Part shown: in pieces, positions 1 through 64,000 of the stretch
Numbering within the stretch: the stretch's first letter is position 1
How the letters are laid out: each line of letters begins with the position of its first letter
NCBI GenBank assembly: GCA_022600195.1
Contig: JAHZKX010000006.1
Span: 1 to 64,000, forward strand
Length of the DNA stretch: 64,000 bases
Direction of reading: 5' to 3'
DNA from: Planctomycetota bacterium
GTDB lineage: Bacteria; Planctomycetota; Planctomycetia; Planctomycetales; Planctomycetaceae
Position numbers and translations under genes: made by a program
Notes under the pieces: model-generated
Database searches by the model: none
Seen by the model: only the letters and a program-made list of their open reading frames with translations
What the model was told of the DNA's origin: nothing

Positions 1-62
1 TCAACATCGGCACGACGCAACATTGGGATAATCTGGTCTACACCATAACGTTTCTGAGGCAT
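1..62 (-). CDS. IS3-family transposase OrfA, N-terminal fragment (cut by window edge)
   Basis: The ATG at 60-62 on the minus strand opens a frame that runs off the window and begins MPQKRYGVDQIIPMLRR. This matches the start of IS3-group OrfA proteins, where a basic K-R-Y/F stretch is followed by an E/D-Q-I-I-x-x-L-R helix of the helix-turn-helix that binds the terminal repeats. An AAAGGA ribosome-binding site sits about 9 bases upstream. Only 20 codons are visible, so integrity of the element and any OrfA/OrfB frameshift cannot be judged. Confidence 0.7.
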   Translation of the reverse strand, partial: MPQKRYGVDQIIPMLRRADV

Positions 63-139
63 CTTAAAAAATCCTTTCCGGGCTTCGCCCGGGATGGATT
101 CTCTCATAATCACTGGTACTATTCACGGGGATAAGGTCA
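1..139 (-). mobile_element. IS3-family insertion sequence, left end (continues beyond the window)
   Basis: Read on the minus strand, the block begins near position 139 with TGACCTTATCCCCG. It then has about 75 non-coding bases and the start of a transposase orfA-like reading frame at 62. Starting with TG and having a short leader before orfA fits IS3-family ends. A GC-rich hairpin (arms 78-83 and 87-92, CCGGGC/GCCCGG) lies in the leader. The plus-strand neighbour changes abruptly from non-coding sequence to a conserved glycosyltransferase reading frame at about 140, which marks the junction. The other terminus, the target duplication and the rest of the transposase are outside the window, so the exact element cannot be named. 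Confidence 0.7.
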
Positions 140-1363
140 GACAAGGGGCTCATCGTAATCAAAGCTCCTTATCACAGCGGAGTCTGCGAAACACGTAATC
201 GCGCTGCTTCAAGAGCAACAGGGAATTATTTACTTTTTCTGGATGGTGACGATATCCTTCCACCCGACTATGTGGAAAAACACTTAGAAGCCATGACCCC
301 TTCGACCCCCTTTGCCTATGGGGGAGCTGAAGCCTTTGGAAGTTTCTCAACACTGTGGGAAGCCCCTGAATGGAAAGAAGGTGATCTCTGGTTGAGAAAT
401 TTTGTGAATACTTCTGCGTTATGGAACCGTCAAGCATTTGAAACAGCCGGTCGCTGGAGGAATAAAATCAATACGATGTGGGACTGGGACCTGGCCCTCA
501 GAGGTGCCAGACTAGATACTCCAGCGCACAGTAAAGCAATTTTGCAATATCGCCAGCATTCAAATTCCTGGTCAGCTAATATTCAAACAAAATATGAAAA
601 GCGACAAGAAGTCCTGTTGCCACAAATAAGGCGCATCTGTTCCAGAATCAGCGTTGGATCCATTATCAGCGGGAGAATTGCCGAATCATTCCCTGAGTGG
701 ATGTCTGCTGTTGCACAATCGGTAAAACTCATCGGCAGCCAGGAACCTGTTGAGCTTATCTTACTCGATAATTCAAATAACCCGGAAACACTCGCCTTAC
801 TTAGATTTGAGACAAATCGATACTTGAACACTTTCGAATCAATTAGAATCATTCCTCACCCCGTCTCTTTCACGTTTTCTAACGAAAAGGAACGGAGGAA
901 TCAGGTGTCGCGATTTATGGCTCACGCCTGCAATCGATTACGAGTGGAAATGAAAGGCGATATTCATTGGCTGATAGAGGACGATATCCGTGTACCACTT
1001 GAAGCGGGGATCAATCTGTTCACAAAATTAACTGAAGACTGGGTTCCACCCAATGCCGTTTCCGGCTGCTATCGAAACCGGCACATCGAAACGCAATTCG
1101 TAGGTGGTCATTTTGACGAGTATCATATCGTCAACACCTTCACGGAGATTGGCACAGAAACCAGTCCCGTTGATTACTGTGGAACTGGTTGTCTTATGTT
1201 TTGGAAAGATAGGACACCACGATATTGGGACAGTCACTACCGAGATGTGCCAGCCCATGATTGGGAATGGTGTGCCAGAATTAAAAAGTCCAACGGCACC
1301 ATATTAATGTTGCCTTCTGTGCACTGTGGACACGTAAAATCTCCTGAGGATATTCTTTATTGA
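140..1363 (+). pseudogene. Tandem GT-A glycosyltransferase, 5' end removed by the IS
   Basis: From 140 the frame is open to the TGA at 1361-1363 and about 407 codons remain. The first domain is the C-terminal part of a family 2 glycosyltransferase. It has the R-N-x-A-(x3)-A-x-G-N-Y-L-x-F-L-D-G-D-D block (nucleotides 194-259), whose Asp residues bind the metal-nucleotide sugar, and a later W-D-W-D-L-A-L-R motif. The second half looks like another GT-A domain, with an I-E-D-D metal motif near 973 and H-D-W-E-W-C near 1257. The usual first ~50 residues (the nucleotide-binding strand and VDDGS-like motif) are missing, and no ATG precedes the DGDD block. The GTG at 272 lies after that block and cannot be the true start. 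Insertion of the adjacent IS explains this. The gene would have decorated a surface glycan; it is probably dead unless the other half continues across the element. Confidence 0.7.
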
Positions 1364-2045
1364 CCGAATCTCATCAAATAGAAATAAGAAAAACACAGGC
1401 CTACATACACAATGATAGGAAGCAGGCACTAGTCCCCTAACGTTGCGCGCTGATTGAAGCAAGTAGACCTGTGCATTTCTCTGTGTGTCATTTCCGCTTA
1501 TCACAAAAATGACAGACACCCTCTATATGCATATAGGGGGTGAACTCGTAATTCTTCCAAAAGTATTTATTAACTCTGACCAGATTTTGTAAAAAAACAA
1601 AATGAAGTAAACAATATTACATACATGTATTTGTGTATTAACATAACAAATGGACCTTACAATTACTAGCCCAGCTGGAACGAAATCATAATCGAATCTG
1701 ATCTTAAGTGCCTTAACAGTATTGTTTTCCACACAAGGACTAATTGAAATTCACGCGTTTTAATTATATTCTAAAACCCCCTGCTGTTCTTGATTGCCGA
1801 TCTATCTCATCAGCCTCACTTGGTAGATGTTCATTTAAACACATCTCTTCAAACTCAATTGAAATATTAGCTTTCGATTTTGCTTCTAATCATAGCTATA
1901 TGAATCCTTACCTATTTGACAACTGATTGTTAACAATTTACAACATACATATTCATCGACTACGTGTCGGCTTAAGAAAATGGTGATTTGCTTTTGATTC
2001 CATTACTTGCATTATCACAACAGATTATTGTTTTGAGGATTTCTA
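1364..2045. other. Intergenic region, AT-rich, no gene supported
   Basis: No convincing coding sequence is present. Two symmetric elements stand out. One is an 8-bp inverted repeat TGTCATTT/AAATGACA at 1486-1493 and 1507-1514, which could end the upstream transcript. The other is a perfect 14-bp palindrome CTATATGCATATAG at 1523-1536, extended to a near-palindrome at 1519-1540. The stretch just before 2046 must carry the promoter of the GntR operon, but no box is clear enough to call. Confidence 0.5.
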
Positions 2046-2666
2046 ATGAATGAATCTCAGTTAGTCCGAGGCTTGGGCGAACAGATCGTGGAGCGACTAA
2101 GAGAAGACATCTTCTCGGGTAGAATCGCAGAAGGCGAACGCTTGCGCGAAATTGATCTGGCAAAACGATTTGATGTAAGCAGAGGCCCCATTCGTGAAGC
2201 GATTCAACAACTCGCCTGGGAAGGCATTGTTAATACAGATCGAAATAAAGGTGCACTCGTTGCAACGTCAGCCCCTGATGAAATTACGGAACTGATTATT
2301 CCACTTCGGTGCACGACCGAAAAATACGCAATTCGACTTTTTTTCGACAATTTAACAGAAGAAGACTTTCTTATCTGGGAAAATATTCTTGGCAAAATGA
2401 AACAAGCTTGCGAAGCGAAAGATTTTGCACTCATCTCTGAACACGATATTGCCTTTCATCGTGCGCTGGTTAAACGCTCTCATTCGCCTGATCTTTTAGC
2501 GATCTGGTCTTCTATTGTATCACGCGTCAGACGGCATTTCCGTGAATCCCATTTGAATTATAAAAATCCAATTCAGATCTACGAAGAACATCTGCCAATT
2601 ATCGATGCACTAAAAAGCAAAAGTTTGGCCCAGGCACTCCAGGTAATTGAGGATCATATTGAATAA
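2046..2666 (+). CDS. GntR-family regulator, FadR/FCD subfamily
   Basis: A 206-residue one-component transcription factor. Residues ~10-75 form the GntR winged helix-turn-helix, with the conserved run E-G-E-R-L-R-E followed by L-A-x-x-F-x-V-S-R-x-P-x-R-E-A. Residues ~85-206 are the all-helical FCD effector domain. Its candidate metal/ligand residues are seen in E-H-D-I-A-F-H, Y-E-E-H and E-D-H near the end. FCD regulators usually bind small carboxylates such as sugar acids or amino-acid derivatives and repress the adjacent catabolic operon. A GAGGA ribosome-binding site at 2036-2040 supports the ATG. It is the first gene of a tightly spaced operon (18 bases to the next gene) that includes an enolase-superfamily enzyme, a deacylase and a transporter, so it most likely senses their substrate. 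The ligand is unknown. Confidence 0.9.
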   Translation: MNESQLVRGLGEQIVERLREDIFSGRIAEGERLREIDLAKRFDVSRGPIREAIQQLAWEGIVNTDRNKGALVATSAPDEITELIIPLRCTTEKYAIRLFFDNLTEEDFLIWENILGKMKQACEAKDFALISEHDIAFHRALVKRSHSPDLLAIWSSIVSRVRRHFRESHLNYKNPIQIYEEHLPIIDALKSKSLAQALQVIEDHIE

Positions 2667-2684
2667 AGCAAATTCGATTCAGCC

Positions 2685-5600
2685 ATGTACAATACAATTA
2701 AACAAAAATTGACATCCAGCTTACACGCATTAATTTTTTTCGGAATTTTATTGTGCGGATCGCCTTCCGGCTGGGCTGATACTAAAAATGATCCAGTCGT
2801 TCAAAAAATACAAGAACGTTTTTTTGAAGAGCAGGTTCGTCCACTCTTGATCAAACACTGCATCGAATGCCACGGCCCCAAAAAACAGTTTGCAGAACTA
2901 CGACTGGACTCTCGTGATCATCTGCTTAAAGGTGGTGAAACGGGCCCTGCCATCAAAGTCAATCATCCTGATGAAAGTCTCTTGATAACCGCAGTTCGCC
3001 GTGAGTCTCTCGAAATGCCTCCCGACAATCCACTCAAAACTGAAGAGATCGAAATATTATCTACATGGATCAAACATGGCGCTGCCTGGCCGCAAAAAGC
3101 AATCATTGGAAATGAGACCAAAATCAACTTTTCTGAACACTGGGCTTTTCAACAAATTCAAAAACCAGTTCGACCTGCTGTGAAAAATACAAACTGGCCA
3201 CAAAATGAAATTGATTATTTTATCCTTTCCAAACTGGAACGACATCAGCTCAAACCTTCTCCTCCTGCAAAATCAGCCACTCTACTGCGTCGCATCGCAT
3301 GGGACCTCACTGGTCTTCCCCCGACGATTGAACAAGTCAAAAGGTTTTCTGACAAACACAATTCCACCTCGATCAAAACCATCATAGATCAACAACTTGC
3401 TTCCTTACATTATGGAGAACGCTGGGGAAGATACTGGCTGGATCTGGCACGCTATGCTGACACCAAAGGCTACGTTTTTTTTGAGAAACCTTCCTTCCAT
3501 ATCGCATATACGTTCCGTGACTATGTAATCAACAGCTTCAATCAGGATAAACCATTTAACGAATTTATTCTGGAACAACTGGCTGCAGATTATTTAAAAG
3601 AGGAAATCCCGCATCAATCTCAGGCAGCACTGGGATTCATTACCGTCGGTCCCAGATTCAAAAACGATACGCATGATATCATCTCAGACCGAATTGACGT
3701 GGTCACACGCGGATTCCTTGGTCTTACGGTAGGTTGTGCACGCTGCCATAACCATAAGTACGACCCCATTTCAATCGATGACTATTATTCTCTGTATGGC
3801 GTCTTCAGAAATTCGCTTGAGCCAATTCATCTCCCTTTTCGGAATCAAGGTAAACTCCCTGCGGACCTCGAAGCACAGGCACAAAAGATCAAGCAAGCCG
3901 CTGAGAATTTAGATCAACTCTATCAACATCAATACGAAAAAATCCTCAATGATACCCATCAGAGATTGGCCGAATACCTTAGCGTAGCACAATCTCGCAG
4001 AAGTGGCCCGAATACCGTAAAATTTGATGTGATCGTTGATGGGGATGATCTCAATCCGGAAGTCTTACAAATCTGGCAAGAATTTCTAGACCAATCTGAA
4101 AACAGCAAATCTCAAGCATTTATGCTCTGGCATCAATTAGCCACGATTCCCAACGATTCATTTGCAATTCAGGCTCCAAACTTTCTACGTCACACATTGA
4201 AAAAGTACACTCAAGACCCTTTGATCCAACTCATTGCCTCTCATCTGTCGAAAAGGAAACTCAAAAGTTTTCAGGATGTGACCTCGGGATATGCGGATCT
4301 ATTTAAAAAACTCGATCACGAATGGGATAACTGGACCGTAGAAGCTCCCAAACCCGGAAGAAAAAAACAACGAAAACATTTTGCGTCTCATAAACAGGCT
4401 TATTTCACAGCATTTTACAGTCCCCATTCGCCATTAGTGATCCCCTTGCATGGCTATACTATTTTAAAGCTGTTTCCAGATCGGAAGTTACAAAAAAAAG
4501 TCAAAGAACTGAACAATGCGTTGGATAAAGCCCGCGCTGATGCACCCATCGAACTGGCACAAATGTTGTCGCTACAGGATGCCACACAAATTATCGAACC
4601 ACGGGTTTTTAAAAGGGGAAATCCAGGTACGCCCGCTCACTCTGTCCCAAGAAGATATTTAACCTTTTTCGACCAGCTCTCCAGTAAACCATTCACACGA
4701 GGGAGTGGAAGGCTGGAACTTGCTCAAGCAATCGTTTCCCCAAAAAACCCGCTGACTGCCAGAGTCATTGTGAATCGTGTCTGGCAGCATCACTTCGGCA
4801 GAGGAATCGTTTCTACACCCAGCGATTTTGGAATTCAAGGAGACTCTCCTTCCCATCCCGAACTTCTGGATCACCTGGCAAGCTGGTTCATGCACAATGG
4901 ATGGTCCATTAAAAAACTGCATCGCTATATCATGCAGTCAGCCACGTATCAACAACAAAGTATTTCTCATGCATACGGCGAAAAAACAGACCCTGCAAAC
5001 AAGCTATTATGGAGAATGAATCGTCGGCGTCAGGACTTTGAAACGATGCGTGACACATTACTTCAGGTAAGCCAGCAGCTCGATACCAAATTCGGTGGAA
5101 AATCAATCAATGGAATCACGTTGAATTCCAACAAACGCAGAACGATTTATACTTCCATCGACCGACAACGTGTGCCTGGCCTGTTGCGTACTTTCGACTT
5201 CCCCTCTCCGGATGTCAGTACTGGAAGCCGAAACTCGACCTCGGTTCCCGGGCAATCTCTGTTCCTGATGAACCACCCCTTAGTCCTGAAATCTGCTGAG
5301 ATTCTGGGAAAAGAAGCAGAACAGACTGCCAATCCAACAATCGGAATCCGACAACTCTATCAGAAAATTTTGCAACGAAAACCAGATCAGGAAGAGTTGA
5401 ATGAAATGCAGAAGTTTCTGGAAGCTGACCAACTCCCGGAAAAACCAGAGTTGACTGCTTCACTATGGGAGTATGGTTATGGCGCCTATGACCAAGAGTC
5501 AAAAAAACTTTCGCACTTTAATCCGCTGCCTTACTGGAATGGTAAACAATTTCAGGGGGGAGAGCGTTTACCCGATCCAAAAATAGGCTGGGTGTTTATT

Positions 5601-6077
5601 GATTCCACAGGAGGCCACCCTGGTAATGACATGCAGCATGTTGCCGTGATTCGCTGGCGTGCTCCTGAAGCAATGGTTGTGTCAATAAAAGGAACTCTCA
5701 AACACGAAATGCCACAGGGAAACGGCATTCGTGGACGTATCCTCGTCGACGGTAAACTGATGCTGGGGCCATGGAAGATTCACCAGAAATCGGTAGAAAC
5801 TAACCTCGATAAAATCATACTGAAAAAAAATGACTCCATCGATTTTATCGTCGATATCGCTGATCATCTGGGATATGACTCTTTTATCTGGTCTCCGGAA
5901 ATCACAATGCAGCCTCTTGAAATAGAAACCACATCGAAGACAAACATAAAACAAACTCCCCAACAGCTATGGAACTATTCCAAAGATTTTAGAAAACCCG
6001 ATTCAGTACAAATAACTCCCTGGCAAAGCCTGGCCCAGATTCTGTTGTTATCCAATGAATTTCAGTTTATCGATTGA
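2685..6077 (+). CDS. Secreted PSCyt1-DUF1549-DUF1553 protein with C-terminal beta domain
   Basis: A 1130-residue exported planctomycete cytochrome-like protein. A signal peptide spans residues ~1-31. A PSCyt1 domain follows with the haem motif CIECH (C59, C62, H63). DUF1549 spans ~194-385 and contains a second C-x2-CH (C351, C354, H355, in CARCHNHKYDP). A charged helical linker covers ~385-660, and DUF1553 (N-R-V-W-Q-H-H-F-G-R-G-I) covers ~673-915. Residues ~930-1100 form an extra beta-rich segment with G-R-I-L-V-D-G-K, reminiscent of carbohydrate-binding or LamG-like sandwiches. No enzyme activity is established for DUF1549/DUF1553. The next gene is the usual DUF1501 partner. In this operon the pair sits between the regulator and three catabolism genes, which suggests periplasmic handling or oxidation of the operon substrate. 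Confidence 0.9.
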   Translation: MYNTIKQKLTSSLHALIFFGILLCGSPSGWADTKNDPVVQKIQERFFEEQVRPLLIKHCIECHGPKKQFAELRLDSRDHLLKGGETGPAIKVNHPDESLLITAVRRESLEMPPDNPLKTEEIEILSTWIKHGAAWPQKAIIGNETKINFSEHWAFQQIQKPVRPAVKNTNWPQNEIDYFILSKLERHQLKPSPPAKSATLLRRIAWDLTGLPPTIEQVKRFSDKHNSTSIKTIIDQQLASLHYGERWGRYWLDLARYADTKGYVFFEKPSFHIAYTFRDYVINSFNQDKPFNEFILEQLAADYLKEEIPHQSQAALGFITVGPRFKNDTHDIISDRIDVVTRGFLGLTVGCARCHNHKYDPISIDDYYSLYGVFRNSLEPIHLPFRNQGKLPADLEAQAQKIKQAAENLDQLYQHQYEKILNDTHQRLAEYLSVAQSRRSGPNTVKFDVIVDGDDLNPEVLQIWQEFLDQSENSKSQAFMLWHQLATIPNDSFAIQAPNFLRHTLKKYTQDPLIQLIASHLSKRKLKSFQDVTSGYADLFKKLDHEWDNWTVEAPKPGRKKQRKHFASHKQAYFTAFYSPHSPLVIPLHGYTILKLFPDRKLQKKVKELNNALDKARADAPIELAQMLSLQDATQIIEPRVFKRGNPGTPAHSVPRRYLTFFDQLSSKPFTRGSGRLELAQAIVSPKNPLTARVIVNRVWQHHFGRGIVSTPSDFGIQGDSPSHPELLDHLASWFMHNGWSIKKLHRYIMQSATYQQQSISHAYGEKTDPANKLLWRMNRRRQDFETMRDTLLQVSQQLDTKFGGKSINGITLNSNKRRTIYTSIDRQRVPGLLRTFDFPSPDVSTGSRNSTSVPGQSLFLMNHPLVLKSAEILGKEAEQTANPTIGIRQLYQKILQRKPDQEELNEMQKFLEADQLPEKPELTASLWEYGYGAYDQESKKLSHFNPLPYWNGKQFQGGERLPDPKIGWVFIDSTGGHPGNDMQHVAVIRWRAPEAMVVSIKGTLKHEMPQGNGIRGRILVDGKLMLGPWKIHQKSVETNLDKIILKKNDSIDFIVDIADHLGYDSFIWSPEITMQPLEIETTSKTNIKQTPQQLWNYSKDFRKPDSVQITPWQSLAQILLLSNEFQFID

Positions 6078-6097
6078 ATCAGTTTAAAGCAGAAAAC

Positions 6098-7501
6098 ATG
6101 AATTACATCACACAAAACTTACCCCCACTTTCCAGACGCGAAATGCTGTCACGAACCGGCATGGGAATGGGCATGCTGGCTTTAGCAGGACTGACATCAG
6201 AAGAAAACGCACAGGCATCAAACAGCTCAGGGGCTATCACCAGACATCACCCTGCACAGGCCAAACAAGTCGTGCACCTCTTTATGAATGGAGGCCCCTC
6301 ACACGTCGACACCTTTGATCCCAAACCACTACTGAAAAAGTTCCACGGCAAACCGTTGCCAAACCCCAGTTTGCCAACGGAACGAAAGACGGCAGGTGCC
6401 CTGAGTTCTCCTTTTCAATTCAAGAAGTATGGTGAATCAGGAATCGAAGTCAGTGAACTCTTTCAAAAAACAGCAGCTGCACACATCGATGACATGTGCA
6501 TCATTCGTTCAATGCATTCCGATATCCCGAATCATGAACCATCACTACTATTAATGAACTGTGGCGACAATGCCCTCCCCCGACCCAGCTTTGGCTCCTG
6601 GGTAAATTACGGTTTAGGCTCGTTAAATGAAAACCTGCCCGGCTTCGTAGTACTCTGCCCCAATGGATTTCCAGTTGTCGGCCCCAAAAACTGGCGGTCC
6701 GCATTTCTACCAGGTTCTTTTCAGGGAACTCATCTCGATACAAAAGAAACTGTTGTCTCCCGATTAATCGAAAACATCAATAACCCTCAACCTCCCGAAC
6801 GTCAACGACGACAACTCGACCTGTTACAGAAAATCAATCAGCGTCATCTAAAACAAAGAGGACATGATTCCTTACTCGAAGCGAGAATTCAATCTTTCGA
6901 ATTAGCATATCGCATGCAATTTGAAGCGTCGAATGTCCTGGATCTTTCAAAAGAACCAAAGCACATCCATGAAATGTACGGCGATGGTTTACAAGGACGA
7001 CAATTATTAATGACCCGCCGCTTACTCGAAAAAGGAGTCCGCTTTATTCAGGTCTGGCACAGTGGAGGTCAGGCATGGGATCACCATAGTGGTATTGAAA
7101 AAGGTCTGAGACAGCTTTGTGGCCAATGGGATCAGCCCATCGCCGCGTTTCTGAAGGATTTAAAACAACGGGGAATGCTCGATTCGACACTGACTCTCTG
7201 GGGAGGCGAATTTGGCAGGACACCCGTCGCAGAACTTCCCGCAATGAGTGGCCGTGATCACAATCACTATGGCTTCAGCATGTGGATGGCAGGCGGCGGT
7301 GTCAAAGGCGGGTACGTACATGGGGCGACCGATGAAACAGGGTTCGCCGCATCCGAAAACAAAGTCCACGTGCATGACCTGCACGCCACAATGCTGCATT
7401 TGCTCGGCATTGATCATGAAAAACTCACCTACCGCTATGCAGGTAGAGATTTCCGTTTGACTGATGTGCACGGCCGTGTCGTAAAAGAAATTCTTGCTTA
7501 G
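6098..7501 (+). CDS. DUF1501 protein, Tat-exported (alkaline phosphatase/sulfatase-like fold)
   Basis: 467 residues from the ATG at 6098. An in-frame TTG at 6074 would overlap the preceding gene and adds nothing conserved. The N terminus carries a twin-arginine signal (S-R-R-E-M-L) followed by a Gly/Ala/Leu-rich h-region, so export folded by Tat is predicted. DUF1501 proteins are distant relatives of the alkaline phosphatase superfamily. Hallmarks seen here are F-M-N-G-G-P-S-H-V-D-T-F-D-P-K near the start, W-D-H-H-S-G-I, G-G-E-F-G-R-T-P, G-R-D-H-N-H and the terminal V-H-D-L-H-A-T-M-L-H-L-L-G block. The role is unknown. Almost every DUF1501 gene neighbours a DUF1549/1553 or DUF1800 gene, as here (20 bases downstream). 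Confidence 0.9.
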   Translation: MNYITQNLPPLSRREMLSRTGMGMGMLALAGLTSEENAQASNSSGAITRHHPAQAKQVVHLFMNGGPSHVDTFDPKPLLKKFHGKPLPNPSLPTERKTAGALSSPFQFKKYGESGIEVSELFQKTAAAHIDDMCIIRSMHSDIPNHEPSLLLMNCGDNALPRPSFGSWVNYGLGSLNENLPGFVVLCPNGFPVVGPKNWRSAFLPGSFQGTHLDTKETVVSRLIENINNPQPPERQRRQLDLLQKINQRHLKQRGHDSLLEARIQSFELAYRMQFEASNVLDLSKEPKHIHEMYGDGLQGRQLLMTRRLLEKGVRFIQVWHSGGQAWDHHSGIEKGLRQLCGQWDQPIAAFLKDLKQRGMLDSTLTLWGGEFGRTPVAELPAMSGRDHNHYGFSMWMAGGGVKGGYVHGATDETGFAASENKVHVHDLHATMLHLLGIDHEKLTYRYAGRDFRLTDVHGRVVKEILA

Positions 7502-7549
7502 TACAATGCAGCTTTTAATCACACTCTACACTCAAGGTAATTAACTTCC

Positions 7550-8668
7550 ATGAAAATTGAACAAATCACTTGTCAAATATTACGATCAGGTTCCGTCACT
7601 AACAAAACAGCCAGTTGCCAGGACTCCGTTTTAGTGCGAATCAAAACCGATACCGGCCTGGAAGGAATCGGTGAAGCAGATTCTTCACCGGAAGTCGTCA
7701 AAGCAGTCATCGATGCCCCCTATAGTCACAATGTCGCGTGTGGACTAAGAGAACTTCTCATAGGTGAAAACCCACTGGAAACAGAACGACTCTGGCAGAA
7801 AATGTATCGGCACACCATGTACTTTGGAAGAACCGGTGTCACCATCACCGCCATGGCTGCCATTGACATGGCGCTCTGGGATTTGAAAGGGAAACATTTC
7901 AACGAGCCAATCCATCGTCTCCTGGGAGGACAACACCACACCGAATTCCAGGCTTATGCATCCATCCTGTTCGGCAGGGATGGTCGGGAAACATGTGACA
8001 TCGCCCAACGCTGGATCGAAAATGGTTACACAGCCGTTAAATTTGGTTGGGAACCGATGGGTGAGTCTGAAAAACTTGACCTGGAACTTGTCGCCGGTGC
8101 CCGGGAAGGCATGGGAGATGGTATTTTATTGATCGATGCTGGTTGCGTCTGGGACGCCAGGACTGCCCTGCAACGAGCGCACTCCTTTGCTGAATTCAAT
8201 ATCGGCTGGCTCGAAGAACCACTCTTCCCGCACGATGTCGCCGGTTATGCCTGGTTGAAAGATCGCTCTCCTGTTCCGATTGCCGCCGGTGAAGAAGAAT
8301 GTGGACGCGAATCATTCCGTCCTTATCTCGATCAAAGAGCCTTGGACGTTTTTCAAATTGATCTGGCACGTAACGGTTTTTCGGAAGCCACATATCTAAA
8401 ACATAGAATCGCTGAAATTGGTGCGCGTCCCTGCAATCATTGCTATACCAGCCCTATCACCGTCGCGGCGAGCCTGCACTGGCTGGCAACCTGTAAAGAT
8501 GCGTTCATCTTTGAAGACTGTGTGGAAGATGAGCCTCTCAGACACGAATTGACGCTAGAAAAAGTGCAAGCGGAAAATGGTATCATCCAGGTCCCCGATA
8601 GACCAGGTCTGGGCATCACGCTCAATGAAGACTTCGTCTCTGCACACATTGTCTCAGAATCAAATTAA
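7550..8668 (+). CDS. Enolase-superfamily enzyme (mandelate racemase/muconate lactonizing family)
   Basis: A 372-residue cytosolic enzyme with the capping domain (~1-125) and the (beta/alpha)7 barrel. Magnesium ligands are visible as D196 (L-I-D-A-G), the Glu of W-L-E-E-P (222/223) and the Glu of A-A-G-E-E-E (248-250). A candidate His-Asp dyad typical of the mandelate racemase subgroup is D271 (Q-I-D-L-A-R) with H297 (C-N-H-C-Y). The second lysine of the K-x-K base pair is replaced (A-V-K164-F-G-W), which leaves the dyad as the likely main base. Members dehydrate sugar acids or racemise/epimerise acidic substrates after proton abstraction next to a carboxylate. The specific reaction cannot be assigned. 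Neighbouring deacylase and symporter genes suggest uptake and breakdown of one carboxylate. Confidence 0.88.
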   Translation: MKIEQITCQILRSGSVTNKTASCQDSVLVRIKTDTGLEGIGEADSSPEVVKAVIDAPYSHNVACGLRELLIGENPLETERLWQKMYRHTMYFGRTGVTITAMAAIDMALWDLKGKHFNEPIHRLLGGQHHTEFQAYASILFGRDGRETCDIAQRWIENGYTAVKFGWEPMGESEKLDLELVAGAREGMGDGILLIDAGCVWDARTALQRAHSFAEFNIGWLEEPLFPHDVAGYAWLKDRSPVPIAAGEEECGRESFRPYLDQRALDVFQIDLARNGFSEATYLKHRIAEIGARPCNHCYTSPITVAASLHWLATCKDAFIFEDCVEDEPLRHELTLEKVQAENGIIQVPDRPGLGITLNEDFVSAHIVSESN

Positions 8669-8710
8669 TCACAGCAGTCTACTTTCCCCTTATTGAATAG
8701 AATCAATACC

Positions 8711-9745
8711 ATGTCGCAATCTCCCATTAGTACAAAAATCGATTTTGATAAACCAGGAATGCAGTGGGGCACTCTGAATATCCCCTTCTCTTATAACCTC
8801 AGTGGTTGGGCCCAACTGCAAATCCCCATTGCCACAATTGCTCAAGGCGAAGGACCAACGGTACTCCTCATGGCGGGCAACCATGGCGATGAATATCCCG
8901 GACAGATTGCCATTATGAAACTAATGAAATCCCTCAAGACAGAAAATATTTCGGGACGTATTATTTTCATCCCCGCGATCAACATCCCTGCAGCCAAAGC
9001 GGCCACACGACTCTCACCCCTCGATGGTAAGAATTTGAATCGCAGTTTCCCTGGAAATGCAGACGGAACAGCCACCGATATCATGGCGCATTACCTGACA
9101 ACCGAAATTTTTCCTCTCGTTGATGTCGTCATCGATTTGCATACCGGTGGACGCGGAGTCTATTTTTATCCGTGTGCTCATATGCATCTCGTAGAGGATC
9201 TGGAACAACGTCGCAGAATGGCATTAGCAACACGGGCATACAATACCGATTTTTCTTTCCTGTATGCAGATATCGCCGGTAAGGGACTCTTACCCGTCGA
9301 AGCAGAAAACATGGGAAAAACCGTAGTCACAACCGAAATGGGAGGTGGCGAAGTTACCAGTGCTCCCGTGCATCGACTCTCACAGGACGGACTCAATAAT
9401 GTGTTGATTCATTTGAAAGTATTAGCCGGTGAAGAAAAAAGCCGCGCCGATTTAGGGCTTCCGCCGACTCGGTGGATTCAGGCACTCGATGCAGAAGATT
9501 ACATTTTTGCACCCGAGTCTGGACTCTTTGAAAGTTTCGTGGATGTGGGGACCGATGTTTCACAAGGCCAACCTTTGGGAGCACTCTATTTCCTCGAACG
9601 TCCCGACCGGGACCCGACAATCATCCAGGCCAATTCTGACGGCATCGCCATTGCTCACCGTGCTCCCACTTTAACCAGTCAGGGAGATATCCTTTTCTGT
9701 CTGGCCCATGATGTCGAAGAAGCAGTTTTGAAAACATTTGAATAA
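8711..9745 (+). CDS. Zinc deacylase, succinylglutamate desuccinylase/aspartoacylase family (DoeB-like)
   Basis: 344 residues from the ATG at 8711; the in-frame TTG at 8693 is less likely. The M14-like zinc-site motifs are present: G-N-H-G-D-E (H58, E61), the substrate-binding N-L-N-R (near 108-111) and D-L-H-T-G-G (H144). The opening residues and overall layout resemble N-acetyl-diaminobutyrate deacetylase DoeB and related M14 deacylases rather than classical AstE or aspartoacylase, and a C-terminal beta segment is present. The enzyme would hydrolyse an N-acyl amino acid or similar amide in the cytosol. It lies 42 bases after the enolase-superfamily gene and 32 bases before the symporter gene. 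Ectoine breakdown itself is not supported, because no other ectoine genes are present. Confidence 0.82.
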   Translation: MSQSPISTKIDFDKPGMQWGTLNIPFSYNLSGWAQLQIPIATIAQGEGPTVLLMAGNHGDEYPGQIAIMKLMKSLKTENISGRIIFIPAINIPAAKAATRLSPLDGKNLNRSFPGNADGTATDIMAHYLTTEIFPLVDVVIDLHTGGRGVYFYPCAHMHLVEDLEQRRRMALATRAYNTDFSFLYADIAGKGLLPVEAENMGKTVVTTEMGGGEVTSAPVHRLSQDGLNNVLIHLKVLAGEEKSRADLGLPPTRWIQALDAEDYIFAPESGLFESFVDVGTDVSQGQPLGALYFLERPDRDPTIIQANSDGIAIAHRAPTLTSQGDILFCLAHDVEEAVLKTFE

Positions 9746-9777
9746 CCGCACGGCTCACAACAACAGGGATCATTCTT

Positions 9778-11454
9778 ATGAGTTTGCTGGACTGGTTTAT
9801 CGTTTTCATTCTGAATGGATCGATCATCGCTTTTGGCTTCTATCTGGCTCGTAATACGAAATCCAGCAGTGACTGGTTTCTGGGAGGACGATCCCTTCCC
9901 TGGTGGGGTTTGGGGCTCTCTATTTTTGCGACCAGTGTTGACAATGCAGATGCAATTTCTTTAACCGGCTACGCTTACAACCACGGAATGCACATCATTA
10001 CGGTCTATACTATCGCCAGTGTCTTTGGTGCGATTGTAGCCGCTTTTTTTATCGTGCCTGCCCTCTATCGAGGTGGTTTTTTTACCAACGCGGAATATCT
10101 GGAAACACGCTACGGAAAATCGATCCGAACCTTTAGTGCGCTCATTCAAATTCAGTACCGAACAACGATGCTGGGCCTGATGATCTGGTCAATTTATCTG
10201 ATGCTGCAAGGCATCCTTGATATTTCACCAGTACAATGCTGGGCCTTGATTGCATTGCTGGTTATTTTTACCGCAGCATATACAACCTGGGGTGGGTTGA
10301 CCTCCGTTGTCTGGACGGACGCGTTACAGAGTCTGATCATGATGGCAGGTGGCATTGCCATATTCCGCGCGGTCTGGGTTGCCAGTGGAGGCTGGACTGC
10401 AACCGTTGAAAAATTATCTCAGACAACGGATAAAAATGGGCAACCCCTTATCAATTGGCTACACATTGGAGAATTTCAGGATAGCCATTCCACATCACCC
10501 TATTTGTTTGTCATCGGCTGGACGATTATCGGTCTGTGTTATTATACCGTCAATCATACTCAGACCATGCGTCTGATGGGGGCACGCTCGCTTTGGGACA
10601 TGAAAATGGCGGCTCTGCTGGGCTGTTTCCTGATTATGCCGATCATGATTGGTACCACGCTGATGGGAGTCATGGGTCGCGTGCTGGTTCCTGAGTTTTT
10701 AGAATCTTCGAACGCCGACCAACTTTTCCCCTATTTTGCCAATCATTATCTGGAGCCCGGTATAAAAGGTCTGGTAGTCGCTGGAATTCTCTCAGCTGCC
10801 ATCAGCACTTTCGATTCCATCGGGTCTGCTTTATCTGCGCTCTTTACACGTGATATTTATGCACGCTGGATTTGCCAGACCCAGACTGAAAAACATTATT
10901 TGAAAGTCACACGCTGGGCCACCATTGGCATTCTGTTGATAGGATTTCTGTATATCCCTTTTATCATGCGTTATAATAATATGATTAACGCTCTGAAAGA
11001 TTTGATACCCATTTTTGTCACTCCTTTATTTACGATCTACTTACTGGGCGTGCTGACGCGCGTCCCACGTGAAAGTGGACTGGTAGGTCTGTCTGTTGGC
11101 TCGCTGTACGGAATGGTAGGATTTCTTCACCGTCAAGAAGTCTATGATATTGACTGGATCAGCCCCATCATCTCCGATGGATGGTATGCCTTACCCTGCT
11201 CCATAATTGTCACCACCATCGCCATGTATGCTTCCGCACTAAAATGGGGATGGCTTAAAATTGAAACAACACTCGAACCAAAAGAGGCAGATCTTCCAGC
11301 GAATCAGAATTGGTTAACTGAAAGTCGTCAGGAATTGGCTGAAATCAAGGAATCTCCCTTTGAGCGACCAACTCCGCAGTACTTAAACCCAAACTGGTAC
11401 GCGTTGGCGTTAATTGCACTTTCCATCTGGATTATCTTCGGCTTTTTCTGGTAA
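9778..11454 (+). CDS. Sodium:solute symporter (SSS family)
   Basis: A 558-residue integral membrane protein with about 13 hydrophobic segments. Typical SSS features include W-F-L-G-G-R-S-L-P-W-W-G-L-G in the first loop/TM2 region, an F-A-T-S-V-D-N sequence just after it, E-Y-L-E-T-R-Y-G-K, T-W-G-G-L-T-S-V-V-W-T-D and the late A-A-I-S-T-F-D-S motif. The family couples sodium influx to uptake of sugars, amino acids, vitamins or carboxylates. A charged loop precedes the last helix at the C terminus. Position within the GntR operon, directly after the deacylase, makes it the probable importer of the catabolised compound. An AGGG ribosome-binding sequence lies about 11 bases before the ATG. Confidence 0.92.
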   Translation: MSLLDWFIVFILNGSIIAFGFYLARNTKSSSDWFLGGRSLPWWGLGLSIFATSVDNADAISLTGYAYNHGMHIITVYTIASVFGAIVAAFFIVPALYRGGFFTNAEYLETRYGKSIRTFSALIQIQYRTTMLGLMIWSIYLMLQGILDISPVQCWALIALLVIFTAAYTTWGGLTSVVWTDALQSLIMMAGGIAIFRAVWVASGGWTATVEKLSQTTDKNGQPLINWLHIGEFQDSHSTSPYLFVIGWTIIGLCYYTVNHTQTMRLMGARSLWDMKMAALLGCFLIMPIMIGTTLMGVMGRVLVPEFLESSNADQLFPYFANHYLEPGIKGLVVAGILSAAISTFDSIGSALSALFTRDIYARWICQTQTEKHYLKVTRWATIGILLIGFLYIPFIMRYNNMINALKDLIPIFVTPLFTIYLLGVLTRVPRESGLVGLSVGSLYGMVGFLHRQEVYDIDWISPIISDGWYALPCSIIVTTIAMYASALKWGWLKIETTLEPKEADLPANQNWLTESRQELAEIKESPFERPTPQYLNPNWYALALIALSIWIIFGFFW

Positions 11455-11495
11455 ACAAAACTGAAATCGGGTCGTTTATTTTGAACGGTGATATC

Positions 11496-12332
11496 ATGAA
11501 ACCCTGTCAAATATTTTTGAACCTCTGCGTTTTAACATCGGTCATCATGAATTCGGCCATCGCCGCCGATCCACCTCAGAAATTTTCTGCTCCCCACGAT
11601 ATTGAATTCACCGCGAACTGTGATCACACAAAACAAAACTACGTTATGCTTCTGCCAGAAAATTTATCAGATCAGAAATCACATTCCGTATTGATAGCAC
11701 TCCACGGACATGGATCGGACCGCTGGCAATTCATTAAGAATACGAGAGGCGAATGTAAAGCAGCCCGTGATATCGCTGCCAAATATCACATGATCTATGT
11801 CTCGCCCGATTATCGTGCAAAGACATCCTGGATGGGTCCCAAAGCCGAAATGGATCTCGTTCAAATCATTCATGATCTCAAATCGAAATACAACATCGAT
11901 AAAGTGTTTCTCTGCGGTGGCTCAATGGGTGCCTCATCTAGTCTGACCTTTGCCGCACTCCACCCAAAACTGATTGATGGAGTCGCCGCCATGAACCCCA
12001 CTGCCAACCATTTGGAATACAACAACTTTCAGTCCGCCATCAGTAAATCGTTCGGCGGGACAAAGCAGGAAATACCACACGAATATAAAAAACGCAGTGC
12101 CGAGTACTGGCCGGAAAAATTGACGATGCCAGTCAGTATTTCTGTGGGAGGCCAGGATAAATCGGTTCCGCCCGAAAGTGCGCGTCGGTTGATGAAAATT
12201 CTCAAACAAATCAATCAAAGCGCGCTGCTGATTGATCGACCTGAACAAGGACACTCGACTTCCTATACTGACAGTATCGCCATTTTGGAATTTATCATCA
12301 CGCAAGCGTCGCGAAAGAAGAGCGAAAAATAG
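11496..12332 (+). CDS. Secreted alpha/beta hydrolase (esterase-like)
   Basis: 278 residues from the ATG at 11496, chosen because it gives a clean signal peptide ending near A-I-A-A (residue 24). The in-frame TTG at 11481 would add five residues. The alpha/beta-hydrolase triad is visible as S143 in G-G-S-M-G, D221 in V-G-G-Q-D and H253 in Q-G-H-S. The oxyanion strand reads L-I-A-L-H-G-H-G. It resembles the PHB-depolymerase/prolyl-oligopeptidase-like esterases. As the last gene of the operon (41 bases after the symporter) it could release the transported acid from an ester in the periplasm. The substrate is not known. Confidence 0.82.
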   Translation: MKPCQIFLNLCVLTSVIMNSAIAADPPQKFSAPHDIEFTANCDHTKQNYVMLLPENLSDQKSHSVLIALHGHGSDRWQFIKNTRGECKAARDIAAKYHMIYVSPDYRAKTSWMGPKAEMDLVQIIHDLKSKYNIDKVFLCGGSMGASSSLTFAALHPKLIDGVAAMNPTANHLEYNNFQSAISKSFGGTKQEIPHEYKKRSAEYWPEKLTMPVSISVGGQDKSVPPESARRLMKILKQINQSALLIDRPEQGHSTSYTDSIAILEFIITQASRKKSEK

Positions 12333-12352
12333 CTAAAAAAATTAGGCTATTG
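12327..12352. terminator. Possible bidirectional terminator between convergent genes
   Basis: Only 14 bases separate the stops of the hydrolase gene (plus) and the PEGA gene (minus). The interval forms an imperfect hairpin: AATAGCTAA pairs with TTAG-GCTATT with one bulged base across an A-rich loop. Placement at a convergent junction supports termination in both directions, but there is no long uniform T tract. Confidence 0.4.
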
Positions 12353-12820
12353 TCCAATTTGCGATTCACTTCGCAAAAGGTTGCCACGATTCAACAACTC
12401 ATCAGTTGGCACGACCACTTTGGGTTGTAGCTGATAAGTAAAATCGTGTCGATTCGTGACCTCAAAGGGAAGCAGATTATCGGAGACGGCGTCCAGTGGA
12501 AATGTCTGATACCACGGTGTCTTCACTTTCTGCATCACGGTCTGCGTCTCATAGCCATCTTTCGTTAATGTCATCTCACGTGTGCCGTAGTAAGTGAAAT
12601 CAACAGAGGTCGGCGTGTATCCAATTTCTTCTCCATCCACTTTCACCAGCGCCCCCGAAGGAACAGAACGGATGGTCATTCTCCGGTGAACACAGCCAAA
12701 TTGTCCACTCGTCAACATCAACAACAGCGCAACCAGAACCCACCGCTTCAATGGTACAGTGACCTTTTCAAAAGCGATTGAGGTTGGATTCAGAGAAACG
12801 GGTAATTCAGAATGGGGCAT
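12347..12820 (-). CDS. PEGA-domain lipoprotein
   Basis: 157 residues when started at the ATG at 12820. An upstream in-frame ATG at 13042 would give a cysteine- and aromatic-rich extension that looks non-coding. The N terminus has a basic region, a hydrophobic helix and a lipobox-like L-T-S-G-Q-F-G-C (C43), which predicts a lipid-anchored protein. One PEGA repeat follows at ~50-90 (I-R-S-V-P-S-G-A-L-V-K-V-D-G-E-E-I-G-x-T-P). This surface beta repeat is common in planctomycetes and usually binds protein or glycan. The remaining ~65 residues are aromatic and have no recognised domain. The function is unknown. Confidence 0.78.
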   Translation of the reverse strand: MPHSELPVSLNPTSIAFEKVTVPLKRWVLVALLLMLTSGQFGCVHRRMTIRSVPSGALVKVDGEEIGYTPTSVDFTYYGTREMTLTKDGYETQTVMQKVKTPWYQTFPLDAVSDNLLPFEVTNRHDFTYQLQPKVVVPTDELLNRGNLLRSESQIGQ

Positions 12821-13305
<485 letters not shown>

Positions 13306-13319
13306 CTATCTTTCGGATG

Positions 13320-13356
13320 AAGTCCATCGTCGTTTTCGGCGGTGGACTTTTTATTT
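13320..13356 (+). terminator. Rho-independent terminator after tRNA-Pro
   Basis: AAGTCCA (13320-13326) and TGGACTT form the base of a hairpin. The inner arms TCGTCG/GGCGG pair with some G-T contacts, and a T-rich run (TTTTTATTT) follows directly. It lies 15 bases after the tRNA. Confidence 0.75.
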
Positions 13357-13468
13357 GGAATCACAGAGGTGCAAGCTATAATGTGAAGATTGCAAATCGC
13401 AATACATCGAAGACTGACCTGCACTCTCATTAACCACAATAATTATTTTCTAAAGGACCAACCTGAAC

Positions 13469-15004
13469 GTGATTATTCAAAGACTCTGTCAATTCGTGCT
13501 TGGTGTCTTATTATTCTCAACGACTTTTTGTCCGACTGTAACTGCACAGGAACAACCGAACATTCTCTTTATCATGGCTGACGACGTGGGATGGTCGAAC
13601 CCGAGTTGCTACCACAACGGCCTCATGAGCAGCCGGACCCCAAATATCGACAGAATCGCCAAGGAAGGTATGCGGTTCACAGACCACTACGCCCAGCCGA
13701 GTTGCACGGCTGGACGGGCCGCTTTTCTCACAGGACAATTCCCTTTGCGTTCCGGAATGCACACGGTCGGGCTTCCCGGCGATGACAAGCGTCTGAACAA
13801 CCAAGATCCAACGGTTGCGTTGCTGCTCAAAAAAATGGGCTATGTGACGGGACAATTTGGTAAAAACCACTTGGGTGATTCCGATGAAGCACTGCCAACA
13901 AGACACGGGTTTGATGAGTACTGGGGGTGGTTGTATCACTTGAATGCTATGGAGTACACTTCCAATCCCGATTTCCCGAAGGGACCGGAAGGTCAGGCTT
14001 TTCGTCCGAGAAATATCGTCGATTGTGTCGTTACCACAAATGGCCAGCAGCAAATCAAAGATGACGGACCTTGCCCACCAGAACGCATGAAAACGCTTGA
14101 CGATGAGGTGACAAAACGCACACTCGACTTCATCGAGCGACAGACTGAAGCAAACAAACCATTCTTCTGCTGGATGTGTCCAGCACGAGCACACATCTAT
14201 ACTTACTTCTCTGACAAATACAAAAACATGCTCGGTAAGGATGGCATGGGTAAGCAGGAAGTGGTCATGAAGGAACTAGATGACAACATAGGAATAGTGC
14301 TTGAAAAACTCGACTCTCTTGGCATTGCCGACAATACGATTGTGGTTTTCACAAGTGATAACGGGCCTGAGATTATGACGTGGCCAGATGGTGGAATGAC
14401 ACCGTTTCACGGTGAGAAAGGCACAACTTGGGAAGGTGGATTCAGAGTTCCTATGGTGATTCGCTGGCCGGGTAAAATTCCAGCCAGTCAGGTTAGCAAC
14501 GGGATCATGGATCATATGGACTTCTTGCCGACCTTGATTGCTGCGGCAGGAGGCCCAGCTAACTTGAAGGAACAATTAAAAACTGGCTACGAGGGTTTTC
14601 GAGTCCATCTGGATGGCTACAACCAATTGGATTTGTTGCTCGGCAAGGGTGAGTCAAAACGCAAAGAAATCGTCTATTACGAGGGCACGACACTTCAAGC
14701 CGTTCGCTATGGTGATTGGAAGGCTCATTTTATTGTCCAGAACGAAGGATGGTTTGGGCCCAAAGAAAGATTGGGCGCACCACTGTTGTTCAATCTACGC
14801 CGAGATCCGTTTGAGAGGGCTGCTGAAGAATCCGGCCACTACATTGAGTTCCTTGGAAAGAACATGTGGGCCTTTGGTCCTGCAAAACGCATCATCCAAC
14901 AGCACCTTGCTACGTTCAAAGATTTCCCTTCTCGCTCAGAGTCATCGCAAAACAATGCAAAAGAAATGGAAGAAAAATCTCGGCAAGACAAGGTTGGTCA
15001 ATAG
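13469..15004 (+). CDS. Secreted sulfatase (formylglycine-dependent arylsulfatase family)
   Basis: 511 residues with a signal peptide (~1-26, cleavage after V-T-A). The alkaline-phosphatase-superfamily sulfatase core is clear. N-I-L-F-I-M-A-D-D holds the calcium-binding D38-D39. The formylglycine site is C79-T-A-G-R83, fitting C-x-[P/A]-x-R followed by A-A-F-L-T-G. T-G-Q-F-G-K-N-H-L-G supplies Lys/His, and V-V-F-T-S-D-N-G-P supplies the second metal Asp-Asn. It should cleave sulfate esters outside the cytoplasm after conversion of C79 by a formylglycine-generating enzyme, which is not in this window. The start is GTG, supported by AAAGGA at 13452-13457, and no in-frame ATG gives a signal peptide. 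It stands alone and ends before a strong terminator at 15149. Confidence 0.9.
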   Translation: MIIQRLCQFVLGVLLFSTTFCPTVTAQEQPNILFIMADDVGWSNPSCYHNGLMSSRTPNIDRIAKEGMRFTDHYAQPSCTAGRAAFLTGQFPLRSGMHTVGLPGDDKRLNNQDPTVALLLKKMGYVTGQFGKNHLGDSDEALPTRHGFDEYWGWLYHLNAMEYTSNPDFPKGPEGQAFRPRNIVDCVVTTNGQQQIKDDGPCPPERMKTLDDEVTKRTLDFIERQTEANKPFFCWMCPARAHIYTYFSDKYKNMLGKDGMGKQEVVMKELDDNIGIVLEKLDSLGIADNTIVVFTSDNGPEIMTWPDGGMTPFHGEKGTTWEGGFRVPMVIRWPGKIPASQVSNGIMDHMDFLPTLIAAAGGPANLKEQLKTGYEGFRVHLDGYNQLDLLLGKGESKRKEIVYYEGTTLQAVRYGDWKAHFIVQNEGWFGPKERLGAPLLFNLRRDPFERAAEESGHYIEFLGKNMWAFGPAKRIIQQHLATFKDFPSRSESSQNNAKEMEEKSRQDKVGQ

Positions 15005-15610
15005 TCGGAATAAACGGAGCCAAAACGGTGATGCTCCCCTGAATTCACACCAGAAGTAGTAGACTGAAGACATCTTCCTTACACGCGACAATGAAGGTGA
15101 GAAAAAGTTCCACTGGGCTTCTGAACTCTCGACTAGTTGGAGTAATTGGCCGTTTGACGAGTTCGCCAAACGGCTTTCTCATTTCTATCACTAGACTTAC
15201 GCCGCCTGATATATGGTTCAATTAGACGCATTCGAGAATTTCGCGCTTTTCGAGCATCTTTGAACCACACCAGATTTCGGCCGCATTTTGGGCAAATCCA
15301 AACATATTGAACGGTCAAGCATGGGGCATGATCGCACGGAATTTACGACACATCTAGTTATATCCTGCGCTTAAACTCCGTGCAGAGTCCCGATTTTAGC
15401 GAAATATCGACTTTCAAGGCGAACAGAACAGACCGAGAAAGGACGAATCATGTCGAATTCGACTAGAATACTTTTTATGATAACCTCCTGGAAACTCGGT
15501 AGTCTTTAATTAGTCCCACCATAAAATCCATCTGGAAAATCCAGGTTCTAGAGAACTCTGAGTCGGCTCCCATAATAATTTGATGACGGAAAGAAAAAAG
15601 AGGAGAGGAG
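15005..15610. other. Intergenic region containing a terminator
   Basis: Apart from the hairpin annotated separately, I see no supported gene here. A 61-codon minus-strand frame at 15133-15318 has one C-P-K-C-G motif but runs through the terminator. The region must also hold the promoter of the leucine-rich-repeat gene. Confidence 0.5.
15149..15182 (+). terminator. Rho-independent terminator
   Basis: A perfect 8-bp stem GCCGTTTG (15149-15156) / CAAACGGC (15167-15174) with a 10-base loop, followed by TTTCTC. It lies about 145 bases after the sulfatase stop and would end that transcript. Confidence 0.75.
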
Positions 15611-17578
15611 ATGATTCGAATCAAGTGCAGCCAATGTGGGTGTGGTTACAAACTGCAAGATGACAAACGTGGGAAGCAATTCAGATGTCGGAAATGTGGC
15701 CATAAACTCATTGCCGATAATTCTCAGAAAACAGCCCCAGATCAACCTTCGATTCCGTCTAGAGTATCCTCAAAAAATAGAAAGCCTCTCATTTTCGGAG
15801 CCACATTCTGCGCTTCCATTGCGATCATAGTTCTCGTTTATTCGACCTCTTCATCGACTGTGCATGACAATGAAAAAAGCAATATGACATCGATCGTGCC
15901 GCAAAAACCAAAAGTGCCACACCTAACTCAGAATTCAGAAGATACAGACGTTCGCGCGAAACTTCCGAATTCCTCCAACCAAATTCGACAGAAGCAATCT
16001 GAGAACATGGCCGAAGAGAAACCCGACGAGCCAAAAATCATAATACAGGTACCCGAGGCTCCTGACAAACAGCAAGTGGAACAAGATCTCGATTTGCAAT
16101 TTCGACCAATCCCTCAACAAATAGTTGAAAAGTGGCGAACATCAATTTCGACTCGACTCGTCTGGATGCGCCCGCTTGGCTATGGGTATTATGGGTATTC
16201 TGATTCCGCAACAGGTGACGATGGGGAATTTCCTGCTTTTCAAATAGATCGATGGCAAGACAATATCATCCCGAATCTCCCCGATCCAGAAGTTCCGTTC
16301 GGGCTCATTCTTAAAAAAGATTCTGGAGTCACCGATGAGGGTCTATCCGATCTGTTGAATCTTAAGAGCTTATACGCTTTAAATTTATACCAAACAAATG
16401 TCACGGGACAGGGACTGCAACATCTGAAGAATCTGCCCCAATTAAGAATACTTAATATCGCCCTCACTAAAATGAAGCCCGACGAATTGAAGTTGGTTTC
16501 ACAACTAGAGCAATTGCATGTTCTCCACCTTGGAATGATCTCTTTGAAAGACAGGGAACTTACTCAGTTAGACACGATGCCCCACCTGCATACACTCAAC
16601 TTATTGGGTCAAAGCGAGATTACGAGTCAGGGTCTGACAGTACTTTTGAAATTTCCAAAACTGCAGCATCTTTCGCTACATTTTTGCGGAAAAGTTGGAA
16701 ACTCAGGATTGGTGGCGCTATCGACACTCACTAAGTTGCGTTCGCTTGGACTGGGGGGAACTCGAATCAACGACGGAGGCTTAAAACAGTTGGAAAAACT
16801 CACCAATCTGGAGGTGCTAAATCTGGACAATAATCAAATTTCAGATTCTGGTCTGAAATCACTGGCTCCTCTGGTACATCTGAAAAAAATTTCCCTAAAC
16901 CAGACATTAGTGACCGGCACTGGATTTAAAGATCTGTCCCACTTGAAAGAGATTAATGAATTGCAACTTTCTGTGTCTCAGGTCGATGACCTGGGACTCG
17001 AAGCTATCACAACACTCGCGAATTTGAGCACGCTCAACATTAGCAAAACAAAGTTTACAGGAGCAGGTTTAAAAACCTTGAGTAAGCTGAGAAAACTCAA
17101 ATCCCTATGGGTTGTGGGAACTGAAGTTTCAAATTCAGGTCTGTCTGGAATCTCTGGCATGACGAGTCTGGAAGACTTAGACCTGAGTCGAACCAAAATC
17201 ACAGACGAGGGCCTCTCAAACTTGAATCAACTCGCCAATTTGGAAAAACTACAATTGGCGTTCACCTCGATAGATGGAACAGGGCTGAAAGATCTCCAAT
17301 CATTGAAAAAGCTGACGTACCTTAATCTGATTCGGACAGAACTCAAAGATGAAGCGGTTCCGGACTTGGCACAAATCGAGAACCTGACGCATATAATCCT
17401 GGATCGCACACCGCTCACTAACAAAGGCCTCCAATCACTCGCAGAAAACAAACGATTGAAATATCTCAGTCTTTTCAAACTATTCAATGCTTCTGATTCG
17501 GGGATTTATGACTTGAGAAAGGCTCTGCCAAAGTGTCGCGTTGATGGGGGCTCCAATTTGAGCTTGTCTCCGCTGTGA
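15611..17578 (+). CDS. Zinc-ribbon, single-TM, leucine-rich-repeat protein
   Basis: 655 residues. The N terminus is a small zinc ribbon with C-x2-C pairs at 6/9 and 26/29. One transmembrane helix follows at ~58-80 (I-F-G-A-T-F-C-A-S-I-A-I-I-V-L-V-Y) and then a polar linker to ~190. From ~230 to the C terminus there are about 15 RNI/GALA-type leucine-rich repeats of roughly 24 residues (L-x-x-L-x-x-L-x-L-x-x-T-x-I-T/S-D-x-G-L). The topology predicts a cytoplasmic zinc finger and a periplasmic solenoid for protein binding. A Y-G-Y-Y-G-Y stretch lies in the linker. A GAGAGGAG ribosome-binding sequence precedes the ATG. No partner gene is evident. Confidence 0.88.
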   Translation: MIRIKCSQCGCGYKLQDDKRGKQFRCRKCGHKLIADNSQKTAPDQPSIPSRVSSKNRKPLIFGATFCASIAIIVLVYSTSSSTVHDNEKSNMTSIVPQKPKVPHLTQNSEDTDVRAKLPNSSNQIRQKQSENMAEEKPDEPKIIIQVPEAPDKQQVEQDLDLQFRPIPQQIVEKWRTSISTRLVWMRPLGYGYYGYSDSATGDDGEFPAFQIDRWQDNIIPNLPDPEVPFGLILKKDSGVTDEGLSDLLNLKSLYALNLYQTNVTGQGLQHLKNLPQLRILNIALTKMKPDELKLVSQLEQLHVLHLGMISLKDRELTQLDTMPHLHTLNLLGQSEITSQGLTVLLKFPKLQHLSLHFCGKVGNSGLVALSTLTKLRSLGLGGTRINDGGLKQLEKLTNLEVLNLDNNQISDSGLKSLAPLVHLKKISLNQTLVTGTGFKDLSHLKEINELQLSVSQVDDLGLEAITTLANLSTLNISKTKFTGAGLKTLSKLRKLKSLWVVGTEVSNSGLSGISGMTSLEDLDLSRTKITDEGLSNLNQLANLEKLQLAFTSIDGTGLKDLQSLKKLTYLNLIRTELKDEAVPDLAQIENLTHIILDRTPLTNKGLQSLAENKRLKYLSLFKLFNASDSGIYDLRKALPKCRVDGGSNLSLSPL

Positions 17579-17871
17579 ACAGAAAATTGCTAAAGTGATT
17601 CGGAAGGTGAGTGACGAGGCGTGGTGGAAATCATCCACACTCGATGACCAGTCCGTATTTATCACTTCGTCCTGTCTCAATATATCCCTGTGTGTTACTC
17701 ATGCCACAACCTCGTTTCAGACAGGATAGACAGGTGAGATCTTAGAATAACGCGATGCTCGAATTGCGGAGGTCGTTCTTAAGTAGATCTCAGCGATCGC
17801 TCTGCATTTTTTTCTATTTTCCAACATTTAGAGGAAGAAAGTGGAAAATCGGACTTCATCAGCGTCTTGTT

Positions 17872-18432
17872 ATGTACGAGGAGAAACTTAATTTGACAAC
17901 CATTGACGATGCCGAAACCGTAAACCGACTCCGTGCGGGTGACCTTGCCGCATTTGGTGATCTGTATGACCGGTACGCGCGGCTTGTCAGAAGTCTGTGC
18001 TATGACGGAACAGGCAATCTCAGCGACTCACAAGAACTGTGCCAGGACGTGTTTATGAAAGCTTACCGCCAAATCCATTCGCTTCGTGAACCCTCTAGAT
18101 TTGGCTATTGGCTAACCGGGATCACTCGCAATGCGATCAAGGATTGGCAACGACGCAGTGCTCGTGATCGGCTTCGCTTCGTGATTGATGTTCCAGATGT
18201 ACACGACAGCGACACACGCGAAGATGCTGAGAACGGACTCTTAAAGACGATTTCGGAATTACCCGAAAACGAACGTTTAGCATTGCACTTGTTCTACTTG
18301 GATGAAGTACCTGCATCCGTTGCTCGCGAAATTCTGGGATTGTCGCAATCGGGGTTCTATAAGTTGCTTGATCGCGCTCGTAAACGAGTAGAAGAACTGT
18401 TGACAGATGCCGGAGAGAATAGTGATGAATAG
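17872..18432 (+). CDS. ECF RNA polymerase sigma factor
   Basis: 186 residues from the ATG at 17872; the frame is open upstream to 17755 but that part is unlike sigma factors. Region 2 is seen as A-F-G-D-L-Y-D-R-Y-A-R-L-V, then D-S-Q-E-L-C-Q-D-V-F-M-K-A-Y and F-G-Y-W-L-T-G-I-T-R-N. Region 4 is L-P-E-N-E-R-L-A-L-H-L-F-Y-L-D-E-V-P-A-S-V-A-R-E-I-L-G-L-S. It redirects RNA polymerase to a small regulon. The next gene overlaps by 8 bases and encodes a single-span membrane protein, the usual arrangement for a translationally coupled anti-sigma partner. Confidence 0.9.
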   Translation: MYEEKLNLTTIDDAETVNRLRAGDLAAFGDLYDRYARLVRSLCYDGTGNLSDSQELCQDVFMKAYRQIHSLREPSRFGYWLTGITRNAIKDWQRRSARDRLRFVIDVPDVHDSDTREDAENGLLKTISELPENERLALHLFYLDEVPASVAREILGLSQSGFYKLLDRARKRVEELLTDAGENSDE

Positions 18433-19744
18433 CCAACCAGATGATAGCGACTATCGCTCCTCGCATGAGATTTTCTCTCAAGATCATAATGCACAGCGCG
18501 AACAAATCATGCAGCGGATCGCCAGTTTGCCTGAGCCAGTTCGGTCAGAGCAACGGCACAACCGTAGATTTCTACACCGATCGCTTGTCGCGCTCGCTGT
18601 CGTGATACTCTTGGCAATTGGCGCACCATTCTTATGGGACGGACAGCAAGAAGCGTATGGCATGGAAGGATACTTGGATCGACTACTGGCAATCCGCAGC
18701 GCGGAGATCCGAGGCTTTTTGCGTCAGGAAATCGTGGAACAAGACGGAAAGAAGACGCGGAAGAAATTTCCGGTTCGCTACTTCTTTGAACGTCCGGGAA
18801 AATTGTCGATGGAACATTACGGATTCAGTTCCCCCAGTAATGACGAACCAACGCTGATTCGCCATATGATCAAATCACTCGATCATGATGTTCTAGAAAT
18901 CCAATTACCGAATCAGAAGAAGATTGCGACACGAATTGACCCACGGCTTACCGAGTTGCGAATTGAGCAGATGATTCAGTCTCTCTTGCCTGAACTGTTG
19001 TTGACAAGCCCACCGGAGTCGTTTGAGAAACTGCGTTCTGAAGAACTCGAGGGCGTGAATTGCGATGTCTACTCGGTCACCACCGGCGAGGGTGCGATCC
19101 GTTCGACCCAGCGAATTTGGTTGAACCCACGGACGGGTCTGCCAGAACAAATCGCTGTCTTCGATGTCGATGAGTCTGGTGAAGAGCAACTTACAATGAT
19201 GTTAGGTACCATTGATGTCGATGTCACAGCGCCGCAGGACTTGTTCCCGCTTCAACAAGTTGAACGTAACAATGATGATCGGCCGGCTGAGCGAACGAAC
19301 ATCGAGGCGATTGGTTCGGCAACAGCAGGTCCGGTTGGAATTGCAAAATGGTACTCACTGCAACTCGATGAAACAACCGTCTTGTGTTGCTGGTCACAGC
19401 GTGAAACGATCGACGGTGAAACGCTCTGGTTCAACCAGCAACCTGCCTTTAAACTGAATTCTGCCGACGAAGTGAGGAACCTCGAGTCTCAACCTATTCG
19501 CGACTTCGAGAGCAACGGTGTTCGCTGGAGATGGTCGGTAGTTCGGTCTGACAAGCCCTGCGCCTGGCGGACACTGCACGTCTCGGCGACGCATGGCCGC
19601 AACACCGCGTCCGCGAGTCTCCTGCCGCTTCGTTTTCCAAAGTCGCGTCTGAATGAGATTTTTGATTTGTTGCAATCTTTAACCGGCAGCGAGGAAGAAG
19701 CGAGTGCAACGACGCTCGATTCTCTTATTTCATCGCCTGACTAA
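18425..19744 (+). CDS. Membrane partner of the ECF sigma factor (LolA/MucB-like outer domain)
   Basis: 439 residues from the ATG at 18425, supported by GGAG upstream and by overlap with the sigma-factor stop. Residues ~1-45 are polar and cytoplasmic and could bind the sigma factor. A transmembrane helix spans ~52-72 (L-V-A-L-A-V-V-I-L-L-A-I-G-A-P-F-L). Residues ~85-285 resemble the lipoprotein-carrier fold also used by sigma-E regulators of the MucB/RseB type (R-Y-F-F-E-R-P-G-K-L, R-I-W-L-N-P-R-T-G-L-P). The last ~150 residues form a second unassigned domain with C-C-W-S. No zinc-binding anti-sigma motif is seen, so the anti-sigma role is inferred from position and topology. Confidence 0.75.
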   Translation: MNSQPDDSDYRSSHEIFSQDHNAQREQIMQRIASLPEPVRSEQRHNRRFLHRSLVALAVVILLAIGAPFLWDGQQEAYGMEGYLDRLLAIRSAEIRGFLRQEIVEQDGKKTRKKFPVRYFFERPGKLSMEHYGFSSPSNDEPTLIRHMIKSLDHDVLEIQLPNQKKIATRIDPRLTELRIEQMIQSLLPELLLTSPPESFEKLRSEELEGVNCDVYSVTTGEGAIRSTQRIWLNPRTGLPEQIAVFDVDESGEEQLTMMLGTIDVDVTAPQDLFPLQQVERNNDDRPAERTNIEAIGSATAGPVGIAKWYSLQLDETTVLCCWSQRETIDGETLWFNQQPAFKLNSADEVRNLESQPIRDFESNGVRWRWSVVRSDKPCAWRTLHVSATHGRNTASASLLPLRFPKSRLNEIFDLLQSLTGSEEEASATTLDSLISSPD

Positions 19745-19848
19745 CTGATTTTACTGCTTGGTGTTCGACGTCGTGACACCGCTGAATGGAAGTCTGCTTC
19801 GCTGCAATCTGCACGAAGAATTTACCCTTTTTCCTTCTGGAGGATGAT

Positions 19849-20997
19849 ATGCGCACACAGAATTATAATTTATTGATAACTTGGTTGCTCCTGCTTGCCG
19901 TCACAACTGGGTGTTCGACCCAGGCGCCGGTCGCGAAGACTACTAACGACTCTACTTCGACAACCCGTGCGGCGCTACAGGATGGCTGGCAGAAGGTCAT
20001 TGTTCTGCCTGCTGTACTCGACAAGAATGATGACGTGATCTACGAATCAGCGACACTGAAACTGTGGGTCGAAGATCAGTGGTTGATTGCCAATCGTACT
20101 TCATCGGCAAACGAACTGGAGTGGCAAGTCGTCTTGGCGAAATCCAACATTGCTGATACGCCAACAGTGGAAGCGGGTGAGGGCGATGGACGATGCGAAG
20201 TAAGCTACGGTAAGTTTTTCATTCGGGAGTCACTTGGCGAACTGCGTATCTCGCGACAGAAGAAGATCGAAGGCGACAACTGGCCTTCGCTGACGCTGGA
20301 AACAGAACGCGACCTTGCGTCTGCAAGAATGGTAACACAGGACGTCGAATTGAAAGGCCAGCAGAAAGGCGACTGGGCCTGGGTTTCAAGCGGCCTGAAC
20401 GACGACCGTCATGATCTATGGCTACGTCTCGAACACCAAGACCTCAAAGGCAAAGGCTACGGTTCACAGGGAGGTCGTAGACCCGCGAAATTTTTCTATG
20501 GCAAACGCCACGCGGAAGACGATGGCCAGCTCTTTATAGTAAGCCGATCATTGAATGAAACAGTCGAGTATGAACGGAATAAGCAGAAGGTTCGAAAAAC
20601 ATTGGGCGATAAGCTCGCTCCCGAGTTGTCCTTCGTCGAATCGCACAACACTCCTACAGAGTTGACACTTTCGAATCTGCAGGGCAAACCAGTGCTACTC
20701 GATTTCTGGGGAATGTGGTGCCGACCTTGCGTTGCGAATCTGCCTAAAGTAGAGGCTCTCTACCAAAAATACCGCGACCGCGGATTCACAGTAGTCGGGG
20801 TTCACTCAAGCAACGGCAGGGAAAATTTGCGAGAGTTCCTGGTCGAGAATAAGATTACGTTTCCAGTCGTGGTTGACCAGGGAGATACAGTCGAATTCTA
20901 TGCCGTCGATCAGTTCCCAAGTTACTTTCTGATCGACAAAGCAGGCAAAGTAGTCAAAGGATTTGCCTCACACCCACCAACAACGACCGAAATCTAA
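19849..20997 (+). CDS. TlpA-like thioredoxin-domain lipoprotein
   Basis: 382 residues from the ATG at 19849, chosen for the GGAGGA ribosome-binding site at 19839-19844 and for a lipoprotein signal ending T-T-G-C. Residues ~30-255 are unassigned and beta-rich. Residues ~265-382 are a thioredoxin domain of the TlpA/ResA type, with active site W-C291-R-P-C294, preceded by L-L-D-F-W-G-M and followed by the cis-Pro region D-Q-F-P-S-Y-F-L-I-D. It probably acts as a periplasmic thiol-disulfide oxidoreductase. It lies about 100 bases after the sigma partner gene on the same strand, so it may be a target or third component of that ECF module. The C terminus is slightly shorter than in typical TlpA proteins. 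Confidence 0.82.
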   Translation: MRTQNYNLLITWLLLLAVTTGCSTQAPVAKTTNDSTSTTRAALQDGWQKVIVLPAVLDKNDDVIYESATLKLWVEDQWLIANRTSSANELEWQVVLAKSNIADTPTVEAGEGDGRCEVSYGKFFIRESLGELRISRQKKIEGDNWPSLTLETERDLASARMVTQDVELKGQQKGDWAWVSSGLNDDRHDLWLRLEHQDLKGKGYGSQGGRRPAKFFYGKRHAEDDGQLFIVSRSLNETVEYERNKQKVRKTLGDKLAPELSFVESHNTPTELTLSNLQGKPVLLDFWGMWCRPCVANLPKVEALYQKYRDRGFTVVGVHSSNGRENLREFLVENKITFPVVVDQGDTVEFYAVDQFPSYFLIDKAGKVVKGFASHPPTTTEI

Positions 20998-22403
<1,406 letters not shown>

Positions 22404-22508
22404 GAACTGACAACAGAAACGGGCAGTAACGATATTGTCGGCGGTAAAAATTCCAGAAAGTCTGGAGAACCCTCTAGACAACAAAGAAAAGGACTCTGTA
22501 ACCACGCG

Positions 22509-22781
22509 TCATTTCAACGGTGCTTTCTTCTCAGTTATGGATGGTGTCTTAGCCGCCATCTCTGCATTGAGTTGTATAAATTCTTGCCACTGGTCTGGGA
22601 CATTGTCCTCATGAAAGATGGCTCCGACAGGGCATTCGACGCGGCACGCGTCGCAGTCAACGCACTCGTCCGGATTGATGTAGAGCATTTGGTTGCCTTC
22701 GTGGAAGCAGTCGCAGGGACAAACGACGACACAGTCTGTGTACTTGCAGCCAGAGCATGGGGCGGTTACGACGTAGGCCAT
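22509..22781 (-). CDS. fdxA: 7Fe ferredoxin (3Fe-4S/4Fe-4S)
   Basis: A 90-residue electron carrier. The cysteine pattern is that of FdxA-type 7Fe ferredoxins. C9, C17 and C50 are placed to bind the 3Fe-4S cluster. C21, C40, C43 and C46 are placed to bind the 4Fe-4S cluster. Extra C12, C23 and C25 occur. The context C-K-Y-T-D-C-V-x-V-C-P-x-D-C-F-x-E-G and I-N-P-D-E-C-V-D-C-x-x-C is diagnostic. The C-terminal tail is basic and short. It is transcribed away from the sigma factor-kinase gene, sharing a 174-base divergent control region. Its redox partner is unknown. Confidence 0.93.
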   Translation of the reverse strand: MAYVVTAPCSGCKYTDCVVVCPCDCFHEGNQMLYINPDECVDCDACRVECPVGAIFHEDNVPDQWQEFIQLNAEMAAKTPSITEKKAPLK

Positions 22782-22955
22782 TCTGGGTACTTTCTAAAAT
22801 GAAATTCGAACTTACAAGAGACAATAGCTGTCTCTTCTCTAGGGGTTCATCCGATTTGCAGTTAAGATTGGCCAAAGAATCTTAAGAATATTCGAGAAAT
22901 TCCCAAATGGTCGCCCAAAATCAACTTTGACAATGGTCCAGAATCATTTACGAGA

Positions 22956-24332
22956 GTGTCGAACTTGAATTCACAAGAGCTACTGCAGATGTATCAAAAT
23001 GGCCAGAGCGAAGCCGCAGCTGCCATTTTTGACCGCTATGTCGCCAGACTGATCGCTTTGGCTCGCAGCCGCATCGGGCCGAAACTCCTTCGACGAGTCG
23101 ATGCCGAGGACATCGTTCAATCGGCATATCGCAGTTTTTTTGTGCACGCCAAAAGAGATGAGTACCAGCTTAATAAGGCAGGTGACTTGTGGCGGCTTCT
23201 GGCGAGCATCACGCTTCACAAGCTCTATGGGCAATTTGAAAAACATACGGCAGCAAAGAGAAGCATCGACTATGAAGAACCCACAGACATGGCCACCGCT
23301 ACTGCAACGGCCCCGGAACCCTCGGCAGAGGAAGTCGTCGCGATAGTCGAAGAATTGCACCTGGTGATCCAAGACCTTCTACCAGAAGAACGACTTGTCC
23401 TTACGGCAAGTCTCCAGGGTCAAGACAACATCGAGATCAGTAGATCCGTTCAAAAATCAGAGAGAACGGTCCGCAGATTATTGGCGAGTGCTAAGCAGAA
23501 GATTGAGCAACGATTGTTGGCTAGTGACACCTCTGATGAAGTATCCCGAACGTCAGTGGTTGAACATGACGCTCCCCTACTCTATTCGGATTATGTTTTG
23601 GAGCAACTATTGGGCTCAGGTGGCATGGGAAAAGTATTTCGAGCGAGAGTGAAGGACACGCAAAAGAAGGTTGCAATAAAGGCACTACACAAAGTACGTC
23701 AGTCCGATGCGCGAGCGGTTTCTCAATTCGCAAAAGAGGCACAGGTCCTTACCAGGTTGCGTCATGCGAATATCGTACGCGTCGAAGGCCTGGGACGATT
23801 CCCGGGCGGAGGATACTTTATGGTGATGGATTATGTTGATGGCGTGGACCTTCAGTCTCGGCTGGAAGTACGACCGTTTCCGATACAAGATGCTCTTGGC
23901 GTAATAAAAAACGTGGCTAGCGCAATCGGTCACGCTCACGACAATGGGATAATTCACTGCGACCTCAAACCGGGAAACGTCTTGCAGAATAAAAATGGCA
24001 ACGTGCTTGTGACAGATTTCGGTTTCGCTTTCCTGATAGCCGGTGGTTCAACAACTCTGGGAAATAGTATTGGAGGTACAGCGGGATACATCGCTCCGGA
24101 GATTATTAGTTGTCGGAGTCTGCCGACTCCCGCTACAGACATTTATAGCCTGGGCGTACTCTTGTGGACTCTTGTCACCGGGACGCTGCCGGAGAAACCG
24201 TTCACACTTTTCAGTGTGGAAGATGACTTGGCACCAATTTCCCGCATTGTAAGACGCTGTCTATCTGATGACCCCAATAAACGCTATCAGACAACGACCG
24301 AGTTGCAGAAGGAAATCATGGCCTTTCGATGA
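22956..24332 (+). CDS. Fusion of ECF-type sigma factor with Ser/Thr protein kinase
   Basis: One uninterrupted 458-residue frame with two regulatory domains and no membrane segment. Residues ~15-185 are a sigma-70-family (ECF) factor: region 2 with R-V-D-A-E-D-I-V-Q-S-A-Y-R-S-F-F, and region 4 with L-L-P-E-E-R-L-V-L-T and a helix-turn-helix around 155-183. Residues ~210-458 are a Hanks-type kinase: glycine loop L-G-S-G-G-M-G-K-V (219-227), K242 in V-A-I-K-A-L, E261, catalytic loop H334-C-D336-L-K-P-G-N341, D354-F-G, A-P-E (380-382) and D395-I-Y-S-L-G. The usual R of HRD is C335. Start is GTG; the first domain would be cut by any later start. It probably couples phosphorylation to promoter selection, either by modifying itself or a bound partner. 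An ECF-kinase pair in one chain is unusual. Confidence 0.9.
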   Translation: MSNLNSQELLQMYQNGQSEAAAAIFDRYVARLIALARSRIGPKLLRRVDAEDIVQSAYRSFFVHAKRDEYQLNKAGDLWRLLASITLHKLYGQFEKHTAAKRSIDYEEPTDMATATATAPEPSAEEVVAIVEELHLVIQDLLPEERLVLTASLQGQDNIEISRSVQKSERTVRRLLASAKQKIEQRLLASDTSDEVSRTSVVEHDAPLLYSDYVLEQLLGSGGMGKVFRARVKDTQKKVAIKALHKVRQSDARAVSQFAKEAQVLTRLRHANIVRVEGLGRFPGGGYFMVMDYVDGVDLQSRLEVRPFPIQDALGVIKNVASAIGHAHDNGIIHCDLKPGNVLQNKNGNVLVTDFGFAFLIAGGSTTLGNSIGGTAGYIAPEIISCRSLPTPATDIYSLGVLLWTLVTGTLPEKPFTLFSVEDDLAPISRIVRRCLSDDPNKRYQTTTELQKEIMAFR

Positions 24333-24350
24333 CGGTGAAGATTTTCACCG
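24333..24350 (+). terminator. Stem-loop directly after the sigma factor-kinase gene
   Basis: A perfect 7-bp inverted repeat CGGTGAA/TTCACCG (24333-24339 and 24344-24350) with a 4-base loop begins at the base after the stop codon. No T tract follows, so it may protect the 3' end or pause polymerase rather than act as a classical terminator. Confidence 0.45.
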
Positions 24351-24639
24351 GGACGTCAGGAAACGCCCCCTAATTAGTGCACATTTTATTTGATCTACCT
24401 TAGTTAGTGTATTGAGACTGGCCAAGGTAGCGGCGATAATACTAAGAGCATCAAGGTGGTTAAGCACTCAGCAACCATGACTTGTAAATATATTATGAAA
24501 AAACCGTTAAACGTTTCTCGATATCAGTATTAGAGTATGATTCCTACTTGGTTCGTACAGTTTAACAGATGCAAGTTCGATGCAACTTCGCCTACCCAAA
24601 TTGGGCAGATTTAGTTTCGATCAATTAGAAGAGCGAAAT
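24351..24639. other. Intergenic region with a candidate operator
   Basis: No gene is supported. CTACCTT (24395-24401) and AAGGTAG (24424-24430) form an inverted repeat with a 22-base gap. It could be a regulator site upstream of the second PSCyt1/DUF1501 cassette or part of a weak hairpin. Confidence 0.3.
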
Positions 24640-27033
24640 ATGAAACGATTTTACGCAACGACACTCGTGCTTTGCATAACATCAGTCAGTTATGCGGATG
24701 ATGCTTCAACAACGTCTCTGACCAAAGTCGATTTTGCCCATGAAGTGATGCCCATTCTCCGAAAGCACTGTGTTAAATGCCACGCAGGCAACAAGAAAAA
24801 AGGCGGCCTGGCGATGAACACGCGGGCCGAGCTACTGGCCGGAGGAGAGTCCGGCGCTGTGGTTGTTGCTGGTAATGCTGGAAAAAGCCGGATGATCGAG
24901 TTGCTCGAATCATCTGACGATGCCGAGTGGATGCCTCCAGAGGGCCCCCGCGTTTCGGTAAAAGAAATTGCAACTCTGAAAAAATGGATCGACAAAGGTC
25001 TGCCGTGGGATACAGGGATCACCCTCGGTAATTCCGTCTGGGAACCACCGCTGAAACCACGAGTGGTCTCTCTGCCACCACCACGACACGGGCGTATCCA
25101 TCCCATCGACAGGCTACTGGATGCGGACCTCGCTCTGCGCGGACAATCGCCTCCTCCACAAGTTTCAGACGCAGCATTTCTTCGCCGGGCCACCCTCGAT
25201 GCCATCGGCCTCCTGCCGACGCCGAAAGATTTAGAAAATTTCGTCGCTGATCAGACGAACGATAAACGAGAGAAGCAAATCCAGCTGCTGATGGCGAACG
25301 ACATCGCTTACGCTGACCACTGGCTCACAATGTGGAACGACCTTCTCCGCAATGACTATACCGGCACCGGGTTCATCACCGGCGGGCGCAAGCAAATCAC
25401 TTCGTGGCTCTACGCGTCGCTGCGGGAAAACCAACCATACGACGAATTTGTGCGAGAACTGATTTCACCAACCGCTGAATCGGCTGGCTTCATCGATGGA
25501 ATCAAGTGGCGCGGCGATGTAAACGCAAGCCAGACGCGCGAGATCCAGTTCGCCCAAAACGTCTCGCAGGTCTTTCTCGGTATCAATATGAAATGCGCCA
25601 GTTGTCACGACAGTTTCATTGATCGATGGACCTTGTCAGAGGCCTACAACTTCGCAGCGATTTACTCCGATCGGCCACTCGAACTCAATCGTTGCGATAA
25701 GCCAACTGGCGTAATGGCCACGCCAAAGTGGATCTTCCCAGAGTTGGGAGACATCGATTCGAAAGCCCCCAAAACCAAACGACTCCAGCAGCTGGCCGCA
25801 CTCATGACACATCCCGAAAACGGCCGCTTCACCCGGACGCTCGTCAATCGAATTTGGGCGAGACTCATGGGCCGTGGCATTGTTCATCCGGTCGATGCGA
25901 TGCACACACGGCCCTGGAATGAAGATTTGTTGGACTATCTCGCGGTGCAGTTTGCGAAGGATGGTTATGATTTGAAGAAGTTTATAAGCTTCGTGATGAC
26001 CTCCGAGGCTTATCAGTCAAAGGGTGTGATTCTGGAGAAAGAGCCCGGCGAAGATTATGTATACGCCGGGCCGATTGCCAAGCGGATGACCGCCGAGCAA
26101 CTCATCGATTCAATCTGGCAGATCACGGAGACAAACCCCACTAGCGCGGAAGCAAAAGTAGATCGCGCGGAGAAATCCAAAATTCAAAAACCAAAGTCGA
26201 AAATAGAGAAGTTGACACCCACGCCGATTTCCGCGTATTGGATTTGGCACAGCGGCGAAGTGGGCAAGAAATCGCAGCTGCGAAAAAAGTTTGATCTAAG
26301 CGCGGCTCCAACCGGGGCGAAATTGATGGCGACATGTGACAATGCCTTTGACATGAAAATCAACGGAGCGAAAGTAGCCACGTCTAGAATCTGGACGAAG
26401 CCGGTTTATGTCGACATCACGCAACACCTTCACGCAGGTAAAAACGTGATCGAGGTCGATGCCCGGATGTTTGGAGGAGCCGCTGGATTCATTTGCCAGA
26501 TCGCTCTCCTGGATGGCGCCGAGCAAAAAGTGATCGCAAGCAACAAGAGCTGGGAAGCGCGTCCACCGAAAGGAAGCTGGGCAGCGGCTGCTGAACTGAA
26601 ACCACATGGCCAGCCTCCCTGGGGCGCGATTCTGGATCCCAAAGCGAAATCAGGCCCGCCAACTCTCCCTGCGCAGCCAGTCCGAGCGGCTTTAGTAAAG
26701 AACGATTTTCTGATGCGCTCGCTAGGGAGGCCACATCGCGATCAGGTCGTAACAACCCGGCCAGGAGAACTGACAACCCTGCAAGCAATCGATCTCTCTA
26801 ACGGAGAGATTCTGGCCGAATACCTCCGAAATGGTGCGAAACACTTTGTCGGCAAAGGCTTGACAGGTGAGGAACTGACAGTGCTCCTTTTTCGTTACGC
26901 CCTGTCGCGAGAACCCACAACCACAGAGCGAACCGTTCTGGCAAAAGTCGCCGGGGATGGACGCAATCCAATTGCCGTTGAAGACCTTCTATGGATCGTC
27001 TTTATGCAACCTGAATTTCAAATGATTCGTTAA
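24640..27033 (+). CDS. Secreted PSCyt1-DUF1549-DUF1553 protein with inserted sugar-binding-like domain
   Basis: 797 residues from the ATG at 24640, chosen because M-K-R-F-Y-A-T begins a normal signal peptide (~1-20). The PSCyt1 haem motif is C44-V-K-C47-H48, with the M-P-P-E-G-P downstream methionine region. DUF1549 (~165-370) includes C319-A-S-C-H323. DUF1553 begins near 385 (T-L-V-N-R-I-W-A-R-L-M-G-R-G-I). It is split by an inserted segment at ~530-650 (Y-W-I-W-H, C-D-N-A-F-D-M-K-I-N-G, G-K-N-V-I-E-V-D-A) that resembles the galactose-binding-like beta domain of alpha-L-rhamnosidases. The DUF1553 tail resumes near 685. The following DUF1501 and hydrolase genes are spaced 18 and 30 bases apart. 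The enzyme role is unknown. Confidence 0.88.
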   Translation: MKRFYATTLVLCITSVSYADDASTTSLTKVDFAHEVMPILRKHCVKCHAGNKKKGGLAMNTRAELLAGGESGAVVVAGNAGKSRMIELLESSDDAEWMPPEGPRVSVKEIATLKKWIDKGLPWDTGITLGNSVWEPPLKPRVVSLPPPRHGRIHPIDRLLDADLALRGQSPPPQVSDAAFLRRATLDAIGLLPTPKDLENFVADQTNDKREKQIQLLMANDIAYADHWLTMWNDLLRNDYTGTGFITGGRKQITSWLYASLRENQPYDEFVRELISPTAESAGFIDGIKWRGDVNASQTREIQFAQNVSQVFLGINMKCASCHDSFIDRWTLSEAYNFAAIYSDRPLELNRCDKPTGVMATPKWIFPELGDIDSKAPKTKRLQQLAALMTHPENGRFTRTLVNRIWARLMGRGIVHPVDAMHTRPWNEDLLDYLAVQFAKDGYDLKKFISFVMTSEAYQSKGVILEKEPGEDYVYAGPIAKRMTAEQLIDSIWQITETNPTSAEAKVDRAEKSKIQKPKSKIEKLTPTPISAYWIWHSGEVGKKSQLRKKFDLSAAPTGAKLMATCDNAFDMKINGAKVATSRIWTKPVYVDITQHLHAGKNVIEVDARMFGGAAGFICQIALLDGAEQKVIASNKSWEARPPKGSWAAAAELKPHGQPPWGAILDPKAKSGPPTLPAQPVRAALVKNDFLMRSLGRPHRDQVVTTRPGELTTLQAIDLSNGEILAEYLRNGAKHFVGKGLTGEELTVLLFRYALSREPTTTERTVLAKVAGDGRNPIAVEDLLWIVFMQPEFQMIR

Positions 27034-27051
27034 TTCAAAGTCTTAAATCTC

Positions 27052-28488
27052 ATGATGACACTAGAAGAAAAAATCTCACGTCGTGATCTCCTTAAAAATC
27101 TCAGCGCTGCAGCTGTTGGCGCTCTAGCAACGGGAGCCCCTCGTGCCTGGGCCAGTTCTGAAGCCGTTATACATCCGCCCGCCAAAGCCGATTCCTGCAT
27201 CCTCATCTGGCTCGCCGGAGGAATGGCTGCCCCGGACACGTTCGATCCGAAGCGTTATCTGCCCTTCGAAAAAGGACTCGATGTAAAGAAAATTCTCAGC
27301 ACGTTCCCGGAAATCGACACCGTCGTCGATAACGTCAAAATCACAAAGGGTATGGAGCGTATTGCACAGGTCATGGATCGTGGCACACTGATCCGCTCTG
27401 CAGTGCAACCGGACCTGGGCCATATTCTTCATTCCCGACACCAATACCATTGGCACACGGGCTACGTCCCACCACTGACCGTGGCTGCTCCTCACATTGG
27501 AGCCTGGATGGCAAAAGTCTTAGGCCCGAAAAACCCCGTCGTTCCACCGTTCATCAACATTGGACAACGCCTTGAAGGTGTCGGCGAAAAAGAGGAACTC
27601 AAGGCCTTCACCACCGGCGGATTCTTTGGTACAGAATATGGCCCGATGAACCTGCCCTACCCGCAAGACGCTGTCCGCTCTGTTCAACCACCGAAGGGTA
27701 TGGAGCCCGGGCGGTTCGCCAATCGCTACCGGTATTACCGTGAGTTGATTGACCAGAACCCCAATCGCGACTGGATGACCGATTACCAGCAGGAATCCAT
27801 GCTGCGTTCGATGGATGCGGCACATCGCCTGTTGCAGTCGAAGGAAAAACACGCCTTTGACCTTACTTTGGAACCGAAGGAGTCTCGTGAAATTTACGAC
27901 ACAGGCCGATTCGGAAGAGGTTGTCTTCTGGCACGCCGTCTGGTTGAATCGGGAGCCCGGTTTGTCGAAGTCACCACCGAATACATACCGTTTATCCATT
28001 GGGATACTCATGAAAATGGTCACACCACTGTGAAACGTCTCAAGCAGGAGATCGACAGACCGATTGCACAGCTGATTCTCGATCTTGAAGCAAAAGGTCT
28101 GCTCGACCGCACCCTGATCGTCATCGCCAGTGAGTTCAGCCGCGACATGATGATTGAGGGTGTCCCGGGCTCTAACGCGAAAGACCAGTCACGCGCCAAG
28201 ACGGAAAAACTAGCGGAGATGAAACACTACGGGCTGCATCGACATTTCACCGGCGGTACGAGCGTCGCAATGTTTGGCGGTGGTGTCAAAAAGGGGTTCC
28301 TCTACGGCAAGACCGCCGACGAAAGGCCCTTGCTTGCAGTCGAAAATCCGGTGTCCGTCGAAGACTTGCACGCCACAATCTTCACTGCAATGGGCGTTAG
28401 CCCAAAAACGGCTTACGAAGTCGAGAAACGCCCGTTTTTCGCGACGAAGGACGGACACGGCAAACCGGTGACAGAAATTTTTGCCTGA
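27052..28488 (+). CDS. DUF1501 protein, Tat-exported, divergent active-site region
   Basis: 478 residues with a twin-arginine signal (S-R-R-D-L-L-K) and Ala-rich h-region. The fold motifs C-I-L-I-W-L-A-G-G-M-A-A-P-D-T-F-D-P-K and V-E-D-L-H-A-T-I are kept. However, the G-G-E-F-G-R-T-P block reads A-S-E-F-S-R-D-M, and the G-R-D-H-x-H block is replaced by K-H-Y-G-L-H-R-H-F. The S/G-H of the first motif is also changed (A-A-P-D-T). It pairs with the preceding DUF1549/1553 gene. An in-frame second ATG at 27055 is an equally possible start. It probably represents a separate DUF1501 subgroup. Confidence 0.88.
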   Translation: MMTLEEKISRRDLLKNLSAAAVGALATGAPRAWASSEAVIHPPAKADSCILIWLAGGMAAPDTFDPKRYLPFEKGLDVKKILSTFPEIDTVVDNVKITKGMERIAQVMDRGTLIRSAVQPDLGHILHSRHQYHWHTGYVPPLTVAAPHIGAWMAKVLGPKNPVVPPFINIGQRLEGVGEKEELKAFTTGGFFGTEYGPMNLPYPQDAVRSVQPPKGMEPGRFANRYRYYRELIDQNPNRDWMTDYQQESMLRSMDAAHRLLQSKEKHAFDLTLEPKESREIYDTGRFGRGCLLARRLVESGARFVEVTTEYIPFIHWDTHENGHTTVKRLKQEIDRPIAQLILDLEAKGLLDRTLIVIASEFSRDMMIEGVPGSNAKDQSRAKTEKLAEMKHYGLHRHFTGGTSVAMFGGGVKKGFLYGKTADERPLLAVENPVSVEDLHATIFTAMGVSPKTAYEVEKRPFFATKDGHGKPVTEIFA

Positions 28489-28518
28489 GAATCAACCACC
28501 TTTACAAATGAGCAACCC

Positions 28519-30012
28519 ATGATCACTCGATTCGTTATCGCAATCCTAAGCATCTTTATCATCAGCGCGGCAACCGCGGCCGAGCCTGTGATTTCAAAAG
28601 GCAACAAGTCCCTACCACTGCCAGGCGAGTCCTTCAAGCTCGATGGCCACGACGCCTTTCTAATCCTGCCACCCGATGTTGACGCCAACATCCCATGGAT
28701 TTGGTACGCCCCGACGCTTGGTGGGCTGCCGGCAAAATCCGAAGTTTGGATGTTCAACCAATTTCTCGCTAAAGGTATCGCTATCGCGGGAATCGACGTC
28801 GGTGAATCATTTGGCAGTCCAGAGGGTCGCGCGAGCTACACTGCTTTCTATGATTACCTCGTAAAGAAACGACGCTTTCGTGAGAAACCATGCCTGATGG
28901 CTCGCAGCCGTGGCGGACTGATGCTTTATAGCTGGGCGGCTGAGCATCCACAATCCGTGAGTGGTGTGGTCGGTATTTATCCAGTCTGCAATATCAAGAG
29001 TTATCCCGGCATCGCGCGCGCTGCCGGCGCCTACGGATTAAATGCAAAACAGTTAGAAGCAGAATTGCCCAAACACAATCCAATCGACCGGCTGAAACCG
29101 CTTGCCAAAGCCGGAGTACCCATTTTCCACATCCATGGTGATAATGATAAAGTAGTTCCCTTGGAAACAAACTCCGCTGAACTGGCCAGACGTTACAAGG
29201 CCTTTGGCGGTCCAGTTGAAATTGAAGTGGTCAAGGGGCAGGGACATAATATGTGGGATGGCTGGTTCCATTCTCAAAGACTCACAGACTTCGCGGCAGC
29301 TCGAGCACTCGGCCTCCCTTTGAAAAAGCTAAAAGCGGCGGTTGACCTTCCAAAACCGATTGCGCACTGGAAGCTCGATGACGAGGGTGAAGTGGCTAAG
29401 GATTCAGCCGGCCCCCACAACGGCAAGATCGTAGGCGCGAGCCTCACAATGGGGAGAGTCGGCAAAGCACTCGAGTTTACTCGCGCACAAGGTGATCACG
29501 TCGCAATCCCATACGCGAAAGACCTCGCATTATCAACCTTCACTGTTTCGACATGGGTTTATCTTACGCGTCCGCCGACATTTTCAGGCATCCTCGGAAC
29601 CCGCCATGGTGGTGATCAGACATTCGATATGAAAGTCAACGCGGCCAAGGTACACGGTGACATTGGCGATGGGAAGAACTGGATTGAGACAAAGGTAAAT
29701 TTTTACACAGATGATACAGGGACCAACGGTGAAGGTGGCAAGCTCGCGCTGAACCGCTGGTATCATATTGTCTATGTGATCGACAACACGACTAAGGAAT
29801 GCCGACTCTACCTCGATGCCGATCTGAAGAAACGCATCGCATTCAAAGGCAACCCAACTCTCATGACTCCGGAGAACACGATGCACATTGGACACTCGTC
29901 AGGAACTGAGTTCATGGACGGCAGGATCGACGAGCTAAAGATTTGGAATCAGGCCCTGACGGCACAGCAGGTTAAGTCTGACTGGTCAGCAACTTCTGAT
30001 TCGGTGAATTGA
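28519..30012 (+). CDS. Secreted alpha/beta hydrolase fused to a LamG-type domain
   Basis: 497 residues. A signal peptide (~1-21) is followed by an alpha/beta hydrolase of the prolyl-oligopeptidase-like type (~35-270). The candidate triad is S130, D208 or D210 (H-G-D-N-D) and H243 (G-Q-G-H). The nucleophile elbow reads A-R-S-R-G instead of G-x-S-x-G. From ~282 to the end a concanavalin/LamG sandwich is seen (H-W-K-L-D-D, F-T-V-S-T-W-V-Y-L, W-Y-H-I-V-Y-V-I-D, M-D-G-R-I-D-E-L-K-I-W-N). Such LamG modules usually bind glycans. The fusion suggests an esterase docked to a polysaccharide, encoded 30 bases after the DUF1501 gene. Confidence 0.85.
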   Translation: MITRFVIAILSIFIISAATAAEPVISKGNKSLPLPGESFKLDGHDAFLILPPDVDANIPWIWYAPTLGGLPAKSEVWMFNQFLAKGIAIAGIDVGESFGSPEGRASYTAFYDYLVKKRRFREKPCLMARSRGGLMLYSWAAEHPQSVSGVVGIYPVCNIKSYPGIARAAGAYGLNAKQLEAELPKHNPIDRLKPLAKAGVPIFHIHGDNDKVVPLETNSAELARRYKAFGGPVEIEVVKGQGHNMWDGWFHSQRLTDFAAARALGLPLKKLKAAVDLPKPIAHWKLDDEGEVAKDSAGPHNGKIVGASLTMGRVGKALEFTRAQGDHVAIPYAKDLALSTFTVSTWVYLTRPPTFSGILGTRHGGDQTFDMKVNAAKVHGDIGDGKNWIETKVNFYTDDTGTNGEGGKLALNRWYHIVYVIDNTTKECRLYLDADLKKRIAFKGNPTLMTPENTMHIGHSSGTEFMDGRIDELKIWNQALTAQQVKSDWSATSDSVN

Positions 30013-30319
30013 AAGTAATCAAATCTTTCTAAGCCGACCTCCTGGCTCTCGTTATCTCTTTGGCAATCGCCAGAATGACAGAAGTCTCCCAAAAACAGGT
30101 CACTCAGGCAACAAGCAAATCACGCATGCAACCAACTGGGGCGTTAAGGAATTCTCGCGCCAAGCGGTTTACAGATTTTGTGAATGCTCAGGAAATGATC
30201 ATACTTGATTGGGTGAGGGAAAATTATAATCAAAAAGGAATGGATATATTCTTCGCAGCGTATCTTTTTTTGTAAGTAGACGCTGATTCGAGTTACCAAT
30301 ACTTCTGGAATGAGGTTTT
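30013..30319. other. Intergenic region, nothing recognised
   Basis: A 71-codon plus-strand frame at 30060-30275 has no ribosome-binding site, domain or sensible composition and is not called. No terminator is obvious. GAGG at 30311-30314 is the ribosome-binding site of the next gene. Confidence 0.45.
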
Positions 30320-30847
30320 ATGGTACAGGACGAAGATCAAAAGTCACTATTCATGAACTGGCTCGACGACCATGCAGCGTCAGTCATGAAGGTAGCGCGC
30401 GCATACACCCTGACCAGCGAGGAATGCCAGGATCTCGCTCAGGAAATTCTGCTTCAGGCCTGGCGATCCCTTCCAAAATTCGAAGGCCGGGCAAGCCCCG
30501 CGACGTGGTTTTATCGTGTAGCACTACAAACCGCCATGAATTGGAAAAGGAAGGACAAGCCTCGTCGATCAAGACAGAAACCATTGCTGGAGGTGCAAGC
30601 CGTAGCAACAAACGGCGCTGACAGTGCCGAGCAAGCTCAGCAACGAGATACCGTTGAGCAGCTTTACAAAGCAATTCACCAATTAGCGCAAACCGATGCA
30701 GCATTAGTACTGCTTTACCTCGACGAACTCAGTTATCAAGAGATGGCCGAAGTACTGGGCATCTCAGAAAGCAACGTTGGCGTGAAATTGAACCGGGTGA
30801 AAAAAACTCTGGGTGTACTGATGAATGGAGAATCCCATGGATCCTGA
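30320..30847 (+). CDS. ECF RNA polymerase sigma factor
   Basis: 175 residues. Region 2 is recognisable as V-A-R-A-Y-T-L-T-S-E-E-C-Q-D-L-A-Q-E-I-L-L-Q-A-W-R-S-L and A-T-W-F-Y-R-V-A-L-Q-T-A. Region 4 is Q-T-D-A-A-L-V-L-L-Y-L-D-E-L-S-Y-Q-E-M-A-E-V-L-G-I-S-E-S-N-V-G-V-K-L-N-R. The latter is typical of SigW-like ECF factors with a V-G-V-K-L-x-R recognition helix. GAGG precedes the ATG by about 5 bases. The next gene overlaps it and encodes a membrane protein, presumably its regulator. Confidence 0.92.
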   Translation: MVQDEDQKSLFMNWLDDHAASVMKVARAYTLTSEECQDLAQEILLQAWRSLPKFEGRASPATWFYRVALQTAMNWKRKDKPRRSRQKPLLEVQAVATNGADSAEQAQQRDTVEQLYKAIHQLAQTDAALVLLYLDELSYQEMAEVLGISESNVGVKLNRVKKTLGVLMNGESHGS

Positions 30848-31979
30848 TAAATATCAACAGGCATGGCAGGCGCATTCGTCTCAGACGCGCGTCACGATCG
30901 ATGTCGACTTACTGCGGAAAGAAGTGCAGCGCGAAGAACAAAATTTCCGAGCGATGATCTTCTGGCGAGATTTTCGTGAAGTGGTAGTCGCACTTCTGAT
31001 GATCCCCATGTGGTTCTATCTGGGTATCACGACCTCGTCGCCTTGGACATGGTATCTGACAGTCCCAGTTCTTGTTTGGATTGCCGGGTTCATGCTGGTA
31101 GATCGTCTGCGTCACAAGCAGAAACCCAGTGAGCCAGGTGAATCGCTGCTTCAATGTGTGGAGGAGTCATTGCCCCAGGTAGAGCATCAGATCTGGTTGC
31201 TACGCAATATTTTCTGGTGGTATTTACTACCGCCTTCTGTTTCAATCATGGCATTCTTTGCTCATACTTTCTGGATGGTCTCTAGTGTCTGGTGGGAATT
31301 CCTCTTCGCTATCCTGGTTTCCGGCCTTGGACTATTTGTATTATATGCGGCGATCTATTTCCTGAATCAACGCGCCGTTCGTGAGCAGCTTGAGCCGCGA
31401 AGACAGGAATTGTTGACGCTGCTTGCAAGTCTCCAAGATGAAACCGCAAACGATCATGTCACTTTGTCTGCACTTCCCTTTGCAGAAAGCAGGCTCCAGA
31501 CACCATGTATTTCTCCTGCTTCTCCGGCAAGACTTGCCATCGCCATGTTTAGTTTGGTGGTCATTATGCTGCTCGTGGTGGTCATAGTGAAGGTCATTAA
31601 CAACACGGCCCCCTACACACAGACAGGTGAAGTCTATCCAAAGAAATCGCCCTTCGCCGCGGTGCGATGGCAGGAAGCCCAGCCGGAAGTCCAGCTTGGC
31701 GAACAGTGGTTTAAGCTCGTGTCGCTGGACGAAATCCCCGCTTCCGAGATCGTGGCTTTCAGTCAGCAAACCTATGAGAGCCTGTGGCGCAAACGATTCG
31801 AAGAGGATCTCGTCGAACTTCTGACTCGTATGGGCCATCCACCACAGGACAAAGTCACGTTGGTTGTTCAATCACTGACTTCGTCGGAAACGTGGGTCCG
31901 GGAAAATGTCCCCATGACAGAAGAGAATCGGTCAGCGATTTATGAAGCGAATCAAAAGCAGGAGACTACCGAGCCATAG
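30837..31979 (+). CDS. Polytopic membrane protein, probable regulator of the ECF sigma factor
   Basis: 380 residues from the ATG at 30837. GGAG six bases upstream favours it over the ATG at 30825, and it overlaps the sigma gene by 11 bases. The cytoplasmic N terminus (~1-40) contains a charged helix (L-L-R-K-E-V-Q-R-E-E) that could hold the sigma factor. About five hydrophobic helices follow (~44-60, 64-82, ~128-150, ~153-180, ~235-258). The C-terminal ~120 residues are soluble (A-V-R-W-Q-E-A-Q-P-E-V-Q and onward). No zinc anti-sigma motif is present, so the role is inferred from gene coupling. The last domain is not recognised. Confidence 0.72.
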   Translation: MDPDKYQQAWQAHSSQTRVTIDVDLLRKEVQREEQNFRAMIFWRDFREVVVALLMIPMWFYLGITTSSPWTWYLTVPVLVWIAGFMLVDRLRHKQKPSEPGESLLQCVEESLPQVEHQIWLLRNIFWWYLLPPSVSIMAFFAHTFWMVSSVWWEFLFAILVSGLGLFVLYAAIYFLNQRAVREQLEPRRQELLTLLASLQDETANDHVTLSALPFAESRLQTPCISPASPARLAIAMFSLVVIMLLVVVIVKVINNTAPYTQTGEVYPKKSPFAAVRWQEAQPEVQLGEQWFKLVSLDEIPASEIVAFSQQTYESLWRKRFEEDLVELLTRMGHPPQDKVTLVVQSLTSSETWVRENVPMTEENRSAIYEANQKQETTEP

Positions 31980-32451
31980 AGCGATCGCAAGATGCGTACA
32001 GCTGGTTTTTGATCGTATGACTCAAACCTGACAACTCCGTTTCACTCGCGGACGTTTTCGACGCATTTGTAAGACGTCTTCTACCCCAATTCGGTAAACC
32101 AGTTTGTGCTTCACTTTCCATCTTTCGCACACAAGCTCAGAACTACAGCATCTGCTGATTTTGTAGTTTTTGCAAAATTTATTGAGTGGACTCAAACTCG
32201 ATTTCGAACTCCAGCATTCATTCCAGCCCATTCCGCACACGCATGTGCGAAACAGCACAGATGCTACATGCATTTTTTCGCCGGGCGGCAATTTTTTCCT
32301 GATAACATTCGCTAACACACTGTGAATATACTAATTTTTTCTAGTGTTGAGAGTATGGCTCGATTTGGCATTGAGTTTGCAGCGTCAGTAATCATTAGTT
32401 TTGCGGATGACAGTCATTTTCTCGCATGTCCATTCAACAAGGAGCACTGGG
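31980..32451. other. Intergenic region and leader upstream of the PP2C gene
   Basis: No gene is supported. The segment 32280-32340 is T-rich. The sigma-54-like promoter at 32366-32380 is listed separately. The frame of the phosphatase is open to an ATG at 32407, but the ribosome-binding site points to 32452. Confidence 0.45.
32366..32380 (+). promoter_or_regulatory. Sigma-54-type (-24/-12) promoter-like site
   Basis: TGGCATTGAGTTTGC matches TGGCACG-N4-TTGC at nine of eleven fixed positions and keeps both the GG and the GC at correct spacing. It would start transcription near 32392, about 60 bases before the GTG of the PP2C gene. Matches of this quality also occur by chance. Confidence 0.4.
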
Positions 32452-33237
32452 GTGCTTGCGGAATCTTCAAGTGAGCGGTCAGATTCACAAGTCCAATTAA
32501 TCTATCCGGTGCGTGCTGCTGCCTACACAGTGCGAGGCAGCATGCGAACTCGCAACGAAGATCGGTTTTATGTTGATTCCGCTAATCGAGTGTTACTTGT
32601 TGCCGATGGGATAGGTGGAACGCCAGCAGGTGATGTTGCCAGTGAGTTGGCATGCCGACTGTTGAGCCAGCAGATTTCTACATTCCGTAAAAAAAATCTG
32701 GCCCCTGCCCTGGTCGAAGAGCATCTTCAAGAAATTTTTGAAGAAGTAAATAACCTGATTCTAGTCCAGCGCGGCTTGGATTCGAGATTACAATCGATGG
32801 GTACAACGGCGCTGGCGGCGGTTCTGATCGGCGAATTTGCTTACATTGCAGGAGTTGGTGACAGCCGTGCCTACTTAATTCGAGACCACCAGGTCACCCA
32901 GTTGACTGTAGATGATACTGTCGCACAGGCTCTAGTTGATGCAGGATTGTTGACAGCAAAGAATGCGCGAACACATCCGTATCGAAAGGTTCTCAGCCGG
33001 TATTTAGGAAGTCAGGATTTTGCAACGGGCGTTGAAGTAAAAACCGTTCTTTTAAGGCCCAGCGACCGACTGTTGTTATGCACTAACGGTCTGACTGACC
33101 GGCTGGAGGAAGCGAGTTTCGTTGATGCGCTCAGACTTTCAAAATCACCAGAGCAAGCAGCCTGGAAATTGGTAGAAATGGCCTTACACAACAAGACAAC
33201 CGATGACACCACGTGTGTTGTAGTATATGTCGATTGA
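32452..33237 (+). CDS. PP2C-type Ser/Thr protein phosphatase with altered metal motif
   Basis: 261 residues when started at the GTG at 32452, which has AAGGAG seven bases upstream; the ATG at 32407 lacks one. A cytosolic PPM/PP2C phosphatase of the PstP/Stp1 type would reverse Hanks-kinase phosphorylation. Motifs seen are R-T-R-N-E-D-R-F (E36, D37), V-A-D-G-I-G-G (D52), G-T-T-A-L-A-A-V, G-D-S-R-A-Y-L, and D-D-T-T-C-V-V (D251, D252). The motif normally C-S-D-G-L-T/S-D reads C-T-N-G-L-T-D, so one metal-binding Asp is N212. It may be slow, use another metal geometry, or act as a binding pseudophosphatase. It converges with the operon ending at 33250. Confidence 0.88.
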   Translation: MLAESSSERSDSQVQLIYPVRAAAYTVRGSMRTRNEDRFYVDSANRVLLVADGIGGTPAGDVASELACRLLSQQISTFRKKNLAPALVEEHLQEIFEEVNNLILVQRGLDSRLQSMGTTALAAVLIGEFAYIAGVGDSRAYLIRDHQVTQLTVDDTVAQALVDAGLLTAKNARTHPYRKVLSRYLGSQDFATGVEVKTVLLRPSDRLLLCTNGLTDRLEEASFVDALRLSKSPEQAAWKLVEMALHNKTTDDTTCVVVYVD

Positions 33238-33249
33238 AAGTTTGACCTC

Positions 33250-34095
33250 TCAAAAGACGATGACTAACACCTGCTTTTCCTTGAGCATCTTTGATTGAAT
33301 GTTGATGATGTCTTGAACTTTTTCTGCAGCCCCTGGAATTTTAATGACGAACTGATTTGCCAGGTCATCGAACTGACCATAATACTTTTTTGAGTATTTG
33401 CTACCGCGATAAGAGCCGATGGGGGTTTTGTAACCATCGTCACCTGTCAGGAAGCCCGTCAAGTCTTCCTTCCGGTATTGTTTAATTTTCTTTGGCAGTC
33501 TGATTTGGATCACAACGAGATAGTCTTGCCTCGGCTTCGGATCTTCGGGAACCGTCCAGGCAGTAAAACTCCCCTGGGTCACAGCCTTGCCTCCAGATGG
33601 CTTCAGGAAACCGATTTGTTTGCTGATACTACTCTCGCTATCGGTTTTGAGAACGGAGAGAATCGGATTCACATCAATGTCCGTCGGTGTCAGCAGATCT
33701 GCTACATTGCTCGATTGAGTTTCGGACTCCGGTTTCTTACGGTCATTCACAATTTCCAGTTCCATGCGGATATCGATAATCTCTTGAAAATCAAGCTCAT
33801 CATTTTCGTTTGTAATAATCGAAACCAGAGGAGGTTCTTGTGGAGTTGAACTCTCAAAATACAAGATCGATAACACGAGCAGCAGGAGAAGATGAACAAA
33901 GATCGAGATACCGTATCCGGCTGCATACAAGCCCTTCAACCAACGTTTAAATTGTTGGAAGTAAGTCAGCTCTTCATCAAGCTCCATTCCTAAAGAGATT
34001 TGAGGCTGTTGTGCGCGATTTTTCGATTCGGACTTTGGTTTTCCTTTGGCCTTTGGGTTCGGTAATGACTGTGTTTTCTTCCTATGTGTAGGCAC
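33250..34095 (-). CDS. Membrane-anchored protein of unknown function
   Basis: 281 residues from a GTG start supported by GGAG about nine bases upstream. A basic, Lys/Gln-rich cytoplasmic N terminus (~1-55) leads to one transmembrane helix at ~60-80. A periplasmic part of about 200 residues follows with no recognised domain (acidic to ~130, more basic and Lys-rich at the end). The segment G-x-x-H-L-L-L-L-L-V-L-S-I-L-Y-F with a nearby P-Q-E-P resembles the N-terminal anchor of the VWA protein at 42166. It is the last gene of the DUF1800/DUF1501/cytochrome operon, 20 bases after the DoxX-like gene. Confidence 0.7.
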   Translation of the reverse strand: MPTHRKKTQSLPNPKAKGKPKSESKNRAQQPQISLGMELDEELTYFQQFKRWLKGLYAAGYGISIFVHLLLLLVLSILYFESSTPQEPPLVSIITNENDELDFQEIIDIRMELEIVNDRKKPESETQSSNVADLLTPTDIDVNPILSVLKTDSESSISKQIGFLKPSGGKAVTQGSFTAWTVPEDPKPRQDYLVVIQIRLPKKIKQYRKEDLTGFLTGDDGYKTPIGSYRGSKYSKKYYGQFDDLANQFVIKIPGAAEKVQDIINIQSKMLKEKQVLVIVF

Positions 34096-34115
34096 GGTTC
34101 TTCACTCCGAATGAC

Positions 34116-35120
34116 TTATGACTCTAATACGTATGGTTCTTCAGTACCACTGGCCTGACGGGTTTGTTTGGTAATATAAGAGTCGATACTGAAACGCCCT
34201 GCTCCGGTCACCATCAAAACCAGTAATGATCCGAAGAAGGTAACATGGCCAGCCACCTCCTCTTTGAAATAGAAAAATGACAGCGTCAGAACCAAAAAGG
34301 CAATGATGGAGAACGTCCTGGTGAAAAATCCCAGAATCAGAACTAAGCCGACAGCAAACTCGATCATACCAACCGAGAAGACCCACATGGCGGAACTAAC
34401 GGGTATTACATTTTCGAGATTGAAATCAATCACGACTGCTTCTGACACTCGGGGGTTAAATGCTTTTTCAGTGACAGCCAACCAGATCAACGTTGAGCCC
34501 AATGACAAACGCAGAATAAGCCCGGTATTCTCCTGTAATTTCTTCCAGAAAGTCTTTAATAACGTACCTAGTAGATCGAAATTGAGAAGATGATCTGCAC
34601 TGGGGCGTTCTCCACCATAGGCAAGAACCAACACAGCTGCAGCCGCAGATTCCATTGTCCCTAAGAGATAGTGGCTGTTTGAAAGACCGTAGAAATAAAT
34701 AGCTAATGCCGATAATCCACCCAGGCGAACCATAAAGCCCACTAATAAAAAGAATCCAATCACCACTTCCAGAGTGCTGACCGCATCGCCGGGAACATTG
34801 GGAAGATAAATCGCCTGCTTGGTTCCGGCAACGATTAACGAAACCCCTAAAGAAACCCGCAGTACCAGGGGAATAAATTCTCGATAACCTAACAACCTGT
34901 TGTGTAGGCTCCTGCAAGAATCACGCAACGGGCGTACCAGCTCTCCCGTCATGAAACATCCCACCACCACCACTAAAGTAACAATGATCAATGTTAGATA
35001 AAATGAATCATACAAGGGCGAAAGCAAAAATTCCCAATCGGTACCCGCCAATGCCTTTAGCTTTTCCGGATCTACAATATAACTGACATGGGCCAGCAGA
35101 GAATCTGTCGTTTCTATCAT
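34116..35120 (-). CDS. Double DoxX-like membrane protein
   Basis: 334 residues with about nine hydrophobic helices. Two copies of a DoxX-like four-helix unit are seen: L-V-L-R-V-S-L-G-V-S-L-I-V-A-G-T-K-Q (~85-180) and L-I-L-R-L-S-L-G-S-T-L-I-W-L-A-V-T-E-K (~205-310). An extra N-terminal helix lies at ~40-60. DoxX relatives are membrane subunits linked to quinone/thiosulfate or thiol redox chemistry. Its ATG overlaps the stop of the upstream di-haem peroxidase by four bases (ATGA), indicating translational coupling. It may carry electrons between the membrane quinone pool and the secreted haem proteins of the operon. This is inference. Confidence 0.78.
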   Translation of the reverse strand: MIETTDSLLAHVSYIVDPEKLKALAGTDWEFLLSPLYDSFYLTLIIVTLVVVVGCFMTGELVRPLRDSCRSLHNRLLGYREFIPLVLRVSLGVSLIVAGTKQAIYLPNVPGDAVSTLEVVIGFFLLVGFMVRLGGLSALAIYFYGLSNSHYLLGTMESAAAAVLVLAYGGERPSADHLLNFDLLGTLLKTFWKKLQENTGLILRLSLGSTLIWLAVTEKAFNPRVSEAVVIDFNLENVIPVSSAMWVFSVGMIEFAVGLVLILGFFTRTFSIIAFLVLTLSFFYFKEEVAGHVTFFGSLLVLMVTGAGRFSIDSYITKQTRQASGTEEPYVLES

Positions 35121-36562
35121 GGAGTTTTGTTTCCGTTGAGAATTGATTTCGGAGTCATATTTATAATGTCAATTTTTTGTCCTTCAAGTGTTTTTAAGAA
35201 TGAAAGCAGATCGTTAATTTCTTCCAAAGATAAATCCAATGGTTTTAACAGCGAATCGCGATGCGGGGTATCTTGCCCGCCACGATTGTAAAATTCAAGT
35301 ACACCTCTCAGCGTATCGATACTACCATCGTGCATATATGGGGAAGTCAAACTCACATCTCGCAACGACGGCGTTTTGAATGCCCCCAGGTCTTTTTCGT
35401 TTCCGGTAACTTCAAAACGTCCGCGATCGTCTGATGATTTTCCGGTCCAGCTAACGCCCAAATGATGAAACTTGTGATCGGTAAACAAAGGCGGAATATG
35501 ACAATTGCCACAACGAGCTTTTCCAAAGAATAGTGAGCGACCACGCTGTGCTGAAGCGGGGATGGCATCCTGATCCCCTGCCTCAAAACGGTCGAATTTT
35601 GAATTCCCTGAAAGTAATGTTCGCTCAAAACAGGAGATCGCTTGAGTGACGGTTGCAAGAGTCGCAGGACCACCAAAAGCCTGCTGAAACCGTTCTCCGT
35701 ATTTGGATTCCAACCGACCTAAAAGAGACTTTTCATCCTCCATGCCCATCTCGACGTGGTTAAACAGTGGGTCGACCGTCTGCTCCTCAAGCGAGGGAGC
35801 TCTTCCGTCCCAGGCCAGTGACCGAAGATACGCCGTGTTCAATACGGTCGGAGTATTTCGTTGTCCTGTTCGACCAACAACACCCTTTGAAACAGCTAAT
35901 GGTTCAGCAAATGCATAGTCGGGGCGGTGGCAGGTTGCACAGGAAACCGTATTGTCGACACTCAACAGCGTGTCGAAAAACAGCTCCCGTCCCAGCTCTA
36001 CTTTCTCAGCAGTCATGGGATTATTAATCGGAACCGGAAGCATGGAATCAAGTCCCAAGGGAGTATTATGTTCGATCATTTCGGAACCATGATCCCAAAA
36101 GAATTTGACATTATGAAACGGAATCGATTGCCCCAACATCCCATCAATCGTCAGCCAGACTTGTCCTTTTAACGGATGTGATTGGGCAATCAGTTCTTTA
36201 CTTCGCCCAACGCGCTCGAATGGAAATGAATGGACATGACCATCAGGCGATTCAATTTTCAGGACACCGTGGAACCCGGCAGGATCCATCTCCTGCCGAA
36301 AAGCGTTTGAAACCCACATTCGATGTTTGCCATCTTTATGGCTGATGAGTTCGAGATGAAACTGACCCGCCATACTCACTTTTCCGTTATCGTGCAACGG
36401 ATCGTGCATGTGAAAATTCTCATCATGTATTGGCGCTCTGTTCGAACCGCTTACCCCTTTTTTACTCCAGGGTCCGGAGTACATGCCGAATAGCATGGCA
36501 AGAATCCAAACAGCTGTTATTGCGGCATGATGCGGTTTCATCCGGATGTTCGATTCATTCAT
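35117..36562 (-). CDS. Di-haem cytochrome c peroxidase/MauG-like protein
   Basis: 481 residues. A signal anchor at ~13-30 is followed by an unassigned beta-rich segment (~65-150). The bacterial cytochrome c peroxidase module follows (~170-475). Its two covalent haem motifs are C208-A-T-C211-H212 and C351-G-N-C354-H355. Also visible are G-R-E-L-F-F-D-x-x-L-S, R-N-T-P-T-V-L-N and the late T-P-S-L-R-D-V. The family reduces peroxide with cytochrome electrons or, as MauG, oxidises partner proteins. It lies between the double-PSCyt1 and DoxX-like genes, with 8-base and overlapping junctions. The N-terminal extra domain is not typical of the family. Confidence 0.88.
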   Translation of the reverse strand: MNESNIRMKPHHAAITAVWILAMLFGMYSGPWSKKGVSGSNRAPIHDENFHMHDPLHDNGKVSMAGQFHLELISHKDGKHRMWVSNAFRQEMDPAGFHGVLKIESPDGHVHSFPFERVGRSKELIAQSHPLKGQVWLTIDGMLGQSIPFHNVKFFWDHGSEMIEHNTPLGLDSMLPVPINNPMTAEKVELGRELFFDTLLSVDNTVSCATCHRPDYAFAEPLAVSKGVVGRTGQRNTPTVLNTAYLRSLAWDGRAPSLEEQTVDPLFNHVEMGMEDEKSLLGRLESKYGERFQQAFGGPATLATVTQAISCFERTLLSGNSKFDRFEAGDQDAIPASAQRGRSLFFGKARCGNCHIPPLFTDHKFHHLGVSWTGKSSDDRGRFEVTGNEKDLGAFKTPSLRDVSLTSPYMHDGSIDTLRGVLEFYNRGGQDTPHRDSLLKPLDLSLEEINDLLSFLKTLEGQKIDIINMTPKSILNGNKTP

Positions 36563-36570
36563 GTGGAAAC

Positions 36571-38469
36571 TTATTTACGAATTTTTCGTTTGACCTTCAA
36601 AGACGCAAAGTATGATCTCGCGATAGTTTGCAGGTTGGATCCATAGACGGCCTTCAGAGAATTCCTAATTTCGCCGCCATTTTCCATCGTTTTTATGAGC
36701 GCTGCCATATTCTTTTCGCCCCCCCGTTTCAGTAAAAACTGGGAAAGTGAAAATCCAACCGGCCTCGTATCATCGGCTGAGAAAAATGCCCCATCCCGAA
36801 ATACGTCCTCCGCTTTGTCCAACTTTTGAATCGATTCGACCGTCGCTTCACGAAGCTTTGTGAAATAAGCATCTCTACGATCCGCTTTGATTGACACCAT
36901 CCCAAGCCCAAGCCCGAGGCTGAACCATTCAGGATAACTGGCATCTGTGGTCGCCAGGAATGCATTGGTTAATTGGTCAGCCAGATTAATTCGTAAGGCG
37001 GGCGTCAAATCGCTCGATTTATCACCGATATCATGAAGAACAAGGTAAGCATCAACGAACGACTCCGTTACGTGCGAACTCCCTGCAATATCATCAAATA
37101 CACGATACCCGGATACCGTTTCGTGAAACTTTTCAAAACTGGATCGGTCTTTTAAAACGAAAACCGTGAGTTTGCCTTTCCAGACAGAACTGCCCTCTTC
37201 CAGAGAAAATAGTTTTCGAAGTGATTGTAAATGTTCGACTGCCCATTTTTCCACTTTTGCGATTCGCTCGTTATCCACGTCACCTAAAAACAGAAAATCA
37301 TCATGTTCCAGCAGTTGCGGTTTCGTATCGGAAAAGGTTTGTTGCCATTGTGATTTTGACCGCTCCCGCCGAAATGTGACAAATTGTTCGCCAGAGAATT
37401 CTTTCACTTCCGTTGCGAGAGCTTCATCGGCGGTTGGGTTCAATGCCCGTAGCGTGAGCCGGGGGTCTTCGCCATCATACTTCGCCCCTTCCTCAATCCA
37501 GGTCTTCAAGTCATCAAAATTTTTCTTCTTCACTTTTCCTTCAAGGGGCATGCGGTTGGCTTCGTCAAAGCTAGCCATCAGACTAAAAACTTTGCTTTGT
37601 TCGGGTTTTCCGCTGACAACAGCCGGACCGTTCTTTCCACCGCGCATCAGAGTTTCATAGCTTGTCAGGACCAAACCGCCGCCTGGATCCTTCCCCTGAT
37701 GACATCTCTGACAATAATCTACAAGGAAAGGAGCAATATCTCGTTTGAATGAGACTTTTTCATTCCCGGTTGCTTTAGCGAATTTCAAAGGGGGAAGCTT
37801 AACTTTAGGTTTCAATAGTTCGGCAAGCTCCTCGTCTTCATCCTTGCCATCATATTTTGCCCCCTGGTTGATCCACAATGCTAAAATATTTAATTCCCTT
37901 AAATTCAAAGGTGGTCCTTTTTTAGGCATGCGAAATTTTTCATGGGCGGTCAGTCTCGCAAGTATCAGACTGCGAGAAGCAGATCCTGCCGACAATAACG
38001 GACCACTTTCTCCGCCACGCTTCATGCCGGCAAAAGTATCGAGATGTAATTTTCCGCCGGGATCATCGGCGTGGCATTTGACACATCGCGAATAGAAAAT
38101 GGGGGCGACATGCTCTACAAAGCTGACAGTGGTCGCTTTCTTTTTGGCTGCTACCGGATCTTTTCGGTATGCCAATAAGTGTCTTTTTTGAGAAATCGCT
38201 TTCTTTAAAAACAAGACTGACTTGCTGGTCTCAGGAATTTCCCTTTGCTTGATTAGTTTTTTCAGACGCTCCTCTACGTCTTGAATCATTTTTTCTGCTT
38301 CGTCGAACTGTTTTTTACGGATCACCGATGAGACTTTATCAAGGTCTTTTCGAAGCTGTGTCATTGCACGCCGGTCTTCAGTGGTCTGGGCTGCTTGAAG
38401 AGTCTGGAACGAAGCTATGATTAGAGAGCCTGTCAGCAATATACTGATACAGAAAACAAGGATTCTCAT
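36571..38469 (-). CDS. Secreted double-PSCyt1 protein with degenerate peptidase-MA-like domain
   Basis: 632 residues. A signal peptide spans ~1-27 and a helical region ~30-100. Two PSCyt1 cytochrome domains follow, with haem motifs C129-V-K-C132-H133 and C253-Q-R-C256-H257, each followed by R-M-P and an L-x-x-W-I-x-x-G-A-K-Y-D ending. Residues ~390-630 resemble the gluzincin peptidase-MA/DUF1570 fold. The zinc helix that usually reads L-A-H-E-L-T-H is L-A-D-Q-L-T-N (496-502), and the P-x-W-x-x-E-G motif is P-E-W-F-S-L-G (513-519). Every zinc ligand is therefore lost and the domain is predicted to be non-catalytic, perhaps a binding module. It is in the DUF1800/DUF1501/peroxidase operon. Confidence 0.82.
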   Translation of the reverse strand: MRILVFCISILLTGSLIIASFQTLQAAQTTEDRRAMTQLRKDLDKVSSVIRKKQFDEAEKMIQDVEERLKKLIKQREIPETSKSVLFLKKAISQKRHLLAYRKDPVAAKKKATTVSFVEHVAPIFYSRCVKCHADDPGGKLHLDTFAGMKRGGESGPLLSAGSASRSLILARLTAHEKFRMPKKGPPLNLRELNILALWINQGAKYDGKDEDEELAELLKPKVKLPPLKFAKATGNEKVSFKRDIAPFLVDYCQRCHQGKDPGGGLVLTSYETLMRGGKNGPAVVSGKPEQSKVFSLMASFDEANRMPLEGKVKKKNFDDLKTWIEEGAKYDGEDPRLTLRALNPTADEALATEVKEFSGEQFVTFRRERSKSQWQQTFSDTKPQLLEHDDFLFLGDVDNERIAKVEKWAVEHLQSLRKLFSLEEGSSVWKGKLTVFVLKDRSSFEKFHETVSGYRVFDDIAGSSHVTESFVDAYLVLHDIGDKSSDLTPALRINLADQLTNAFLATTDASYPEWFSLGLGLGMVSIKADRRDAYFTKLREATVESIQKLDKAEDVFRDGAFFSADDTRPVGFSLSQFLLKRGGEKNMAALIKTMENGGEIRNSLKAVYGSNLQTIARSYFASLKVKRKIRK

Positions 38470-38541
38470 GGCAACAGTTCCAGTTCTTCAAACAACTCAG
38501 AATCACACATTGGTCCCCCGACTAATTTTTCCCAAACTCCA

Positions 38542-39921
38542 TCAAGCAAACAGTCCCAGCCCTTTTGCCGATGGTGTATATTCTGGGAAGAATCCTGCAG
38601 GCAGTTCAAAGTTCATATGCTCACGCAACACATCCGCATAAATTTCGCGGAAGTCGGTCGTCACTTGTAGATCGCGTTTTTGAAACAACTCACTGGGTTC
38701 CAAACCGGTCCATTTTCCGTAAATACGACCTCCCTTTACGCGACCACCCAGTAACCACGTAGCGGCACCGTGTCCGTGATCAGAACCATCATTGCCATTT
38801 TCTTTCGCCACTCGGCCAAATTCTGTTGAAACAACGATCAGGGTTCTATCGAGATCGGGTCCCAGGTCTTCCATGAAGGCTGCCAGACCTTCGGACAGGA
38901 ATGCCAGCATACGGTTTAAAGCACCATCGGTACTTCCCAGCCCTATGTGATGGTCCCAGCCGTTAATATCAGTGGCTGCCACCTGCAAACCAACATCTGC
39001 CTTGATGACACGTGCCAATGCTTTCAGACGGCTGGCAAACCAACCACCCGGATACTCTTGAACGGCAGCGCCTTCAACAGGTGCAGACCGGCTGCTTTTG
39101 TAAGTGCTGTTATCCTTTCCGTACAGCAATTCCCTCAGCCTGCGAAGACCTTGAACGGTTTGTATTCCAGAAGCCATCACCGGATCGGCCATGATTCCTG
39201 AAGTCTGTTGTTTACGTTGCGAACTTCGCAAACTTTTACGCGACGTTGTACCAGATTGGTTTTTTGTCGCAGACTTAATGGTTGAGGAGAGCGCTTGCGG
39301 ATCGCCACCTTGATAGAAATCCTCAAACAGGTCAAGTACTTCATCGATCTCCCGAAGATTGGGAGGGACCGCTACAACAGATGCAGAACCTCGCATTGAG
39401 CGGGGAAGGCGTTCCTGCATGGCTAAACCGCGCAAACGATTGGGGTCTTCACCTCGCGGATTCGCTGTTGCCGAGAGATAACGATTCAGCCAACCATCAC
39501 GGATCGTGCGTAAGCCGGGTGCACCATATTCCATGAAGTCCTGGGCATCAAAGTGGCTTCGTGTCGGATGTGGAGAACCACTGTTGATGACGGCAGCGAA
39601 TTGCCCAGAGTCAAAATATTTCTTCAATGGTTTCATTGCCGGATGCAGTCCCCAGCGGTTATCCAACTTGACAACTTCATCCCTCGGAATAGCAATCGTA
39701 GGACGAATTTTGTAATACGTTTTGTCTGTATAAGGCACAAACGTATTTAACTGGTCTTGTCCACCGCGAAGGTAGATCACAACAACGACAGGGTTCGCAA
39801 ATAGCTTGCTTCCGCGCCCAGCCTGCTTTTGATTAGCAAACAAGTTTTGCGAGCTAGAGAGACCAGCGGATGCTGAGATTGCTCCGACACTGGCATTCTT
39901 TAAAAATTCTCGACGTTTCAT
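38542..39921 (-). CDS. DUF1501 protein, Tat-exported
   Basis: 459 residues with twin-arginine signal K-R-R-E-F-L-K. Canonical features are V-V-V-I-Y-L-R-G-G-Q-D-Q-L-N-T-F-V-P, G-W-D-H-H-I-G, S-T-E-F-G-R-V and G-S-D-H-G-H-G-A-A-T-W-L-L-G-G-R-V-K-G-G. This is the longer DUF1501 type that accompanies DUF1800 proteins, whose gene lies immediately upstream (61 bases). GGAG about eight bases upstream supports the ATG. A Ser/Lys/Thr-rich insert is present around 230-260. The activity is not known. Confidence 0.9.
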   Translation of the reverse strand: MKRREFLKNASVGAISASAGLSSSQNLFANQKQAGRGSKLFANPVVVVIYLRGGQDQLNTFVPYTDKTYYKIRPTIAIPRDEVVKLDNRWGLHPAMKPLKKYFDSGQFAAVINSGSPHPTRSHFDAQDFMEYGAPGLRTIRDGWLNRYLSATANPRGEDPNRLRGLAMQERLPRSMRGSASVVAVPPNLREIDEVLDLFEDFYQGGDPQALSSTIKSATKNQSGTTSRKSLRSSQRKQQTSGIMADPVMASGIQTVQGLRRLRELLYGKDNSTYKSSRSAPVEGAAVQEYPGGWFASRLKALARVIKADVGLQVAATDINGWDHHIGLGSTDGALNRMLAFLSEGLAAFMEDLGPDLDRTLIVVSTEFGRVAKENGNDGSDHGHGAATWLLGGRVKGGRIYGKWTGLEPSELFQKRDLQVTTDFREIYADVLREHMNFELPAGFFPEYTPSAKGLGLFA

Positions 39922-39982
39922 AGCTTTTACTCCGTTTCGTTGGAAACTGATTTATTGTTTGGATTGATTCAATTCACCTTGT

Positions 39983-41722
39983 TTACTGTCTCTGGAACTC
40001 GGGTGAGCCCAGCAAAATACCAACAATGTAACGCCCCAGTTGCTCTGGCTTTGGATTAAACCGGGCATATTTGGCGATCACTTTTTCAAGTGCTTTATCG
40101 GTTTGCTCGGTGTGTCCCATCGGCAAAATGCGTTTGGAAAGAACTTCTTTCCACTGCAACGGATTGTTGGGTTCTAAATCTGACCAATAGGAATCAGGAA
40201 TACGTACTCCCGGAATCCACCCCATGCCGATTCCGACACCGAATTGCCACCGGGCGGCCATCACGCCGGGATCGCGCCAAACATCTGCTTGGTCGTAATA
40301 GCCGGTCGGATCTTCACATTGATAAAGTGGTTCAGAAAGTGAAAGTAACGCATTATGAATTCCCGCGGTGGAATCAATCTCGGCGTTCGTCACACGTAAG
40401 GCACTCACTGCATATTCAAACGGTCGTTTGAATTTTGCCTGGTAATTTTCTGGATTGAAAAAGTCTTCGTCCTTCAAAATAGCCTTGTAGGTTTCTTTGA
40501 AGTCGGTCTGGTTCTTTCGTCGGAACGCTTTGGCAACCCGGTTGACCATCGCCTGTGAAGGGCTGTCATTTACAAAATGACGACATAGCTTGTAAGCGAT
40601 GAATTCTGAAGTCCCACGGTGTTTCACCAGCATGTCCAGAATTTGTTGCCCTTCTGCTTCTGGATTGCGAGGATTTGCTGGAATACGAACTTTCAGAACG
40701 CGACGAGCTGCTGAAGCATGCATGTCTGGCTTGAACTCAAACTCGATAGCCTCATTACGATTTTGTTTAACCGTCCAACCGGTCAAAGCTTCCGCTACAG
40801 CTATCACATCCTCTTGCGTGTAGTAATTGTCGACACCTAAAGTGTGCAGCTCCATCAATTCGCGAGCGTAGTTTTCGTTCAGTCCTCGCATTTTGGCAAT
40901 GTCGACAGCTTCTAAAGCCATACCATAATCGCGAGACTTTGCGAATTCTTTTTGAGCGGCTTCCAGCAGTTCTTTAGCCGGAGTTGCCCGCGAGATGTAA
41001 TTATCGAGGAAGACCAACATGGCAGGATGACGTGCTTGCTTATTGAGGATATCCCTGAAGGTACCTAACGCCTCGGCCCGAATCACGTCGCGCTCGTAAG
41101 TCGTGGCATAATACCGAACCGAACCTTTGCTCACGTCAATACTGAAATGATTCCGCCAAAAATCGCAAGCCGATTCTTTGAGTTGGTTATTACTGTAGAT
41201 GGCAATCAGCAGCACAGCATCCTTCAATTGCTGTCTAGGAATGTATCTTGTCCTCAATAACTCTCCTCGTTTTCGACGTTGCTCGGGAGTCAGCCGATTG
41301 GCCAGAGAAAGTTCTTTGGGAATAATGGGATTGTATTTTTGTACAAGCTCCTGATTTGACATCGTCAATGTATCAAGCTTGGCCAGATGAGCCTGGAGAA
41401 CGCGAGGTTCATCAGCGTCTCCTTTTAGCTGATCATTAAACCATTCTTCTAATCCGATCTTTTCAACTTCATCAATCATCTCAGCAGTGGCGCCGAACGC
41501 AAAACGACTGAGAACATGGTGGATTTTCTCTCTCTCGGATAACGGTTTCTTGGGGTCACGATTCAAGGCCGGTGTTCCTTCACGCGCCTCGCGACCAAAT
41601 TTAGAAGTACCCTCGGGGGCTGCCTCTTTGCCTTCTTGACCCGAGGCAAGCAAGAACGACACAAACAACAAGATACCCAAAGGCATTAGCACCAATGGGC
41701 GGAGACGCAATAAGACTCGCAT
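39983..41722 (-). CDS. DUF1800 protein, secreted
   Basis: 579 residues. A signal peptide or anchor at ~5-28 is followed by a charged linker and the DUF1800 domain (~60-579). It begins with the family hallmark H-H-V-L-S-R-F-A-F-G-A-T (residues ~68-79) and includes N-E-N-Y-A-R-E-L-M-E-L-H-T-L-G-V and A-Y-K-L-C-R-H-F-V. DUF1800/DUF1501 gene pairs recur widely, but no biochemical role is established. It is the first gene of a six-gene minus-strand operon reaching 33250. GAGGAG precedes the ATG. A weak sigma-54-like site lies about 130 bases upstream. Confidence 0.9.
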   Translation of the reverse strand: MRVLLRLRPLVLMPLGILLFVSFLLASGQEGKEAAPEGTSKFGREAREGTPALNRDPKKPLSEREKIHHVLSRFAFGATAEMIDEVEKIGLEEWFNDQLKGDADEPRVLQAHLAKLDTLTMSNQELVQKYNPIIPKELSLANRLTPEQRRKRGELLRTRYIPRQQLKDAVLLIAIYSNNQLKESACDFWRNHFSIDVSKGSVRYYATTYERDVIRAEALGTFRDILNKQARHPAMLVFLDNYISRATPAKELLEAAQKEFAKSRDYGMALEAVDIAKMRGLNENYARELMELHTLGVDNYYTQEDVIAVAEALTGWTVKQNRNEAIEFEFKPDMHASAARRVLKVRIPANPRNPEAEGQQILDMLVKHRGTSEFIAYKLCRHFVNDSPSQAMVNRVAKAFRRKNQTDFKETYKAILKDEDFFNPENYQAKFKRPFEYAVSALRVTNAEIDSTAGIHNALLSLSEPLYQCEDPTGYYDQADVWRDPGVMAARWQFGVGIGMGWIPGVRIPDSYWSDLEPNNPLQWKEVLSKRILPMGHTEQTDKALEKVIAKYARFNPKPEQLGRYIVGILLGSPEFQRQ

Positions 41723-41850
41723 GGTAGTTTCTCCTCAAGCAAAAAAAGTTTCATCCATTTATATTCTCTTAACAAAAGAGTCGTTCAGCGCATCCCAAAA
41801 GTGAGATCGAAGGTTGAATCCGTCTTTTCCTCGCTCTACTACATTTCAAA

Positions 41851-41865
41851 GCATCTGCCGTGCCC
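41851..41865 (-). promoter_or_regulatory. Weak sigma-54-like (-24/-12) site
   Basis: Read on the minus strand, GGGCACGGCAGATGC keeps GGCACG and the TGC at correct spacing but differs at the first T and one T of TTGC (nine of eleven). It would drive the DUF1800 operon with a leader of about 115 bases. Chance occurrence is realistic at this score. Confidence 0.3.
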
Positions 41866-42092
41866 ATTTCCCTAAATATGACAATTCGATCCAGAATAAC
41901 AAACTCTTGCTATATTCAGGACTTCCAGTAGGAAAAACAACGGGCTCAAACGCACGTAAGCGTGCGGTTCCGCACAGTTGAATGCCACAAATTGAGAGTG
42001 ATTTCCCCACCAAATGAGGGAATAAAAGAAAGGATCTGATTATCGGTCTCGATTTAGCCTATTCCGGATTCCGCCCTCTTCTGACCGACATC

Positions 42093-42107
42093 TGGCACGT
42101 AATCTGC
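42093..42107 (+). promoter_or_regulatory. Sigma-54-type (-24/-12) promoter
   Basis: TGGCACGTAATCTGC matches the TGGCACG-N4-TTGC consensus at ten of eleven fixed positions, with exact GG-GC spacing. The start point would be near 42119, giving a leader of about 47 bases to the VWA gene ATG at 42166. Confidence 0.6.
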
Positions 42108-42165
42108 TTATGTATAAAGTAAGGAGTCGTTCGGTAACCCAATTTGTGATCAGTCGCACAGGAAG

Positions 42166-44238
42166 ATGTCCCAAATGTCTCGCCGAAGAAATTTTCGAAA
42201 ACCTGGTGCGGGATCCTCTTCAGCAACAGTAGAGCTGGGAAATCAATTGGTAGCAGTCTTGGTATCCATTCCCACCTCAGCTAAAGAAATCTTCGACAGT
42301 AAGTTCTGGGGGTGGTGGGGGTCGTTTGGCATTCATTGCCTGGCATTGACTATTTGCTCTCTTGTATATGTAAGCTTCGATTTTCAAGAGCCGGAAGTTC
42401 TCATCAATTCGCTTATGATTGATGAGAAGGACACTGACCTCACAAAATTGGTTGATCAAGAGAAAGACATTTGGAACATCAATGAAAAAGTTCCCATTGC
42501 CCTTGTTGAGTCGAAAACCATTATAGAAAAAATTAATTCTAACGATGGTAAACGTGACCCGCTCGAAGAAATGATCGATCGTGATATGGAGCCCGCTCCG
42601 ATGGCGGTCACTTTAGATGAAATGGACATGGGCGAAATTGTTGAAGGCATGGAAGGAGAATTCGTCAATACAGAAGGAGATATCGGCGCCGTTGATCGCA
42701 TTACAGTGGAAATCATCAGCCGATTAAAGGAAGGAAAGGTCCTTGTCGCCTGGTTAATGGATGCTTCGGGAAGCTTGCGATCTCGCAGAGAACAAGTCAT
42801 TCAACGATTCGACCGGGTTTATGCCGAGTTAGACGAACTCGCGGAAGAACATTCAGAAACTCTGTTAACCGGAGTCGTCGCATTTGGTGAAAAGTCAAAA
42901 CTGATGACAGCCGAACCCACCGCTGACCGCCGGAAGATCATGCAAGCCGTGCGAGATATTCCCCCCGACGATTCGGGTATTGAGAACGTTTTTTCTGCGA
43001 TTAAAAAAACAGCATTTGAATACCGTAAATTTCATGTGAAGGGATATCAGGTTCTGCTGATTGTACTCACCGACGAAAGTGGAAACGACTTTTCGATTCT
43101 GGATTCTACGATCAATGAAGTCAAACGAACCAAAGCAACCGTGTTTGTGATGGGGCCCGTTTCGCCATTTGGACGCAACCAGATGAATGTCAAATGGACC
43201 GATGAAAAAACCAAAGATGTCCTGTACCTCCCTGTCGAACGGGGGCCAGAATCATTAATGATTGAAAACGTAAGAGTTCCACGCTGGGATCCTAAATTGA
43301 AAAATGCCCTGTTTTCCTCTGGTTTTGGCCCGTATGCTCTGGCGCGACTCACCCGTGAAAGTAACGGTATCTACTTCATGTTCAATGATGGCAATATTCC
43401 TGGTCCCCATTTTGAAGTAACCGACATGCTGGAACATACTCCCGATTATGTCTCAGTAGCCAAATATCATAATTTGATTAACAAAAGCCCCATTCGCAAA
43501 GCAGTTCTTAAGGTGGCACAAGCCAGTTCGACCGCTGGTATTCAACCTAAGACAAAATTCCTGGCAGCGGGAATCCAATTCGATGTCCGCGATGAATTAC
43601 GTTCATTACAAAAAATCAGCGAGTTCCTCGACCGCACTTTAGTTGAGTTAAGAACTGTGGAACAGTTTCGAGACCGGGAAACCTCGAAACGATGGCAAGC
43701 CCATTACGATTTATTAATGGGCCAGATATTGGCAAATCGCGTTCGGTTGTTCAACTCGATTCCATTACTCAATGAAATGTATTCCAAACCAAAGGTTTGC
43801 CAGGACGGAACGACGAATGCCTGGGAACTGGTCGGTTTGTTGGGAACTTCACTCGCACCGAACAATCAAGATCCTGACAAAAAACCAGAAGCATCTGCTA
43901 AAGCATATAGAAAGACTGTCGAGATTAAGGATATCGAGTTGGCTCGACAGTACCTTAAACGGGTAGTGGAGGAGCACCCGGGAACCCCTTGGGCCGTAGT
44001 CGCGCAGCAAGAATTGGAATTCCCCCTCGCTTTCAAATGGCAGGAAACTTTCATCATCCCTCCCGAGGGAGAAAAACTTCCTTGGGATAAAGTTCCTTTG
44101 GGAAAACTAACCGAAAAACAAAAGAAAGCCAAAAAGAAATTCGAACGATTCCTCAAGGAAAAACAGAAAAAAGAGGAATTGAAGAAGAAGCTGGAAGAAT
44201 CACTGCCCGATGGAAAACGGAAGATACCCAAACTGTAA
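42166..44238 (+). CDS. Membrane-anchored VWA-domain protein
   Basis: 690 residues. A basic N terminus and one transmembrane helix (~52-72) are followed by a ~100-residue acidic Met-rich linker. A von Willebrand factor A domain spans ~188-400. Its MIDAS motif is D199-A-S201-G-S203, with later L-L-I-V-L-T-D-E-S-G-N-D. Residues ~420-630 are unassigned and helical, and the last ~60 are strongly Lys/Glu-rich (K-K-K-F-E-R-F and repeats). VWA domains bind proteins through a metal ion. AGGAAG precedes the ATG. It is divergent from the DUF1800 operon and carries the best-placed sigma-54-like promoter after that of the regulator gene. The function is unknown. Confidence 0.85.
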   Translation: MSQMSRRRNFRKPGAGSSSATVELGNQLVAVLVSIPTSAKEIFDSKFWGWWGSFGIHCLALTICSLVYVSFDFQEPEVLINSLMIDEKDTDLTKLVDQEKDIWNINEKVPIALVESKTIIEKINSNDGKRDPLEEMIDRDMEPAPMAVTLDEMDMGEIVEGMEGEFVNTEGDIGAVDRITVEIISRLKEGKVLVAWLMDASGSLRSRREQVIQRFDRVYAELDELAEEHSETLLTGVVAFGEKSKLMTAEPTADRRKIMQAVRDIPPDDSGIENVFSAIKKTAFEYRKFHVKGYQVLLIVLTDESGNDFSILDSTINEVKRTKATVFVMGPVSPFGRNQMNVKWTDEKTKDVLYLPVERGPESLMIENVRVPRWDPKLKNALFSSGFGPYALARLTRESNGIYFMFNDGNIPGPHFEVTDMLEHTPDYVSVAKYHNLINKSPIRKAVLKVAQASSTAGIQPKTKFLAAGIQFDVRDELRSLQKISEFLDRTLVELRTVEQFRDRETSKRWQAHYDLLMGQILANRVRLFNSIPLLNEMYSKPKVCQDGTTNAWELVGLLGTSLAPNNQDPDKKPEASAKAYRKTVEIKDIELARQYLKRVVEEHPGTPWAVVAQQELEFPLAFKWQETFIIPPEGEKLPWDKVPLGKLTEKQKKAKKKFERFLKEKQKKEELKKKLEESLPDGKRKIPKL

Positions 44239-44600
44239 TGGATGGTTATGATCTATTAAGTTCCAGAGACTCGATCCAGTCTAAGACAATAATTATGGCT
44301 TTCCGATCTGCCTGGCTGATCACAAAGAAGGAATTTTTGTCGGTGCCCTATAATTCCCCCCGTCTGCCCCCCCATCATTTGACGCGTTTTTCAGCTTAAG
44401 CCACCTGCCCCACAGTTGATTGAAAAATAGCGATCTCGTTTCTCCGCACAATCCGCAGCACGTTCCCTGGCTGGTTCAACAGTTCCTGCTCAGAATGGAT
44501 TTGATTTCGCAATTGTTAGCAGAATATTTACCAGAAATTTGTTAGTATCAAATCAATAATATACGGTAGTTAATGTTGAAACTATTTGAGAGGCGATTGA
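44239..44600. other. Intergenic region, no gene seen
   Basis: No coding sequence, terminator with a T tract or clear promoter is recognised. The segment just before 44601 is AT-rich and holds the ribosome-binding sequence GAGAGG. Confidence 0.45.
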
Positions 44601-45827
44601 ATGGATCTGCAACCTGATTCATCTGCGGATTATGAAGCACTGGCAAACTATCTTGCGTTTTTGAAGTTGACCGAAGTTGACTCGGCCCGGCTCCACGAAT
44701 TACGACCTCTCTTTCGTTCAAGCGCCAATTTATTTGCTGACACATTCTATGCCCACTTGCTTTCTTTTGATGAAACAGCCCGATTCCTGCAAGATCCACA
44801 GGTCGTCCAGAAACTCAAAGAGCTGCAAATACTACATTGGGAATCATTGCTTAATGCAAATTGGGACAAAGAGTTCATCGAACGTCGCAAAAGCATTGGC
44901 CGCACGCATGCGGAAAGAGGAATTGAACCCTTATTTTTCCTCGGATCGCATTTTCAGTTCATAGAACACCTGCTCCATCAGTTTGAAGCTGGTAATTTTG
45001 AGCAAGAAGACTATTCCGAACACTTTCTTTCCGTCATCAAAGCCATGTTTCTCGATATCGGGCTCACCCTTGAAAGTTACTTTGGTCAGCTAAGTACTGA
45101 TCTCAGGCGAGCACTGAGCATGGTTTGGAAAGCCAATGACGAGCTCAAACAATTCGCCCGGTTAACCTCGCATGATTTGAAAACACCGCTAGGGACGGTT
45201 GCCAATTTGTGTGAGGAAGCACTCGATGAATTTGGTGATCAAATGCCTGAAGAGGCGGCTGAACTCATCGGCAAGGCGCGCCAAACTGCTTTCCGGATGA
45301 GCGGCCTGATTGATGAATTACTGTCTGTCTCAATCAAAACTCAAATCGATGACGCAAATGATGAGGTTTCGATCGACGAAGTCATTTCTGAAGTCCTTAG
45401 CCGTATGAGTCAGGCCATTAGTGAAAACAGCTTTAATGTCGATGTTGCCTCACCGTTGCCAGTTGTTCTAGGCAACAAAATTCAGTTACGGGAAGCCTTT
45501 TACAATTTGATTTCCAACGCAGAAAAATACATTGATAAAGTTCCTGGACAAATTCAAATTTCCGCTAAATCCAGCGAAGGTGATTTCATTATTACCATTA
45601 CCGATAACGGCCCCGGGATTCCTGCTGAGGAACTCGAGCAAATCTTCACGGCGTTTCGAAGATTACAAATGCACCAGGGACATGAAGGTTCGGGGCTGGG
45701 ACTTTATTTCGCAAAAAGCCTCATCGAACATCAAGGTGGGAAAATTTGGGCCGAGTCGAAATTGGGGGTCGGGAGTTCGTTCCACGTTCAATTGAGAGGA
45801 GCCCAGAATAGCCAGAGGAAGGACTGA
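44601..45827 (+). CDS. Globin-coupled sensor histidine kinase
   Basis: 408 residues, soluble. Residues ~10-165 are a protoglobin/globin-coupled-sensor domain. The candidate proximal haem ligand is H103 in R-K-S-I-G-R-T-H-A-E-R-G-I, followed by a globin-like helix through L-F-F-L-G-S-H-F. The kinase core has the phospho-acceptor H191 (S-H-D-L-K-T-P-L), the N box N-L-I-S-N-A-E-K-Y, G1 D-N-G-P-G-I-P and G2 G-S-G-L-G-L-Y-F-A-K. Such proteins sense oxygen, NO or CO through haem and control autophosphorylation. No receiver is encoded in cis. The sigma-54 response regulator gene converges with it and ends six bases away, so that protein is the likely partner. Confidence 0.9.
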   Translation: MDLQPDSSADYEALANYLAFLKLTEVDSARLHELRPLFRSSANLFADTFYAHLLSFDETARFLQDPQVVQKLKELQILHWESLLNANWDKEFIERRKSIGRTHAERGIEPLFFLGSHFQFIEHLLHQFEAGNFEQEDYSEHFLSVIKAMFLDIGLTLESYFGQLSTDLRRALSMVWKANDELKQFARLTSHDLKTPLGTVANLCEEALDEFGDQMPEEAAELIGKARQTAFRMSGLIDELLSVSIKTQIDDANDEVSIDEVISEVLSRMSQAISENSFNVDVASPLPVVLGNKIQLREAFYNLISNAEKYIDKVPGQIQISAKSSEGDFIITITDNGPGIPAEELEQIFTAFRRLQMHQGHEGSGLGLYFAKSLIEHQGGKIWAESKLGVGSSFHVQLRGAQNSQRKD

Positions 45828-45833
45828 CTTGCT

Positions 45834-47222
45834 CTAATCGGTCTGGAGCCCGAGGATTTTTTCGATGGCATCCGTAAGATCGTATTTTTGAATTAATCGG
45901 TATAGACTCCGTCGAGTAATTCCCAAAGTCCTTGCGGCTCGAGCTTTGTTGCCCCTTTCCCGTTTTAGAACTTCCAGCACCTTCTCTCGTTCAAGATCAT
46001 CCAACCTGTCATAATGAAAGTCTTCAGACCCCTGCGTTTCACCCGAAGCAGGAGAGCGTAGGCTTTCGGTAATCTCAGCAGGAAGGTCACACAGCCGAAC
46101 TATATTGTCTTCGGCGAGAATCTTTGCCCGGTCAATCACATGCGATAATTGACGTACATTCCCAGGCCAGGAGAAACTCTCTAGAGCAGGTAATGCAGAC
46201 TCTTCAATACTCCAGTCGGGACCTAAAAAAGACGAGGTCAACAGGGCAACGTCTCCTGTTCGGATTCTCAAAGGAGGTAGTTCAATTGTCATCACATTAA
46301 TTCGATAGTAAAGATCTTCGCGAAATCGTCCTGCTTCCACCTCTTCCTTCAAGTCACGATTCGTTGCCGAAAGCAAACGAACATTGACTCGACGTTCCTG
46401 TACCGAGCCAACCCGCCGCATCCAACCATCCTCTAATACGCGTAATAATTTTGCCTGCATGGACGCGGGCATCTCGCCTATTTCATCGATCATCAATGTT
46501 CCACCATCGGCCACTTCAAACAGACCCGACTTGGCAGAAACAGCACCTGTGAAGGCTCCCTTCTCATGACCAAACAGCTCACTCTCAATCAGTGAATCTG
46601 ACATGGAGGCACAATTAATTACCACCATCGGCTTTTCGGATCGGGAGCTGCTGGAATGCAATGCCCGGGCAACTAATTCTTTGCCCGTCCCACTTTCGCC
46701 CTGAATTAACAAAAACTTATCGGAAGGGCCCGCGCGTTCAATCAGTCGGTAAACATCCAGCATGGCGGATGATTGTCCGATCATATCCCATTTTGGCTCT
46801 GAGCGTTTTAAAAGTGCTTTGAGCTGACGATTCTCTTTATTGAGCTGTCTTCGTTCATATGCTTTCTGGATGAGAATTTCCAGTTCAGCAAGAGGGAAAG
46901 GTTTCGTCAGATAATCGTAAGCACCAAGTTTCATCGCCTCGACTGCACTTTCGATCGTGCCTTGCCCCGTCAGTAAGATCGCTTCGCACTCCGGTTGAGT
47001 CTCTTTTAACTTTTCAAGAACTTCCAAACCGGTCAAATCTGGCATGACCATGTCGAGAATGGCTACATCAAATTCACGCTGTTGAATAAGGTCTAAGGCA
47101 GCCTGCCCACAACTCGCTTCCTCAACTGCCAATCCCCGGCGGTGGAACCTTCTTACAACGGTACCACGAAAATCTTCATTATCATCCACGACCAGTAAAT
47201 CGATATTAGTCGGCTCGTACAT
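45834..47222 (-). CDS. Sigma-54-dependent response regulator (NtrC family)
   Basis: 462 residues from the ATG at 47222; a TTG one codon upstream is less likely. The receiver domain (~5-120) has the acidic pair D13-D14, phospho-acceptor D57 (A-I-L-D-M-V-M-P), T85 and K107. The AAA+ domain (~145-380) has Walker A G-E-S-G-T-G-K, the sigma-54-contact loop G-A-F-T-G-A (222-227) and Walker B M-I-D-E-I-G-E-M. The Fis-type DNA-binding domain (~415-460) contains K-A-R-A-A-R-T-L-G-I-T-R-R-S-L-Y-R. It opens sigma-54 promoters using ATP. A perfect sigma-54 promoter sequence lies upstream of its own gene, suggesting autoregulation. Confidence 0.95.
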   Translation of the reverse strand: MYEPTNIDLLVVDDNEDFRGTVVRRFHRRGLAVEEASCGQAALDLIQQREFDVAILDMVMPDLTGLEVLEKLKETQPECEAILLTGQGTIESAVEAMKLGAYDYLTKPFPLAELEILIQKAYERRQLNKENRQLKALLKRSEPKWDMIGQSSAMLDVYRLIERAGPSDKFLLIQGESGTGKELVARALHSSSSRSEKPMVVINCASMSDSLIESELFGHEKGAFTGAVSAKSGLFEVADGGTLMIDEIGEMPASMQAKLLRVLEDGWMRRVGSVQERRVNVRLLSATNRDLKEEVEAGRFREDLYYRINVMTIELPPLRIRTGDVALLTSSFLGPDWSIEESALPALESFSWPGNVRQLSHVIDRAKILAEDNIVRLCDLPAEITESLRSPASGETQGSEDFHYDRLDDLEREKVLEVLKRERGNKARAARTLGITRRSLYRLIQKYDLTDAIEKILGLQTD

Positions 47223-47835
47223 CAATATCTCACATGTTGTTAAAAAGAAACCACCAACCTGGACACAAAAGACCGCAACCCTCGTGCCAAAAATTCAATT
47301 TTCTCACTCGCATGATGAATCAATTTCAAAGGCCTCATAGCTTGTGGCTCCAGGGTAGTTTTAGAAACTGGCCCAAAATACCAGTTCAATAAACGCTTAA
47401 CAGCGCCAGCAGAATTTTCTGGTCACATATGTATTCTACCCAAAATAAATGAAATCTCAGAGATAAATCTCCGTCACCAATGTGCACAAGCACAAAAAAG
47501 TAACTCATCCATGGTCAGTGAGAACTGCATCATAATATTTCATAAGTGGCGCACAGCATCTCAGCACAGTCAAGAAAAAGAGAATCGCCCCTGTTATACG
47601 CTCCACTTTAGTCACGATGCAGGACTTTGCCTCCTGACTTTTCTAATTATTCGATTTGCAATTGATAAAGTAACTGACCGGTAACAAAATCATTTTTTTA
47701 GAGGCATGCATATGAAAAGCAGCGAGAAAATTATTATTTTTTCTTTGACGAATTGGTATGACTTGTTCAGAATGTGAGTAATTGAACAGAACTAGATGAA
47801 AACAGGCACTAAGTATTTTCAGAAATGGGCCAATT
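47223..47835. other. Intergenic control region upstream of the sigma-54 regulator
   Basis: Apart from the sigma-54 promoter at 47275-47289, no gene or known RNA is recognised in this 613-base AT-rich stretch. Direct or inverted upstream activator sites for the regulator would be expected here but cannot be assigned by eye. Confidence 0.45.
47275..47289 (-). promoter_or_regulatory. Sigma-54 (-24/-12) promoter, perfect consensus
   Basis: The minus strand reads TGGCACGAGGGTTGC, identical to TGGCACG-N4-TTGC at all eleven fixed positions. It lies 53 bases upstream of the ATG of the sigma-54 response regulator and points at it. A perfect match is not expected by chance in a window this size. Confidence 0.8.
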
Positions 47836-48120
47836 ATGAGAACAGTGCTCGAAGTAAGTCTGTTGTTTACTCTTGCGATAGTGAGTGTAAGTTATGCTAT
47901 TGTTCGTGATGAGCTGCTTGAATTGAAGTTGCAATGTCATCTGTATGGTTATGCCAAAATAACCGTTAATGAGCTGGGAACGGTTCAATCAATCAAACTC
48001 AATGCACCAAGTGAATTAGGGCTGGCACCAAAATCAGATCGTAATCAAAAACCTTTGATTGCGATCGAACAAAAGCAGAATGCATACATTGATTACGGAA
48101 CTCTCGCAGAAGGAAATTAA
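47836..48120 (+). CDS. Small membrane protein of unknown function
   Basis: 94 residues. An N-terminal hydrophobic helix (~7-24, V-S-L-L-F-T-L-A-I-V-S-V-S-Y-A-I-V) could be a signal peptide or anchor. It is followed by a ~65-residue polar domain with no recognised motif. The composition is protein-like, but the ribosome-binding site is weak. Its TAA overlaps the stop of the convergent DUF1501 gene in the sequence TTAA. The gene is plausible but unproven. Confidence 0.42.
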   Translation: MRTVLEVSLLFTLAIVSVSYAIVRDELLELKLQCHLYGYAKITVNELGTVQSIKLNAPSELGLAPKSDRNQKPLIAIEQKQNAYIDYGTLAEGN

Positions 48121-49445
48121 AATAGTTCGCGGATGGGTTGTCCCGTATCGACGATGCTGGTAGGACGACCGGAAGCATCGTCGAAGTGCGTATCCAGCGG
48201 AATCCCCAGCGTTTGATAGATAGTTGCCAATAGATCCATAGGCGAGGTTTTGCGTTCTAAAACTCCGCCACCAAATTTTTCACTGGCTCCCACAACACGG
48301 CCTCCCCGCACGCCACCTCCGGCAAACATCACTGTAAAGCAATTTGACCAGTGATCCCTGCCGGCATGGCCATTCATCATCGGCGTTCGACCAAATTCAC
48401 CTGCACAAAATATCAAAACGTCATCCAGCATTCCTCTTTGATCGAGATCCTGTATCAGCGTGGCTATCGCACGGTCCAAAGGAGGCAGGTGTTCTTCAAG
48501 GCCCTTCTCAATCTCATTATGATGGTCCCAATATCCCGTATTGACGGTTACACAAGTACTCCCTGCCTCGACAAGTCGCCTGGCTAATAAAGCACTTTGA
48601 CCGTATTGGTGCCGTCCATACTGATCACGGAGTTTGGTGTCCTCGCTACTCAAGTCGAATGCTTTACGAACGCGTTCGCCCGTCACCATTTCTAACGCTT
48701 GCGCCTTAAATGAATCCAAGCCTTCGATCACTCCCGATTTGTCGACTTCACGATTCAGTGTGTCAAACTTTTTAAGCAATTCACGCCGCGATTCGACACT
48801 CTTCAAAGTCAACCCTTGAGGAAGAGCCAGATTCGGGACTTTGAAGTTTTTGGAATTCGGATCGGTTCCCACTTCAAACGGGTTGTGTGATTTCCCCAGA
48901 TAGACCGCGCCCTGATAACCAAAGGCTTCAGACTTGGGAATTGTTACATAGGGTGGTATATGCTCCGAATGAGCGCCCATAGTGCGAGAGATCACAGAAC
49001 CAAAGGATGGTTTTTGTGCGGCATTGCGGGCCAGCGTAGGACCAAAGTAACCCGTTTGCATCCAGTGCGCAGAAGGGGCATGAATGCCGTTTTCATGATG
49101 GACTGACCTGATTTGTGAAATCTGATGCATGACTTTCGCCTGCAAAGGAAAGCGTTCTGTCACCTGAATGTCAGATACCGAAGTTGAAATTGGTCGATAC
49201 ATGCCACGATATTCAGCAGGAGCGCTCGGTTTCATATCGTACGTGTCTTGTTGACTCATACCTCCATTGGTCCAGAACACAATCAAAGATTTCTTCGTTT
49301 TGGGTCGGGCTGTCTCTTTAGCCGATGCACGTAGTCTCAACAAATCAGAAAGCCCCAGTCCCAACAGAGGCGCTCCAAACTGAAGAAAATTGCGACGGTT
49401 GAATCCGTCACCATGCGAGTATCGTGTTCCTGAACCCGATAACAT
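48117..49445 (-). CDS. DUF1501 protein, Tat-exported
   Basis: 442 residues from the ATG at 49445, preferred over 49496 because GGAG lies about ten bases upstream and the extra N terminus is not conserved. The twin-arginine motif is N-R-R-N-F-L-Q. Canonical blocks are present: V-F-W-T-N-G-G-M-S-Q-Q-D-T-Y-D, Y-W-D-H-H-N-E-I, G-E-F-G-R-T-P and G-R-D-H-W-S. A C-terminal L-L-A-T-I-Y-Q-T-L-G-I-P follows. It follows the DUF1549/1553 gene at 49501 in a three-gene operon starting at 54359. The role is unknown. Confidence 0.9.
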   Translation of the reverse strand: MLSGSGTRYSHGDGFNRRNFLQFGAPLLGLGLSDLLRLRASAKETARPKTKKSLIVFWTNGGMSQQDTYDMKPSAPAEYRGMYRPISTSVSDIQVTERFPLQAKVMHQISQIRSVHHENGIHAPSAHWMQTGYFGPTLARNAAQKPSFGSVISRTMGAHSEHIPPYVTIPKSEAFGYQGAVYLGKSHNPFEVGTDPNSKNFKVPNLALPQGLTLKSVESRRELLKKFDTLNREVDKSGVIEGLDSFKAQALEMVTGERVRKAFDLSSEDTKLRDQYGRHQYGQSALLARRLVEAGSTCVTVNTGYWDHHNEIEKGLEEHLPPLDRAIATLIQDLDQRGMLDDVLIFCAGEFGRTPMMNGHAGRDHWSNCFTVMFAGGGVRGGRVVGASEKFGGGVLERKTSPMDLLATIYQTLGIPLDTHFDDASGRPTSIVDTGQPIRELF

Positions 49446-49500
49446 AAACAAGGTCTCCAAAGTGTGTGTATTTTTGCTGAGCCAATTACAAAGCAAACTG

Positions 49501-51780
49501 TCAGTGATTCATCATGAACTCATTCGTTGCCAACAGCGCCCATAAAAATGATCGGTATCCCTCTTGTCTGCTTTGTTCGGCTTTGAGATATTCAACTGCA
49601 ATTTTTTCTTCTGCCTCTCGAGGAGTTCGAGACAACGTTCTTAGAAAAATAGCGCGTACATTTTCTGAATGAGGTTTCGTATTCGCCCCCAACTTCTCGA
49701 TGTACCCGTTTTTATCCGTCATTTTCCGCTGAATCTCTTTCGAATTGACCAATTCAAGCGCCTGGGACAATGCGGGGGCATCCGTTCGTTCGCATTCACA
49801 GGCAGAAGTACGCGAAGGACGTCCAAATGCGTCTAAAAAGTTCAGACGAACATTTTCGTCTGGCAAATTGACAGCCCGCATTCCCTCTGGGAATTGGCCC
49901 GGTCCACCAGGAAAGATGGTCGGAACATCTAATACCTGACTGATGCCATCCAGGAGAACTTCAGCTGAAAGTCGTTTGGGATAATAGCGTGCAAAACACT
50001 GTGTATCCGCGGTATTCGATTGATTAGGAACGGAACTGAGCCGGTATGCATACGAATTTGTTATCACTCGAATCAACCGTTTAACATCATAGCCATTGGT
50101 TGAAAAATCACGGGCCAATTCATCGATCAGCGCAGGATTCGTAGGTGGGTTCGTACTGCGGGCATCATCAATCGGATGAATAATTCCACGACCGAAAAAG
50201 TGCCCCCACATTCGATTCACCATCGTACGGGCAAAAAATGGATTCTCCGGACTCGTCATCCATTTCGCCAGACGATGCCTCGGATCTTCAAAACGCGAAA
50301 TTGTAAAGTCCGGCCCTCCTAATGGACGAGGTTGCATGAGTTTGCGCGTCCGCGGATTTCGTATTTCACCTTTGTTTTTCAGGTAAATGATTTCATCCGT
50401 CGGTACTTCAGCATCAGCAAATCCCCCCTTGCGACCCACACGACTGAAAACGGCAGCGAACGAATAGTAATCATCTTCACTCCAGCGTTCAGCGGGATGG
50501 TGATGGCATTGAGCACATTGAATCCGGACACCCAAAAATGATTGCGCGATTGATTCCACATAACCGGGAGTCGTTCTGACGGAACGATACCAGATAGCAG
50601 CGGGATTCTCTGCCTGACTTCCCGTGGCAGTGAGAATTTCTGAAACAAATTGATCATAGGGCTTGTTGGAGAAAATGGAATCGCGAATCCATGAAGAGAA
50701 AAGCATCGTTCCAGACCGTTGTTTTCTGGTCGAATAACCACTTCCACGATTTTGTAAAATATCGGCCCATTTCAAAGCAAAATAACTGGCGTATTCAGGA
50801 CGCTCCAGCAGTCGATTGATTAACCTCTGCCGTTTGTCTGATCTTTGATCAGCAAGATAATCGATGACTTCGTCAGCTGTGGGTAAAGTGCCACAGATGT
50901 CTAACGTCACACGACGGATAAAAGTGGAAGCGTCAGCATGATGCGAAGGCGCGATACCCAGTTTTTTCCATTGTGTTACCAGATGCTGATCTACTTTCGT
51001 AAGTTCTTGAGTAGACGGATATTCTTCTTCGCGCGGGATTTTTATCGTCTGATAGGGAACGACACCTTGAAACACCGCGATCTTATCCCCAAAGCGAGCC
51101 ATCACTGCAAAAATCCCACCACGAGATTGTGTTGTGACAAGTCCATCTCTATCAACGTTGGCAATCTCTGGATAATTTGATTCATAGACCGCCTGCCGGG
51201 ATACATCGCGCTGAGTGCCTCCGGTAAAGTGAGCGACCACTTGTAACTTCACACTGGAATTCTGTTTTAAGACTCGATCTTGTGGTAATAGACTGATACT
51301 CAACAGCACAGGCGCATCAGGGTCTGGTCCGGGTGCTCCCTGTTCAATCCAATTCCGAAGCACTTTGTAATCAGCAGAATCAGATTCCAGCTGCTTGCCC
51401 CCCCCATGTGGAACTCTGCCAATTGCTTTTGACAAGAGCAGGCTCTGATCCGGGTCTGCAGGAAAAATCCGCCGACCTCGCGATTCCAGAGCAATTGCGG
51501 AATAATCCATTTCTGGATCGAATCCCAGCAACGAAATCTTGAAACCATTCTGACCAGTAGATTTCCCGTGACAACCGCCACTATTGCAACTCAACTTGGT
51601 GAGAATAGGAACCACATCTGTGAGGAAATAGACTTTCTCTGCCCGTTGGTTTGGTTTGATTTGTGTTGTCTTCTCAGCAGCCTGAAGATCAGCCTTCAAG
51701 AGCATCACCCCATAGAAGATCAGCAAAGCAATCAACGAATGCCAGTTTATATTATTCAAGTATTTATTGAGATTGAACAT
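49501..51780 (-). CDS. DUF1549/DUF1553 protein with CX4CH site and Ig-like domain
   Basis: 759 residues with a signal peptide or anchor (~12-35). The PSCyt1-like N-terminal domain has an unusual C65-N-S-G-G-C70-H71 (C-x4-CH) instead of C-x2-CH. A bacterial Ig-like group 2 domain follows at ~160-245 (V-V-A-H-F-T-G-G-T-Q-R-D-V-S, G-L-V-T-T). DUF1549 spans ~275-450 and includes C-A-Q-C-H-H-H-P. DUF1553 (R-T-M-V-N-R-M-W-G-H-F-F-G-R-G-I-I) runs to the C terminus. The Big2-containing variety is a known planctomycete subgroup. It is preceded by the PPC/TIG gene (26 bases) and followed by DUF1501 (55 bases to its ATG). Confidence 0.9.
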   Translation of the reverse strand: MFNLNKYLNNINWHSLIALLIFYGVMLLKADLQAAEKTTQIKPNQRAEKVYFLTDVVPILTKLSCNSGGCHGKSTGQNGFKISLLGFDPEMDYSAIALESRGRRIFPADPDQSLLLSKAIGRVPHGGGKQLESDSADYKVLRNWIEQGAPGPDPDAPVLLSISLLPQDRVLKQNSSVKLQVVAHFTGGTQRDVSRQAVYESNYPEIANVDRDGLVTTQSRGGIFAVMARFGDKIAVFQGVVPYQTIKIPREEEYPSTQELTKVDQHLVTQWKKLGIAPSHHADASTFIRRVTLDICGTLPTADEVIDYLADQRSDKRQRLINRLLERPEYASYFALKWADILQNRGSGYSTRKQRSGTMLFSSWIRDSIFSNKPYDQFVSEILTATGSQAENPAAIWYRSVRTTPGYVESIAQSFLGVRIQCAQCHHHPAERWSEDDYYSFAAVFSRVGRKGGFADAEVPTDEIIYLKNKGEIRNPRTRKLMQPRPLGGPDFTISRFEDPRHRLAKWMTSPENPFFARTMVNRMWGHFFGRGIIHPIDDARSTNPPTNPALIDELARDFSTNGYDVKRLIRVITNSYAYRLSSVPNQSNTADTQCFARYYPKRLSAEVLLDGISQVLDVPTIFPGGPGQFPEGMRAVNLPDENVRLNFLDAFGRPSRTSACECERTDAPALSQALELVNSKEIQRKMTDKNGYIEKLGANTKPHSENVRAIFLRTLSRTPREAEEKIAVEYLKAEQSRQEGYRSFLWALLATNEFMMNH

Positions 51781-51806
51781 ATATTTTTGATCGTCAATTT
51801 AAAAAA

Positions 51807-54359
51807 CTACTCGGTAATTTCCAGGTCAAGGAAACAGCTTCCATGATACACTGGTTGCTCTTCCACAACCCCGACAGCCGATAATCGTATGAAAGGCAGT
51901 CTTCCTATAGGGGCATCATCGTTCGCAATAATTTGGAGGGTACCCGTATCGCTTTGTCCGACAAAAGTGACTCCCCGCACACGCAGCCCATCAAGTGTAT
52001 CAGCTGCTTCGAGTTCGGTATGAATTTTATTGATGAAACCATTAATACGCTTCGCAGAATATTTCACCTGAATCGTTTCTCCACGTCGAATCTTTCCTGG
52101 TGCTTTAGAATCAACCGCGACAATAAAAGCGGCCGATTTGACATCAAACGTGACCGGATTACTAAACACAGTGACGGACTGTTTCTGTTGCTTCTTTGTG
52201 CCAGAATTCTTCATCACATTGGCTTGAGCCTGGACTGTGATAGTATACCGACCGACGGGCAAATAGGGTGGTAGATAAAAACTGAGATAACCTTTATTCT
52301 TTCCGGCGGCAATGGTGGCTGTCTGGTTTTGAATCATATTGGGAATTCCCACTCCTATCAAATCCACTGCTTCACTATCGCCGGGAGCACGTCCTTCAAT
52401 CTGAACCGCCACATCTAAAACAGAACCGGGAGAATGTCGAATATCCATTTCGCCGAATAGATGGTGCTTCCGTTTTTCATGTCCATCTGCAGTAATTCGA
52501 AAAGGAGCGTCACCCGTAACAGCCAGAGGGATTTCTGTCGTAAGGCGACTTAATCCGCTCGGCACATCTGTTCGTACGATGGTTCCGCTGTGCACGCTTT
52601 TTTTTCCGGCTTGAATAGAGTATCCATGTAGAGTGAGATTTCCAAAATAGGGAACCGCATCGGCATCAGCAGTCACTGTGAGAGTTGCACGATTTTCCTC
52701 AGGTCCTAACCAGATGTCAGGGCAATGAATTCCCAGCGGGAGGTTACTCGCGCTGACTCGAATGGAATCAGTCATCCCTCGTTTTCGTAAAGCGATCACA
52801 TCCAAAATTGCACGACCGCCGCGTCTCACGTTAAGCGAGGCGGGTTTTTCATTGTGAGAGACGACTGTCAGATGAAAATCTGGTTCCTGGCGTCGTAAAT
52901 TAAATCGGTAGACGCGACGTGGATCATCGTCTAAGCCACCACGTAAATTTTGAATCATGATCAAATAACGCCCATCCTCAGGTACAATCCATTTACCTAC
53001 AGGGTCAAGATGGCTTGATTTGAATTGCTTCCCACCAATATTTTTTATTTCGTCACTAAACTGTTCCAAAGTCTTCATTGCCGAAGCATCGAATAGGCGA
53101 ACGTCGAGATCAACCGGAGAATTCATCCGTTGACCAAAAGCTTCGATCCAGATGACTTCTCCTTTTTTTGCTTGAATGGCATACCAGTCTTTCTCATCAC
53201 CCGCTATCAATTGGCCACTAACCTCAGAGGGAATCGATATTTCCCGGGCAGTGTCAGGTCTCTGATGTCTACCATTTTCTCGAATGACGGGAACGTCCGT
53301 TGAACCAATTAATACTGGCGCATGACAATTTTCCCTATGAAATGCAAATCCATTAACATCAACCTGTGTACTTCGTCTCCGAATGGGGAATGGAGTGGAG
53401 ATGTTTTCTTCAGAAGGTGTAATTGTTAAATCGAGCCGCTCATATTTATGATCCACGATGGAATGTTTTTGTTTCCCTTGTGATTGAATCTTCAGCTCCA
53501 CGTCCCCCACTTCGAGACGCTGTCTTTCAAGTTCAATATTATTACTCTCGACGATTTTTTGATTCGTTTTATGATTGAGCTTTCCCAGGTTCCAACCATA
53601 AATCGATACTCGTGAAGTCGCCCCGCGCTGGATGACCGCAGGAACAGTAAACAACATGCGCGGACCCGAATCGATATCAAGCCGATAAAAATGGTCAGAA
53701 CTACCTGAATAGACGAGATCAAATACCTTGACAAAATAGACACCATCCGAGGGAACCTGGAAAGGGATCAATGGATCTATCCCAAAAAAACCTCGATTGA
53801 CAGCCAGACGTCGACCCTTGGAATCGTAAACCTCTAAGATTGCGCGCAGACTGGAATCAAGCCGTTCTGCCCAACACTCAATGATGATTCGTTGTCCCTG
53901 TTTGGCGGAAAACTGAAAGACATCAACATCCCCTTTTTTCTCGATACGTCCGTTAATCGAAACATCAGTCAAAGTAGTTTGTGAAGATTGAAGATTTTCA
54001 TTTGGTTCAATTTCGAGTAACTCGGATCGATTACCAACAAAGAAAGTTCGAGGCGAACTCAATCCATTGCGACAGAGAACCCGCACATCGTAGGAGCCCG
54101 TGGGTACGCTTTCAGGAATAGTAACGCGAAATCGATTCTTCGCAATTTTCTCGGATAAGATGTCGGATCGACTGATAATTAATCGCGAAACATCATCCAA
54201 AGCAGTGCCGGCGACTGTCAATTCAATCGTACTACCCGATTGTCCCCCCGTTGGAAACACCGACTTCAGTATGGGATTGGGAAGCTGAGCCCATGTGATC
54301 GTCACAATCACAAGCTGAAAGCTGAGAGCAAACAGACTGAATCGGCCCAAGTGACACAC
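51807..54359 (-). CDS. Secreted multidomain PPC/TIG-like protein
   Basis: 850 residues from a GTG start supported by AGAGGAAA. A signal peptide (~1-24) is followed by an IPT/TIG-like Ig domain (~28-110, S-V-F-P-T-G-G-Q-S-G-S-T-I-E-L-T-V-A-G). Two pre-peptidase C-terminal (PPC) domains are seen. The first spans ~120-230, with N-G-R-I-E-K-K-G-D-V-D-V-F-Q-F. The second lies near ~375-490, with S-G-Q-L-I-A-G-D-E-K-D-W-Y. The remaining ~350 residues are beta-rich. No catalytic motif is visible. It is probably a structural or binding partner of the DUF1549/DUF1501 pair that follows in the same operon. Confidence 0.82.
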   Translation of the reverse strand: MCHLGRFSLFALSFQLVIVTITWAQLPNPILKSVFPTGGQSGSTIELTVAGTALDDVSRLIISRSDILSEKIAKNRFRVTIPESVPTGSYDVRVLCRNGLSSPRTFFVGNRSELLEIEPNENLQSSQTTLTDVSINGRIEKKGDVDVFQFSAKQGQRIIIECWAERLDSSLRAILEVYDSKGRRLAVNRGFFGIDPLIPFQVPSDGVYFVKVFDLVYSGSSDHFYRLDIDSGPRMLFTVPAVIQRGATSRVSIYGWNLGKLNHKTNQKIVESNNIELERQRLEVGDVELKIQSQGKQKHSIVDHKYERLDLTITPSEENISTPFPIRRRSTQVDVNGFAFHRENCHAPVLIGSTDVPVIRENGRHQRPDTAREISIPSEVSGQLIAGDEKDWYAIQAKKGEVIWIEAFGQRMNSPVDLDVRLFDASAMKTLEQFSDEIKNIGGKQFKSSHLDPVGKWIVPEDGRYLIMIQNLRGGLDDDPRRVYRFNLRRQEPDFHLTVVSHNEKPASLNVRRGGRAILDVIALRKRGMTDSIRVSASNLPLGIHCPDIWLGPEENRATLTVTADADAVPYFGNLTLHGYSIQAGKKSVHSGTIVRTDVPSGLSRLTTEIPLAVTGDAPFRITADGHEKRKHHLFGEMDIRHSPGSVLDVAVQIEGRAPGDSEAVDLIGVGIPNMIQNQTATIAAGKNKGYLSFYLPPYLPVGRYTITVQAQANVMKNSGTKKQQKQSVTVFSNPVTFDVKSAAFIVAVDSKAPGKIRRGETIQVKYSAKRINGFINKIHTELEAADTLDGLRVRGVTFVGQSDTGTLQIIANDDAPIGRLPFIRLSAVGVVEEQPVYHGSCFLDLEITE

Positions 54360-54498
54360 GATAAGCTTTCCTCTCTTCTCCCTGGCTCAATTCCAGCAAT
54401 CGATTCACATTGATAAAGGATTCTATTATTTAGCTGCAGATGGCACCGATGAACTCAATCGTTTCACTCTGTATCTCAGCGATCACTAATCTCTCATT

Positions 54499-55446
54499 TC
54501 AGTCTTTCAATCTAGCACCGCGAAAATTGTCAACGTGAAATCTCATTAATTTGAGACCTTCTTTCTCATAGATTTTTGAAGCGCTATGTGGCACATCTGG
54601 CACTATCAGCTTTTCATAAGGAATCTTGAGTGAATTCAGGAAGGTCATATAGGCAAGATTATTTTGGTAATTGAAACCTTTTGTGCCAACATGAATCAAG
54701 ATCCGAAGGTGAGGCTCCGGATGCTGAGCATACTTGCGGGCCAGATCATACGTGTTATACCCTTTGGTGAATATCAAATTCGGATTTTCCTGACCGTTTT
54801 CTTCCGATATGCGTTTCTCGGTTGCATGACCAGCGCCCCCAGGTGCTGCAGAACAGAATAGCTGCGGATGTTTGAACATGATTCGTGTCGTACCACGTCC
54901 TCCCTGCGAGAAGCCTTCAATGCCGCGGCCTTTCCGATTGGCAATCGTACGATAAGTTGAGTCAATGTGTGGGATCAACTCCTTCACAAAAACATCTTCA
55001 CCCATCGCATTTTTACGTTCGGGCATATTATAATGACTGACCGGACCGCCATTCACGAACACATAAATCATGGGTGCCACATCACCTGCTGAAATGTGTT
55101 TGTTGATGAAATGCGCCAATCGCACGCTCTTTGTTTCGCTCCCAGGTCGACCACCATGCAGGTAGTAGACTACTGGAAATCTTTGTTTTCTGTTTTGTGG
55201 ATCGCTGTATTGTGGTGGCAGGTAGATACAGTATCCGACATCGACCATCATGGAAGGACTGCGAAATGTCGCATGTTGCACACCCGGTATTTTCTGCTTT
55301 AACTCATTCACCCAGCGGAATGGTTGGGGCTTCTTTTTTTGTTTTATCTTTTGCCCGCAAACCGGGTTTGCAATCACCAGTAATGCAAATGTTATGGCGA
55401 ATAAATAACGTGAAACAGATTCTAGCTGAGGAATTCGGAAGGGCAT
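54499..55446 (-). CDS. Secreted esterase (putative esterase family PF00756-like)
   Basis: 315 residues. A signal peptide (~1-31) precedes an alpha/beta-hydrolase core. The nucleophile is S180 in G-F-S-Q-G-G, the oxyanion region is Y-Y-L-H-G-G-R-P (~94-101), and the base is probably the His in V-P-H-S near 293. Y-N-M-P-E-R lies in a substrate loop. Feruloyl-esterase, PHB-depolymerase and Ag85-type enzymes share this fold. It is the last gene of the cassette beginning at 59529, 20 bases after the WD40 gene, so it may act on the material bound or oxidised by that cassette. Confidence 0.85.
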   Translation of the reverse strand: MPFRIPQLESVSRYLFAITFALLVIANPVCGQKIKQKKKPQPFRWVNELKQKIPGVQHATFRSPSMMVDVGYCIYLPPQYSDPQNRKQRFPVVYYLHGGRPGSETKSVRLAHFINKHISAGDVAPMIYVFVNGGPVSHYNMPERKNAMGEDVFVKELIPHIDSTYRTIANRKGRGIEGFSQGGRGTTRIMFKHPQLFCSAAPGGAGHATEKRISEENGQENPNLIFTKGYNTYDLARKYAQHPEPHLRILIHVGTKGFNYQNNLAYMTFLNSLKIPYEKLIVPDVPHSASKIYEKEGLKLMRFHVDNFRGARLKD

Positions 55447-55466
55447 AAATTGTTCTTCATTCTAGA

Positions 55467-56549
55467 TCAGGATTTTGATTTTGCGGGACGCTTCGCTTCG
55501 GCAGTCATCCGGTAGACACGAACAGCACCGTCAGAATGTGCTATTACTAAGTGCCGTCCGTCACTTAGTAAATCGAGCCCGCGAGCTGCAGTGGAAAGTT
55601 TCATTGTGTGGAAGAATTCTTTCTCACCCGGTTTCCTGAACCACAACTCGCCTTTGCCACTACGATTTGCACCAGCGCCAATTAGAAAACCATCAGGATG
55701 ATAACGCACACCCCAGGCAATTCCCTGAAACGTTTTTTCGGGTTTGAGTTGGGCCTTCTCTTTGCCGCTTTTCCAATCAAACAGCATGATAATCGGGTCT
55801 TGCACGCCGGCAAACGAGTTGACCACTTTTGTAATACCTGCGCTGGCCAGCTCGCTGCCGTCAGGGCTGAATTGCAAATCGCGGGCTCCCCCCATATCGG
55901 CGGCAAATTTGTTGTCGTAGCCAGTCATCACAGTGGCATCGATACTTCGCGCCTGCTTGCCGGTTTTCATATCCCAGATTTTGATGAAACCCATCAAATC
56001 TTGAGAAACGAGATGTTGGCCGTCCGGATGAAAATCAACAGCATACACATGCCGTTCGTGCCCCTTGAAAGTTTGTAACAGTTTCCCATCTTCGACATTC
56101 CATATCTTTATCAGCAAATCATTACCACAGGTGGCAAGTTTTTTCTGGTCGGGAGAAATGCGTACCCAGCGTGCCGAACCTGTATGAGCCTGAATCATCA
56201 TGATCGGTTTCGGCTGAGTGTCTGCCATGTTCCAGACTTTGATATCGCCACCCCAACAAGCCGAGTACAGTCTGCTGCCATCCTTCGAAAAATCAAACGA
56301 CCTGACCCAACTGGTATGACCTTTAAGCGTACGATTAGACTTGGTCTGCAAGTCCCAAACCTGAATGTCTAAATCTTGAGCACCAGCGACAACATATTTT
56401 CCTGTTGGATCGACCCGGCAGGAAGTCAGTGGAAACTTATGCTTGAACTCCGAAACCTGATGCGTTTTTTCGAGATCAATGGCGTCATAATCAACGACCG
56501 GCTTCTGTGCAACAAGGGCATCACTCGTATCGGATTGATTGACATTCAT
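55467..56549 (-). CDS. WD40-repeat protein
   Basis: 360 residues forming about seven WD40 blades from ~30 to 345. Examples are V-W-D-L-Q-T-K-S-N-R-T-L-K-G-H-T-S-W-V, I-K-V-W-N, I-K-I-W-N-V-E-D-G-K-L-L-Q-T-F-K-G-H-E-R-H-V and I-K-I-W-D-M-K-T-G-K. No signal peptide, membrane helix or kinase domain is present, so it appears cytosolic, which is unusual beside exported partners. The ATG overlaps the stop of the DUF1501 gene by four bases (ATGA), so the two are translationally coupled. It probably serves as a scaffold. Confidence 0.88.
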   Translation of the reverse strand: MNVNQSDTSDALVAQKPVVDYDAIDLEKTHQVSEFKHKFPLTSCRVDPTGKYVVAGAQDLDIQVWDLQTKSNRTLKGHTSWVRSFDFSKDGSRLYSACWGGDIKVWNMADTQPKPIMMIQAHTGSARWVRISPDQKKLATCGNDLLIKIWNVEDGKLLQTFKGHERHVYAVDFHPDGQHLVSQDLMGFIKIWDMKTGKQARSIDATVMTGYDNKFAADMGGARDLQFSPDGSELASAGITKVVNSFAGVQDPIIMLFDWKSGKEKAQLKPEKTFQGIAWGVRYHPDGFLIGAGANRSGKGELWFRKPGEKEFFHTMKLSTAARGLDLLSDGRHLVIAHSDGAVRVYRMTAEAKRPAKSKS

Positions 56550-57805
56550 GACAACAACTCCTTGATGGGTTGTGCAGTTGGGTCCCCGATGGGAATCGAA
56601 CGGCCTGCAATATCGTGATCATTCGTGGAATCAATCCCAAGTGCCTGTAGGTAAGTGTGGAATAGATGACCTGCATCAACCTCACGATCAGCGACAGCAG
56701 TCCCCTTCTCATTAGTTTTTCCGATCACAGCCCCCGGTTGAATCCCACAACCTCCCAGGGCAATCGACCAGGCAGAACCCCAGTGGTCACGGCCATACCG
56801 AACATTAATTTTTGGAGTGCGGCCGAATTCAGAATAGACCATCACCAGCGTGCTATCCAGAAGGCCCCGTTCATGTAAATCATCTATCAGCATGGCAAAT
56901 GTTTTGTCAAATTCACCCAGTTGTTCGAGATGAAAATTGAAGTTCTCGGCATGAGAATCGTACCCGTGATGTGTCACTTTGACACAGGTCGCATCATTTT
57001 CAAGTAAAGCTCTGGCCAGTAAACAGTTTCGACCAAAATCATGTTTGCCATAACGTTCCAGATCTTTGGGATCGGGTGCTTTCTCGAAAAACGCTTTCCG
57101 GCCCATGAGCTTGGCGGCTTGTTGGAATGACGCATCGAATGATTCTGTCAACGATTTCGGTCGCCCAACCCTGAACTGTTGATTAAATTGATCTCGAAGT
57201 TGAACTCGGCGTGCATCAGCGGTTTCATCAAGACCCTTTGGTACCGCTAAATTTTTGGGAGGTTTAACACCTTCAAATTTCAATTGACCGTGTTGTGCTC
57301 CCAGAAACGCAGACGTACTGTCGGTCAGCCCGCGAGTCGAAATGTGAATATAACCCGGCAGCTCGCTATTAGCAGGTGCCAGATATTTTGAAGCAATCGA
57401 ACCAACATAGGGATACTCGCCGGCGCGTCTGCCCTTCTCCATAAACAGTCGACCCTGCCGATGGTCGTTTGTTTTCAAGTTGATACTACGCACAATAGAA
57501 AGCAAATGCATCTGCTTCGCAGTGTAAGGCAAGAGTTCCGATATATGCATACCCGGAACCGATGTCGGAATGGCACGAAAGGGGCCACCATGTTCCGTTC
57601 CCGGCTTCGGGTCCCACGATTCCAACTGGCTGACACCACCTTGCAGGTAAATTTGCAAAACACGTTTGTGTTGGCCTTTGATTTTTTCTGCAGTAGCGGG
57701 TGAGCCAGGTAAACCTAATCCCACTGCACCACCGGCGGCGCCCGCTAAAAACTGGCGCCGAGCCAGATGATGATCCAGGTGATTACATCCTTGATTACGT
57801 CGCAT
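56546..57805 (-). CDS. DUF1501 protein, Tat-exported
   Basis: 419 residues with A-R-R-Q-F-L-A twin-arginine motif and a Gly-rich h-region. Motifs seen are L-Q-I-Y-L-Q-G-G-V-S-Q-L-E-S-W-D-P-K, G-Y-D-S-H-A-E-N, Y-S-E-F-G-R-T-P-K-I and Y-G-R-D-H-W-G-S-A-W-S-I-A-L-G-G-C-G. The C terminus has H-L-F-H-T-Y-L-Q-A-L-G-I. It follows the DUF1549/1553 gene (44 bases) and is coupled to the WD40 gene. The role is unknown. Confidence 0.9.
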   Translation of the reverse strand: MRRNQGCNHLDHHLARRQFLAGAAGGAVGLGLPGSPATAEKIKGQHKRVLQIYLQGGVSQLESWDPKPGTEHGGPFRAIPTSVPGMHISELLPYTAKQMHLLSIVRSINLKTNDHRQGRLFMEKGRRAGEYPYVGSIASKYLAPANSELPGYIHISTRGLTDSTSAFLGAQHGQLKFEGVKPPKNLAVPKGLDETADARRVQLRDQFNQQFRVGRPKSLTESFDASFQQAAKLMGRKAFFEKAPDPKDLERYGKHDFGRNCLLARALLENDATCVKVTHHGYDSHAENFNFHLEQLGEFDKTFAMLIDDLHERGLLDSTLVMVYSEFGRTPKINVRYGRDHWGSAWSIALGGCGIQPGAVIGKTNEKGTAVADREVDAGHLFHTYLQALGIDSTNDHDIAGRSIPIGDPTAQPIKELLS

Positions 57806-57849
57806 CGTTTATCCTTCTGACTTTCGAGGAGGAACGCGTAAGATGATTA

Positions 57850-59529
57850 TTAATGATTGAAGCGAAATTCGTCGGAAGAAAGTGCCGCCCAAACCAGTTG
57901 CTGTAAAGCTTGTTGAGATTGTTTCTGGTTGTCTTTTAAGTACGCTGTCACATTTTCTGTTTCTTTTTTTTCTGGTAAACGGGAAAAAACGCTCAAATAT
58001 AGTTCTTCAGCGATTTCAGAAGAAGTTTTGAGTTTCTTGAGTCTGGCGGTCAGGTTGTCTCCAGATGGCACCAACCAGGATTGTACCAACGGTCCGTTTC
58101 GCAAAAATAGCGCCTGATCCGCCGACGCATCGAAGCGGGAACTCTGTGCTCCCACAAAACCAAATGTGGTAATAAACGCCGTCACATTTTTATTTAATGC
58201 AGCGTGCAAAGCTTCTTCCTGCCACAAGGCATCTTCCGTTTTTTTCGCACCGTTTTTAGGGTCGGCCTTGACCTGCTTTGCTTTGAGACTTTTAAGTGTT
58301 TTAACCGTCAGACCGGTTGCCTGCATCATCGACCAGGCAAGTTGCTCGGGAGAGAGTGGCTTGAGCTGACCAACACCAAAATCAATTTCTTTCGCGATTT
58401 CAGCTCCTGCAGAAATTTGACTGCTGCGTTGATACGTTTTTGACAGCGCCAGTTCGCGAAGGATCAATCGCATGTTGTAGCCATTTTTTTGTAACTCTTT
58501 TGTTAACAGATCAAGTAGCTTGGGGTGGGATGGTGGATTATCGGCATGCCACATATCGAGCGGTTCCACAAAACCACGCCCCATCATCATCGCCCATAAC
58601 CGATTGGCAATGTTTTGCCGAAAGGCAATGTTCGTCGGATGTGTCATAGCATTTGCCAGTTGCAATCGTCGACTGTAAACGGGCACCGATCGCACATTTT
58701 TAGCCGGCTTCACTTTATAATCTGCTTTCGCATCTTTCGGGTCGACGATTTCGGGCAAATCGAGCATTCGAGGAGCAGTCTTACCTTCCTCTTGGGTAAA
58801 CACCGATGTGAATGAAACCAGTCCTTCCGCCTTTTCACCTATGGATGTTTTTTTCGTTTTCGGATCCTTGAAGAGATAACTGCGATTCAAAAACGCGCTC
58901 AAACCGTGATAGTGCCGTTGTAGGTAATCATCAACATTGGGATGATTGTGGCATTGCGCACACTCTAAATCACGCCCCAGAAACAGACGCCCCAAATCGC
59001 GCGTGACCAGTTCTGATTTTAATTCGCGATCGAGCAGGAACTTGACAGCGGGACGTGTTTTCTTATCTGTGCCATCAACAGATAATATTTCGCGGACTAA
59101 CACATCCCAGGGTTTGTTATTCAAAAATGACGTTCGTAAATAATTCCGCCATTCGACAGCAGGCACATGTTTATCGGGACGGCGTTCCATCAACATCGTG
59201 TCAAAAACATATTGCATCCGCCGCGCGTGCTCGGGAGATGCCAGGAGTCGGTCGATTAATTGTGTTCGCTTCTCCGTTGATTCATCGGCCAAAAAAACGC
59301 GCACTTCATCAGAAGTTGGAATCGTTCCCGTCAAATCAAGAGTCACCCGTCGCAAAAAAGTGGCATCATCGGCTGGAGCGCTCGCAGTTTTTTCAAACTG
59401 TGTTTTTCCCACACCAATCAACGAATCGATCTGTTGATGTAGCGGAATCTCGGCGGAGTGAGCCGAAACGGAGCCAGCAAGTAAAATTGCCAGGCAAGAA
59501 ACCAGACATTGGATGGAACGTAAACTCAT
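57850..59529 (-). CDS. DUF1549/DUF1553 protein without PSCyt1 domain
   Basis: 559 residues. The signal peptide (~1-26) leads directly into DUF1549 (~30-220), with F-L-R-R-V-T-L-D-L-T-G-T-I-P-T and C190-A-Q-C193-H194-N-H-P. DUF1553 (~280-559) follows, with I-A-N-R-L-W-A-M-M-M-G-R-G-F-V. Unlike the other three members in the window it has no N-terminal cytochrome domain and no extra beta domain. It is the first gene of a four-gene operon with DUF1501, WD40 and esterase genes. It is a minimal example of the family and useful for comparison. Confidence 0.9.
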   Translation of the reverse strand: MSLRSIQCLVSCLAILLAGSVSAHSAEIPLHQQIDSLIGVGKTQFEKTASAPADDATFLRRVTLDLTGTIPTSDEVRVFLADESTEKRTQLIDRLLASPEHARRMQYVFDTMLMERRPDKHVPAVEWRNYLRTSFLNNKPWDVLVREILSVDGTDKKTRPAVKFLLDRELKSELVTRDLGRLFLGRDLECAQCHNHPNVDDYLQRHYHGLSAFLNRSYLFKDPKTKKTSIGEKAEGLVSFTSVFTQEEGKTAPRMLDLPEIVDPKDAKADYKVKPAKNVRSVPVYSRRLQLANAMTHPTNIAFRQNIANRLWAMMMGRGFVEPLDMWHADNPPSHPKLLDLLTKELQKNGYNMRLILRELALSKTYQRSSQISAGAEIAKEIDFGVGQLKPLSPEQLAWSMMQATGLTVKTLKSLKAKQVKADPKNGAKKTEDALWQEEALHAALNKNVTAFITTFGFVGAQSSRFDASADQALFLRNGPLVQSWLVPSGDNLTARLKKLKTSSEIAEELYLSVFSRLPEKKETENVTAYLKDNQKQSQQALQQLVWAALSSDEFRFNH

Positions 59530-59958
59530 AAGATCACGCTATTTGGGAAGGATTGATCAGGAAGGGGCCAATGAAAGATCAGCCATCTACGAGTAATACA
59601 TATTCTATCGGAGTTCGACACTAAAATCAATAATTTCCTAGGAAACATGCCTTTTATACTACATTTCCCAACTAAGCGCCGGCTGAATCGATTACAAACT
59701 CAGATTCCCGTCATGTTTTTTACATACCAGCTTTCAAAACAAGATGAAAATCTGTTTTTTTGTATCCGCTCAACAAATAAGATCTATTCATCAAATTATT
59801 TGAGAATTGTCACTCCGTAACTTTTAACGGCATCTTTAAAGTACACAGTGTGAATGAATCAATTGGAGCATACTACTTCTTTGCTACTCAAGATTCTGAT
59901 ACTTTTTGTAAAACCGCCTTGAACGGGTTTTTCACAAGACGAGAACTAAAGGAGTGAG
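59530..59958. other. Intergenic region between divergent genes, no gene seen
   Basis: AT-rich sequence with poly-T stretches. It must contain divergent promoters for the DUF1549 cassette (leftwards) and the hydrolase at 59959 (rightwards). None is clear by eye. GGAG at 59951-59954 is the ribosome-binding site of the hydrolase. Confidence 0.45.
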
Positions 59959-61569
59959 ATGATGACCCGAGTTTGTGAATCGAAGTGCCAAACTGGTTCT
60001 GCCTTCTATTTTCTGATCCTCGTGGTGTGTCTTCTCTCCGAAATCCTTCCTGCGAACGGACAAAATACCGCAGGTCAAGCTGCAGTCGGTACAACACTCA
60101 TTCAGTCACTTGATTTCCACGGACGACTAAGGGGCGAACAGGGATTCATTATTGTACCCGAGAATCGAAACGACTCAGCCAGCCGAATGATCACCGTTCA
60201 TTATTTTCGCTTTCCTGCGCGCGAACCGACTGGGCGCCCGCCCGTATTTATTTTGCCTGGTGGCCCGGGTCAAGCCATCCTAACCGCTGACATTCAGAAC
60301 GGTATGCAACAAAAGCGTTACAACAAGTTCGCTGAAATCGAAGCCTACAATCGAAATCGCGATGTGGTCATTGTCAATCAACGGGGCAATAGTCGTGTGC
60401 CTGGCATTCAACACCTGCCCTCAACCTGGACTGTGAAACCAGGTGATTGGTCAAAACCCATGTCTTTTACAAATTCATCCCGGCGTCTGGCAATCGGATT
60501 CAAGGCGCACCTCAAAAAACATGAAGCTTTGAAGTTTGACCTGAGAGGCTACGACATTCTACATCTTGTCGATGATGTAGATGCAATTCGGCGCGCATAT
60601 GGATATGAAAAACTCGCACTGCGAGGAGGAAGCTTTGGTTCGCAATGGGCATTGGCATATTTAAAACGGTATCCAACTCATGTTGAACGAATGATTTTGT
60701 CCGGCACGGAACCCCTCGACTATGGCTACGACAGTGCAGAGGGTATTTGGAATGTCTTCATCAAAATCGAAGAAGAAGCCCGCGCATCAAAGGAGGTGGT
60801 CTTGCCTGAAGTGGGACTCCTTGGCGCGGTCAAGTCCATCATCACGCGACTTGAAAAGCAACCTGTGAAAGTCCGTGGCTATCATCCAAGAAAGGGTTAC
60901 CCTGCGAATGTAGTCATTGGAGCCGATGACTTCCGATATTACCTGACGCGCCCGATCCTCAACTCGCGTTCACATTCGCGAGAGATGCTTGAGTTGTGGC
61001 CAAAGTTCGTCCTCGAAATTTATCAGGAAAACTACCAGTATCTAGCATCGAAGATCATCGATGACCGTCCTGAGGACGCGCATTGTAATTTACTTCTGAC
61101 ACTCGTTGATAATAGTCTGGGGGTCACTGGCCATCGACAAAAGAAACTGGAATCAGATCCAGCCTATCGATGGCTCGGCGATCCTAACTGGTTCTATAAA
61201 GCAACGCGAGATGTGACCCCAACCCCTGTCGTCAACGATGAATTTCGTCAGCTTGTTGTCAGACAGACACCTGTTTTACTCATTCACGGAACCCTTGATC
61301 TTGCAACGCCCTATGAAAACGCGGAAGAAATGTTGCAGTACTTTCCTAAAGGTCACCTGATTACCGTTAAAGGGGGGACTCACTTCGCAACCTATCATGC
61401 CGCCAGTGTTGACCCTCGATTCCTGGAGTATTTATCCACCTTTATGGATTCCAGCGATCCCGAAACCGCCATCAAAAAGATACCCTCTGAGATCTTACTC
61501 CCTGAATTGCAACTAAAACCAAATAAAGGCCAATCACTGTTCAATGGACTCTCACAGAAAAGAAAATGA
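59959..61569 (+). CDS. Secreted alpha/beta hydrolase (proline iminopeptidase/tripeptidyl-peptidase-like)
   Basis: 536 residues. A hydrophobic signal spans ~14-34. The alpha/beta-hydrolase domain has the HGG-like turn L-P-G-G-P-G (~99-104) and the nucleophile S225 in G-G-S-F-G-S-Q-W. L-I-H-G-T-L-D gives the likely Asp and G-G-T-H the His, in a C-terminal TAP-like layout with a helical lid at ~260-420. The length and arrangement fit secreted S33-type aminopeptidases. The substrate is unknown. An adjacent in-frame ATG at 59962 is an equally possible start. It is monocistronic. Confidence 0.85.
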   Translation: MMTRVCESKCQTGSAFYFLILVVCLLSEILPANGQNTAGQAAVGTTLIQSLDFHGRLRGEQGFIIVPENRNDSASRMITVHYFRFPAREPTGRPPVFILPGGPGQAILTADIQNGMQQKRYNKFAEIEAYNRNRDVVIVNQRGNSRVPGIQHLPSTWTVKPGDWSKPMSFTNSSRRLAIGFKAHLKKHEALKFDLRGYDILHLVDDVDAIRRAYGYEKLALRGGSFGSQWALAYLKRYPTHVERMILSGTEPLDYGYDSAEGIWNVFIKIEEEARASKEVVLPEVGLLGAVKSIITRLEKQPVKVRGYHPRKGYPANVVIGADDFRYYLTRPILNSRSHSREMLELWPKFVLEIYQENYQYLASKIIDDRPEDAHCNLLLTLVDNSLGVTGHRQKKLESDPAYRWLGDPNWFYKATRDVTPTPVVNDEFRQLVVRQTPVLLIHGTLDLATPYENAEEMLQYFPKGHLITVKGGTHFATYHAASVDPRFLEYLSTFMDSSDPETAIKKIPSEILLPELQLKPNKGQSLFNGLSQKRK

Positions 61570-61663
61570 TTCAGATGCAAACTGATTCCTCAGAGTTCCT
61601 TGATGACTGGTAGTCCATAAATAATTTTTGGCCAGTCTCAAAGATTGCTTTCGCAAAAATTAA

Positions 61664-63853
61664 TCATCGTTCTCCGTAAACGGGTGGCTTCCAATTCTTG
61701 GGTAATCGTCCTTGAGGACGTACGCCATACGCGTCGGCCGGGATCGGATGATCTGCCGCCTGCTTAAGTGGAATATTGTCGGGCAGGTGTTTGATTTTAA
61801 AATCTTTATATTGAATTTTCATTTTGGGTCCCACATGAACCTGCACCGCAAGCACGCCTTCCAGCGCGCGACCTTTAGCATCCAGATCGATCAGGTCAGC
61901 AGTTTTATGACCATCAATCCAGTGCTGATGATGGTTTCCTTTAACCAGTACACGGAAGTCGTGCCACTCATCGGGAGCAAACTTTTTGAGGGGCATTGAA
62001 CCAATCACCCAGGGTTGTCCCGCAGGATCAATAATAACTTTCTCGCCTGTATGAGACAAAATGCGGCGGCCCTTCTCTTCGTATAACATGCCATTGTATT
62101 TCGGAACATTCGCGACAACGTCACATTGATAGCCGGTCACTATGTCCAAACCGAGATCAGGTCGCGATAAGCCGCGATACTGAATACCGCTGTTCCCACC
62201 CTCGGTGACCTTGACCTTCACACGCAAATCAAAATTGCGGATCGTCGAATCTTTCCAGGTAATGAAACGGTTCATCTTCAATGTACCGTCCGTTTTTCCG
62301 GTGAGTGCTCCGTCTTCGACAGTCCAGTATTTCTTATCCCCATCCCAGCGACGCAGTGTTTTGCCATCGAAAACTCTGACAAAGCCATCTTTGTCGGGCT
62401 TGGCACTGGCAGCAGCGGAAGCCTGGGGATGAGGAACTGTTGACACAGTGAATTTGCCCTGGCGCGGATCAAGTGGACCACCAAGTTTGGTAACGCGGTC
62501 AGTCGTGCGTTGCCGCATTGCTTGCAGCGTTTTCGCATGCCCAGGATCAGCGGCCAGATTCTTTAATTCATCGGGATCATTTTTCAGATCGTGCAGAAAC
62601 TCATGATTCCCATTATCGAAATAGCGCACGTATTTGAAGCGTGCATTGCGTAAACCTTCAAATGCAGGAATGCGATTGCGGACCGCAAAATGCTCGTGAA
62701 ATGTCTCCGTCCGCCAGTCGGCAGGTTTCCCCTGAGTCACAATGGGTTGTAAACTATGCCCTTGATATCTTTCCGGTACTTTAACCCCGGCCCAATCAAG
62801 AAAGGTCGCCGGCAGATCCAGATTCAATGCCAGAGCATCGCTGACCTGCCCCTGTTGTGTTTTGGGAACGCGCGGATCAAACACGATCAAAGGTACTTTG
62901 ATCGCTTCCTCGTAATGCGACCACTTGCCCGCCAGACCGCGGTTGCCCATGTAATAACCGTTGTCCGCTGAATAAACAATAATGGTATTGTCCGCCAACC
63001 CCGCTTTTTTTAATGCCTGCATGAAACGCCCTATCGCACCATCAATACCACTCACCATGCGATAGTACGCGCGCATATTCGTCTGATATTTTTCGTCCGT
63101 ATTCCAACGCCAGAAGTATCGTTCACGATTGATCGTCGTTTTCAAAAAATCAGGCTGACCATTGAAAATCGCAGGATCACTCAAACGCGGCGATGCGATT
63201 TCAACGTCTTCATACATGCCATCTACGGCACGCGGCCAGGGAAAGTGACCAATGCCCGGTCGGCGATCGCCGTCCTCTGCGTGACAGGCATTAAACCACA
63301 TATTCAACGCGAATGATTTGCCCTTCGGCTGTGTTTTCACAAAATCAATTCCACGATCTACAATCAGTTCCGTTTCGTGGCGCAGGCTGCCATCCGGTTG
63401 TTTTTTGTAATAGGGATTCCGACCGATCGCCTCAAACTCATCAAAGTGATCTTCTTTTTTATAACCTTTAGGCATTTTGGCATGCCATTTCCCGAAGTAG
63501 CCGGTTCGATATCCGTTTTCGTGCAGAATGTCGGAATACAACGTTTGCACGGCATCAGGTCGTGCCAACTCAGGGTTCGCTGATGTGCCATAACTACGAC
63601 CTGTCAATCCAGTGAGAATCGTAGTCCGGCTCACCCAGCAAATGGCTTGACTGACATAGGCATTTTCAAATCGCGTACCGCGGGCCGCCAGTTGATCAAT
63701 GTTCGGCGTCTGAATTACCGGGTTGCCATAACAACCAATCGTACTGGTCGTTTGATCGTCGGCAAAGAAAAAGACAATATTCGGCCGCTCAGCTGCAGAT
63801 AGTGGAACGAACGATACAAAGAACAATGGAAACAGATAAAGGATTGATTTCAT
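61664..63853 (-). CDS. Sulfatase fused to DUF1080 (3-keto-disaccharide hydrolase-like) domain
   Basis: 729 residues from the ATG at 63853, chosen because it begins a signal peptide (~1-20); the frame is open to 63937. The sulfatase domain (~22-470) has metal residues D32-D33 (F-F-F-A-D-D), the candidate formylglycine site C72-W-V-S-R76 (position 3 is Val, not Pro/Ala), G-Y-F-G-K-W-H and V-Y-S-A-D-N-G-Y. Residues ~486-700 are DUF1080: F-V-R-V-F-D-G-K-T-L-R-R-W, N-S-G-I-Q-Y-R-G and D-E-W-H-D-F-R-V-L-V-K-G. The LamG-like DUF1080 fold is linked to 3-keto-glycoside cleavage or glycan binding. It would act outside the cytoplasm on a sulfated polysaccharide. Confidence 0.88.
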   Translation of the reverse strand: MKSILYLFPLFFVSFVPLSAAERPNIVFFFADDQTTSTIGCYGNPVIQTPNIDQLAARGTRFENAYVSQAICWVSRTTILTGLTGRSYGTSANPELARPDAVQTLYSDILHENGYRTGYFGKWHAKMPKGYKKEDHFDEFEAIGRNPYYKKQPDGSLRHETELIVDRGIDFVKTQPKGKSFALNMWFNACHAEDGDRRPGIGHFPWPRAVDGMYEDVEIASPRLSDPAIFNGQPDFLKTTINRERYFWRWNTDEKYQTNMRAYYRMVSGIDGAIGRFMQALKKAGLADNTIIVYSADNGYYMGNRGLAGKWSHYEEAIKVPLIVFDPRVPKTQQGQVSDALALNLDLPATFLDWAGVKVPERYQGHSLQPIVTQGKPADWRTETFHEHFAVRNRIPAFEGLRNARFKYVRYFDNGNHEFLHDLKNDPDELKNLAADPGHAKTLQAMRQRTTDRVTKLGGPLDPRQGKFTVSTVPHPQASAAASAKPDKDGFVRVFDGKTLRRWDGDKKYWTVEDGALTGKTDGTLKMNRFITWKDSTIRNFDLRVKVKVTEGGNSGIQYRGLSRPDLGLDIVTGYQCDVVANVPKYNGMLYEEKGRRILSHTGEKVIIDPAGQPWVIGSMPLKKFAPDEWHDFRVLVKGNHHQHWIDGHKTADLIDLDAKGRALEGVLAVQVHVGPKMKIQYKDFKIKHLPDNIPLKQAADHPIPADAYGVRPQGRLPKNWKPPVYGER

Positions 63854-64000
63854 GGAAGAAGATTCACCAGTTGAAATTTCCAGGCTTTGCACTAACTTAA
63901 CGATTGAACAAAGCAGGGATAGATTGAGTTTGGTCAAGTTACAGTTTTCAGCATTCGCAAATTTATAAAGCCAGTGTCCCGAGTCTCGGACGACCCGTTG

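Follow-up and report, generated by a model that had tools for sequence, protein, structure and literature searches.

An ECF sigma factor and a Hanks-type Ser/Thr kinase are joined in one soluble protein in a planctomycete genome that probably belongs to the genus Gimesia, and the fusion recurs in other planctomycetes. The window, by which we mean the whole stretch of 64,000 nucleotides analysed here, lies on a 91-kb contig of a genome assembled into 84 contigs (6.58 Mb, 99.99% complete). Read at the level of sequence, the fusion is conserved and retains its catalytic residues, its kinase half falls into a single clade, and it is linked to a divergent ferredoxin gene and to a bipartite DNA element. 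Fused and separate forms of the two proteins interleave, and an N-terminal domain of the separate kinases is absent from the fusions. We propose that the protein would act as a one-chain cytosolic sigma switch, with the kinase half phosphorylating the sigma half to which it is joined, or that of a partner chain, and we give this proposal an even chance of being right.

Gene architecture and conservation

The fusion gene is a single open frame at 22956..24332 on the forward strand that encodes 458 amino acids from a GTG start, with a TTG three codons later as an alternative start. Its sigma half (residues 8-187; 22977..23516, forward strand) consists of sigma2 and sigma4 only, includes the polymerase-contact motif and thus belongs to the ECF factors; it is matched by Sigma70_ECF in Pfam (PF07638, E 6.8e-14, above the cut-off) and by the NCBIfam model of the sigma70-ECF superfamily (TIGR02937, 43.7 bits against a cut-off of 42.9). 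A fast-evolving linker of 23 residues (188-210; 23517..23585, forward strand) leads into the kinase half (residues 211-458; 23586..24329, forward strand), in which Pkinase (PF00069) matches residues 213-414 with an E-value of 2.8e-47. The kinase half has the Lys, alphaC Glu, HxD, Asn, DFG and APE of a Hanks-type kinase, with its catalytic loop HCD at 23955-23963 on the forward strand, and its nearest solved relatives by sequence are StkP and PknB. No membrane span was seen in a hydropathy scan of the 458 residues (highest 19-residue mean 1.51), and the Pfam and NCBIfam scans of the fusion gave no sensor domain. Two further ECF sigma matches to TIGR02937 lie on the same contig, at 17950-18399 and 30371-30811 of the window.

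A first-pass annotation, made from the letters of the window, had described sigma regions followed about 25 residues later by a kinase core, in one frame and without a membrane span, in a planctomycete setting. The domain matches, the gap of about 23 residues, the hydropathy profile and the 30 planctomycete loci described below all agree with that architecture; what the annotation overlooked is the ferredoxin partner, the bipartite DNA element and the non-RD lineage of the kinase.

The same annotation had allowed that the fusion might be an assembly join of two genes, and this case is excluded by the fused orthologues in the genus and by the number of distinct fused loci. Nearly full-length orthologues with 69-81% identity occur in 7 of the 16 other genomes of the genus, so that 8 of 17 carry the fusion when the window's own is included, and more distant fusions with 36-46% identity were found in other genera and families (59 genomes searched, own included). 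Altogether 30 distinct fused loci, window included, were counted in planctomycetes after removal of the repeats L046, L047, L069, L102 and L110. Among 392 sampled genomes of the phylum, 10 (own included) have matches at E <= 1e-50, an undercount because more distant fusions score below this threshold. Comparison with five orthologues of the genus gave dN values of 0.05-0.19 (sigma half) and 0.13-0.22 (kinase half), well below dS, which was at least 0.38; in the linker dN was 0.21-0.49, a faster change at the protein level than in either half, and the length of the linker ranges from 11 to 50 residues across the 30 fusions.

A separate kinase gene starting near 23560 had been the other case foreseen. 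Its sole candidate start is a GTG at 23556 (residue 201), and this start is not conserved, because residue 201 is Val in L011-L013 and another residue in L014, L015 and L017; the fusion is upheld here too. In a related locus (L040, 1486-2955), sigma and kinase share one frame that is split by a single in-frame TAG, and in L018 and L041, which carry the same genus code, the two are fused. This TAG may mark a recent separation of the two genes, be read through, or reflect a sequencing error.

Kinase lineage and alternation of fused and separate forms

The fused kinases are not RD kinases, the class controlled through the activation loop, as Arg is absent before the catalytic Asp in all 30; the residue there is Cys in 24, including the window's HCD, Gly in five and Ala in one. 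Eleven pairs of separate sigma and kinase genes that are linked to a ferredoxin gene show a similar composition (Cys in 8, Gly in 2, one unread). Of 43 rows labelled as other kinases, 39 have Arg at this position; the 43 include L024 and L045, which are in truth fusions. Among the 19 large kinases beside sigma factors of the serine type (Ser-type, defined by the serine at residue 56 discussed below), 13 have Arg and 4 have Cys. On a quick tree of the 109 out of 119 kinase rows with at least 170 residues, the kinases of the 30 fusions and of 10 of the 11 ferredoxin-linked pairs share one branch against 69 others (SH-aLRT 89), with no intruder. Quick trees of the kinases and of the sigma factors each place seven changes between the fused and the separate state; well-supported branches of the sigma tree force two of its seven, and many forks are weak.

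The alphaG region is a substrate-docking surface of kinases. The stretch where it should lie is 24 residues long in ten fusions (the eight of the genus, including the window's, with L049 and L051) and 30-48 residues long in nineteen, while L048 is cut. This short stretch and the separate non-RD lineage would suit a reading in which the fusion merely tethers the kinase to promoters through sigma, the true substrate being polymerase, the ferredoxin or another protein, as would the fact that no neighbour gene but the ferredoxin recurs in most of the 25 loci compared. We regard that reading as quite improbable: related kinases adjoin sigma genes as separate proteins, and this layout goes with direct phosphorylation of the sigma factor in group ECF43, according to the sections of PMC8999054 and PMC13147305 available to us.

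The divergent ferredoxin gene

Back to back with the fusion, at 22509..22781 on the reverse strand, lies one of the two genes for FdxA-type ferredoxins in the genome. Its 90-residue product has the FdxA cysteine pattern and matches ferredoxin I with an E-value of 1e-33, but its score with the FdxA_Protbact profile, 117.5 bits, is below the cut-off of 135. A divergent ferredoxin gene starts within 600 bases of the fusion at 28 of the 30 fused loci (the exceptions are L078 and L109). Pairs of a Ser-type sigma gene and a separate short kinase gene have one too in 11 of 13 cases (exceptions L068 and L070). Among 136 control ECF genes, for 8 of which the upstream sequence covered less than 600 bases, there was one such case (L188, 589 bases away). 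By class, the counts were 0 of 19 for Ser-type sigma genes beside a large kinase, 0 of 37 for those lacking a same-strand kinase, 0 of 16 for other ECF genes that have a kinase and 1 of 64 for other ECF genes that have none.

Within the genus, a core FdxA copy was found in 16 of 17 genomes, the seventeenth (74% complete) giving no match. Each of the 8 genomes with the fusion has exactly one extra FdxA gene, located beside it, and the 8 others with an FdxA match have no extra copy. In a tree of ferredoxins, a branch separates 39 linked ones from 17 others (SH-aLRT 83); 16 of these comparison sequences come from the window's genus, and just one branch of the tree is well supported. The closest solved relatives of the linked ferredoxins are FdxA and 7Fe ferredoxin I, with which they share the eight cluster cysteines, present in 39 of 39; they differ in standing back to back with a sigma-kinase and, often, in an extra Cys at position 23 (25 of 39), where the 16 core copies of the genus have Val. 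Two irregular arrangements were seen: L050 has a tandem pair of ferredoxin genes (5211-5746) beside a sigma/kinase pair, and in L011 a 22-residue second ferredoxin piece (2458-2523) directly follows the full gene, like a partial duplication. A second ECF sigma gene, acidic at residue 56, lies downstream of the ferredoxin gene on the same strand in L016 (156-803) and L102 (4805-5599).

When gene neighbours were compared across 25 loci, no other neighbour as constant as the ferredoxin was found. Families present in at least three of these loci were antisense frames, DUF1501 (7 loci), PSCyt (5 loci) and a few small groups, and DUF1501 and PSCyt are common planctomycete families. Downstream of the window's fusion, a PSCyt1/PSCyt2/PSD1 protein is followed by a DUF1501 protein (24580-28488); these are families of unknown function that recur at other loci.

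The bipartite element between the two genes

In the intergenic region between ferredoxin and fusion (22782-22955), motif search found on the forward strand a bipartite element at 22849..22874, made up of ATCC (22849-22852), 16 bases and TGGCCA (22869-22874). Across loci it takes the approximate form AT[GC]C, 16 or 17 bases, [CT]GG[ACT]CA, and occurs in 32 of the 33 intergenic regions searched, from which six of the genus's eight had been excluded as near-copies; its log-likelihood ratio was 172.1, against 58.5-73.8 in eight shuffled sets. Scanned toward the sigma gene, it exceeded shuffles in 25 of 26 fused and 11 of 11 paired loci with a ferredoxin, figures that are not independent, these being the loci that the boxes were derived from; the scan covered 26 of the 28 ferredoxin-linked fusions, leaving out L024 and L045. 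On the opposite strand it exceeded shuffles in none of these loci. The element is weak at other Ser-type sigma genes (13 of 56 forward, 7 of 56 reverse), and no element above shuffles was found in the two fusions without a ferredoxin (L078 and L109) or in two pairs without one. Its spacing of 16-17 bases is that expected of ECF promoters, and this promoter-like spacing makes 22849-22874 a candidate ECF-type promoter. The active sigma factor would use it to transcribe either the fusion gene or the ferredoxin gene, or both; the lack of any excess over shuffles in L078 and L109 means that it may belong to the ferredoxin gene. A search for a wider regulon with the Gimesia form of the element in 17 genomes of the genus gave no site beyond the locus that stood out: the 8 that carry the fusion had 3-6 hits each, and the 9 that lack it had 1-8.

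The linkage suggests that the ferredoxin is a dedicated partner of the sigma-kinase, acting as its output, as a redox or iron input, or as both in a feedback loop. It could be output alone: the sigma-kinase would sense some other cytosolic signal and turn on a spare ferredoxin under stress. The second FdxA gene, found only in the genomes of the genus that have the fusion, fits this, as does the failure to find the element in the two fusions without a ferredoxin. The fusion itself has no sensor domain that Pfam or NCBIfam scans could find, and the 25 loci hold no other conserved neighbour able to supply a signal, both of which count against it. We consider output alone a serious possibility, if one that falls short of even, and it differs from our best explanation in one step only.

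Serines on the polymerase-contact stretch

The motif DxxDxxQE is reported to be the polymerase contact of ECF factors (PMC13147305, in the portion available). In the window's protein the corresponding sigma2.2 stretch, DAEDIVQSAYRS (residues 49-60; 23100..23135, forward strand), has an intact DAED, and the canonical Glu is replaced by Ser56 (codon 23121-23123, forward strand), with Ser60 (codon 23133-23135, forward strand) at its end. Throughout the sigma half and the linker, three Ser/Thr positions alone are invariant across the 30 fusions: Ser56, Ser60 and the Ser/Thr at 171. The search pattern that demands Ser56 played no part in finding 20 of the 30. In a sample of 77 ECF factors drawn from four planctomycete genomes, residue 56 is acidic (Glu/Asp) in 66 and a serine in 2. 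The sample comprises those sigma frames, out of 81, that scored 60 bits or more in 80 regions, mostly short frames; the regions were hand-chosen among the matches listed (253 in all), and two other factors of the window's contig were left out. For the 15 kinase-adjacent factors among the 77, the residue was acidic in 11 and Ser in 1.

If the kinase half phosphorylates sigma, the sites would most likely be Ser56 and/or Ser60. Since Ser56 sits where ECF factors usually have Glu or Asp, phosphate there would supply the missing charge and let sigma bind RNA polymerase, so that phosphorylation would activate rather than inhibit. The first-pass annotation had suggested that the kinase might act on the sigma half of the same protein, and this part of it gains from our comparison: related sigma and kinase genes are adjacent, their fused and separate forms interleave, and the catalytic Lys, His and Asp, the DFG Asp and the two contact-stretch serines are all kept in 30 of 30 fusions. 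The direct phosphorylation that it presupposes is a prediction.

An unlikely alternative reading of the chain is that the kinase half serves as an inhibitor or scaffold that holds sigma inactive until a signal, perhaps the ferredoxin, releases it, with phosphorylation incidental or serving to shut the factor off. C-terminal extensions that control ECF factors without phosphorylation have been described, as far as PMC8999054 was accessible, and the intact DAED might allow the sigma factor, once free, to bind polymerase. The four catalytic residues that every fusion has retained would be superfluous in a scaffold; the alphaC Glu is present in 29, L024 having lost it.

Against the phospho-Ser56 idea stand 37 unfused Ser-type sigma genes that have no adjoining kinase on the same strand, while 13 others adjoin a short kinase and 19 a large one; these 37 rule out Ser56 as a strict mark of kinase linkage. 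The intact DAED, with which the factor might not depend on phosphate for polymerase binding, also counts against the idea, as do the 11 acidic residues among the 15 kinase-adjacent factors. One set of loci was collected with a pattern demanding Ser56 and is unusable as a test of that linkage.

An N-terminal domain on the separate kinases

Separate kinases beside Ser-type sigma factors carry an N-terminal domain of about 130 residues, for which a profile was built here (calls at E < 1e-5). Its consensus resembles ELIxIDLEYRWR...EEYRVRxxWGDRPSHDEF (kinases in L059-L125), and no Pfam match above cut-off to it was found in the four kinases scanned. Of 32 kinases beside Ser-type sigma factors, 29 have the domain, and L040 (the split fusion), L079 and L114 do not; the profile was built from 10 of these 29, which leaves 17 of the 19 large kinases plus L068 and L070 as independent cases. 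The domain occurs on none of 17 kinases beside other ECF factors and on none of the 30 fusions, and on 15 of 22 other kinases in Ser-type loci compared with 2 of 22 elsewhere. For 21 of the 37 kinase-less Ser-type sigma genes there was no frame with the domain in the fetched stretch, some stretches being short. In L066 (5962-7344), a Ser-type ECF sigma gene is immediately followed by a 256-residue frame that holds the domain and an FHA-like stretch, without a kinase.

On this distribution, the likeliest reading is that in the two-gene relatives the domain docks the kinase onto its Ser-type sigma factor, and that covalent fusion would make it dispensable. A bolder reading, which goes beyond our best explanation, would be that the ferredoxin reports iron-sulfur or redox state directly to a kinase covalently joined to its sigma factor, that phosphoserine 56 or 60, formed in cis, replaces the conserved glutamate, and that fusion replaced the docking domain several times. 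We put forward this complete chain of steps tentatively, and think it rather unlikely that all of it will hold.

Comparison with described systems

Among characterised systems, the fusion would work most like the phosphorylation control of ECF43, in cis. ECF43 (EcfP/PknT of Vibrio parahaemolyticus, EcfK/PknS of Xanthomonas citri) likewise combines an ECF sigma factor with a Hanks-type kinase, and experiments have demonstrated that its factors are phosphorylated by the neighbouring kinase (PMC13147305, PMC8999054, both available in part). In both, phosphate on the sigma2 face that touches polymerase is the predicted means of control. In excerpts of the same two papers, ECF43 is a system of two genes with a transmembrane PknS, whereas the fusion is one chain without a membrane span and is accompanied by a ferredoxin. 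EcfP is reported there to lack the acidic part of the DxxDxxQE contact motif, and ECF43 factors typically to lack DAED; in the window's fusion DAED is complete and Ser stands in for the Glu that should follow, with both Asp of DxxD kept in 30 of 30 fusions, which by this feature fall outside ECF43. With DAED in place, the EcfP mechanism cannot be carried over unchanged, and a simple EcfP/PknT scheme, with phospho-Thr replacing the missing DAED, is ruled out.

Several planctomycete groups (ECF59, ECF61, ECF62 and ECF217) are, like the fusion, predicted to be under the control of a neighbouring kinase (PMC8999054, partial text). The parts of PMC8103513 and PMC8999054 at hand describe them as gene neighbours and mention no ferredoxin, in contrast to the single chain studied here; a neighbouring kinase is found for the 13 and 19 unfused Ser-type relatives and lacking for 37. 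The Ser-type factors may belong to ECF59, because a phosphorylated serine has been proposed there as well (PMC8103513, in part). Groups ECF41, ECF42, ECF57, ECF238 and ECF243 resemble the fusion in having a regulatory domain at the C-terminus of sigma; in the accessible text of PMC8999054 these extensions are SnoaL-like, TPR, WD40, Cys-rich or anti-sigma, and none is named as a kinase.

Our search of titles and abstract beginnings found no paper on a sigma-kinase fusion, and the ECF classification papers may contain an earlier mention. The fusion architecture may also be among the 307 kinase architectures reported for planctomycetes and their relatives (PMC11032199, partial text). The principle of a kinase-controlled ECF factor is already known, and it is the combination of a single chain, a ferredoxin and a non-RD clade that we did not find in the literature as far as it was accessible.

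Biological significance

Planctomycetes have dozens of ECF factors and kinases per genome; the window's genome alone has at least 51 sigma matches, and 41 matches to the fusion that are nearly all kinases. The absence of the N-terminal domain from the fusions offers a testable rule for how the right sigma factors and kinases are kept together. Direct phosphorylation of a sigma factor by a kinase is known from few cases, which in the literature accessible to us are two-protein systems. A natural single chain provides a defined pair of enzyme and substrate, so that experiments on a single purified protein can ask how phosphate turns such a factor on or off, and the ferredoxin link is a first lead to its signal or target gene. 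With the protein that directs where polymerase starts and its probable activating enzyme in one chain, the fusion suggests a compact, self-contained gene switch. If the ferredoxin does report to the kinase, sensing, phosphotransfer and promoter choice would be gathered in one small cytosolic complex, and a full pathway would be encoded in two genes.
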